From positions 1-35,125 of the forward strand of contig JAISIV010000027.1 in the NCBI GenBank assembly GCA_031261865.1: a stretch of DNA of 35,125 nucleotides. Direction: 5' to 3'. Positions 1 to 35,125 of the stretch are shown piece after piece. The notes beneath the pieces were generated by a model, which had not been told where the DNA came from, did not search any database, and worked only from the letters and a program-made list of their open reading frames with translations. The translations under genes and the position numbers were made by a program. Every line of letters begins with the position of its first letter. Within the stretch, counting starts at the first letter, position 1. The DNA comes from Lactobacillaceae bacterium. Its GTDB lineage: Bacteria > Bacillota > Bacilli > Lactobacillales > Lactobacillaceae.

Positions 1-1
1 A

Positions 2-304
2 CCAAGTGTTGTCGCGGCCGCTAACAAAGGTGCTAAATTACTAGGGAATATCGAAGTTCATTCTCAAACCCCAATGCTTCGACGTGCTCAAATTTTAACT
101 ACGCAAGATCCTTTTGAAGTAATCGACAACCACCATCAGGAAATTTTTGAAATTGCCGAAAATGCTCACCCTTCAATCGTTGAACGTGGTGGCGGTTTGG
201 AAGACATATCAGTCCGTGAATTACCGAATAATTATTTTAGTGTCGATTTGCTTATCAATACCAAAGACGCAATGGGTGCAAACATCGTAAATACAATTTC
301 TTAA
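2..304 (+). pseudogene. mvaA: Hydroxymethylglutaryl-CoA reductase (class II), 3' part, 5' end outside window; interrupted by in-frame TAA at 302-304
   Basis: Frame 2 reads PSVVAAANKGAKLLGNIEVHSQTPMLRRAQ...DAMGANIVNTIS*, with the class II HMG-CoA reductase DAMGAN(I/M)VNT motif; the same frame continues after the stop as AISANLAEQNIQVLTAIVSNNS... Confidence 0.8.
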
Positions 305-874
305 GCGATTTCCGCAAACTTGGCCGAACAAAACATCCAAGTTCTTACAGCTATCGTGTCAAATAACTCAACTGAATCTCTAGTCACAGCTGAAGCGACG
401 ATTGAAATAGACGATGAAATTGCCTATAAAATCGCCCAACTTTCCGAAATCGCCCAACTTGATCCTTACCGAGCCGTTACTGATAACAAAGGCTTTTTGA
501 ACGGTGCTTCTGGTGTAGTGCAAGCAACTGGCAATGATTACAGGGCTTTTGAAGCTGGTGTCCATGCCTACGCTGTAGCTTTCGGGCAGTATCAAAGTGT
601 CACCAAGTGGACGGCGGCAGGCGGAGTGCTTAAAGGGATAACAACGATTCCAGTAATGGTTGGTATTTTAGGTGGGACAATTGGTGTCCATCCTGTTGCT
701 CAAGCTAATTTGAAACTGCTTGATGTTCAAAGCGGGGATGAACTCGCCAGTGTAATTGCAGCAACCGGTCTTGCACAAAATTTCGCGGCCCTTTATGCTT
801 TAGTTACTACTGGAATTCAATCGGGACACATGAAGCTACATAATAAAGCAGTTAACAAAGAAACTAATGACTAA
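305..874 (+). pseudogene. mvaA: Continuation of HMG-CoA reductase downstream of the in-frame stop (ORF track start 320 is an internal TTG)
   Basis: Same reading frame as 2-304; contains GGTIGVHPVAQANLKLL and ends near the expected C-terminus. Confidence 0.75.
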
Positions 875-1769
875 TCATCATCATTCGCACAATTCTAAAA
901 GTTGGAGTTCTAATTTTATTTACATTTTTACAACGTGTTTAAATGTTATTTTCGTCATTGGCGAATTAATAATTGGAATCTTAATTGGATCCGTTTCTTT
1001 GATTTCGGATGCTATTCATAATCTAGGCGATGTTCTAGGAATTGTAATTGCTTTTGTCGGCAGCTTGCTATCGAGGCTGAAACCAACTAAAGAGCATACT
1101 TACGGCCTTCGAAATACGTCGATTATTGCCGCTTTCACAAATGCATTGATTCTTACGGTGACAATTTTCATTCTTATTTATGAAGTCATCGAGCGCTTTT
1201 TAAAACCTGAAACCTCTCTTGATGGGGGTGTGATTGCAATTGTCGCTTTCATTGGAATTTTGATTAACGGGATTACCGCTTATTGTTTTCAAAAAAACGC
1301 CGACCATGATGTTAATGAAAAGGGTGTTTTCTTACATTTTCTAACTGACACATTAGTTTCCGTGGCCGTTATGATTGGTGGAATTGCCATTCAGTTAACT
1401 GGAATTGCTATCATCGATCCGATTGTTTCTTTGATTGCGATTGCAGCCATTGTTCATGCCGCTTGGGGATTATTAAAAGAAACGTGGAATTTGATTACTA
1501 ACGGTGTTCCAGAAAATATCGATGAATCGAAGGTTGAAGAATTTTTATTGTCGTTCCCTCAAGTAGGACAAATTAATGATTTACATATCTGGGGTATCAG
1601 CACCACTGAAGCGGCATTAACTGCTCACTTAGAATGTAATTCTTCACTAAGAGGTGAAACTCAGGTTATCGATAAAATTAGTGATGGCCTGCGCGACAAA
1701 TTTCAGATCAACCACACTACGATTCAAATCGACACTCCTAAATCTCACCACATAGAACCAGATATCTAA
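867..1769 (+). CDS. Cation diffusion facilitator (CDF/CzcD family) transporter
   Basis: SDAIHNLGDVLGI motif, about 6 TM segments, His-rich N-terminus (MTNHHHSHNS); overlaps the mvaA 3' end by 8 bp. Confidence 0.9.
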   Translation: MTNHHHSHNSKSWSSNFIYIFTTCLNVIFVIGELIIGILIGSVSLISDAIHNLGDVLGIVIAFVGSLLSRLKPTKEHTYGLRNTSIIAAFTNALILTVTIFILIYEVIERFLKPETSLDGGVIAIVAFIGILINGITAYCFQKNADHDVNEKGVFLHFLTDTLVSVAVMIGGIAIQLTGIAIIDPIVSLIAIAAIVHAAWGLLKETWNLITNGVPENIDESKVEEFLLSFPQVGQINDLHIWGISTTEAALTAHLECNSSLRGETQVIDKISDGLRDKFQINHTTIQIDTPKSHHIEPDI

Positions 1770-1770
1770 A

Positions 1771-1813
1771 ACCCTCACGAATGCCTTACCTAAGGCGTTC
1801 GTGAGGGTTTTTG
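1771..1813 (+). terminator. Intrinsic terminator after CDF gene
   Basis: ccctcacgaa...ttcgtgaggg hairpin followed by ttttt. Confidence 0.85.
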
Positions 1814-1849
1814 TGTTATATTATCAGTGGTATTAAACATAATTATTAG

Positions 1850-1988
1850 CTATCACGCAAACGTGCAGTCAAGCGCAGCTATTTGAGCGACAAGCGCTCC
1901 GAAAACGAAATTCTTCGAATTTCATTCTCGAAGCACGTTGTTCGCACATAGCTAAGCGCGCTTACTTTGCACTCTCTAACGTGACTAG
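1850..1988 (+). ncRNA. Candidate long rod-shaped structured RNA (6S-like / Lacto-usp-like) upstream of mntH-usp
   Basis: Nested complementary blocks: 1854-1857/1980-1983, 1863-1866/1969-1972, 1871-1876/1958-1963, 1877-1882/1948-1953, apical 1907-1913/1917-1923 (GAAATTC-TTC-GAATTTC). Confidence 0.5.
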
Positions 1989-2038
1989 ACAACCTTAATA
2001 AATGTGCTTAATGCTAATAAAGTTTAGGAGTTTTTAGT

Positions 2039-3424
2039 ATGGCTACAAGAAAGAAAGCTGTTGTCGACACTACTGATGAAAAATCTTTAGGCGAAGTTAA
2101 CTCATCCATTGCCGTGCCAAAAAATGCTGGTTTCTGGCGGACACTATTAGCTTTTTCGGGACCTGGCGCTTTGGTTGCCGTTGGGTATATGGATCCAGGT
2201 AATTGGATTACTTCGATTGTTGGTGGAGCCAAGTATCAATATTTACTTTTATCAGTTGTTTTAATTTCCTCATTAATCGCTATGATCTTGCAATACATGG
2301 CAGGGAAATTGGGAATCGTCACCGAAATGGACTTGGCCCAAAACACACGTGCGCGCACTGGTAAAAAAACTGGGATCTTCCTTTGGATTATTACCGAACT
2401 AGCAATTATGGCTACTGATATCGCCGAAGTTATTGGTTCTGGTATCGCTTTACATTTGTTGTTTGGGATGAGTATTCTCCAAGGTGTCATCTTAACGGCG
2501 TTTGATGTTTTGATTTTGCTTCTCTTAATGAAGTTAGGCTTCCGTAAAATCGAAGCGATTGTCGGAACGCTTATCACTACTATCGTTTTGATTTTCGTTT
2601 ATTTAACTTTAATGGCAGATCCCAATTGGGCTGGCGTATTAGCCGGGTATTTGCCACAACCAGAAGTTCTCAATAATCACGTTTCTCATGGTGATTCACA
2701 ATTGGTTATGGCTGCCGGAATTATCGGAGCTACAGTTATGCCTCACAATCTTTACTTGCACTCTTCGATTTCTCAAACTCGAAAAATTGATCATTCAAAG
2801 AAGTCCGAAGTAAAACAAGCCGTGCGCTTTATGATGTGGGATTCGAACATTCAACTTTCGATGGCCTTTATTGTTAATTCGATGCTATTGATTCTTGGAG
2901 CAGCACTGTTCTTCGGTCACGGGGATGACTTGCAAGCTTTTGGGGCTTTGTATGATGCCTTAAAAGATAAGAATATTGCCGGAGCCATTGCTAGTCCAGT
3001 ATTGTCGACACTATTCGCTGTGGCACTTCTTGCCTCAGGACAAAATTCAACTATTACTGGTACTCTTACCGGTGAAGCAGTCATGGAAGGTTTCTTGCGC
3101 TTACGAGTTCCACGTTGGATTCGTCGATTGATTACTCGTGGTTTAGCAATTGCACCAGTTATTGCCTTTGCTATTGCCTTTGGTGGTTCTGAAGGAAAAC
3201 TCGATCAATTACTCGTTTATTCTCAAGTCTTTCTATCAATTGCACTGCCTTTCTCAATGATTCCACTTATTTATTTCACTTCATCAAAGAAAGTGATGGG
3301 CAAAGAATTCGTTAATCCAAAGTGGTTAATCTGGGTTGCTAGTATTGCGGCTGCGATAATTACTTTGTTAAACGTTCAAATTGTCATTAAGATTTTTACT
3401 GAACTTGGAGGAGTTTTGTTCTAA
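2039..3424 (+). CDS. mntH: Nramp family Mn2+/H+ transporter
   Basis: [18 protein letters not shown] and [11 protein letters not shown] motifs; SD aggag upstream. Confidence 0.95.
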
Positions 3425-3885
3425 TGGTCAAAGAAAAAAGTTTCAAGCACGTTTTAGTTGCTGTTGATGAAAGTGAGCAAGGACAATTCGCTCTGGTTAA
3501 CGCTATTCACCAAGCGATGGAAGACCAAGCTCGCTTAACGATTGTTTCGGTTTTCGAACCAGAATCAATGAATGTTGCTGATTTATTAGATCATGATTCT
3601 GTCGAAGATGCCCAAAAACGGGTGGAAGACAACTTGCAAACTTGGGCTAAACAAGCTGAAAAAGCTGGTGTCGAAAAGGTGGATGTGATTTATGCTGATG
3701 GGAATCCTGGAGAAGTAATCGTCAACGACGTTATTCCTCAAAGTAAGGCCGATTTAGTGGTCGTTGGCGCTCACTCGAAGAATAATTTTGCTCGACAATA
3801 CTTCGGTTCCCAAGCTTCATATATCGCCAACCGCGCACCAATTTCAGTATTAGTTGTCCGCCAAGCACACGATAAAGATGAATAG
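3424..3885 (+). CDS. Universal stress protein (UspA family)
   Basis: HVLVAVDESEQG N-terminus, DLVVVGAHSKNN...ISVLVV C-terminus; start overlaps mntH stop. Confidence 0.9.
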   Translation: MVKEKSFKHVLVAVDESEQGQFALVNAIHQAMEDQARLTIVSVFEPESMNVADLLDHDSVEDAQKRVEDNLQTWAKQAEKAGVEKVDVIYADGNPGEVIVNDVIPQSKADLVVVGAHSKNNFARQYFGSQASYIANRAPISVLVVRQAHDKDE

Positions 3886-3892
3886 ACTTATG

Positions 3893-3918
3893 ACCTTCAC
3901 ATTTGTGAAGGTTTTTTT
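3893..3918 (+). terminator. Intrinsic terminator after usp
   Basis: accttcac-att-tgtgaaggt then T run. Confidence 0.85.
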
Positions 3919-3932
3919 GCTATCTTTGAAGC

Positions 3933-4556
3933 ATGTCTGAAAAACTTAAAGTCAAATTAGAAAACGCTAAAAAGCCGTAAAATAACAATCTTCTGTGGAT
4001 TATTCTCGGCATAGTTGGTGGTTTATTTTTGCTTACGGTAGTCTCTGGTGCCGTTGCTTTTTTAATTTTCGGTCGAGGACCACAGCAAGTTTCTACCAGT
4101 CAATACTGGCAATATAAAGCCATTTATGATGATAAATTTTTAGATAATCAACCTTCAGGGGCCACCACTTTATTGGTCGTCAAGGGACAAAAATCTTCGA
4201 ATGATTTAGCCTATATTTCTGAATCCCTAACCTACAACAGAACTTTAGACCCAACTTTTATGCAGGATGCACAAAGACAAGAATTGCAGAAAACAAAAAC
4301 CGGTTATAAAAATCAAGATCTATACAGCTATGATTTTTACGAACCAGAAACTGGCAAATTCAAAGTAACTCTTCTTTATAATCACGATAAGTATTCTTGG
4401 AATAAAATGCTCGTTGATGAATTTCTTAAAAATAAGAAGTTCAATCTAAAGAAAACCCTTAAAACACTAAAGTCTGAAAATTATAAAATTTCGTCAAAAC
4501 CGATTTCTGAATCTGAATTCAACAAGCTTCAAAAGTCGCAGAATGTTTTTAAGTAA
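3933..4556 (+). pseudogene. Small membrane-anchored protein of unknown function, interrupted by in-frame TAA at 3978-3980
   Basis: ATG 3933 encodes MSEKLKVKLENAKKP* then in the same frame NNNLLWIILGIVGGLFLLTVVSGAVAFLIFGRG...; the ORF track start (TTG 4029) lies inside the TM helix. Confidence 0.6.
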
Positions 4557-4718
4557 TTAGCTATGGAGCTTCTCAAAAAATAAATAACAAAATAGATTAA
4601 ATAAAAATTCTTTTTTGCTGGACTTGGAAACCGAATTTTCACATCATGCAAAATACATCCCAATCCTAAGCTTTAAAAACCCGTTTAAAATTCATACACA
4701 CTTGTTTTAATAATATTT

Positions 4719-4838
4719 GTTCAGGGAAACCTGAACGGTATCTTCTTAAAAAGATTGATATCCAGAAATACACTCATAAGTTTCCCTCTCTTCTTATGTG
4801 GTGCAAACCAGTCCGCTTTATTGGGCTGGTTTTTGTTT
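4719..4838 (+). ncRNA. Candidate small RNA with four successive hairpins, the last an intrinsic terminator
   Basis: gttcagg-gaaa-cctgaac (4719-4736), ggtatc...gatatcc (4737-4763), cataag...cttatg (4775-4798), aaaccag...ctggttt+T run (4805-4836); no ORF. Confidence 0.45.
4805..4838 (+). terminator. Intrinsic terminator ending the candidate sRNA
   Basis: aaaccagtcc...gggctggttttt. Confidence 0.8.
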
Positions 4839-4845
4839 TCCAAGA

Positions 4846-4876
4846 TAAAGAAAAAGCCATTTCCTTAGGAATGGCG
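4846..4876 (-). terminator. Intrinsic terminator for the minus-strand HD hydrolase
   Basis: On minus: gccattcctaaggaaatggc followed by tttttcttt. Confidence 0.75.
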
Positions 4877-4881
4877 AGTGG

Positions 4882-6177
4882 TTAGATTGAACGTCTCGAA
4901 GTAGCGTAAATTTTTTTCAAATTATCATCAGTTTCTAGTAATTCTTTCGGGAAGAAGAAACGATTATCAGTAATTTCATCATCATCCAAGGCTTTGACGA
5001 TTGTCGACAAACTAGACAAACCTTTTTGGTTTTCTAAATCCCCACCGATAGCGAACTGAATTGGTTTATTTTTCTTATTGCGATTTGAATAACTCTTATA
5101 TGGAATGTTATTAGCGTTATTAGTGCCACTGTAATAAAACTTGTCGAACCCGCCCGCTTCGACTTCAGCTTCGAGGCTACGTAATTTAGATTCAGAATAA
5201 GGAATTGATTTGAAGGGAATTCGATCCAAAAACCTGCGTGACAAATCCGATAATACTGGATCCTTACTATCACGCCAAATGCTGAATGCAGTAGTGAATA
5301 CGCCGTCATCTAACTTCAAATAATCTTCAGTGGAGATATTTTTCCCGACTTCAAAGACTTTAGCGATAGTTGAGAAAAACAATTCTGGTTCTAATTTTTC
5401 GTTATACATAGCTTGGGCACGTGATAGCAAGTTTTCTAAAACAACCTCCATCCCGCGACTCACCGGGTGAAAGTAAACTTGTATATACATTTGATAACGA
5501 CTGATAATGTAATCTTCGACCGTGTGAACTCCCGCCTCATTAAAGATAATCCCGTCGTCAGTTGGAATCATCATTTCCATGATGCGTTCGATATCGAATT
5601 TTCCGTATTCAGCGCCCGTATAGTACGCGTCTCGCAATAAGTAATCCATTCGATCAGCATCTATTTGCGAGCTAATCATCGAAATGACTAATCTATTTTC
5701 GTAAGTTTTAGCGATGACACTAGCAACTTTTGCTGGCAAGTCTTTATCGCGCGCGCTTAGAATCTGATTAACTTGGGTATCAGGGTTTAAAATAATATCT
5801 TGAGTAAATTGCTCATGGTTGGTTCCAAAAATATGTTCAAAAGTGTGCGAATAAGCACCATGACCAACGTCATGTAAAAGGCCGGCTGCCATCACAACAA
5901 TATCTTCATCGTGGTTCCAAAAAGTTGGTCGATTAACGTCAAAATGTGTAATCATGCGGCGCGTAATTTCGTAAACACCTAACGAGTGTTGAAAACGTGA
6001 ATGTTCACCACCATGAAAGACTAAGTTGGCGACACCAAGCGCTTTGACGCGACGCAATCTTTGAACTTCTGAACTGTTAATTAAATCGAGAATCGTTTGG
6101 TCTTCAACCCGAATGAAATTAAGGATGGGATCACGCAAAACTCTTTCTTTTGCAAGGATATATTTGGAATTTGCCAT
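4882..6177 (-). CDS. HD-domain phosphohydrolase, YwfO family (start moved from 6225 to ATG 6177)
   Basis: HGGEHSRFQHSLGVYEITRR...LLHDVGHGAYSHTFE...DADRMDYLLRDAYYTG HD motifs; MANSKYILAKERVLRDPI is the natural N-terminus. Confidence 0.9.
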   Translation of the reverse strand: MANSKYILAKERVLRDPILNFIRVEDQTILDLINSSEVQRLRRVKALGVANLVFHGGEHSRFQHSLGVYEITRRMITHFDVNRPTFWNHDEDIVVMAAGLLHDVGHGAYSHTFEHIFGTNHEQFTQDIILNPDTQVNQILSARDKDLPAKVASVIAKTYENRLVISMISSQIDADRMDYLLRDAYYTGAEYGKFDIERIMEMMIPTDDGIIFNEAGVHTVEDYIISRYQMYIQVYFHPVSRGMEVVLENLLSRAQAMYNEKLEPELFFSTIAKVFEVGKNISTEDYLKLDDGVFTTAFSIWRDSKDPVLSDLSRRFLDRIPFKSIPYSESKLRSLEAEVEAGGFDKFYYSGTNNANNIPYKSYSNRNKKNKPIQFAIGGDLENQKGLSSLSTIVKALDDDEITDNRFFFPKELLETDDNLKKIYATSRRSI

Positions 6178-6211
6178 AGTTGTATAAATTTTATCAGAGG
6201 GCAGAATAACT

Positions 6212-6604
6212 ATGCAAAAAGTCAATATAAAATTATCGTCATTGATTGATCAAAATGGTTTGGTTGACAATGTTCATCTAGAAACACCTGGTACTTGGGA
6301 TGAAAAAACTCAAACTCTTGCCTATGAACAAAATGATTTAAAAAATGAACTTCAATTGTCTGGCAATGAAATTATTTTGCGTCAACCAAATGGCACTGAA
6401 ATTGTTTTCAGACATGAAGATACATCTGAATCTTTATTTGGAACACCATACGGACAATTACCAATTGTTGTCACTACCGAACGCGCACTCTACGACTTGG
6501 GCGACGACAAGAGTTCGATTGATTTGAGTTATCAGATTCTTCAAAACGATATGGATTTAGGGAAGTTCTCGTTGAAGTTGGAATTCGAAAACTTGGATGA
6601 TTAA
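6212..6604 (+). CDS. ywiB: DUF1934 / YwiB-like beta-barrel protein
   Basis: Size and pattern (TERALYDLGDDKSSIDLSYQI...) typical of YwiB; SD gaggg. Confidence 0.7.
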   Translation: MQKVNIKLSSLIDQNGLVDNVHLETPGTWDEKTQTLAYEQNDLKNELQLSGNEIILRQPNGTEIVFRHEDTSESLFGTPYGQLPIVVTTERALYDLGDDKSSIDLSYQILQNDMDLGKFSLKLEFENLDD

Positions 6605-6719
6605 AATCCCACAAAACGCACTCGCTTCCTAATTGAAAACGCGATGACGATGGTTCATATAATCATATATACTAGTGGTATTGCTTATTTTCTAAATAAG
6701 ATTAAAAGAGGTATTAATT

Positions 6720-7253
6720 TTGGCAATTAAAGATTACACAAAAGAACAAATATCAGAAATGTCCAACATCGACATCGCAAGAGAAATCTTGGCAGACAAT
6801 AGTAAAGAAATGCTATTCAAAGACTTGCTTGCAGAACTTAATGCCGTTCGTGGAACTGATTTGTCTGGGGATGCATTAGCAACTTTCTACGCTGATTTGA
6901 ATTCCGACGGAACTTTCATTTCATTAGGTAAACAAGAATGGGGAATGCGTTCTTGGTATGCCGCTGGTGCTATCGATGAAGCAACTCATGATGGTTTCGA
7001 TGATTATGAAGAAACTTCAAAGAAGAAGTCAGACGAAGATGTTGTTGGATTCGACGAAATTGACGAAGATGAAGACGTTATCGACACTGATGACGAAGAT
7101 GAAGACGTTGAAGAAAACGAAACCACTGATGATGGTGACGATGACGAAGATGTCGACCAAGAAGACGTTTCTCTAAACGACGATAACGAACAACTTGATG
7201 TTCTCGATGCTAACAACGATCTTGATGATCTTGGCGATGGGGATGTTGAATAA
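6720..7253 (+). CDS. rpoE: RNA polymerase delta subunit (TTG start)
   Basis: N-terminal HARE-HTH-like domain plus very acidic Asp/Glu tail; located upstream of pyrG; SD agagg. Confidence 0.9.
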   Translation: MAIKDYTKEQISEMSNIDIAREILADNSKEMLFKDLLAELNAVRGTDLSGDALATFYADLNSDGTFISLGKQEWGMRSWYAAGAIDEATHDGFDDYEETSKKKSDEDVVGFDEIDEDEDVIDTDDEDEDVEENETTDDGDDDEDVDQEDVSLNDDNEQLDVLDANNDLDDLGDGDVE

Positions 7254-7263
7254 TTAATTTATG

Positions 7264-7290
7264 GAAACCAGCTCGATGAGGTGGTTTTTA
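7264..7290 (+). terminator. Intrinsic terminator after rpoE
   Basis: aaaccagctc-gat-gaggtggttt followed by T-rich sequence. Confidence 0.75.
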
Positions 7291-7318
7291 TTTTGCCTTG
7301 GAATTTAATGATTAACTT

Positions 7319-7448
7319 TACGAATACCTAAAGGTATTCGAAATTTATTATTGACAAACTGCCGTAGAGCTACTTATTTTACGTATACATCAAGGTATCT
7401 GAAATTTATTGCCGCTAAACTGTCGTTTAGCTCCTTGTTTTTCGTATA
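7319..7448 (+). repeat. 61-bp-period tandem promoter-like repeat, array A
   Basis: CGAATA (7321), CGTATA (7382) and CGTATA (7443) are exactly 61 bp apart; intervening sequence is related to array B at ~19990-20172. Confidence 0.8.
7422..7448 (+). promoter_or_regulatory. Putative alternative-sigma (ComX/SigH-like) promoter: GTCGTT-N15-CGTATA
   Basis: GTCGTT 7422-7427, 15 nt, CGTATA 7443-7448, 9 nt to ATG 7458. Confidence 0.6.
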
Positions 7449-7457
7449 AAGAGGTAT

Positions 7458-7994
7458 ATGAATACTTCTAATATGATCCCGATTGCCATATCGTTGGTCG
7501 CAATTCTAATAAGTACGGTAAATTCATTCTTAAATTTCCGCCAAAATCGGTTTGCCAATCTGGCGTTAAGGGGTGAGAAGACAAACGAGGCAATTGACTT
7601 ATTTTTCAAAGAAGTGACCCCACTGTACAACCAATATTTAAAAAATGAATCGAAACTGACTGAGCAAGTAATTAAAAAGTTGCCAGAGGGTATGGATTCC
7701 GATAGTCCTGAACGCCTGAAGGTTGTTCTTGATGTTGTTAACAATGACTTGATTCCACAAAGGGCTCAAATTCTAAATAATTTAGAAAATGTTTCATCAA
7801 TTGCAAACAACCAGCCAATATTTCTTCGTAATCTAGAAGAGTCAATTGGGAACGATTTCGGAGAAATATATCAAAAATTTAATTACGTTTTTAGTGCTAC
7901 TTTAAGGAAAAAATTCGGTTCGATTCGAAAATTGGCGGACAAATTTTCACTGTATAATTTAGGAGATGATAAAGATGACCAAAGAACAAGCTAA
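7458..7994 (+). CDS. Uncharacterised protein with N-terminal TM segment and helical remainder
   Basis: MNTSNMIPIAISLVAILISTVNSFLNFRQ... N-terminal hydrophobic helix; long ORF. Confidence 0.75.
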   Translation: MNTSNMIPIAISLVAILISTVNSFLNFRQNRFANLALRGEKTNEAIDLFFKEVTPLYNQYLKNESKLTEQVIKKLPEGMDSDSPERLKVVLDVVNNDLIPQRAQILNNLENVSSIANNQPIFLRNLEESIGNDFGEIYQKFNYVFSATLRKKFGSIRKLADKFSLYNLGDDKDDQRTS

Positions 7995-8166
7995 TTTACT
8001 CGCGGACGAAATGCTCAAACAAATGTACGAGGATTCCAAAAAGGTTGCTGAAGAAGGTATGAATTCTTTTTACGGCATTAACCCCGATTTGGAAGATGTT
8101 GATAAAAAATATCGGGTAATTAGAAAAAATGGTGAAATTGTTTCTATCAATGGAACTCCAGTGTAG
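7975..8166 (+). CDS. Small uncharacterised protein, translationally coupled to 7458 gene
   Basis: SD ggag 9 nt before ATG 7975 (MTKEQANLLADEML...); overlaps the upstream gene. Confidence 0.65.
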   Translation: MTKEQANLLADEMLKQMYEDSKKVAEEGMNSFYGINPDLEDVDKKYRVIRKNGEIVSINGTPV

Positions 8167-8225
8167 TGGTTCAACTTATAGTGTTGAGAGAACTTTAGCC
8201 AAAGCAAGTTCAAAATTTCAAAAAC

Positions 8226-8261
8226 TTGACTATCTAAAACAACCCTAGTAATGTAAATAAG
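8226..8261 (+). promoter_or_regulatory. pyrG promoter with GGGC transcription start
   Basis: TTGACT (8226-8231), 17 nt, TAATGT (8249-8254), 6 nt to GGGCGC at 8261. Confidence 0.75.
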
Positions 8262-8279
8262 GGCGCTATAAAGCACATT

Positions 8280-8309
8280 AACTCCAATCCAATTCGATTG
8301 GAGTTTTTT
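8280..8309 (+). terminator. pyrG leader attenuator terminator
   Basis: 10-bp stem aactccaatc/gattggagtt with T run, between the pyrG promoter and its start codon. Confidence 0.85.
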
Positions 8310-8350
8310 GTTTTTTATAACACAATTCGCGCATACCTTTAAGGATAAAA

Positions 8351-9988
8351 ATGGCTGAAAATCAAACTAAACAAACTAAATATATTTTTGTTACTGGTGG
8401 TGTCGTTTCATCACTCGGTAAAGGTATCGTGGCCGCATCACTCGGCCGTTTATTAGAATCACACGGACTAAAAGTTGCTGCACAAAAATTCGATCCATAT
8501 TTGAACTATGATGCTGGAACGATGTCTCCTTACGAACACGGTGAAACGTTCGTTACCAATGATGGACTTGAAACCGATTTAGATATGGGACACTATGAAC
8601 GTTTCATGGATATTGAAACAAACTACTATTCCAACGTGACACGTGGAAAGATTAATTACGAAATTTATGAAAAAGAACGTCGTGGTGATTACGATGGTGC
8701 AACTGTCCAAGAAATTCCTCACGTTACTAACTTGATTAAAGAAAAAATGCGTCGTGCTGCTGAAACTACTGACGCCGATATTGTCATCACTGAAATCGGT
8801 GGAACTGTTGGTGATATCGAATCACAAGATTTTATGAAAGCTATCAGCCAAATGAAAGATGATCTTGGTGAAGAAAACGTCTTTTACATTCACGCTTCAT
8901 TGATCATCCAACTGAGTGCCGCCGGTGAAATGAAAACAAAGCCAACTCAACACTCTGTTGAAGAATATTCGCGTCAAACATTGTTCCGTCCGGACATGCT
9001 TGTTTTAAGAACTACTAAACCCGTTAGTGATGGTATGCGTGAAAAGCTTTCAATGTTCACCAATGTTCCAAAAAATGCCATCATCGAATCTCGTGACGCC
9101 GACGTTTTGTATGAAGTTCCTTTGAATTTACATAATCAAGGCATGGATGAAATCGTCCTTGAAAAGTTTGGTTGGAACGACAAATTCCCTCGTACTGATT
9201 TAGCTGATTGGAAGAAGATGGTCGACAAGATTAAGTCTGTCGAAAAACTTCCACCAGTTGAAATTGCAATTGTTGGAAAGTATGCTGCTTTGCCAGATGC
9301 TTATATCTCAATCGATGAAGCTTTGCGTTCAGCTGGTTATAAGAATGATGTTAACGTCAAGATCAACACAATTAATTCTGAAAACGTTAATGAAGAAAAC
9401 GTTGCGGACCTTCTTAAAAATGCCTCTGGTGTTTTGGTTCCCGGTGGTTTCGGTGTTCGTGGAACTGAAGGAAAAATCGAAGCTATTAAATATGCTCGTG
9501 AAAATAACGTGCCATTCTTCGGTGTTTGCTTAGGAATGCAGATGGCCTCTGTTGAATTCGCACGCAATGTTCTTGGACTTAAGGGTGCTAATTCAATTGA
9601 AATGGACCCTGAAACTCAATACCCAGTTATTGCTTTAATGGATTCTCAAAAAAATGTCACTAATCGTGGTGGAACTCTACGCTTGGGTGCTTATCCAGCA
9701 AAAATTCTTCCTGGTACTCATGCTTATGAAGCTTATGAACATAAGACTGAAATTTCAGAACGTCATCGTCACCGCTTTGAATTTAATATCGACTTCAAAA
9801 AGCAGTTCGAAGACGCTGGATTTGTCTTCTCTGGAACATCTCCAGATGATAAGTTGATGGAAGTTGTTGAATATCCTAAGAACCGCTTCCACGTCGCAGC
9901 ACAATATCACCCTGAATTCTTAAGCCGACCAAACCGCCCTGAAGGTTTGTATAACGAATTTGTTCAATTCGCTGCTGGCAAAAAGTAA
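8351..9988 (+). CDS. pyrG: CTP synthase
   Basis: [17 protein letters not shown]...; glutamine amidotransferase GVCLGMQ and HPEF motifs. Confidence 0.98.
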
Positions 9989-10014
9989 GGTAAAATTATT
10001 TAGTATTAATTTTT

Positions 10015-11301
10015 ATGGCCAAAATCCTAATAAATGGCGGCAACCGCTTAAGCGGTGAAGTTACGATTGGTGGAGCAAAAAACTCTACTGTTGCATTGAT
10101 TCCCGCAGCAATCCTAGCTGACACGCCCGTTAAATTCGATAGTGTTCCAAGTATCCTGGATGTTAAAAACCTTCAGGTTATTTTGGCTTCAATGAACGTA
10201 ACTTCTTCGTTTGAAAACGGGGAACTTTCGATTGATCCTACTCAAATTAAAGAAGCTCCACTTCCAAGAAATTCAATAAAGTCGCTCCGAGCTTCTTATT
10301 ATTTCATGGGTGCTTTACTTGGTAAGTTTGGAAGGGCAACGGTAACTTTCCCTGGCGGTGACAATATTGGTCCTCGTCCTATCGACCAACACATTAAAGG
10401 TTTCAAAGCTTTAGGTGCCACGGTTACTGAAGAAGACGACACCATTTACATGTCCACTGGCCCTCAAGGACTCGTCGGCGCCAATATTTTCTTGGATAAA
10501 ATTTCTGTCGGCGCCACTATGAATATCATGATGGCGGCCGTTAAAGCAAAAGGTGTTACTACTTTAGAAAACGCGGCTCGCGAACCAGAAATTATCGACC
10601 TAGCAACTTTCCTTAATAATATGGGTGCTAATATTCGAGGGGCAGGAACCGACACAATCCGTATTATCGGAGTCCCTGGTTTACGTGCCAATGCTATCCA
10701 CACGATTATTCCTGATCGAATAGAAGCAGGTACTTATCTAAGTATGGCTGCTGCTTTAGGTGATGGGGTGACAATCAAAAACATCATTCCAGAACACTTG
10801 GAGTCATTCACTTCAAAAATGATTGAAATGGGTATTAAACTTCAAATCTCAGAAGATGAAATTTACGTCCCAGCGACCAACCAAGAATTAAAGCCGATTA
10901 CTATTACGACCGCTCCTTTTCCAGGTTTTGCAACCGATTTGCAACAGCCAATTACACCATTATTGTTGAAAGCAAATGGTAATTCAATGATTATTGATAC
11001 CATCTACCCACAGCGTATTCGCCATATCGTTGAACTTAGGCGCATGGGAGCTGATGTCAACTCACTTGAAGGTGGAATTATCCAAATTGGAGAATCACCT
11101 AGATTAGTTGGTTCCGATGTAAGAGCTGCCGAAATCAGAGCAGGAGCCTCATTAATGATTGCTGCGATGATGGCTGATGGTCAAACGATCATCAATGATG
11201 CCGACCACATTCTACGTGGATATGATCGCGTTGAATATAAACTTACCGAACTTGGGGCGGATGTCCAAGTTATTGGCGGGGATGAAATAGACTTTATGTA
11301 A
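10015..11301 (+). CDS. murA: UDP-N-acetylglucosamine 1-carboxyvinyltransferase
   Basis: INGGNRLSGEVTIGGAKNS, SLRASYYFMGALLGKFG motifs; full length. Confidence 0.95.
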   Translation: MAKILINGGNRLSGEVTIGGAKNSTVALIPAAILADTPVKFDSVPSILDVKNLQVILASMNVTSSFENGELSIDPTQIKEAPLPRNSIKSLRASYYFMGALLGKFGRATVTFPGGDNIGPRPIDQHIKGFKALGATVTEEDDTIYMSTGPQGLVGANIFLDKISVGATMNIMMAAVKAKGVTTLENAAREPEIIDLATFLNNMGANIRGAGTDTIRIIGVPGLRANAIHTIIPDRIEAGTYLSMAAALGDGVTIKNIIPEHLESFTSKMIEMGIKLQISEDEIYVPATNQELKPITITTAPFPGFATDLQQPITPLLLKANGNSMIIDTIYPQRIRHIVELRRMGADVNSLEGGIIQIGESPRLVGSDVRAAEIRAGASLMIAAMMADGQTIINDADHILRGYDRVEYKLTELGADVQVIGGDEIDFM

Positions 11302-11332
11302 CTTCCGAATTAATTGTTCGGAAGTTTTTTAA
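11301..11332 (+). terminator. Intrinsic terminator after murA
   Basis: acttccgaa...ttcggaagt + T run. Confidence 0.85.
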
Positions 11333-11487
11333 TACTTACACTAAACCAACGTATCAAAATTAGTCAGTGTTCATTCTTTCGGCGGGTAAGCGCTAATGCA
11401 ATTAAACAGTTTTTTCTGGTATTTCTATACCGCGTTCTTGTTGCAAACAATCTATTGTTCGGGAATGATGGCCTTAGACTTTTCTTA

Positions 11488-12450
11488 ATGGAAGACGCAA
11501 TTTCTCTAGAACAACTAAATAATTATCAGGACCAACTCCTCTTCGTTGTGGGTTTGATCGAACTTTTTAAAAATAAAAAAATCAATGGTAATCAGCTTGG
11601 AGCTCCGATTTGGCCTCGCTCATGGGAAGATTTTGACATGTATAGTTTTGATAACCAAGTTGATGCTTATAAGGGAATTTTAATTGCACAAGAAATTAGT
11701 GACGAGATTGATATATGTCCTGAGGATGACCTAATAAAATGGGCAACGACTGCGCAGAATTTAATTGTTGCCGACATAAAATTCGAGCAATCGACTTCTC
11801 AAATTTATAGTTATCGTAGCTTCCCTAAAGATTTAATGTGGAAGGTTGTTGAAATTGGGTATCTAGTAGCTGGAAGGTTTTTTAGCGGGATGCAACTCGC
11901 GAACCGGCAAACTCAATATTTTTTAAGTTTGTATACTCAACAAACTGAAAGATACAAAAATATTGAGATGAAATTTCGTAACGAGGACTATGCTTACATA
12001 GCTGCTATCGGTGCTATTCATCATTGGGAATCTATTAATGACATCATGACTGATGAGAATTTGAAAGCTGTTCTTGAAAAAATTTACAGTGAATTCCAAA
12101 AACAAGGGTATACGAATCGACAAGCAGAGTATGTTTTTGAAAAAGCCATCGAATACTATTTCGAACAAGAAACCAAGGGAAATACATCAAGTTCCTATTA
12201 CGATATTCGCGGACTTAAATTTCAATTTATGAGTTTCATCAAAGGCGAATTTAATGAATTAAACGGTGATTATTATTACTTTGCAGAATATCTACAGAGT
12301 GGAGCTAAGGAAATTCGAAGATTCCTGTCTCGTTTAGATAGTGAATCAAGAAGTTATTTTCCAACCAACGATCAAAAAGAACTGGCAAGACTAATATCAG
12401 CATTTCCAAAGTTGAATAACCAATTGAAACCTGAAGATTTTCTTTACTAG
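11488..12450 (+). CDS. Uncharacterised alpha-helical protein (start moved from 11314 to ATG 11488)
   Basis: Long ORF, MEDAISLEQLNNYQDQLLFVVGLIE...; upstream extension overlaps the murA terminator; TAGACT ends 7 nt before ATG 11488. Confidence 0.7.
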   Translation: MEDAISLEQLNNYQDQLLFVVGLIELFKNKKINGNQLGAPIWPRSWEDFDMYSFDNQVDAYKGILIAQEISDEIDICPEDDLIKWATTAQNLIVADIKFEQSTSQIYSYRSFPKDLMWKVVEIGYLVAGRFFSGMQLANRQTQYFLSLYTQQTERYKNIEMKFRNEDYAYIAAIGAIHHWESINDIMTDENLKAVLEKIYSEFQKQGYTNRQAEYVFEKAIEYYFEQETKGNTSSSYYDIRGLKFQFMSFIKGEFNELNGDYYYFAEYLQSGAKEIRRFLSRLDSESRSYFPTNDQKELARLISAFPKLNNQLKPEDFLY

Positions 12451-12500
12451 ATATTGCCCGGAACCTTCATACGTGGTATATTTATTTAGTTAATCACTGA

Positions 12501-12515
12501 CTCTGCTAAGCAGGG
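12501..12515 (+). promoter_or_regulatory. Small hairpin in rpmE2 leader, candidate ribosomal-protein leader element
   Basis: ctctgc-taa-gcaggg just upstream of SD aaggag. Confidence 0.35.
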
Positions 12516-12533
12516 CGTTAAGGAGAAGAAAAT

Positions 12534-12779
12534 ATGAAAGCTGATATCCATCCAGAATTCCGTCCAGTTGTATTTATGGACACTACTACTGGTGCAAAGT
12601 TCTTAGCAGGTTCTACTGCAAAGACTAATGCTGAAACTGATTATGAAGGTCAAACTTACCCAATGGTTCGTGTTGAAATTACTTCAGATTCACATCCTTT
12701 CTACACTGGAAAGCAAAAACAAGTTCAAGCCGACGGTGCTGTTGATAAGTTCAACAAGAAGTACGGTTTGTCTAACTAA
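12534..12779 (+). CDS. rpmE2: 50S ribosomal protein L31 type B
   Basis: [23 protein letters not shown]...[31 protein letters not shown]. Confidence 0.97.
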
Positions 12780-12787
12780 TTCATCAA

Positions 12788-12813
12788 AAGTTCGCCTCGG
12801 CGGACTTTTTTTA
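12788..12813 (+). terminator. Intrinsic terminator after rpmE2
   Basis: agttcgcc-tc-ggcggact + T run. Confidence 0.85.
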
Positions 12814-12892
12814 ATGTAAGCACTTAATGAGTGCAACGAATTTAGTGCGCGCTTATACAAAGTTGTGCCACAATACTTGGAAAGGGGAAAAT

Positions 12893-13849
12893 ATGAAAAC
12901 TCAACAATTAGGAACATCAGAAGTTAAAGACGCCAGTGCAGTTGCTCTTGGTGTGATGCGCATTTCAGAAAAGTCAGCTGACGAAGCTATACAAGTTGTG
13001 AATGCCGCACTGGAAGCTGGTATTAATTTCTTCGACACCGCTGACATTTACGGCGCTGGAAAATCATCAACAGTATTTGGTCAAGCTCTAAAAGATGCGC
13101 AAGTAAATCGTGAAGATATCTATCTTCAATCAAAAGGCGGCATTATTTTGCCAGATGGACAAATCAATGGCGACGGTCTTAAAGGTCCTCGTTTCGATTT
13201 TTCAAAAGACCATCTTATAGCCAGTGTCGATATCGAATTAGAACGCCTTCAAACGGAATATTTGGATTTCTTCTTATTGCACCGTCCAGATGTTTTGATG
13301 GAAGTGGACGAGATTGCCGAAGCATTCAGCGAATTAAAGGCCTCAGGCAAGGTCAGAAACTTTGGTGTGTCAAACTTCACTCCATTACAAATACAACTCT
13401 TACAACAAGCCACTGACCAACGCTTAGAAGTAAATCAACTTCAATTCGGTTTGGGCCATGCTGATATGATTAGCGAAACTTTGCTTTTGAATATGGGTGA
13501 AGAACGTTCCATTGAAAGAACCTTTGACTCACTTACTTTTGCTCAATTAAACAAAATTACGATTCAAGCATGGTCGCCATTCCAATACGGTATGTTTGAA
13601 GGCGTATTTGTTGATTCGCCAAAGTTTGGAAAATTAAATGACACATTGCAAGCTCTAGCTGATAAGTACGGTGTAACAAAAAATGGAATCGCCGTAGCTT
13701 GGATTAATCGCCATCCAGCAGGTATCCAAACCATTATCGGTTCAATGAATCCCACTCGTATTAAAGAAATGAGCGATATCGATTCGGTAAATCTCACTAA
13801 ACAAGAATGGTATGACCTGTACTTGGCTGCAGGAAATATTCTTCCTTAA
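12893..13849 (+). CDS. Aldo/keto reductase (start moved from 12827)
   Basis: ALGVMRIS, GINFFDTADIYGAGKSS, GKVRNFGVSNF motifs; SD aaagggg before ATG 12893. Confidence 0.92.
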   Translation: MKTQQLGTSEVKDASAVALGVMRISEKSADEAIQVVNAALEAGINFFDTADIYGAGKSSTVFGQALKDAQVNREDIYLQSKGGIILPDGQINGDGLKGPRFDFSKDHLIASVDIELERLQTEYLDFFLLHRPDVLMEVDEIAEAFSELKASGKVRNFGVSNFTPLQIQLLQQATDQRLEVNQLQFGLGHADMISETLLLNMGEERSIERTFDSLTFAQLNKITIQAWSPFQYGMFEGVFVDSPKFGKLNDTLQALADKYGVTKNGIAVAWINRHPAGIQTIIGSMNPTRIKEMSDIDSVNLTKQEWYDLYLAAGNILP

Positions 13850-13855
13850 TAAACT

Positions 13856-13885
13856 TGGTCTTCTATTTAGAAGGCCTTTTATTTT
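13856..13885 (+). terminator. Intrinsic terminator after aldo/keto reductase
   Basis: ggtcttc-tattta-gaaggcc + T-rich tract. Confidence 0.7.
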
Positions 13886-13897
13886 ATAGTGTTACTT

Positions 13898-15139
13898 ATG
13901 CAAGAATTCCGTTACCTCGATAAAAATCTCAAATTAAGAACGCTAACTGTTTTCCTAACGGTTCTTCTAGGTTCGTCCATCGCTCCTAATATGACGATTT
14001 ATTATGTCAGTCATTTCAATGTTGTGATTGCTGGAATCCTATTGATAGTGGTTTCGGTCGCTGGCTTTATCGCCAGCCTTTATGGTGGTCATTTAGCTGA
14101 TATTGCTGGAAGAAAGAAAACGATGATAATTGGGTCTGCCCTAATTATCTTAGGGTATCTTGTGGCGGCAATCTCTAATTCTCCTTTGGGGACAAATGCC
14201 ATAACCACTTTCTTTGGTTTTTTGATGGCGACAATTGGTGCATCATTTGCTGATCCCGCTGAACAAGCTATGATGATTGATTCTTCAACTCCTGAAAATA
14301 GGCGTTTTGTCTACAGTTTAATTTATTGGGTTATTAACATTGGCACGATGGTTGGAGCCGCCATTGGTGGTTGGTTTTTTAAGGAATATCTTTTTGAATT
14401 AATGCTGGCTTCGATGGTTGTTGGAATTATCAACGGATTAATCATTTGGTTAGGAATGTCTGAAACTTTTACCGTCAGCCATGATGCTCAAAGAAAAAAA
14501 GGTATAAGCGCTATCATTAAAAATTACGCCGAAGTTTTTAGCGACAAGGCTTACTTGCTTTTGATTATCGGAATGGTATTTTCGACGATTGTCTACCTAC
14601 AACCCGATTATTATTTGGCCGCACATTTAGGAGAATCATTTAAACAGACCACCATTTTGGGAATACATATCTACGGTCAGAGAATGTTGTCATTGATGAT
14701 TGTTGTTAACACCGTCATGATCATTTTAGGAATGACTACTTGGAACAAGATAACTTCAAGAATCTCAGTTCTTAGAGCCTATGCGATTGGAGTTGGACTG
14801 CAAGGTCTCGGTTTTACACTTTCGTTTTTATTCAATACATTCACGCCTCTTATCATTTCAATGATGATTGCAACTCTAGGTGAGATGACAAATGTCCCAC
14901 CTAGTCAAACTATTCGAGCTGATTTAATGAACCCGAAAAAAATTGGTGCTTATTCAGGAGCTTCCGCTGTGGCAAGACCAGTAGCTAGTATCATTGCCGG
15001 AATGATGGTTTCGGCTTCGCATTTTACGGGTAATATCGGGATGGCTGTAACCTTGATTTTAATTACGTTAACAGCAATTGCATTAACCTTTAAGGCCGTT
15101 AAAATTCATAACCTCTCAGCTGAAAATAAAATCGTATAA
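13898..15139 (+). CDS. MFS transporter, putative multidrug/metabolite efflux
   Basis: 12-TM pattern, GGHLADIAGRKKTMIIGS MFS signature loop. Confidence 0.88.
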   Translation: MQEFRYLDKNLKLRTLTVFLTVLLGSSIAPNMTIYYVSHFNVVIAGILLIVVSVAGFIASLYGGHLADIAGRKKTMIIGSALIILGYLVAAISNSPLGTNAITTFFGFLMATIGASFADPAEQAMMIDSSTPENRRFVYSLIYWVINIGTMVGAAIGGWFFKEYLFELMLASMVVGIINGLIIWLGMSETFTVSHDAQRKKGISAIIKNYAEVFSDKAYLLLIIGMVFSTIVYLQPDYYLAAHLGESFKQTTILGIHIYGQRMLSLMIVVNTVMIILGMTTWNKITSRISVLRAYAIGVGLQGLGFTLSFLFNTFTPLIISMMIATLGEMTNVPPSQTIRADLMNPKKIGAYSGASAVARPVASIIAGMMVSASHFTGNIGMAVTLILITLTAIALTFKAVKIHNLSAENKIV

Positions 15140-15174
15140 AAAAGTCGCTTAACTAAATTAGTTAAGCGGCTTTT
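15139..15174. terminator. Bidirectional intrinsic terminator between convergent MFS and POT genes
   Basis: aaaaaagtcgcttaact-aaatt-agttaagcggcttttg. Confidence 0.85.
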
Positions 15175-15176
15175 GT

Positions 15177-16658
15177 TTAGTTAGCTAATACATCTTTTAG
15201 CATGGCGCTTTTCTTAACCATGAACCAGAGAACTAATCCGGCAAGGATTGCTAAACCACCAATGATAATAAAGTAGGCGATTTCAGTTCCCTCACGGTAG
15301 AATTGAACGATTTGTGAGTTCAAAGCCTGGGCTGCTCCGTTGGACAAATTCCAAACGGTAATCATTTGAGCTTGGAATGCCACAGGGGCTAGTTTTGAAC
15401 TAACTGAGACTCCAACCGGTGAAATCAACATTTCACCAATCTCAACTAGCACCCAACTGAATACTAACCAAAGGGGATTGAACTTTACATCCATTCCAAA
15501 TAACGAAGTAGGTAATGCCATCCACACGAATGATAGTCCAGAAAATACCAAACCTAAAGCGAACTTAGAACCAGTGTTTGGTTGCTTTTTAAGTCCGCCT
15601 GACCACATCCAAACAAAGATTGGCGTGAACAACATAATGAATAGCGGATTTAATGATTGGAACCAAGAAGCTGGAATCTTAAATCCATCAAATATTCCTG
15701 ATAGAACATTTAAATTAGTTTGGTCATTGGCAAAACTTGCTAGAACGACAGAACCTTGTTCTTCAATTGACCAGAAAATCATCGCCGCAATAAACAAAGG
15801 AATAAAGGCACGAACTTGTTTTCTTTCTTCTTTGTTCGTCTTTGGCGAAGTCAACATCATTACAAAGTAAATCACGGGAACGGCAATGGCAATGATTGTC
15901 AAAACCAAAATACCGTTATCAACAGTAAGTACTTTAGAGAACGCCATTACGACGAATACTGCAGCCACTCCGAGAAGAACGGCCACTGTTTTATAAACTA
16001 ATGGTAAAATTTCTGCTTTTGAAATTGGATCCGGAGCCACATCATTGGCTTTTACTTTCAAGTGCTTTCCTCCGATATAGAACTGAATTAATCCAAAGAA
16101 CATTCCTATAGCTGCTAATGAAAAGGCAACGTGGAATCCGGCAACTCCTTGTGTCCAACCGACTAATAATGGAGCTACGAAAGCACCAAGGTTAACACTG
16201 AAGATATAAATTGAAAATCCGGCATCACGACGAGTGTCATCAGCTGAATACAAATTTCCAACCATAGTCGCCACGTTTGGCTTCAGCAAACCAGTTCCTA
16301 AAGTGATCAGCACAATCGCTGCATACAAACCGGCTTCACGAATTGGTAAAGCCAGCGAGATGTGTCCGAACATAATCAGAATTCCACCCCACATGACGGC
16401 TTTACGAGGTCCAGTTAAACGGTCAGAAACGAATCCACCGATAATTCCAGTAAGCATCGTCATTGAACCATAGATTGACATGATGGCCATGGCAGTCGTT
16501 TTTGGAAAGCCAAGTCCACCGTTAGTCAAGCTATAGTACATGTAAAACATCAAGATTGCTCGCATACCGTAGTAAGAGAATCGCTCCCACATTTCGGTAT
16601 AGAACAAAGTGTTGAGACCTCTAGGTTGACCTAGAAAAGTCTTTTCTTTATTTTCCAT
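15177..16658 (-). CDS. dtpT: POT family di-/tripeptide:H+ symporter
   Basis: GLNTLFYTEMWERFSYYGMRAIL and NLGAFVAPLLVG motifs. Confidence 0.93.
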   Translation of the reverse strand: MENKEKTFLGQPRGLNTLFYTEMWERFSYYGMRAILMFYMYYSLTNGGLGFPKTTAMAIMSIYGSMTMLTGIIGGFVSDRLTGPRKAVMWGGILIMFGHISLALPIREAGLYAAIVLITLGTGLLKPNVATMVGNLYSADDTRRDAGFSIYIFSVNLGAFVAPLLVGWTQGVAGFHVAFSLAAIGMFFGLIQFYIGGKHLKVKANDVAPDPISKAEILPLVYKTVAVLLGVAAVFVVMAFSKVLTVDNGILVLTIIAIAVPVIYFVMMLTSPKTNKEERKQVRAFIPLFIAAMIFWSIEEQGSVVLASFANDQTNLNVLSGIFDGFKIPASWFQSLNPLFIMLFTPIFVWMWSGGLKKQPNTGSKFALGLVFSGLSFVWMALPTSLFGMDVKFNPLWLVFSWVLVEIGEMLISPVGVSVSSKLAPVAFQAQMITVWNLSNGAAQALNSQIVQFYREGTEIAYFIIIGGLAILAGLVLWFMVKKSAMLKDVLAN

Positions 16659-16660
16659 AC

Positions 16661-16705
16661 AAAAAAACTCCTAACCTTTCTATTTTACTAAAAAGGGTAG
16701 GAGTT
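16661..16705 (-). terminator. Terminator hairpin between HD gene and dtpT, overlapping the dtpT promoter and SD
   Basis: Minus: aaactcctacc...ggttaggagtttttttgtATG. Confidence 0.7.
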
Positions 16706-16711
16706 TGTGAA
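16682..16711 (-). promoter_or_regulatory. dtpT promoter nested in terminator
   Basis: Minus: TTCACA (16711-16706), 18 nt, TAAAAT (16687-16682). Confidence 0.6.
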
Positions 16712-17362
16712 TTACTTGTTCATGTTCCACTCATTTAAGAACTGATCTAGGAATGCATGCATGGCTTCGTTTCTTTCCTCAGCAATTTTTTTTGCTAATT
16801 CAGTATTCATGTAATCTTTCACCCTGAATAATTTGGTGTAAAAGTGATTGACCGTACTTTCATCGTGTGTTCGATATTCTTCTTTAGAAGTGGGGACAAT
16901 TGCTTCGACTTCTGGGTCGTACATTTTTCTTCCGTGTGCCGATCCATAAATAAAAGCACGAATGGCAGCAATCACACCTACTGCCTCCAGGCGATCAGCG
17001 TCTTGAACTATTTGTCCGTTTATGTCGAGAGGCCTGGCATCTCCGTATTGTTGTTTGGACCAACTCATATTGTCGATGATATAAAAAATTGGTTCACTAG
17101 GAATTTCCAGTTCATCTAATAAGTCAGCCGCCTTTCTTTTTTGAGCATCCACGTCGTCAAATAGTTTGTCGTCGTAGGTGTCGTGCAAATATGCCGCCAC
17201 CATTGTGGTAAGGGGATCTGCCTTTGGCTCAGTTTCTAAAATTTTTTGGGACCAGTCAGCGACTCTTTGAATATGCGAAAAATCGTGTCCAGTTTTATCG
17301 GTTTCTAATTGATCTTTGGCGAATTGTGCCACTCGCTCAATTTTTTCTTGAATGTTTTCCAT
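16712..17362 (-). CDS. HD-domain hydrolase (YpgQ/YedJ-like)
   Basis: HDFSHIQRVADWSQKI, AAYLHDTYDDK, VQDADRLEAVGVIAAIRAF motifs; start MENIQEKIERV preferred over 17380. Confidence 0.88.
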   Translation of the reverse strand: MENIQEKIERVAQFAKDQLETDKTGHDFSHIQRVADWSQKILETEPKADPLTTMVAAYLHDTYDDKLFDDVDAQKRKAADLLDELEIPSEPIFYIIDNMSWSKQQYGDARPLDINGQIVQDADRLEAVGVIAAIRAFIYGSAHGRKMYDPEVEAIVPTSKEEYRTHDESTVNHFYTKLFRVKDYMNTELAKKIAEERNEAMHAFLDQFLNEWNMNK

Positions 17363-17421
17363 GCCACTTATTTTAACCAAGATAAATGGCTTACTATATT
17401 AATTAGAAATAAAGGAGCAGT

Positions 17422-19398
17422 ATGGCTTATTTTGAATTAAAAGATATTAAAAAAAGTTACCGCCTCAATAAAAATGAAGTATTTCCAGTTCTAAAAGGAA
17501 TCAACCTTCAATTTGAAAAAGGGGAAATGGTTTCAATCTTAGGTGAATCTGGAGGAGGTAAGTCAACTCTTCTAAACATCTTGGGTGGGTTAGATCATGA
17601 TTACGAAGGGGATGTCATTTTGGATGGACAATCCACAAAAGACTTCACCGAAAAACAAATGGATGGTTTCCGCCGTCAAACTATCGGTTTTATTTTCCAA
17701 AACTTCAACCTTATCTCGCACCTTACTTTGTTAGATAACGTTAAAGTCGCTCTTGAAATGACTGAATTGTCTCCGGCGGAGCGTACACAAAGAGCCAAAG
17801 AATTATTGGAACAAGTTGGCTTAAAAGACCACGTTAAAAAATATCCAAATCAAATTTCTGGTGGACAAAAGCAACGTGTGGCAATTGCTCGTGCTTTAGC
17901 TTCAAATGCCGATATCATCATTGCCGATGAACCTACTGGTGCCTTGGATTCCACTAACACCGCTGAAGTTTTGGAGATCCTTGAAAACATTGCTAAAGAC
18001 GGTAAGTTGGTTTTGATGGTTACTCACTCACAAGATGTTGCTAACTATGGAACTCGAATTGTCCATATTTCTGATGGAATAATTGATTCTGACACAAAGA
18101 ATCGCAAAAAGTATCCGGTTCCAGCCGCAGAAACTAAATTGAAATCAAAGCCTTTGTCGGCCGCCGCTGATTACATCATGGCTTATAAGCATTTGATGCA
18201 CAATTTCTGGCGTAATTTCTTAATTATGCTGGGAACTGGAATCGGTATTTTCGCCGTTATTTTGTTCAGTGTATTAGGTAATGGAATTAATGCGTTCATC
18301 AATGACCAAATCAATTCAATTGTTAATCCAAAAATGATTGCCATTGTTAAAAATACCAGCGGTAAAAAAATGAGTTCTCAAAAAGCTCAAGAATCTATTT
18401 CTCAAGCTTCCGCCAACCCTACCCAAATCTTTATCAATCAAGATTTGATTGATCGGATTAAAAAACTCGATCACGTTAAAAAAGTTGAAGCTGGTTACCA
18501 ATTCTCGACTTACCAATTGATTGGTAATTCGAAAACCGTTTCAGCGCGTGGTTTGATGGGTTACAGCGACACTTTGTCTAAGAACTCAATCAAGCATGGG
18601 GATGCTCCAAAAACTGGAGAGATGATTATCTCTAACAAACAAGCCACTGAATTATTTGGCGGTTGGAAGAAGGCCATCGGCCAAACGGTTAACGTGACAT
18701 TCACTTGGATTAACGACAAAGGAATGCCAGTTCAAGTTTCAACTGATGTAAAAATTTCTGGAACTGTAAGTGATGAACAAACTTCATTTACAAGCATTAA
18801 CACTCAAACTATCAAAGAGGCTCTTCAAAAAGCTGGCGCAACCACTGATTCAAACTATGTGATTTCGCAAGCGGATTCCATGAAAAACGTTAAGAAGGCC
18901 GCCGCTGAAATCAACAACCTAAAAGTCGATGGTAAATACGCTCTAGCTTCAATTACTGTAGGATCCGTGCTTGATACTGTTAACGATTATGTTGGTGTTG
19001 CAAGTATGGCCCTTCAAGTTATTGCTGGAATATCATTGGTTGTTTCAGCTTTGATGATTATCGTAACGATGTATATGTCAGTTTCTGAACGTACAAAAGA
19101 AATCGGTGTTCTTCGCGCTTTGGGTGCTGGTAAAAAAGATGTTCGTCGCCTCTTCACAGCTGAATCATTATTGATTGGATTATTCAGTGCTGTATTAGCT
19201 TTGGCACTTAGTTATGGAATTGGTTTCTTTATTAACCAAGCTCTCTATTCAATCGTAAAATTCAATATGGTTCAAGTAACTGGAATGAATGTTCTATCGG
19301 CCTTTATCATCGCCTTGGTAATTGCCTATATTGCAGCATTGCTTCCCGCAAATAGAGCCGCTAACCTTGATCCAATTGAAAGTTTAGCTGCTGAATAA
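17422..19398 (+). CDS. ABC transporter, fused ATPase + FtsX-like permease (MacB type)
   Basis: Walker A GESGGGKST, signature SGGQKQRVAIARAL, Walker B IIIADEPTGALD; C-terminal FtsX domain (ERTKEIGVLRALGA). Confidence 0.93.
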   Translation: MAYFELKDIKKSYRLNKNEVFPVLKGINLQFEKGEMVSILGESGGGKSTLLNILGGLDHDYEGDVILDGQSTKDFTEKQMDGFRRQTIGFIFQNFNLISHLTLLDNVKVALEMTELSPAERTQRAKELLEQVGLKDHVKKYPNQISGGQKQRVAIARALASNADIIIADEPTGALDSTNTAEVLEILENIAKDGKLVLMVTHSQDVANYGTRIVHISDGIIDSDTKNRKKYPVPAAETKLKSKPLSAAADYIMAYKHLMHNFWRNFLIMLGTGIGIFAVILFSVLGNGINAFINDQINSIVNPKMIAIVKNTSGKKMSSQKAQESISQASANPTQIFINQDLIDRIKKLDHVKKVEAGYQFSTYQLIGNSKTVSARGLMGYSDTLSKNSIKHGDAPKTGEMIISNKQATELFGGWKKAIGQTVNVTFTWINDKGMPVQVSTDVKISGTVSDEQTSFTSINTQTIKEALQKAGATTDSNYVISQADSMKNVKKAAAEINNLKVDGKYALASITVGSVLDTVNDYVGVASMALQVIAGISLVVSALMIIVTMYMSVSERTKEIGVLRALGAGKKDVRRLFTAESLLIGLFSAVLALALSYGIGFFINQALYSIVKFNMVQVTGMNVLSAFIIALVIAYIAALLPANRAANLDPIESLAAE

Positions 19399-19407
19399 TT
19401 ATTAATT

Positions 19408-19434
19408 CGTCTTTCATTTTGAAGGGCGTTTTTT
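19408..19434 (+). terminator. Intrinsic terminator after ABC transporter
   Basis: cgtcttt-cattttg-aagggcg + T run. Confidence 0.65.
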
Positions 19435-19489
19435 ATTGTTTTAATTCGAAGACTTTTCTGTATTCTTTTAATTAATAAGAGAAGTCGTC

Positions 19490-19993
19490 ATGCCACAAAT
19501 AAAGTTAAAACAACCTGTATCACCAAATAATGAAGTAAAAATTCAGAAGAGTTACCTCACGCTAATTTTTAGTTTGATTATGTTTTTACCGTTCAATGGA
19601 ATTTTTATATTATTGGTCTTCGTAAGTTTTAAACAACCCGCTGCAATTTTTCTCGTGCTAGGTGCCTTGTTATTCGTATTACTTATCGATTTAACGGTTT
19701 GGGGATTTTTGATTTCGGGGATGACAGCCTTTAAATATTCGGACGACGGAATTACGATTTACAATCTCAAAAAAGTATATTTGTCCTGGAAAGATATCAA
19801 GGATGTCGAACTTAAAAGAGTCGGAACCCAGACGTTTATTTATGTTTACCCAGTTGATACCTCTTTAAAAAAGAAAGCATATTCAGTAGCTCTTTCAACG
19901 ACACAAGTAAATTTGTCGAATGAGGATATTTTTCTTGGTTTCAAGACAAGGATGAATGACATTCATGGGAAATCGATGAGCAGTCATACCTAA
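19490..19993 (+). CDS. Uncharacterised membrane protein, two TM helices plus PH-like soluble part
   Basis: Two hydrophobic segments then DDGITIYNLKKVYLSWKDIKDVELKRVG. Confidence 0.7.
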   Translation: MPQIKLKQPVSPNNEVKIQKSYLTLIFSLIMFLPFNGIFILLVFVSFKQPAAIFLVLGALLFVLLIDLTVWGFLISGMTAFKYSDDGITIYNLKKVYLSWKDIKDVELKRVGTQTFIYVYPVDTSLKKKAYSVALSTTQVNLSNEDIFLGFKTRMNDIHGKSMSSHT

Positions 19994-20172
19994 AGACGTC
20001 CAAAATTTATTATCGTCAAACTGTCGTTCGGCTCGTTATTTTGCGTATGTCTAAAGGTATCTGAAATTTATTATCGTCAAACTGTCGTTTAACTCCGTAA
20101 TGTTCGTATACACGCAGTGCATCCGCGAAACATAGTCACAAAACTGTCGTTTTGTTCCTTATTTATCGTATA
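19990..20172 (+). repeat. 61-62-bp-period tandem promoter-like repeat, array B
   Basis: Three copies of GTCGTT-N15-CGTAT at 20023, 20084 and 20146; AAATTTATTATCGTCAAACTGTCGTT shared by two units and related to array A. Confidence 0.85.
20146..20172 (+). promoter_or_regulatory. Putative alternative-sigma (ComX/SigH-like) promoter: GTCGTT-N15-CGTATA
   Basis: GTCGTT 20146-20151, 15 nt, CGTATA 20167-20172, 7 nt to ATG 20180. Confidence 0.6.
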
Positions 20173-20179
20173 AAGAAGT

Positions 20180-21538
20180 ATGGCTAATTTAACTGACTAT
20201 TCTAATACTGATTTATATATGGCAGAAAGTTCTTATACTTCTAGACCTTATAGTTTTGACAAAACTAATAAAAGACCGCCCGCTCAAGCCCAAAAGTCTC
20301 AATGGTACAAGCAAGAAAAAATAACGGACAACAAAACTGGTTACACTGCTTACTTTTTAACCAATAATCAAAACCCAAATCTGGCAACCCAGGCTTACTA
20401 TGTTGTCCGAGGTAGTGACGCTTTTGATGCTCAAAATCCTGATTGGACTGGTAATAATATTCCTTTTGCTTTAGCTGATAAGCAAGTAAAACAATCTAAA
20501 AACTTCATCAAAGATGTCCAAACAAAAATGTCTCGATACACGAACATTACCGCTTGGAATTTTACCGGTCACAGTTTAGCGACGATGGTTGTCACGACCG
20601 GTTTAAGTAATTTATCCCAAGACCAAGCAACTAAAGTTCAAGCGGCCACTTTGTTTAATGGTCCAGATGTAACCAATTCGCTCAACGTACATCAACTAAA
20701 CAATTTAAAGGACTCCGGTTTGAACGACAAAATAACTTATTACCTGAATCCGGATGACATGGTCAGCGTCTTAAATCGTTCTCAGTCTGAACAAATAGGA
20801 CATGTAAATTGGATTGACACTAAGTCGGATTACGGAACGATGGATATTGCCTCTTCACATGACTTTTATGAATATCAAGTTGTCAATGGCAAAATCAAAA
20901 CAGTTGAAAATAGCTTAGAACTGAAAACTTATATCTACGCTCAAGATGCTCTTTATCAACAGCTGATTAATCATGTTGGCAACCTCAAACTATCACCCAA
21001 AAAAGTAAAAAAGATTATTGAAACACTTGATGGAGAAAAATATGTGTCAGGAAAAATTAATTACCTGGTAAAAGAGTTTGGAAATAAAATTGATATTCAT
21101 TTGTTCTTGAAGTTTTATATGAGGTATAAAGACGCAAAAGAAATGATCGGACTGTCTAACCGAATCAACTCTTTGACTCTTCAATTGGAACACAGTGACG
21201 ATATTAAGTTAAGCGAAATTTTAGTCTCTAAAATAGAACAATACATCGGGAATTTTCTCGATAAAATTACCTTTGATACTGAAATGATCCATGTTAATAC
21301 TAGAAATAAATTACAAAAATTAATCAACGAGGCGAATATGGAACTATCAATCGCTGGATCAACCACTCAGTTCGACTATCGGTATTTTTATTCTGAGCCA
21401 CAAGAAAAAATTAACCAAAATAGTGTTTCGGTATACAAAAAGGACATGGAACAAACGCTCCACATCCTAACTAATCACGTATTTGAAATTTATAAAATTG
21501 ATGTCAATTACGCTAATAATTCATTTAAGCCAGATTAA
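20180..21538 (+). CDS. Class 3 lipase-like alpha/beta hydrolase with ~200-aa uncharacterised C-terminal region
   Basis: GHSLA nucleophile elbow, LNPDDMVS acid motif, SHDFYEY candidate His; no signal peptide. Confidence 0.75.
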   Translation: MANLTDYSNTDLYMAESSYTSRPYSFDKTNKRPPAQAQKSQWYKQEKITDNKTGYTAYFLTNNQNPNLATQAYYVVRGSDAFDAQNPDWTGNNIPFALADKQVKQSKNFIKDVQTKMSRYTNITAWNFTGHSLATMVVTTGLSNLSQDQATKVQAATLFNGPDVTNSLNVHQLNNLKDSGLNDKITYYLNPDDMVSVLNRSQSEQIGHVNWIDTKSDYGTMDIASSHDFYEYQVVNGKIKTVENSLELKTYIYAQDALYQQLINHVGNLKLSPKKVKKIIETLDGEKYVSGKINYLVKEFGNKIDIHLFLKFYMRYKDAKEMIGLSNRINSLTLQLEHSDDIKLSEILVSKIEQYIGNFLDKITFDTEMIHVNTRNKLQKLINEANMELSIAGSTTQFDYRYFYSEPQEKINQNSVSVYKKDMEQTLHILTNHVFEIYKIDVNYANNSFKPD

Positions 21539-22350
21539 ACATCCAAAACGAATTTTTCAATTGCAAATGCGACACCGTCTTCATCGTTTGTTTTTGTCAC
21601 AAACTGAGCGGCAGCTTTAACTTCATCGACGGCGTTTCCCATAGCAACTCCGGTTCCGGCAGCTTCGATCATTGAAAGATCATTGCCTTGATCGCCGATA
21701 CTCATGGTTTCATCAAGCGACAAACCTAATCCCTCAGCTAAACGTTTTAGGGCATTTCCTTTGGAGACCGTTTTTTTAATGAATTCAATGAAGAATTCAG
21801 ATGAGCGAACCACGTTATATTTATCCAAAAACTTTTGTGGCATCTGGGATAGAGTAGTATCGATTTTATCTTTTTCATCGATTAACATTACCTTGGCAAC
21901 TGGCAAACTTGATTCCAAGTCTGCAAGAGGGCGATACCAGATTGGCGCATTTGTTAAAGCACTTTCGTACACGGAGTATTTAGGGATATGGACAAAAGGT
22001 GTAATGATATCCGTTGCCGTTTCAATTTGGTGCTTAACATCGTTGCTATCAGCAAAGTTTGCAATCTCTAAATAATCTTCAACTTTCAAAGTCTCTTCGA
22101 TTAGGATTTTGCCGCTGGTTGTCATCGCCATAGCACCGTTGTAATTAATGGCAAATTGATCGTCGGAATTGTCGATTCCCAACATCTCGTAAAAATGTTT
22201 AGTGCCATCCAAAGGACGACCAGAGGCGATTACAATTTTTGCACCTTTTGCAATCGCTTTTTTCAACACCTCAACAGTGTGATCGGAGACTTTACCTTGA
22301 GAATTATTCAAAGTTCCGTCAACATCAATAGTTATTAGCTTAATTGTCAT
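21535..22350 (-). CDS. Cof-type HAD-superfamily phosphatase (start moved from 22530)
   Basis: MTIKLITIDVDGTLNN, IVIASGRP, SIGDQGNDLSMIEAAGTGVAMGNA motifs. Confidence 0.93.
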   Translation of the reverse strand: MTIKLITIDVDGTLNNSQGKVSDHTVEVLKKAIAKGAKIVIASGRPLDGTKHFYEMLGIDNSDDQFAINYNGAMAMTTSGKILIEETLKVEDYLEIANFADSNDVKHQIETATDIITPFVHIPKYSVYESALTNAPIWYRPLADLESSLPVAKVMLIDEKDKIDTTLSQMPQKFLDKYNVVRSSEFFIEFIKKTVSKGNALKRLAEGLGLSLDETMSIGDQGNDLSMIEAAGTGVAMGNAVDEVKAAAQFVTKTNDEDGVAFAIEKFVLDV

Positions 22351-22361
22351 AAAATAATTAT

Positions 22362-24059
22362 ATGTTGAATATCGAAGAGAAAATCCAAAGCTGGCAGGAC
22401 GAGAAAAACCTCGATGCTGCATTAAAAAAGGAATTAAAAAAACTTGATGATGAAGCACTTCGCGATGCTTTTTATCAAGATTTAAGTTTCGGAACCGCTG
22501 GTATGCGTGGCGTGCTCGGTGTTGGAACAAATCGTATGAATATCTACACGGTTGCTCAAACCACCCAAGCTTTAGCTGAAGTCATTAAAAAGGCCGGTGA
22601 TGATGCTGTATCTCGTGGTGTTGTTATTTCTTACGACTCTCGTATAAACTCTGATGTTTTCGCATCTACAGCTGCAGGTGTTTTACGCGCTAACGGTATT
22701 ACCGTTCATTTATTTACTTCACCCCATCCAACTCCAGAATTGAGTTTTGCGGTGATGGAATTAAATACTTATGCCGGTATTATGATTACCGCTAGTCACA
22801 ACCCTAAAGAATATAACGGTTACAAGTTGTATGGCGAAGATGGTGGACAATTAACCTCAAAGCCTGCCGCCCAAATCGTTAAAGAACGAGAAAAAATTAC
22901 TGATATCTTCAATATCAAACAAATTCAAACTGGGATTAAAAAAGTTCCAACCAGTTTTGACGCCAAGTATCTAAAACGTGTTGCAGAAGTGACTGTTGAT
23001 AAAACTCAAGCTAAAAAAGCCAAAGATTTCCAACTCGTCTTCACACCTCTTCATGGCGCTGGAGGAGAACTTGGGTTAAAGGCCTTAAAACAGGCTGGAT
23101 TTAAGGACGTTAAGGTTGTTGAGAAACAATTCGAACCAAATGGAAAGTTTCCAACTGTTGAATATCCAAATCCTGAATTCCATAATGTTTTCGAACTAGC
23201 TCAAAAACAAAATAAGAAAGCAGACGTACTTTTAGCCATCGATCCAGATGGCGATCGCATGGGTGTGGCATACCGTGCCAATACAAATGAATGGGGCTAT
23301 TTAACTGGTAACCAAATTGCTGCATTAATGGTTCATTACCTGTTATCTGCAAAACAAAATGCCGGCGCTTTGCCAACTAATGGAGCTATTGTTACTTCAA
23401 TTGTTTCATCGAATTTGCCAGCAAGAATTGCTAAAACTTTTAAAGTTAAAGCAATCGATGTTTTAACAGGTTTCAAATATATTGCCGATCAAATTGTTAA
23501 GTTCGACGAAAAGAAAAACCGTGAATTTCTCTTTGGTTTTGAAGAATCCTATGGTTTTCTTGTTAAGCCATTCGTTCATGATAAAGATGCAATTCAAGCG
23601 GTTACTTTAATGTCTGAATTGTCGGCGTATTACTTCAACCAAGGAAAGACTTTGGGTGACGCTCTCGAAGAGATATTTGAAGAATATGGGTTCACGATTG
23701 AAGACACTCTTTCAATCGATTTCCCAGGTGAATCTGGTAAAAAAGAGATGGATGATATGATGAACAAGTTCCGCTCGAAAGGCCCAAGTAAAATTGGCGA
23801 TTACCAAATTCAAACTGTTCAAGATTACGAATTACGTGTCGAAAAAAATCTTGAAAACGGCAAGACCAAAAAAATTACTTTACCTCAAGCGAACGTCATT
23901 AAATATCTATTTGAAGATGGTTCATGGATTGCGCTTCGTCCTTCTGGAACTGAACCTAAGCTTAAAATTTACGTCGGTGTTGTGGGCGACACATTACAAG
24001 CCGCTAATCAAAAACTTGGTGAAATTCAATCTCATATGGAAGCTTTATTAGCTAGATAA
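22362..24059 (+). CDS. pgcA: Phospho-sugar mutase (alpha-phosphoglucomutase)
   Basis: FGTAGMRGVLGVGTNRMN, ITASHNPKEYNGYK, AIDPDGDRMG, RPSGTEPKLKIY motifs. Confidence 0.95.
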   Translation: MLNIEEKIQSWQDEKNLDAALKKELKKLDDEALRDAFYQDLSFGTAGMRGVLGVGTNRMNIYTVAQTTQALAEVIKKAGDDAVSRGVVISYDSRINSDVFASTAAGVLRANGITVHLFTSPHPTPELSFAVMELNTYAGIMITASHNPKEYNGYKLYGEDGGQLTSKPAAQIVKEREKITDIFNIKQIQTGIKKVPTSFDAKYLKRVAEVTVDKTQAKKAKDFQLVFTPLHGAGGELGLKALKQAGFKDVKVVEKQFEPNGKFPTVEYPNPEFHNVFELAQKQNKKADVLLAIDPDGDRMGVAYRANTNEWGYLTGNQIAALMVHYLLSAKQNAGALPTNGAIVTSIVSSNLPARIAKTFKVKAIDVLTGFKYIADQIVKFDEKKNREFLFGFEESYGFLVKPFVHDKDAIQAVTLMSELSAYYFNQGKTLGDALEEIFEEYGFTIEDTLSIDFPGESGKKEMDDMMNKFRSKGPSKIGDYQIQTVQDYELRVEKNLENGKTKKITLPQANVIKYLFEDGSWIALRPSGTEPKLKIYVGVVGDTLQAANQKLGEIQSHMEALLAR

Positions 24060-24063
24060 TAAT

Positions 24064-24090
24064 TAGCCAGAATAAAATCTGGCTTTTTTC
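24064..24090 (+). terminator. Intrinsic terminator after pgcA
   Basis: agccaga-ataaaa-tctggct + T run. Confidence 0.85.
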
Positions 24091-24104
24091 ATACAATAAT
24101 ATCG

Positions 24105-24656
24105 ATGCAAGTTTTAGATCAAAAAGATTATTTTGAAGTTGATGCGCAAATACAAACCCAAGTTGAAGAGCTGTATCAATCAGCTTTTCCAAGCCAAGAA
24201 CGCATGCCTTTTGAGATGTTGTTACAAATTGCTAATCGACCAAGTGTGTCATTGAATATCTATTTTAAAGATACTGAGTTTATTGGATTTGTCTTTACAA
24301 TGTTTTATGAAGATATTCTTAGTATTCAATATTTAGCAATAGTAAATAATCAAAGAAATTCAGGTTTTGGCACACAAATAATTGGTAGTCTAAAAAAGAA
24401 GAACGTTGGATTGCGTTTAGTTGTCGAAATGGAAAAAGTCGATCCTAAATCCGCTGATTATCAAAATCAATTAAAAAGGTTGGCCTTTTACGAGCGTAAC
24501 GGTTTTCAAAGTAACCAAATATTTATTTATGAATATGGGGTCGATTATGAGTTATTGACTTACGGAAGTAATCCGGTGACTACTGACGAATATGTAAAAC
24601 TAGCGGCCGATTTTTACCAAAGAGATGTTTCAGGGTTTATGAAGGAGATAAAATGA
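24105..24656 (+). CDS. GNAT-family N-acetyltransferase
   Basis: YLAIVNNQRNSGFGTQII acetyl-CoA binding region, RLAFYERNGFQ motif. Confidence 0.8.
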   Translation: MQVLDQKDYFEVDAQIQTQVEELYQSAFPSQERMPFEMLLQIANRPSVSLNIYFKDTEFIGFVFTMFYEDILSIQYLAIVNNQRNSGFGTQIIGSLKKKNVGLRLVVEMEKVDPKSADYQNQLKRLAFYERNGFQSNQIFIYEYGVDYELLTYGSNPVTTDEYVKLAADFYQRDVSGFMKEIK

Positions 24657-25063
24657 AAAAACTAAAGCGAGGTCAAGGAAAGATATCGGTTAATATTGTC
24701 ATTTCTTTAATGTGGATTTTGTTCTTTGTTGAAATTATTTTCACAGTTATGGCCGGCAAGTTTAGCATCGACAACAAGTGGACCAACTTCACTCAAATTC
24801 AAACATGGTCAGTTGTCGGGGCTGCCATTGTGGCTGAATCAGTTCTTGCTGCCTTCTTCTTTGCAATTGTTTCCAGTTTGAAAAACGTTTATAGTTTGGT
24901 CGATAATCAATACGCTTTAAACAAAAACTTACTAGAATCCCTAGCTCTATTGCAAGACAATATTAATTTGAATCATGATGCTACTACAGAAATTTTGAGT
25001 GAACTAAAACCAAAACCCCGCACTACTACAAGAAAAACTACTTCCAAAACCAACGCAAAATAA
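24653..25063 (+). CDS. Uncharacterised membrane protein, two TM helices and basic Thr/Lys-rich tail
   Basis: ATGA overlap with upstream stop; SD aaggag; hydrophobic segments. Confidence 0.7.
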   Translation: MKKLKRGQGKISVNIVISLMWILFFVEIIFTVMAGKFSIDNKWTNFTQIQTWSVVGAAIVAESVLAAFFFAIVSSLKNVYSLVDNQYALNKNLLESLALLQDNINLNHDATTEILSELKPKPRTTTRKTTSKTNAK

Positions 25064-25076
25064 GCGTTGGTTTTTC
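25050..25076 (+). terminator. Intrinsic terminator overlapping the end of the 24653 gene
   Basis: ccaacgc-aaaataa-gcgttgg + T run. Confidence 0.8.
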
Positions 25077-25104
25077 ATTTTAGTCAGTAGTTTAGAATAT
25101 TGTT

Positions 25105-26130
25105 ATGACTAAAAGAGCTCGTGTAATCTACAATCCAACTTCTGGAAGAGAAGGTATCAAAGATGATTTATTAGAGATTCTTTCTATTTATGAAAAAGCA
25201 GGCTATGAAACAAGCGCTTACGCTACAACGCCTGAACCTTTTTCAGCTCGTGACGAAGCTACTCGAGCGGCCTTAGATGGGTTTGATTTAGTAGCTGCTG
25301 CTGGAGGCGATGGAACTGTTAATGAAGTTATCAACGGAATTTCCGGTTTAGAAAAACGTCCCAAAGTTGCCATTATTCCAGCAGGAACTACTAATGATTT
25401 CGCTCGCGCTTTAGGCATTCCTCGTGATGATTTAGTTGACGCCGCTAAAGTTGTCCTTTTAGATCAGACTATGAAAATGGATATCGGTCATGTAACAGGT
25501 GATGACGTTAAGATTCCATACTTTATGAACATCGCCGCCCTTGGTACTCTTTCGGAAATCACTTACTCGGTGCCATCAACGCTTAAGTCACTTTATGGTT
25601 ATCTAGCCTACGTGACTAAAGGTGCTGAATTAATCACCAAAGTTACCCCTGTTCCAGTAAAAATTGAATATGATGGTGGCGTTTTCGACGATGAAGCAAG
25701 TTTAGTTTTCGTAGCACTTACTAATTCAGTTGGTGGTTTTGAAAAGATTGTCCCCGACGCTAAACTAAACGACGGAAAGTTTTCTTTGTTAATTATTAAA
25801 AAGACCAATATCGCTCAACTATTCGCACTTGTAGCAAAGGCTCTTTCAAACGGTTCTCACGTTAAAGATCCTTTGGTGACATATGTCAAAACCTCCAATA
25901 TCAACATTTCTACAACTAGCGATCAGAAAATGAAAGTTAATTTAGATGGTGAATACGGTGGGGATGTGCCGGTTACTTTTACTAATTTGCGCGAACACAT
26001 CGAATTTGTCGCCCCTGCTAAAAAATTGCTGGGCCGTAATAAAGATAAAAAAGCTACTACTCCAGAAGAAGTGATGGCTAAAAAAGCTGAAAAAGAGTTT
26101 AAAAAAGAATTTAATGACATCAAAAAATAA
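25105..26130 (+). CDS. Diacylglycerol kinase / lipid kinase (DagK/YegS family)
   Basis: RVIYNPTSGREG, AAGGDGTVNEVINGI, PAGTTNDFARALGIP motifs. Confidence 0.93.
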   Translation: MTKRARVIYNPTSGREGIKDDLLEILSIYEKAGYETSAYATTPEPFSARDEATRAALDGFDLVAAAGGDGTVNEVINGISGLEKRPKVAIIPAGTTNDFARALGIPRDDLVDAAKVVLLDQTMKMDIGHVTGDDVKIPYFMNIAALGTLSEITYSVPSTLKSLYGYLAYVTKGAELITKVTPVPVKIEYDGGVFDDEASLVFVALTNSVGGFEKIVPDAKLNDGKFSLLIIKKTNIAQLFALVAKALSNGSHVKDPLVTYVKTSNINISTTSDQKMKVNLDGEYGGDVPVTFTNLREHIEFVAPAKKLLGRNKDKKATTPEEVMAKKAEKEFKKEFNDIKK

Positions 26131-27502
26131 GCAAGCAAAACTACAAAAGAATCAAGAAGTTGAAGGTGAAGTAATTGACATCACCTATGAAGGATTAGGG
26201 GTTCTTAAAGTCGACAATTTCCCAATTTTCGTAACCGACGCATTGCCAGGCGAACTTGTTAAAGTAGGTGTTACAAAAGTGCTTAATAACTATGCTTTTG
26301 GTCGCGTAATTGAACGAATTAAAACTTCGCCTGATCGTGTGGAAAATGAACATAAAGAAATGATTTCTTCAGGAATCGCTCCTTTAGTTAATTTAAAATA
26401 CGATGCTCAATTAGCTTTCAAGCAAAACCAAATCAAAGAACTTTTCCATAAAGTTGGTATTGACGATGTTGAAATTACTGAGACAATCGGGATGGATAAC
26501 CCAACTCAATATCGAAACAAAACGGTTGTCCCAGTAAAAATGCAAGATGGTAAATTGACAACTGGTTTTTATCGTCGTGGATCTCATAAGCTAGTTCCGA
26601 TGGGTGATTACTATCTTAATGATCCAAAAATCGATGCTGCCGTCGGTGTTGTCCGAGACATCCTAGATAAGTACAAAGTAAGTGCTTATGACGAAACCAC
26701 CAGAGAAGGTACTGTCCGTTATGTCATGATTCGTCGCGGTTATTATTCTCATCAAATGATGTTAGTAATTGTCGCTACTAAAATAGAATTGCCGCACGAA
26801 AAAGAAATTATCGATGAGATTCATTTTGCATTACCTGAGCTTCGAAGTCTAATTTTGAATTACAACCCTAAGCAAACTAATGTTCAATTAGGGTTGGATA
26901 ATCGCACTCTTTTTGGTGAAGACGTGATTCATGACGAATTACTTGGGTTAGACTTTGTTATCAGTCCAAATTCCTTTTACCAAGTTAACCCGCAAACCAC
27001 TGAAATACTTTATAAAAAAGCCGCTGATATGGCTGAACTTGATAAAAACGATACAGTCATTGATGCCTATTCAGGTATCGGAACCATTGGTTTAACAGTT
27101 GCTGACCGTGTTAAGGAAGTTATTGGCGTTGAAGTTGTTGAACCAGCCGTTGAAAACGCACAAATTAATAAGGCTGCTAATAACATCCAAAATGCTGAAT
27201 TTATTGCAAATGACGCCCCTACACAATTTATTGAATGGGCAAAAAAGGGAATTAAACCAGATGTCGTTTTTGTTGATCCGCCAAGAAAAGGTTTAACGTC
27301 AGAATTGATCCAATCGGTTGGTCTGATGGCGCCAAAGAAATTTGTTTATGTTAGTTGCAATCCTGCAACATTAGCTCGCGATGCCGTTGAACTGATTGAA
27401 CAAGGTTACAAAATTACTAGACCAATTGTCCCAATTGATCAATTTCCGCAAACGATGCACATTGAGTCAATCACGATTTTCGAAAAAAATGACGAAAATT
27501 AA
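26114..27502 (+). CDS. 23S rRNA (uracil-5-)-methyltransferase, RlmD/RumA family
   Basis: TRAM-like N-terminus, DAYSGIGTIGLTVA, DPPRKGL, YVSCNPATLARD motifs; starts inside the 3' end of the upstream gene. Confidence 0.92.
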   Translation: MTSKNKQAKLQKNQEVEGEVIDITYEGLGVLKVDNFPIFVTDALPGELVKVGVTKVLNNYAFGRVIERIKTSPDRVENEHKEMISSGIAPLVNLKYDAQLAFKQNQIKELFHKVGIDDVEITETIGMDNPTQYRNKTVVPVKMQDGKLTTGFYRRGSHKLVPMGDYYLNDPKIDAAVGVVRDILDKYKVSAYDETTREGTVRYVMIRRGYYSHQMMLVIVATKIELPHEKEIIDEIHFALPELRSLILNYNPKQTNVQLGLDNRTLFGEDVIHDELLGLDFVISPNSFYQVNPQTTEILYKKAADMAELDKNDTVIDAYSGIGTIGLTVADRVKEVIGVEVVEPAVENAQINKAANNIQNAEFIANDAPTQFIEWAKKGIKPDVVFVDPPRKGLTSELIQSVGLMAPKKFVYVSCNPATLARDAVELIEQGYKITRPIVPIDQFPQTMHIESITIFEKNDEN

Positions 27503-27545
27503 GTTAATTTAATATATTTCAACTGTTACAAATCTAGGGAGAAAT

Positions 27546-27562
27546 TGTAAATATTCTGTGAA
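27546..27562 (+). promoter_or_regulatory. Candidate WalR (YycF) box
   Basis: TGTAAA-N5-TGTGAA, one mismatch to TGTWAH-N5-TGTWAH, upstream of a NlpC/P60 gene. Confidence 0.5.
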
Positions 27563-27596
27563 TAGGGCGTTATTTATCCTCCGTATTGTATTTTTT

Positions 27597-28532
27597 ATGG
27601 AAATATCTAAATCCCTACTTACAGCTTTAACAATTACAACAATACCTGCAGCAACTTTGGCAACCAGCGTATCTGCTGACGCTAAAGATGCTTCTAGTAG
27701 TTCATCAAGTAATCTTAAAAAAATCGTAAAAGCTGCAGCAGCGACAGTCGAAAAACGCGACACAATATATAAAAATAAATTAGTTATTGTTAAACAAACA
27801 GTAACTTTAACTGTTGACGAAAAACCAGTTAGTCGTACGGAAATTCAAACATCATCAAATAAAACCCTTTGGGTTAATTCTTCTGAATTAAAGAAATTGT
27901 CTAAAGTTGATACTAAGACGGCTCAAAATACTCAAGTCCGCATCGTTACAAAAGACGGTAGCAATAATGGCCTTTATGCAGATCCATATATGACTACCGT
28001 CGATTCATCAAATCAAAACAACGATGCTGAATCTCGTAATGGTCAAACTGTTACCGCTTTACAAGAAGCAATTGTTGAAAATGCAGATGGTAGTACGACT
28101 AAAATGCTTCAAGTAAAAATAGGTGATCAAGCATATTGGATTGACGAAGTCGATACTACAACCAATCTATTTGATTGGGTTTCAGCAGCCCAAGCAGCAT
28201 CCGGTGTCCCTTATGTTTGGGGCGGTTCGACTATGAGTGGATTTGATTGCTCTGGCTTCGTTAATTATGTTCGTGCAAATTCTGGACAATCATATCTTGG
28301 TCGCACTACTTATCAACAAGCTGCCACTTTACGTGCTCAAGGAGTTCAACAAGTTTCGCTTTCTGAAGCTCAACCTGGTGATCTATTGTTCTGGGGCGGA
28401 ACTGGATCTGAATATCATGTTGCTATTTACGCGGGTAATGGAATGACTTATTCTGCTACAGCACCTGGGCAATTATCGGGTCTACATCCAGTATTTGCTG
28501 GAGCACAAGTCTACAAAATGAATTTAAGCTAA
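27597..28532 (+). CDS. Secreted NlpC/P60 peptidoglycan hydrolase (start moved from 27558)
   Basis: Signal peptide MEISKSLLTALTITTIPAATLATSVSA; YVWGGSTMSGFDCSGFVNYV, QPGDLLFW, HVAIYAGNG motifs. Confidence 0.92.
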   Translation: MEISKSLLTALTITTIPAATLATSVSADAKDASSSSSSNLKKIVKAAAATVEKRDTIYKNKLVIVKQTVTLTVDEKPVSRTEIQTSSNKTLWVNSSELKKLSKVDTKTAQNTQVRIVTKDGSNNGLYADPYMTTVDSSNQNNDAESRNGQTVTALQEAIVENADGSTTKMLQVKIGDQAYWIDEVDTTTNLFDWVSAAQAASGVPYVWGGSTMSGFDCSGFVNYVRANSGQSYLGRTTYQQAATLRAQGVQQVSLSEAQPGDLLFWGGTGSEYHVAIYAGNGMTYSATAPGQLSGLHPVFAGAQVYKMNLS

Positions 28533-28537
28533 CCGTG

Positions 28538-28562
28538 GGCGCCGATAAGGCGTCTTTTTTTG
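28538..28562 (+). terminator. Intrinsic terminator after NlpC/P60 gene
   Basis: ggcgcc-gataa-ggcgtc + T run. Confidence 0.7.
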
Positions 28563-28580
28563 TGAACTTTTAAGGATTTT

Positions 28581-28609
28581 TTGCTGTCGTTTCTTAGTGT
28601 TGTTATAAG
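28581..28609 (+). promoter_or_regulatory. SigA-type promoter of the 28616 gene
   Basis: TTGCTG (28581-28586), 17 nt, TATAAG (28604-28609). Confidence 0.55.
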
Positions 28610-28615
28610 ATAATT

Positions 28616-29272
28616 GTGAGGCAAATTTTCATGCAAATTTACATATATGGTTTTATCGTTTTTATATCGCTCTCTATTCTTTTTTTGTTAGCCACTATCT
28701 TATTTTTCGTGCGCTGGCGAGTGCTTAATTTTACCGAACAAGGTCAAAAGAATCGCAAGAATTTTTTCATAGCACTTCTTACGTTAATTGTTTTTGCAGC
28801 GGCCGCCGGTGGAACATTTATCCTTGGAAAGTCATACGTTAAAGATGCATTTTTCAAGCAGACAAATACCATTAACTCTAAAGTTGATTCAATCGCTCAA
28901 AAATCCGACGATTACTTTGTCGATATCCTTCAAGAATTAGAAAAGAAAAATTCCGACAACGGGGATGATGCTAAAGATTACGTCAAAAAGCACCAATCAG
29001 CGTTAAAGAAAATTAATTCTAACTTAGAGGAAATGGATTCTGATTTGACTAATTTAGCAAATGACGAAACCACTAAAAAGTATGGAAATGACTCATACAA
29101 AAAAGTCATTTCTCAATACAAAGTTATTCGTAAAGTTCTCAAAAACGAATATGATTTCATTTCTGATCCAACTGGCAGCTATCAAAATATGAAGACAAAA
29201 TTGTCCACTTACCGGAGCAATATGTCTAACAATATCTCAACACTCAATCAGTTAGTAAAGCAGGTAAATTGA
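28616..29272 (+). CDS. Uncharacterised membrane protein, two TM helices plus coiled-coil-like extracellular part (GTG 28616 or ATG 28631)
   Basis: Two hydrophobic stretches then charged helical region. Confidence 0.7.
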   Translation: MRQIFMQIYIYGFIVFISLSILFLLATILFFVRWRVLNFTEQGQKNRKNFFIALLTLIVFAAAAGGTFILGKSYVKDAFFKQTNTINSKVDSIAQKSDDYFVDILQELEKKNSDNGDDAKDYVKKHQSALKKINSNLEEMDSDLTNLANDETTKKYGNDSYKKVISQYKVIRKVLKNEYDFISDPTGSYQNMKTKLSTYRSNMSNNISTLNQLVKQVN

Positions 29273-30093
29273 ATAAAGTTCTTACAATTGAACACCCCAA
29301 AAAAGCCATGGTTATCTCAGATATCCATGGTTTTTGGCAAGCTCTACAAAAAATAACTGAATTACCCGAATACCATAATCCTGAATATCAATTAATATTC
29401 TTAGGAGATTACACCGACGGTGGTGCATCTAATCCGCGTGACCCTAAAAAAGTTATTGATTTTATTACCGACGAAGTATTGAATCATGATGCATTACTCG
29501 TTCATGGAAACCATGACGACATGTTGTTAGGAACCGCCAACAATCAGATGGATAAGTTCGACAACTGGTCGTATAACGGTCGTTCTCAAACTTTGCGGGA
29601 ACTGGGAATTCCCGACAGCGATGATATTGAAGTAGTTAGCAGTTATCTAAAAGATCTTCTACCTGATTATTTGAATGTTTTGAATAACGCTCCATATTTA
29701 ATCGAGGATCAAAATCGTATCTTTGTTCACGCTGGAATTAATTGGTATCTTTCCGATTACAAAAAGACGACCCGAGAAGATATGGTGTGGTTAAGGCAGG
29801 AATATCTTTTTGTTACCAATGTTCCTTTGGGTTTTGCGACACCAGGGCATCCAGTGCCAGCAAAACTAATTCATCAAAATCAAACAGACAAGGTTATTTT
29901 CACTGGACACACACCTGCATCTTTAATCACTGGAGATGCGGCTGGTTTTCCTGCAAAATTGGAAAGTGTCCGTTATGGCCTTCCTAGATACGTAATCGAT
30001 GGTGGTTCACATGGAACGCCAAATGCCGGTTTAAACGTGGTGATTGTCGACGCTGACGGCAGCATTATCCGAACTGAAAAATTATTTGGCTAA
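29269..30093 (+). CDS. Metallophosphoesterase (serine/threonine phosphatase-like), TTG start
   Basis: ISDIHGFWQAL, FLGDYTDGG, LVHGNHDDM, FTGHTPA motifs. Confidence 0.9.
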   Translation: MNKVLTIEHPKKAMVISDIHGFWQALQKITELPEYHNPEYQLIFLGDYTDGGASNPRDPKKVIDFITDEVLNHDALLVHGNHDDMLLGTANNQMDKFDNWSYNGRSQTLRELGIPDSDDIEVVSSYLKDLLPDYLNVLNNAPYLIEDQNRIFVHAGINWYLSDYKKTTREDMVWLRQEYLFVTNVPLGFATPGHPVPAKLIHQNQTDKVIFTGHTPASLITGDAAGFPAKLESVRYGLPRYVIDGGSHGTPNAGLNVVIVDADGSIIRTEKLFG

Positions 30094-30709
30094 TCATAGC
30101 TCCATAAGTTAGAAACGGTATAAAAGCCGTTTTCTTATTACCCGAAAATAACGAATAAGCAATCGTTGCAATGCAAGCTAGGATTACTGCAAGTAAAAAG
30201 TAGTGAACACTTAGCATTGATAAAAGTACCAACAATACCGGGATATCACCTTCGCCTAATTGCGCCGTGAGAATAACTGAAAAATATAAAAAGATGAACA
30301 GACTTACTAAAAATACAGGTGAGACATCTCTTAAATTTTCCAAAAATAAAAACGGTAACGGCAATAAAATCCACGAACTGCTTGTTTGATTAAAACTGTC
30401 TTCCTCGCTACAAAACAACAACAAGATGAAAACTAATAGCACGCGATAATCATCAACCGTCAAAAATAACATTCCATAAGCAAATTCGATGATTGGATAT
30501 TTGATTGCAATTCTCTGATGACAAATGGCGCATCTCCCGAAAGACATTAGCCAACCAAACACTGGTACTAATGAGATTGGTGCAATTGGCTGCCGGCAGT
30601 TGTCACAATACGAAAACCCACTTAAAGAAAGTCGTAAGTTTAGACGGTATGCCAAACACAATGTTGCAGAGGCCAAACTGGCACCTAAAATAAATAAAAA
30701 TATTCTCAT
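30065..30709 (-). CDS. comC: Type IV prepilin peptidase (ComC-like)
   Basis: CDNC...CAICHQRIAIKYPIIEFAYGMLF Zn/leader-peptidase domain and GEGDIP (GxGD) motif; MRIFLFILGASL start. Confidence 0.85.
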   Translation of the reverse strand: MRIFLFILGASLASATLCLAYRLNLRLSLSGFSYCDNCRQPIAPISLVPVFGWLMSFGRCAICHQRIAIKYPIIEFAYGMLFLTVDDYRVLLVFILLLFCSEEDSFNQTSSSWILLPLPFLFLENLRDVSPVFLVSLFIFLYFSVILTAQLGEGDIPVLLVLLSMLSVHYFLLAVILACIATIAYSLFSGNKKTAFIPFLTYGAMISQIIFQFG

Positions 30710-30716
30710 ACTTATT

Positions 30717-30743
30717 AATACGTAAAGCAGTCCGAGGAACGAC
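30717..30743 (-). promoter_or_regulatory. Putative comC alternative-sigma promoter: GTCGTT-N15-CGTATT
   Basis: Minus strand: GTCGTT 30743-30738, 15 nt, CGTATT 30722-30717, 7 nt to ATG 30709. Confidence 0.65.
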
Positions 30744-30800
30744 AAAATAGGAGTTACTTACAAAATGTAAGCGCTTTTATACCCTTGTATAATTATTTTG

Positions 30801-33644
30801 ATGAGTGATAAAAAAATTGAAATAAGAGGCGCCCGCGCCAACAATTTAAAAAATGTAGATGTCGATATTCCAAAGAATTCGCTTACTGTTATGACCGGTC
30901 TTTCTGGCTCTGGTAAGTCTTCTTTGGCTTTCGACACGTTATATGCTGAAGGACAACGTCGTTATGTTGAAAGTCTTTCAGCTTACGCACGCCAATTCTT
31001 AGGACAAATGGAAAAACCTGATGTTGATTCTATTGATGGATTGTCACCAGCTATTTCTATTGACCAAAAAACTACCAACAATAATCCACGTTCAACGGTT
31101 GGAACGGTTACTGAAATTAACGATTATATGCGTTTATTGTTTGCCCGCATTGGAAAACCAGAGCAAACTGGCGATGTTGAAGTCTTACCAACGGTCGACC
31201 AAATCGTTGAAAAGATTATGGCTTTTGGAGAAAAAACACGTCTCCAAATTTTCGCCCCAATTGTCCAACACCAAGCTGGAACTCATAAAACAGCCCTTGA
31301 AAATGCCAAGAAACTAGGATATGTTCGTGTCCGAATTGATGGTGAAGTTCAAGAATTTGAAGAAATGGAAACACTTGAACTCGACCGCGAATCATTCCAC
31401 GATATCGAAATCATGATCGATCGTGTTGTCATCAATGATGAATCTCGTTCACGTATTTTTGATGCCGTTGAAGCCGCGGGCAAATTAGCCGACGGTATGG
31501 TTTATGTCGAAGTGCTTGGCGACAAAATCTATAAGTTTTCCGATCACTATACGGGTGCCTTAAAAGATTTCAAAGTAGGCCGTCTAGAACCAAGATTGTT
31601 TTCATTCAATGCTCCACTTGGTGCCTGTGAAGTGTGTCAAGGATTGGGTGTTTTGCGTGAAGTTGATTTGGATCTATTGATTCCTGATGATTCTCTCACC
31701 ATTCGTCAAGGCGTAATTGCCGCTTTCAATTCAACAAGCAACACTTATTATCTAGATATGCTTGTTCAATTCGCCGAACAAAGCGGAATTGATGTTGATA
31801 CTCCTTGGAAGAAGTTGCCAAAGCGTCAAAAGGATCTTATTCTTCAAGGTTCAAACAAACCATTCCATTTCCACGCATCATCTGATTTTGGTGGAATCAC
31901 CGATAAAGATATGGTTTTCGAAGGAGTTGTTCCAAACATCAAGCGTCGTTTTGAAAGCTCTGATTTTGCTCGCGAAACTATGGGTAAGTATATGTCTGAA
32001 TTGACTTGTTCAGCTTGTGGTGGTTACCGTTTAAATCCAGCTGCACTTTCTGTAAAAATTCGTGGACGCCACATCGGACAAATCAATGAACTTCCTGTTC
32101 AAAAAGAAATCGACTGGTTCGATGATTTGAAACTTGAAGACAATGAAGCTGAAATTGCTCAACCAATCGTTAAAGAAATTAAAGATCGGCTTGGATTCTT
32201 AAGTTCAGTCGGTCTTAATTACTTAACATTGTCTCGCTCTGCGGGAACTTTGTCGGGTGGTGAAAGTCAGCGTATTCGTCTAGCTACTCAAATCGGTTCA
32301 AACCTTTCAGGTGTTCTATATGTTTTAGATGAACCTTCAATCGGGCTTCATCAACGCGATAACGACATGCTTTTAAATTCACTTCGCAAGATGCGCGATT
32401 TAGGAAATACGTTAGTTATTGTCGAACACGATGAAGACACTATGAATGCCGCCGACTACTTAATTGATGTCGGTCCCGGAGCTGGAGAACAAGGTGGTCA
32501 AATTATTGCCGCCGGAACCCCTGCTCAAGTTCGTAAAAATAGTAAATCAATTACCGGTAAATATTTATCTGGTAAGAAATTTATTCCGGTTCCTGAAAAA
32601 AGACGCCAAGGTAACGGTCAATTTGTTGAAATCAAAGGGGCCGCAGCAAACAACCTTAAGAACGTCGATGTTAAGTTCCCATTAGGTGAATTCATCGCCG
32701 TTACTGGAGTCAGTGGTTCAGGTAAGTCTTCTCTTGTGAACACTATTCTCAAACGCGCTCTTAAACAAAAGCTTAATAACAATTCTGAAAAGCCTGGTAA
32801 ATATGAAAGTATTTCAGGATACGAGGGAATTGAAAAGATTGTTGACATCGACCAACAACCGATAGGACGTACGCCTAGATCTAACCCAGCTACTTATACT
32901 GGTGTTTTCGATGATATTCGCGATTTGTTTGCTCAAACCAACGAAGCTAAAATGCGCGGATATAAAAAAGGCCGTTTTAGCTTTAATACCCGCGGTGGCC
33001 GCTGTGAAAACTGTCAAGGTGATGGTGTGATCAAAATTGAAATGAACTTCCTTCCAGACGTTTATGTTACTTGTGATGTTTGTGGTGGAACCCGTTACAA
33101 CTCTGAAACCCTTGAAGTTACATACCGCGACAAGAACATTTCTGAAGTTTTGAATATGACTGTCCAAGATGCCTTGAAGTTCTTCGAACCAATTCCAAAG
33201 ATTGCTCGTAAGTTGCAAACTATTTCTGATGTTGGTTTGGATTATGTCCGTTTAGGACAATCCGCAACCACTTTATCTGGTGGAGAAGCTCAACGTATGA
33301 AATTAGCCTCAGAGTTGCATCGCCTGCAATCAGGTAAGAACTTCTATATTCTCGATGAACCAACTACCGGTCTTCACGTCGATGATATTTCTCGTTTGTT
33401 AGACGTTCTACAACGTCTTGTTGAAGCCGGCAATACCGTATTGGTTATCGAACACAACCTAGATGTTATTAAGACAGCCGATTGGATTATCGATATGGGA
33501 CCTGAAGGAGGTGAAGGTGGTGGAACAGTTATCGCCGAAGGAACTCCCGAAGAAATTATTGAAGTCCCTGAATCGTATACTGGCCAATATCTAAAAACCA
33601 TCATGGAACGCGATATCGCACGTGCCAATGGGTTAAAAGTTTAA
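30801..33644 (+). CDS. uvrA: Excinuclease ABC subunit A
   Basis: IRGARANNLKNVDVDIPKNSLTVMTGLSGSGKSSLAFDTLYAEGQRRYVESLSAYARQFL; Zn fingers; full length. Confidence 0.97.
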   Translation: MSDKKIEIRGARANNLKNVDVDIPKNSLTVMTGLSGSGKSSLAFDTLYAEGQRRYVESLSAYARQFLGQMEKPDVDSIDGLSPAISIDQKTTNNNPRSTVGTVTEINDYMRLLFARIGKPEQTGDVEVLPTVDQIVEKIMAFGEKTRLQIFAPIVQHQAGTHKTALENAKKLGYVRVRIDGEVQEFEEMETLELDRESFHDIEIMIDRVVINDESRSRIFDAVEAAGKLADGMVYVEVLGDKIYKFSDHYTGALKDFKVGRLEPRLFSFNAPLGACEVCQGLGVLREVDLDLLIPDDSLTIRQGVIAAFNSTSNTYYLDMLVQFAEQSGIDVDTPWKKLPKRQKDLILQGSNKPFHFHASSDFGGITDKDMVFEGVVPNIKRRFESSDFARETMGKYMSELTCSACGGYRLNPAALSVKIRGRHIGQINELPVQKEIDWFDDLKLEDNEAEIAQPIVKEIKDRLGFLSSVGLNYLTLSRSAGTLSGGESQRIRLATQIGSNLSGVLYVLDEPSIGLHQRDNDMLLNSLRKMRDLGNTLVIVEHDEDTMNAADYLIDVGPGAGEQGGQIIAAGTPAQVRKNSKSITGKYLSGKKFIPVPEKRRQGNGQFVEIKGAAANNLKNVDVKFPLGEFIAVTGVSGSGKSSLVNTILKRALKQKLNNNSEKPGKYESISGYEGIEKIVDIDQQPIGRTPRSNPATYTGVFDDIRDLFAQTNEAKMRGYKKGRFSFNTRGGRCENCQGDGVIKIEMNFLPDVYVTCDVCGGTRYNSETLEVTYRDKNISEVLNMTVQDALKFFEPIPKIARKLQTISDVGLDYVRLGQSATTLSGGEAQRMKLASELHRLQSGKNFYILDEPTTGLHVDDISRLLDVLQRLVEAGNTVLVIEHNLDVIKTADWIIDMGPEGGEGGGTVIAEGTPEEIIEVPESYTGQYLKTIMERDIARANGLKV

Positions 33645-33649
33645 AATTT

Positions 33650-33679
33650 CTAATCATCTCCTGTGAAAGGGGGTGATTT
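33650..33679 (+). terminator. Intrinsic terminator after uvrA
   Basis: aatca(tctcc)...(ggggg)tgatt + T run. Confidence 0.7.
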
Positions 33680-33799
33680 TTTAATTAAATTCGTTCTCTA
33701 CGAACGGGACCATAATGCCTTTACTTGAGACTGGTAGGAAGTATAGAAAAAGCTTATGCAACAACCATTTGCCTTGACTTTTGCTGCTTAATTTTGAGC

Positions 33800-33901
33800 G
33801 CTTTACTACATAGTAAAGCAGTTATTTTGTTGACAAAACAAAAAATACCTGCTTTACTACATAGTAAAGCAGTTATTTTGTTGACAAAACAAAAAATACC
33901 T
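33800..33901. repeat. Perfect 51-bp tandem duplication (2 copies) upstream of the toxin-antitoxin operon
   Basis: GCTTTACTACATAGTAAAGCAGTTATTTTGTTGACAAAACAAAAAATACCT at 33800 and 33851; contains inverted repeat GCTTTACT-ACAT-AGTAAAGC and TTGACA. Confidence 0.95.
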
Positions 33902-33923
33902 GCGAAAAATTTTAGGAGCATTT

Positions 33924-34670
33924 ATGAGTGACGAGTCAAGAGGAGTGAGAATATCCTTTTCTGCGGTTAAAAATTGGGAAGAAGGCAAGTTACCTTATTC
34001 TGAAGAAGTTGTTGAATTTACTTGGTATAAAGGTTTGAGTTGGCAACAGAAACAAAAATCTTCAATCTCGATGCGAGAATCAATTGTTTTAAAAAAACCA
34101 GACGCGAAGGTTTTAGAGATATCGACAAAATCCGATAACTACGAATTTGCGCAGAAACTTAGTGCTATGAATTTGAAGGTTGATGGTCAAACATTAGAAA
34201 ATGTCTTTCAATCCGGAAAGGTGTTTGATGAGAAGAGAGGGCCAAATCTTGATTTATTAAAAACGTCACCTCAAAAAGCGAAACAGTTCAACAGAGGTTT
34301 AAATCCACATTTGAAGTATTTTCAATATAAAAATAAGAAATTTCCATTAGAACCTAAAACGATATTTTACGACTACTTGTATCTTAAGGCCCTTGTTCAA
34401 AATTCTAATATTGCAGAAAAATTGCTCGATTACGACGCGTTTACCGACATTGAGTTTAACCAAAAAATCGCTTACGATACAGTTAAAGGCCCATTCAATT
34501 CTCAGGCTCGAAGCGCCGCGATTTACGTTACTCTTCGAAAGGCGAAAATAACACCTAATGAAATACTCGACTTAATTAACTCTTCTACTGATCTGCAAAA
34601 ATTATATCCAGCAAAAAAAGAAGTTTCGGCAATTGAAAAACCTGACGTTCAATTGGGGTTGTTTTCGTGA
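33924..34670 (+). CDS. DarT1-associated NADAR-family antitoxin
   Basis: VEFTWYKGLSWQQKQKSI, LSAMNLKVDGQTLENVFQSGKVFDE, FPLEPKTIFYDYLYLKAL, LLDYDAFTDIEFN, QARSAAIYVTL match remembered features of the DarT1-associated NADAR family; SD taggag. Confidence 0.75.
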   Translation: MSDESRGVRISFSAVKNWEEGKLPYSEEVVEFTWYKGLSWQQKQKSSISMRESIVLKKPDAKVLEISTKSDNYEFAQKLSAMNLKVDGQTLENVFQSGKVFDEKRGPNLDLLKTSPQKAKQFNRGLNPHLKYFQYKNKKFPLEPKTIFYDYLYLKALVQNSNIAEKLLDYDAFTDIEFNQKIAYDTVKGPFNSQARSAAIYVTLRKAKITPNEILDLINSSTDLQKLYPAKKEVSAIEKPDVQLGLFS

Positions 34671-35125
34671 AAACCTCTGACCAAAGAAAGGCAGACCTCA
34701 TTTTCTTAAGAGGCAGGGGCGTTGAACACTTTCTGCATTTTTCTCCCCTTGAAAATTTGACGTCCATTCTCGAGAACGGTTTGAAACCAAGGCACGATTT
34801 AAAAGAGAATGAATTCGTTCCAACTGATGAAGACAGATACGATGGGATTAACCATTTAAATTTGTCGATTCAAGTTCCAAACCGGACGATGCTTTACCAG
34901 AAAAAAGATGGACAATCTAAGTTGAATGTTCAGGGTTGGGTGATGATAGCAATAGATTTGAATATTTTAACGAATGAAACAATGGATTACCAGTTTATTT
35001 TTCGAAATGGCGCATCTAATAATTCCGAGAAAGATGTCAGCGTCCAAAAACTTTTTGGCGGAGATAGAGATAGACTTGATGATTCATGGCCAACCGATAA
35101 TCAATCAGAAATCTGGATTGAGGGT
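34667..35125 (+). CDS. DarT-like (DarT1) DNA ADP-ribosyltransferase toxin, GTG start, 3' end outside window
   Basis: LHFSPLENLTSILENGLKPR N-terminal motif, DGINHLNLSIQVPN, WPTDNQSEIWIEG resembling the (P)TDxQAExL(V) DarT motif; GTGA overlap with upstream stop. Confidence 0.75.
   Translation, partial: MKTSDQRKADLIFLRGRGVEHFLHFSPLENLTSILENGLKPRHDLKENEFVPTDEDRYDGINHLNLSIQVPNRTMLYQKKDGQSKLNVQGWVMIAIDLNILTNETMDYQFIFRNGASNNSEKDVSVQKLFGGDRDRLDDSWPTDNQSEIWIEG

Follow-up and report, generated by a model that had tools for sequence, protein, structure and literature searches.

What would two genes of no recognisable family do behind a promoter that also precedes comC? The question is raised by the interval between rpoE and pyrG in the window, by which we mean the whole 35,125-nt stretch analysed here, a contig (C148) of a Lactobacillaceae-type metagenome-assembled genome of 1.23 Mb (69% complete, with an estimated contamination of 2.7%). 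The assembly was examined in chosen stretches. Between rpoE and pyrG lie three CGWATA cores, a gene for a 178-aa protein and an overlapping gene for a 63-aa protein, making up one cassette (Table 1). The original prediction described the two products as an N-terminally anchored protein with a coupled small partner, and took them for an undescribed competence-associated pair.

Table 1. Features of the cassette, its surroundings and related com-boxed loci. Coordinates without a locus prefix refer to the window.
Feature	Coordinates	Strand	Remarks
rpoE	6720-7253		left neighbour of the cassette
Terminator-like hairpin 3' of rpoE	7261..7291	+	left edge of the cassette; RNA fold and comparison with congeners
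Array unit 1, with TACGAATA (7319-7326)	7317..7377	+	degenerate, without a GTCGTT element
Array unit 2	7378..7438	+	degenerate com box 7361-7387 at its left edge (2 mismatches, PWM 12.5 bits)
Stem-loop GCTAAA-CTGTCG-TTTAGC, then a T-rich tail	7414..7431	+	terminator-like; overlaps the upstream promoter element
Complete com box GTCGTT-N15-CGTATA with conserved AAGAGGTAT leader	7422..7457	+	profile score; box itself 7422-7448
Hairpin AGAGGTAT-ATGA-ATACTTCT	7450..7469	+	start codon in the loop; RNA fold -7.2 kcal/mol
178-aa protein gene	7458..7994	+	single membrane helix near the N-terminus (about residues 3-27), then a predicted helical domain in the cytoplasm
63-aa partner gene	7975..8166	+	overlaps the 178-aa gene; Shine-Dalgarno AGGAG 7961-7965
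pyrG leader/attenuator	8252..8310	+	right flank, kept in congeners
pyrG	8351-9988		right neighbour of the cassette
Second array, with three com boxes at a spacing of 61-62 bp	20023..20182	+	5' of the 452-aa lipase-like gene
comC (prepilin peptidase) com box	30707..30743	-	long-motif match
Type II toxin-antitoxin modules	L037:8209, L131:6791, L039:1120, L038:3505, L053:793		directly behind com boxes
Second compact type VII cluster	L044:2067-7260 (G000:C19)		two com boxes

The predicted layout of the pair was borne out, and searches of four profile libraries (Pfam, NCBIfam, PADLOC and PHROG) assigned neither protein to a family and recognised no toxin or antitoxin domain. For the 178-aa protein, hydropathy and flanking charge point to a single N-terminal helix, with the remainder in the cytoplasm. 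The second frame could start at 7966 or 7975; the latter start follows the AGGAG and agrees with that of a paralog. The pair contains no WXG100, LXG or DUF4176 domain, and no secretion genes adjoin its copies. No match to a Com family exceeded the cut-off, the best being ComGF in the C144 paralog (16.3 bits, cut-off 80, E 0.0087), and a sequence search against solved structures returned nothing significant. A copy of the pair fused in one frame was modelled, with moderate confidence, as a helical bundle with a pLDDT of 69.5; Foldseek matched this model to generic helical bundles with a best E of 0.46, and its similarity to STAT coiled coils (VIA Z 9.5, rmsd 4.7, 132 aligned residues) is within the range of unrelated helical bundles.

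The promoter array is present exactly as it had been described, with CGAATA at 7321 and CGTATA at 7382 and 7443, each 61 bp from the next, and the last core indeed completes a GTCGTT-N15-CGTATA box, which reads TCGTATAA. The short motif proves nothing, as CGWATA alone occurs 35 times in the window against 31.4 expected and is not enriched; the long motif does, with three matches to GTCGTT/CGTATA at a spacer of 12–18 against 0.04 expected. Across the assembly, GTCGTT-N15-CGTATWAAKAAGTATG with up to three mismatches was found 14 times, with no match in the control or in congeners, and GTCG-N17-CGTATWA 15 times, with one control match. Congener comGA promoters retain CGTATWA alone. The long motif precedes comGA (contig C96), comC (window, from 30743 on the reverse strand), comFA (C76), dprA (C13) and recA (C122), where DprA was identified by Pfam and the other four genes by sequence recognition.

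A promoter profile (PWM) trained solely on these five promoters of the same genome scored the window box at 40.3 bits, against a reversed-control maximum of 8.3, and 131 kb of contigs picked regardless of the motif held no site above 8. The start codon mostly lies 7–9 nt 3' of the box, and the ATG of the 178-aa gene follows it by 9 nt. Judged by its sequence, the box very probably puts the pair in a ComX-type late-competence operon; the promoter class claimed to be common with comC is thus also that of comGA, comFA, dprA and recA. The emphasis on a streptococcal box as the driver did not survive: TACGAATA is exactly where it was reported, but solely in a degenerate unit, so we rejected it in favour of GTCGTT-N15-CGTATWAAKAAGTAT as the working box. 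The arrangement resembles the streptococcal ComX/SigX regulon, where a short CGWATA-core box stands 5' of comGA, comC, comFA, dprA and recA-type genes. It differs in adding GTCGTT at a fixed spacing and an AAKAAGTAT leader abutting the start codon, and in a regulon that includes toxin–antitoxin modules and a type VII cluster.

The two upstream array units share 75% identity, and unit 1 carries a perfect 8-bp palindrome, CGAATACC-TAAA-GGTATTCG, at 7321–7340. Stretches resembling 7317–7457 precede the com-boxed lipase-like gene (78%), comFA (78%), comGA (80%), recA and YefM. In several com promoters, a stem of six pairs closes the loop CTGTCG, and its 3' arm overlaps GTCGTT; the stem arms differ in sequence yet still pair (GCTAAA/TTTAGC in the window, ACAAAA/TTTTGT at the lipase-like gene, GTCGAG/TTCGAC at recA). 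From the few sequences compared, the array looks as if a promoter unit that carries a terminator-like element had been duplicated in tandem. The leader hairpin that holds the start codon in its loop appears, by inspection, in similar form in the dprA and C28 leaders. At recA, the com box and array (L040:4974-5100) are followed by a 28-aa frame resembling the start of ssb, apparently a remnant.

In six congeners the rpoE–pyrG gap is empty: besides the pyrG promoter/attenuator it contains only a spacer or a terminator, so within the compared set the cassette is a species-specific insertion. Inspection of its flanks for mobile-element ends showed neither terminal repeats nor an integrase or a target duplication. 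Downstream of the pair, no strong terminator was found before the pyrG leader (8166–8351), and competence transcription may therefore run towards pyrG, up to the attenuator.

The genome contains five members of the pair family (the window, C28, C8, C144 and C137), and a com box precedes every one of them. The large proteins are linked by HMM E-values of 1e-71 to 2e-65. The C28 copy is the closest to that of the window (47% identity for the large protein, 60% for the small one), whereas the large proteins of C8, C144 and C137 share 19–23% with the window's and 39–46% among themselves. Third codon positions vary most in the close pairs, which indicates coding constraint; dS is saturated. The two genes overlap in the window, C28 and C144, are separated by a transposase gene/insertion sequence in C8, and are fused in-frame into a single reading frame in C137, although this fusion could be an assembly error.

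No credible relatives of the pair were found in about 600 other Lactobacillales genomes; HMM matches there with E-values of 3e-4 to 0.01 per genome were short, several contained stops, and they were rejected because about 400 genomes would yield such matches by chance. No homologs turned up in plasmids, phages or viral contigs, and a profile search of genome contigs with the pair alignment gave no match. Co-occurrence with comGA across species fails, since comGA is present but the pair missing in five congeners.

The genome carries about 18 com boxes. Apart from the five copies of the pair, the boxed set consists of five competence/recombination genes, a type VII cluster, a lipase-like protein and five toxin–antitoxin modules, namely YefM-YoeB, HicAB, two AbrB-like/PemK and one AbrB-like/ParE-like. 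Toxin–antitoxin modules without a box are also present, about three in 131 kb (C40, C10); the box is thus not a general feature of such modules, and the company kept by the pair is suggestive only. The boxed type VII cluster encodes DUF669, WXG100, YukD and a short YukC, along with a 1077-aa EssC-like ATPase that has its own box, and is possibly a competence-driven secretion system. An apparently complete, canonical-looking type VII locus without a com box lies apart from this cluster, on C50 (L149); it encodes EsaA-, EsaB-, EssB- and EssC-like proteins, DUF4176, two small helical proteins and a partial LXG-like protein.

The 452-aa lipase-like protein (gene start 20180; array and gene together 20023–21538) has a GHSLA motif, an alpha/beta and then all-helical predicted secondary structure, and a single-sequence model that is too poor to use, with a pLDDT of 33; its sole plasmid match covers 57 aa and lies beside a lantibiotic cluster. 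It resembles the type VII lipase toxin of the TslA/TilA system (PMC10730906) in the GHSLA motif and the predicted N-terminal alpha/beta, C-terminal helical layout, which is that of reverse-order type VII lipase toxins. In contrast to that system, no partner or immunity genes were recognised beside it, and the pair itself shows no resemblance.

We tentatively favour, as a reading that falls somewhat short of probable, a lineage-restricted toxin–antitoxin-like or effector/inhibitor cassette under late-competence control, one of five dispersed and diverged copies. A ComX/SigH-type sigma factor would recognise GTCGTT-N15-CGTATA at 7422–7448, the onset of competence would switch on transcription of the two-gene cassette, and translational coupling would yield the 63-aa helical partner. 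The two products may then form a complex between the anchored 178-aa protein, with its cytoplasmic helical bundle, and the 63-aa protein. The anchored protein would act on the competent cell, for example by arresting growth or division, and the small protein would restrain it, although which partner plays which role could be otherwise. As in type II toxin–antitoxin modules, small overlapping adjacent genes lie in a dispensable cassette. A membrane-anchored protein with a small cytosolic partner is unusual for that class.

Precedents are Haemophilus influenzae toxTA and Escherichia coli hicAB, single competence-regulated toxin–antitoxin operons that are both toxin-first (PMC6957337). These Sxy/CRP-S-regulated operons likewise consist of two small dispensable genes behind a competence promoter, with the larger gene first in toxTA; unlike the pair, they answer to another regulator, encode soluble toxins of known families and occur as single loci, not as a five-copy family.

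The label "competence-associated" holds for regulation, through the shared promoter, but not for a part in DNA uptake. Such a role is not supported because the pair is lineage-restricted and multi-copy, was inserted where congeners have an empty site, has one copy split by an insertion sequence, and keeps company with toxin–antitoxin modules; an effector/inhibitor pair fits better, the genes being coupled, fused once and dispensable as well. We consider it improbable that the 178-aa protein is a membrane-anchored accessory of the DNA-uptake or recombination machinery, made together with comGA and comC. The common late-competence promoter and the weak, sub-threshold ComGF match of the C144 paralog are consistent with that role, but the five comGA-bearing congeners and about 600 Lactobacillales genomes do without the pair, and its copies are five and dispersed. 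Far less credible still is a chance or vestigial promoter followed by remnant reading frames: this would agree with the lack of homologs elsewhere and the degenerate upstream units, but hardly with a full-score box, a good ribosome site, intact overlapping frames and five conserved copies whose third positions change most in close pairs.

Competence-coupled killing is an established idea, and the pair might be an immunity or accessory module that protects competent cells from toxins released by the com-boxed type VII cluster, by related strains or as the lipase-like protein. The same box drives the DUF669-WXG100-YukD-YukC genes, the EssC-like ATPase and the lipase-like protein, and diverged multi-copy paralogs are compatible with orphan immunity genes. 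Nevertheless, no copy is linked to a toxin gene, DUF4176/LXG/WXG100 matches are absent, and the predicted N-out/C-in topology, with the mass in the cytoplasm, is unlike that of the immunity lipoprotein TilA (PMC10730906), so that we hold this explanation to be rather unlikely. Slightly more doubtful is a selfish cassette which, having captured a com promoter, uses expression during competence for its own persistence at no benefit to the cell. Its dispersed copies, one of them at an intergenic site empty in congeners, and the tandem duplication of the promoter units themselves point in this direction, as does the chromosome-curing hypothesis, by which flanking recombination in transformation can remove chromosomal elements (PMC11472951). 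Against it stand the missing terminal repeats, integrase and target duplication, as well as the promoter leader common with dprA, which implies that the box may predate the cassettes.

For the toxin–antitoxin-like reading, the wider meaning that we propose is speculative and, taken as a whole, unlikely: in this lineage, the competence sigma factor would switch on toxin–antitoxin(-like) cassettes, including five copies of an undescribed two-protein membrane family, and their expression would then make loss costly or arrest the cell during DNA integration, while the competence-driven type VII cluster may kill neighbours for DNA. Loss would become costly through expression during competence, since transformation is able to remove small cassettes from intergenic sites. 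If this is true, natural competence in one Gram-positive lineage would command, besides DNA uptake, five toxin–antitoxin modules, a five-copy lineage-specific membrane pair and a second type VII cluster, extending the single examples of toxTA and hicAB to a whole regulon. It would also become testable whether competence serves to arrest the cell or to kill its neighbours, or whether selfish cassettes exploit it.

What the first reader, a model, noticed from the sequence alone, without database searches (positions are those of the whole stretch)
19983..21538. Putative competence-linked lipase-like protein with a triplicated com-type promoter
Array B carries three in-phase copies of GTCGTT-N15-CGTAT (61-62 bp apart), the last ending 7 nt before ATG 20180. 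The gene encodes a class 3 lipase-like domain (GHSLA, NPDDMVS, SHDFYEY), no signal peptide, and a ~200-aa C-terminal region with no family I recognise. A lipase under a competence sigma factor would be a candidate for kin lysis, membrane remodelling or DNA release, roles filled by other enzymes (e.g. CbpD, LytF) in streptococci.
Basis: partly seen in the sequence, partly recalled or inferred. Interest (0 to 1): 0.8.

Follow-up and report, generated by a model that had tools for sequence, protein, structure and literature searches.

The report
Competence-controlled T7SS-type lipase toxin
A lactic acid bacterium appears to switch on a membrane-attacking lipase, related to staphylococcal type VII toxins, with the same promoter that switches on its DNA-uptake genes and a type VII secretion-like gene cluster, suggesting that it may attack neighbours while taking up DNA.

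Summary
Three copies of GTCGTT-N15-CGTAT, 61 and 62 bp apart, precede an intact 452-aa gene; the last ends 8 nt (not 7) before ATG 20180. The motif is the genome's competence promoter: exact copies precede comGA, comFA-comFC, prepilin peptidase comC (in this window) and the recA region. There are 14 sites in 207 kb held (about 0.09 expected), 11 of them directly in front of a gene. A ComX/SigH-like sigma gene lies at the conserved rlmB locus.

The protein has a class-3 lipase domain with an invariant Ser132-Asp193-His227 triad. The same promoter precedes a type VII-like cluster elsewhere in the genome (WXG100, EsaB-like, EssB-like, EssC-like). Within the genus, lipase and cluster occur together in 2 of 7 genomes. 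In the other genome (a 65%-complete MAG) both keep the -10 box and start spacing of its own comFA, though not the triple array.

Best reading: a competence-induced, T7SS-exported anti-neighbour phospholipase, loosely analogous to Vibrio cholerae's competence-coupled T6SS. Secretion, killing, immunity and induction are inferred. No Tla partner genes or recognisable immunity gene lie beside the lipase.

The parts
19990..20048 (+). competence-type promoter unit, copy 1 (core GTCGTT-N15-CGTAT at 20023-20048)
20051..20109 (+). competence-type promoter unit, copy 2 (core 20084-20109)
20113..20171 (+). competence-type promoter unit, copy 3 (core 20146-20171), ending 8 nt before the start codon
   Evidence: extended box CGTATAAAGAAGTATG
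20180..21538 (+). 452-aa lipase gene, relative of TslA-type T7SS lipases
   Evidence: no signal peptide-like stretch
20180..20905 (+). N-terminal class-3 lipase domain (residues 1-242); Ser132 at 20573-20575, Asp193 at 20756-20758, His227 at 20858-20860
   Evidence: invariant triad, model and fold match
20906..21535 (+). C-terminal helical region (residues 243-452), candidate T7SS targeting domain
   Evidence: predicted all-helical at low confidence; marginal colinear similarity to TslA-type C-termini
30718..30743 (-). competence-type promoter core before the prepilin peptidase gene, one copy
30065..30709 (-). prepilin peptidase (comC type), late competence gene sharing the promoter
   Evidence: Peptidase_A24 N-terminal domain; start 8 nt after CGTAT
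7328..7447 (+). array A: two copies of the same promoter unit (the first with GCCGTA in place of GTCGTT)
7458..7994 (+). 178-aa single-TM protein of unknown function, one of four paralogs behind such promoters
19490..19993 (+). 167-aa membrane protein next to the lipase; considered as immunity protein, weak candidate
   Evidence: no ortholog in G001, one weak broken match in the genus; no family

Best explanation
The gene encodes a phospholipase-type toxin related to the TslA class of reverse-domain T7SS substrates. It is transcribed in the competent state by the ComX/SigH-like sigma factor from a triplicated late-competence promoter. In the same state the cell makes a type VII-like cluster (WXG100, EsaB-like, EssB-like, EssC-like) from the same promoter. 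The helical C-terminus would direct the lipase to that machine, or in this strain to the canonical T7SSb also present. The Ser-Asp-His lipase would then hydrolyse phospholipids of neighbouring cells, which could release DNA for the ComG/ComF uptake machinery. Shown by sequence: shared promoter, lipase fold and triad, relation to TslA-type proteins, co-occurrence with the T7SS-like cluster. Inferred: sigma dependence, export, target, immunity and benefit to transformation. My step estimates: competence promoter 0.93; relative of TslA lipases 0.85; T7SS export 0.6; neighbour killing that feeds DNA uptake 0.45.
For: Exact promoter core before comGA, comFA, comC, the recA region and the lipase, with the start codon 8-10 nt after CGTAT. 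Sigma gene at the mrnC-rlmB locus. Class-3 lipase fold, Z 14.8, invariant triad. Relatives lie in TslA-type cassettes; TslA is a verified T7SS-secreted phospholipase toxin (PMC10730906). The same exact core precedes the first gene and the EssC-like gene of a T7SS-like cluster. In genus mate G001 the extended box occurs four times in the genome and three of these are lipase, cluster head and EssC-like gene; its comFA has a matching box. The five near-complete genus members have neither lipase nor WXG100.
Against: No Tla1/Tla2-like partner genes and no TilA-like immunity gene lie beside the lipase. C-terminal homology to TslA-type targeting domains is marginal and its model is poor. The C19 cluster lacks EsaA, EssA and the membrane part of EssB, so it may not secrete alone. 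The triple array and GTCGTT are not conserved in G001. Co-occurrence rests on two incomplete genomes. The same promoter also precedes toxin-antitoxin operons, so the regulon is not limited to DNA uptake. No expression, secretion or killing data exist.
Confidence: 0.5

Rival explanations
1. The lipase is competence-induced but acts inside the producing cell or on its own membrane, for example remodelling phospholipids around the uptake machine or lysing a fraction of competent cells. The T7SS-like cluster would be in the regulon for a separate reason.
For: No signal peptide, no partner genes and no clear immunity gene beside the lipase; C-terminal targeting domain unproven.
Against: Nearest relatives are TslA-type proteins in T7SS cassettes; TslA is toxic only when exported (PMC10730906); lipase and T7SS-like cluster co-occur in the genus.
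Confidence: 0.22
2. The lipase is an ordinary T7SSb toxin used in bacterial competition that happens to have acquired a competence promoter by dispersal of the promoter unit; it has no role in DNA acquisition.
For: The promoter unit has spread: the spacer is nearly identical before comFA, ORF 7458, a RelBE operon and the recA region, and several toxin-antitoxin operons carry the box. A complete T7SSb is present.
Against: The lipase ortholog in G001 also has the -10 box and start geometry although the long unit is absent there, so the link is older than the dispersal.
Confidence: 0.18
3. The repeated element is not a competence promoter but a site of another regulator or a stress sigma factor that also controls com genes.
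For: Toxin-antitoxin operons carry the box too; the promoter has not been tested by experiment.
Against: comGA, comFA, comC and the recA region carry it; CGTA-type boxes precede comGA and comFA in other genus members; a ComX/SigH-like sigma gene is present, and sigma-H drives competence genes in Lactobacillus sakei (PMC3364868).
Confidence: 0.07

Closest known systems
TslA / Tsl1 family, type VII secreted lipase (S. aureus, Enterococcus, Listeria; PMC10730906)
   Same: N-terminal class-3 lipase domain with Ser-Asp-His triad, no signal peptide, helical C-terminal region, host genome with T7SS
   Different: Stands alone without downstream Tla1/Tla2 genes or an upstream TilA-type gene; has a competence promoter; C-terminal homology only marginal
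Late competence (ComX/SigH) regulon of Lactobacillales
   Same: Promoter shared with comGA, comFA, comC and recA region; ComX/SigH-like sigma gene at the usual locus
   Different: Regulon here also holds a lipase, a T7SS-like cluster, toxin-antitoxin operons and a small single-TM family; GTCGTT -35-like element differs from the streptococcal com box (own knowledge)
TfoX/QstR-controlled T6SS of Vibrio cholerae (competence-linked neighbour predation; PMC6783263, PMC6237807)
   Same: Works like it if the model is right: competence and contact killing switched on together
   Different: Different machine (T7SS versus T6SS), regulator and phylum; not a homolog; no killing data here
Streptococcal fratricins CbpD and LytF
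   Same: Proposed role: competence-induced attack on neighbours
   Different: Those are secreted murein hydrolases (own knowledge); this is a lipase without signal peptide
T7SSb and the T7SSc-j variants (PMC11217815)
   Same: The C19 cluster has WXG100, YukD-like and EssC-like genes and an EssB pseudokinase region
   Different: Lacks EsaA, EssA and the EssB membrane part; headed by an ssDNA-binding gene; competence promoters; not matched to a described subtype

Membership tests
TslA / Tsl1 T7SS lipases | N-terminal alpha/beta hydrolase with GxSxG-type serine and Ser-Asp-His triad | tested here: met
   GHSLA, S132-D193-H227 invariant; class-3 lipase fold. The motif reads GHSLA, so the last position is Ala, not Gly
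TslA / Tsl1 T7SS lipases | Helical LXG-like C-terminal targeting domain | tested here: inconclusive
   all-helical but pLDDT about 45; profile alignment marginal
TslA / Tsl1 T7SS lipases | Two small helical partner genes (Tla1, Tla2) directly downstream | tested here: not met
   next gene downstream is a convergent HAD-type gene at 21535
TslA / Tsl1 T7SS lipases | Immunity lipoprotein or membrane-anchored Til-type gene directly upstream | tested here: not met
   upstream 19490 has no lipobox-type Cys and no ortholog in G001; G001 has upp upstream
TslA / Tsl1 T7SS lipases | T7SS-dependent secretion and phospholipase toxicity | not testable with these tools
   needs experiment
Late competence regulon | Promoter shared with known late com genes | tested here: met
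Late competence regulon | Cognate ComX/SigH-like sigma factor encoded | tested here: met
   G000:C31, 185 aa, weak Sigma70_r2 match, beside mrnC and rlmB
Late competence regulon | Promoter conserved at the orthologous gene | tested here: inconclusive
   -10 box and start spacing conserved in G001; array and GTCGTT not
Late competence regulon | Induction in the competent state | not testable with these tools
   needs experiment
[quoted passage not shown]
   WXG100 met; EsaB-, EssB- and EssC-like below family cut-offs; EsaA and EssA absent. The C50 locus of the same genome has the canonical set except EsxA, beyond the contig end
Streptococcal-type fratricins | Secreted murein hydrolase domain | tested here: not met
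   no signal peptide-like stretch; no murein hydrolase family

The most novel reading that the evidence does not exclude
A Gram-positive counterpart of Vibrio's competence-coupled T6SS: natural competence switches on a reduced type VII secretion machine and a secreted phospholipase toxin, so that competent cells kill neighbours and take up their DNA. The machine itself (ssDNA-binding protein, WXG100, EsaB-like, EssB pseudokinase, short EssC) would be an undescribed T7SS subtype.
Probability: 0.4. Interest if true: 0.92.

Novelty: new variant of a known kind. Interest (0 to 1): 0.75.

Why it matters
Signals that turn on T7SS antibacterial toxins are poorly understood, and a review of T7SSb competition does not mention competence or DNA uptake (PMC10765036). 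If the lipase and the T7SS-like cluster are true late competence genes, T7SS killing gains a defined trigger and a candidate benefit (gene acquisition), testable by expressing one sigma factor. It would also suggest that coupling predation to DNA uptake arose independently in Gram-positive bacteria with a different machine.

Tried and rejected
Pfam, NCBIfam, PHROGs and PADLOC gave no significant family for the lipase. phmmer against PDB with the single sequence found nothing; the profile found class-3 lipases and cutinases. A genome-contig scan with the single protein found nothing; with the pair alignment it returned only the genus mate, a MAG titled 'Lactobacillaceae bacterium isolate Nm470_bin23'. 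Plasmids gave one short Lactococcus match and phage records four weak unannotated matches, so a phage or plasmid origin is not suggested. The model of the C-terminus alone was too poor to search with. Naming the genus through a plasmid-like contig of a genus mate failed; an Oenococcus-like identity is only my inference. The 19490 protein as immunity gene was tested and is weak. The promoter of the canonical T7SSb could not be tested: contig C50 holds only about 150 bp before esaA, without the motif. No Rfam family matches in the window.

Full report
OBSERVATION. The three repeats and the gene are as described. Units of 59 nt lie at 19990, 20051 and 20113, each with an exact GTCGTT-N15-CGTAT, the last ending 8 nt before ATG 20180. 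Five exact cores occur in the window against 0.01 expected. Of the two outside the finding, one is on the minus strand directly before the prepilin peptidase gene (comC type, Peptidase_A24 N-terminal domain); the other is in array A before ORF 7458.

THE MOTIF IS A COMPETENCE PROMOTER. Searching the window's own genome (G000, 1.23 Mb, 69% complete) with the longer pattern at up to 2 mismatches gave 18 sites against 3 for the reversed control. Reading downstream: comGA, comFA-comFC with two copies 62 bp apart, the region before recA, comC. Part of this DNA was fetched because it held hits, so that enrichment is partly by selection; the window alone gives the same picture. The start codon follows CGTAT by 8-10 nt in nearly all of them, which would give leaderless or nearly leaderless transcripts if CGTAT is the -10 box. 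A ComX/SigH-like sigma gene lies beside mrnC and rlmB; sigma-H activates competence genes in Lactobacillus sakei (PMC3364868). comGA and comFA of other genus members have CGTA-type boxes in the same place, so the -10 part is genus-wide and the GTCGTT part is special to G000.

THE PROTEIN. Residues 1-242 are mostly modelled with good confidence and match class-3 lipases (4tgl Z 14.8, rmsd 4.6 over 208; plant phospholipase A1 7x0c Z 14.4; T6SS lipase effector 9cys Z 10.1). Ser132, Asp193 and His227 are invariant across 14 relatives. Residues 246-448 are predicted helical but with low confidence. Relatives mostly lie behind a small membrane-anchored protein and, in most loci, in front of one or two small helical genes. 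That is the arrangement described for TslA, a verified T7SS-secreted phospholipase A of S. aureus with reversed domain order (PMC10730906). The closest relatives outside the genus, in G141, G327 and G153, have C-termini of similar length in colinear but statistically marginal alignment with ours. So this is a relative of TslA lipases, but I do not file it as a member, because partner and immunity genes are absent beside it.

THE TYPE VII LINK. G000 encodes a T7SSb on contig C50 (EssC 1,317 bits, EssB, and ORFs in the positions of EsaB, EssA and EsaA) and LXG-type substrate loci. Contig C19 carries a second, reduced cluster: DUF669 ssDNA-binding protein (phrog_378, E 1.3e-19), WXG100, YukD-like, EssB pseudokinase region, an EssC-like protein of about 1,080 aa and a 78-aa protein. 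Both the first gene and the EssC-like gene are preceded by an exact GTCGTT-N15-CGTAT. The genus mate G001 has the same cluster and a 35%-identical lipase. There the extended box occurs four times in the genome; three are the lipase, the ssDNA-binding gene and the EssC-like gene, and its comFA has a matching box. The other five genus members, all at least 98% complete, have neither lipase nor WXG100. In G003 the ssDNA-binding gene stands without T7SS genes behind the box, so the likeliest history is insertion of the T7SS-like genes behind an existing competence gene. The EssC-like protein is related over 808 aa only between G000 and G001; 20 other family genomes match in the first ATPase domain alone.

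MECHANISM. Most likely the competent cell makes the lipase and a T7SS-type exporter together, exports the lipase through its helical C-terminus, and damages neighbouring membranes, with DNA release as a plausible benefit. TslA is toxic only from outside the cell and is neutralised by an immunity lipoprotein (PMC10730906). Here immunity is unsolved: 19490 is a poor candidate. The four single-TM paralogs behind the same boxes (window 7458, C28, C8, C144) are candidates only because they are co-regulated; their predicted orientation puts most of the protein inside the cell. Whether the reduced C19 machine secretes alone, borrows the T7SSb membrane parts, or does something else is open.

NOVELTY. 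Library searches for type VII secretion with competence found no paper reporting such coupling; the library holds open-licence papers only. The T7SS variants paper (PMC11217815) does not mention competence, ComX or the Lactobacillaceae names searched. The closest logic is the TfoX/QstR-controlled T6SS of Vibrio cholerae.

LIMITS. Promoter function, sigma dependence, export, toxicity and transformation benefit are untested. Both key genomes are incomplete. Membership of the C-terminus in the LXG-like class is unproven. The genus is unnamed; an Oenococcus-like identity is inferred, not shown.

Noticed in passing
G000 contigs C19 (8790-), C92 (1085-), C78 (814+), C6 (8204+), C32 (6786+), C76 (3480-); loci L066, L126, L127, L022, L025, L020: Toxin-antitoxin-like operons (AbrB/MazE-type with Doc-, RelE- or MazF-like partners, HicAB, RelBE) carry competence-type boxes (exact or near matches) upstream.
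   Followed up: partly
window 7458-7994; L125:2393-2917; L021:1021-1560; L124:1053-1553: Four paralogous 167-179-aa single-TM proteins of no known family, each behind a competence-type box; possible immunity or uptake accessory proteins.
   Followed up: partly
G000:C19:12624-17762 (L066) and G001:C63:911-5894 (L070): Reduced T7SS-like cluster headed by a DUF669 ssDNA-binding protein, with competence-type boxes before the first gene and the EssC-like gene; possibly an undescribed T7SS subtype.
   Followed up: partly
G000:C76, C122 and window arrays: Not only the promoter hexamers but also the 15-nt spacer (TAGCTCCTTGTTTT-like) and upstream ~30 nt are nearly identical at several loci, as if the promoter unit had been copied around the genome.
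   Followed up: partly
15 genes in G000 and G001, including window 20180, 30709 and 7458: Start codon 8-10 nt after CGTAT in nearly all competence-type promoters, implying leaderless or nearly leaderless mRNAs.
   Followed up: partly
window 33800-33901 and 33924-34670: Two perfect 51-bp tandem copies 22 bp upstream of a DarT1-associated NADAR antitoxin gene (PF22397, E 4.5e-55) with no DarT toxin recognised in the rest of the window.
   Followed up: no
L023:5009-5092 (G000:C122): The competence-type box before recA lies directly before a 28-codon ORF whose end (VLVGQVLNATQYR) resembles an SSB start; possibly a decayed ssb gene.
   Followed up: no
L123:2054-2775 (G001:C26): The fourth extended box of G001 lies about 160 nt before a 186-aa predicted secreted transglycosylase-like protein.
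   Followed up: no

Follow-up and report, generated by a model that had tools for sequence, protein, structure and literature searches.

A putative late-competence promoter upstream of comC and its expanded candidate regulon in a Lactobacillaceae bacterium

A promoter-like element, TGTCGTT-N15-CGTAT-WAARRAGTAT, lies upstream of comC and other late competence genes in the genome of a Lactobacillaceae bacterium. We consider it very probable that this element is a late-competence promoter of the com-box/CIN-box type, read by a SigH/ComX-type sigma factor and controlling an expanded regulon. The element would be read by RNA polymerase bound to the SigH/ComX-type sigma factor whose gene follows rlmB, with TGTCGTT taken as the -35 by region 4 of the sigma factor and CGTAT as the -10 by region 2. 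Such a switch would turn on uptake and recombination (the comGA operon, comC, comFA-comFC, dprA, and recA) and, with them, a compact type VII cluster with a DUF669 protein, toxin-antitoxin operons, and small proteins with an apolar N terminus. We infer from DNA sequence that the regulon is induced during competence.

The comC promoter and its copies in the window

The window, by which we mean the whole 35,125-nt stretch of DNA analyzed, belongs to a genome (G000) of 1.23 Mb in 151 contigs that is 69% complete. On its minus strand, GTCGTT (30743-30738) is followed by exactly 15 nt, CGTATT (30722-30717), 7 nt, and the ATG of comC at 30709, as the earlier note had described. This ATG is the sensible start of comC, since the TTG at 30745 of the mechanically defined open reading frame (ORF) would put the promoter inside the gene. 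The four further copies claimed at 7422, 20023, 20084, and 20146 are likewise exact GTCGTT-N15-CGTAT matches. The arrangement had been said to stand always upstream of a start codon, which is correct for 7422, 20146, and comC, where an ATG comes 8 to 10 nt past CGTAT, but not for 20023 and 20084, which are upstream members of a tandem array (61/62-nt spacing) that ends at 20146. The window thus holds five occurrences versus 0 expected, and 100 dinucleotide shuffles gave 0 matches. The features concerned are listed here.

30738..30744, minus strand: -35-like half TGTCGTT of the comC promoter; exact match, with TGTCG-T invariant over 15 genome sites
30717..30722, minus strand: -10-like half CGTATT of the comC promoter; exact match, with CGTA before comGA, dprA, and comFA in family relatives
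30710..30716, minus strand: AATAAGT, the WAARRAGTAT stretch at comC; columns invariant or nearly so
30065..30709, minus strand: comC, prepilin peptidase (A24 family); A24_N_bact E=8.5e-18, Peptidase_A24 weak
7361..7386, plus strand: decayed tandem com-box copy GCCGTA-N15-CGTAT, 61 nt upstream of 7422
7422..7447, plus strand: com-box copy, exact match, 10 nt before the ATG of 7458
7458..7994, plus strand: small protein with an apolar N-terminal stretch and no known domain
20023..20048, plus strand: com-box copy 1 of the tandem array, exact match
20084..20109, plus strand: com-box copy 2 of the tandem array, exact match
20146..20171, plus strand: com-box copy 3, exact match, 8 nt before the ATG of 20180
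20180..21538, plus strand: 452-aa protein behind com-box copy 3; weak Pfam matches only (DUF900 E=0.003, below cut-off)

From the spacing to the -10-like half, transcription of comC is predicted to start at or near the end of AATAAGT (30710..30716).

The full element and its distribution in the genome

Exact GTCGTT-N15-CGTAT matches number 14 in the genome, versus 2 when the pattern was reversed and its spacer allowed to vary from 14 to 16 nt. When one mismatch was allowed, the count rose to 39 against a background of 16; as the genome-wide signal sinks toward background, individual sites of this kind were assessed from their genomic surroundings. A gapless alignment of 15 sites showed that TGTCG-T, CGTA, and then AA, A, and T are shared, while the flanks carry little information. 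The T preceding GTCGTT is invariant in the aligned sites and WAARRAGTAT follows CGTAT, and the full element, which usually ends in ATG, is longer than the earlier note reported. A model built from 14 sites found 15 places with E≤1.6e-7 in its own genome, and a weight matrix gave 15 matches above 30 bits in 173 kb of contigs picked for holding sites or com genes and 0 in the reversed sequence of those contigs.

Even sites with no ATG at this position (SSB and PemI operons, HicAB) retain CGTATWAARRAGTAT or a near variant, a pattern that speaks for a role in transcription rather than in translation. If CGTATW is taken as the -10, the predicted start falls within the conserved GTAT, and most mRNAs would have 5' ends no more than a few bases from the ATG. 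We therefore predict almost leaderless mRNAs for the regulon, from which most of its genes would be translated.

Most sites (those of dprA, comC, EssC, SSB, PemI, MazE, and the genes of the small apolar-N-terminus proteins) have the promoter core in common but nothing of their flanks, and this largely refutes the explanation of the motif as a dispersed intergenic repeat, spread by copying and standing before genes by chance. Such a repeat would be in keeping with the tandem 61- to 62-nt units at 7317-7438 and 19990-20171, the 47-nt repeat before recA, and the spacers at comFA, yefM, and window position 7422, which are nearly the same in sequence; however, the orientation of the sites is fixed, so is the distance of 8 to 10 nt to the ATG at most of them, and other genera have the CGTA half in front of the same com genes. 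We regard a chance repeat as highly improbable. Copied units of ~60 nt account for part of the similarity at comFA, recA, and window positions 7422 and 20146, and the copying of a functional promoter unit is compatible with the late-competence promoter that we favor.

Competence genes behind the sites

The earlier note had staked its competence assignment on other late competence genes, and the motif is indeed present at comGA, comFA-comFC, dprA, and recA, on four contigs other than that of comC. One com-box is followed by comGA (T2SSE, E=3.7e-66), the gene of a T2SSF protein (comGB), and pilin-like genes, and another by comFA with comFC (ComF family, E=9e-23). The identities of dprA and recA were established by matches over the cut-off to TIGR00732 and TIGR02012, respectively; the dprA site has one mismatch and is a CGTAA variant. 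Between the recA com-box (C122, L137:4971-5264) and recA come a reading frame of 28 aa, MNSFYIQIMANTNFIVLVGQVLNATQYR, and then a long gap. This frame could be the remnant of another gene. In the 69% complete genome, no comEA was detected, and a contig end truncates comEC. The sequence CGTATTAAGAAGTATAG occurs within the comEC coding region (C33:5701; L124:4670-6397), either by chance or as an internal promoter, and this strong-looking match was set aside as a com-box on account of its position. A search for ComGA in the named genomes returned distant relatives only, the nearest being a Weissella.

Conservation in relatives

Conservation of the whole motif in relatives was rejected, since the 14-site model gave nothing stronger than 6e-4 in 40 relatives, in which only the CGTA half recurs. 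Within the family, CGTA[ATC]T or CGTATA stands before comGA, dprA, or comFA in 25 of 54 cases (200 shuffles gave a mean of 4.6 and a maximum of 15), whereas GTCGTT does so in 0 of 54. These counts point to the -10 half as the family com-box and to the GTCGTT half as special to this species. The element had been proposed as the lineage's own com-box with a -35-like half: this description suits the GTCGTT half and the constant geometry relative to the start codon, but the CGTA -10 is family-wide. As GTCGTT is absent before the com genes of same-genus relatives, one genome only supports its role as a -35. In the same-genus genome G001, comFA retains its site (CGTATTAAGTAATTATG).

In streptococci, the com-box/CIN-box is read by ComX (SigX) and has the consensus YTACGAAYW in S. 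suis (PMC5167698). The element described here resembles it in its association with late competence genes and, as a variant, in its CG-A/T-AT -10-like core preceded by T-rich positions. It differs in reading CGTAT instead of CGAAT, in its strong GTCGTT -35 half at fixed spacing, in its tandem copies, and in that most genes start right behind the box. Streptococcal-type relatives have CGAAT and two order-level relatives of one family have CGAATA, and comFA of one order-level relative reads TTTTTCGAATAAAGAAGTATGGA, close to TTTTTCGTATAAAGAGGTATATG at window position 7422.

A candidate sigma factor

The candidate sigma factor is a 185-aa protein encoded on C31 that matches Sigma70_r2 with E=3.8e-4 (18.9 bits versus a Pfam cut-off of 24) and, weakly, the SigI and ECF models. 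Its gene lies downstream of mrnC and rlmB, an arrangement shared by five same-genus genomes, and the G000 contig ends after it; the mrnC-rlmB-sigH part of the conserved sigH place (mrnC-rlmB-sigH-rpmG-secE-nusG) is present in G000, and rpmG follows the sigma gene in three other family genomes. Orthologs at the same place in same-genus genomes are 38 to 43% identical, and low sequence conservation is usual for the SigH family (PMC3364868). The gene position fits the putative recognition of the promoter by a SigH/ComX-type sigma factor. In the same-genus genome G002, comGA, comFA, and the sigma gene are interrupted by in-frame stops (L103, L166, L208), a state of decayed competence, and comparable decay of com genes has been reported in Oenococcus (PMC6498615).

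The presumed -35 recognition helix (region 4) of the sigma protein differs from that of same-genus relatives, which would fit a changed -35 but is suggestive only. This difference, together with the rigid 15-nt spacing of the 14 exact sites, which sets the two halves at an ordinary -35/-10 distance, speaks against GTCGTT being the operator of an activator, with the CGTAT half alone forming a SigH-type promoter. An operator would agree with the presence of CGTA without GTCGTT in relatives and with the weaker sites C137, C28:3875, and C19:8788, which keep CGTATWAARAAGTATG or a close form without GTCGTT. We judge it rather unlikely and retain GTCGTT as the probable -35.

The regulon of SigH in Lactobacillus (Latilactobacillus) sakei (PMC3364868) offers a close parallel, with a SigH ortholog at the same place and com genes as the main targets. 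The candidate regulon differs in having in addition a secretion cluster, toxin-antitoxin operons, and small apolar-N-terminus proteins, and in being known from sequence only. The presence of toxin-antitoxin operons, recA, and a secretion system among its members could instead indicate a general SigH stress or stationary-phase regulon rather than competence as such. We find this improbable, given that the most diagnostic DNA-uptake operons all carry the motif and that competence genes are the main targets activated by SigH in L. sakei (PMC3364868).

A candidate compact type VII secretion cluster

Two sites lie on C19, the first before genes for DUF669, WXG100, YukD, and YukC proteins and the second before that of an EssC-type ATPase. 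The latter matches TIGR03928 with E=4.6e-87 (293 bits versus a cut-off of 778) and, at 1,076 aa, is shorter than the EssC of C50. The WXG100 protein exceeds the cut-off of TIGR03930 (71.1 bits), the YukD match is weak, and YukC scores 27.2 (cut-off, 27.4) in G000 and 43.3, above the cut-off, in G001. The ORFs of the cluster include no obvious candidates for EssA or EsaA. The DUF669 protein matches a PHROG family of single-strand DNA-binding proteins (E=1.4e-19). In G001, the order of the cluster is identical and CGTATTAAAAAGTATG is found at both corresponding places; the CGTATTAARAAGTATG half is kept at both despite an identity of only 39% for EssC (59% for the DUF669 protein and 72% for the WXG100 protein). 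A second, classical type VII locus on C50 (L236), with a full-length EssC of 1,504 aa, is without com-box sites.

We tentatively propose, as a possibility that falls short of being probable, that a single regulon with nearly leaderless mRNAs unites competence and the compact type VII system, which includes a single-strand DNA-binding protein of its own; competent cells would thereby attack neighbors and take up the DNA released. Predation on neighbors is linked to competence in Vibrio cholerae (PMC6783263), and fratricin and bacteriocin genes are linked to competence in S. suis (PMC5167698). Secreted weapons would here too be co-activated with DNA uptake, the putative weapon being a type VII cluster with a presumptive role in attacking neighbors. 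The open-access literature searched contained no competence-controlled type VII system. Competence-linked predation by V. cholerae uses type VI secretion, of which competence-controlled type VII secretion would, if true, be the Gram-positive counterpart, linking DNA uptake to competition with neighboring bacteria.

Toxin-antitoxin operons and proteins without known domains

Com-boxes precede PemK/MazF operons (MazEF/PemIK) on C6 and C32, YefM-YoeB on C76, and a MazE-like gene with a ParE-like partner on C92, and weaker matches precede HicAB (C78) and a MazE-like gene with Doc-type toxins (C19:8788). A general association of the motif with toxin-antitoxin genes was rejected: of 6 PemK-type loci, only 2 carry it. 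The toxTA operon of Haemophilus influenzae is a competence-regulated toxin-antitoxin system (PMC6957337). Like toxTA, the operons found here would belong to a competence regulon; unlike it, they are of several unrelated types and stand behind a candidate sigma-factor promoter instead of being under CRP/Sxy control. In the window, a NADAR-type antitoxin gene (PF22397, E=4.5e-55) is followed by a DarT toxin gene cut by the contig end (33924-35125); this DarT1-NADAR toxin-antitoxin pair is without a com-box.

The element provides a searchable definition of a putative competence promoter for a lactic acid branch that has com genes but in which transformation has been little studied, and a concrete set of non-uptake genes can be named as likely to be co-activated with competence. 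Among them are genes for small apolar-N-terminus proteins, preceded by com-boxes on C8, C144, and at window position 7458 and by weaker matches on C137 and C28. This family has five members in two subgroups (window 7458, L128:295, L129:3892, L134:1053, and L139:1021), all encoded behind a com-box or a com-box-like element and without known domain. The proteins are probably membrane anchored, and no member of the family was found in plasmids. The 452-aa protein encoded behind com-box copy 3 gave no match in solved structures or in NCBIfam or PHROG families, and a fold predicted from its single sequence was unusable (pLDDT, 33). Its N-terminal half is alpha/beta-hydrolase-like and its C-terminal half probably helical.
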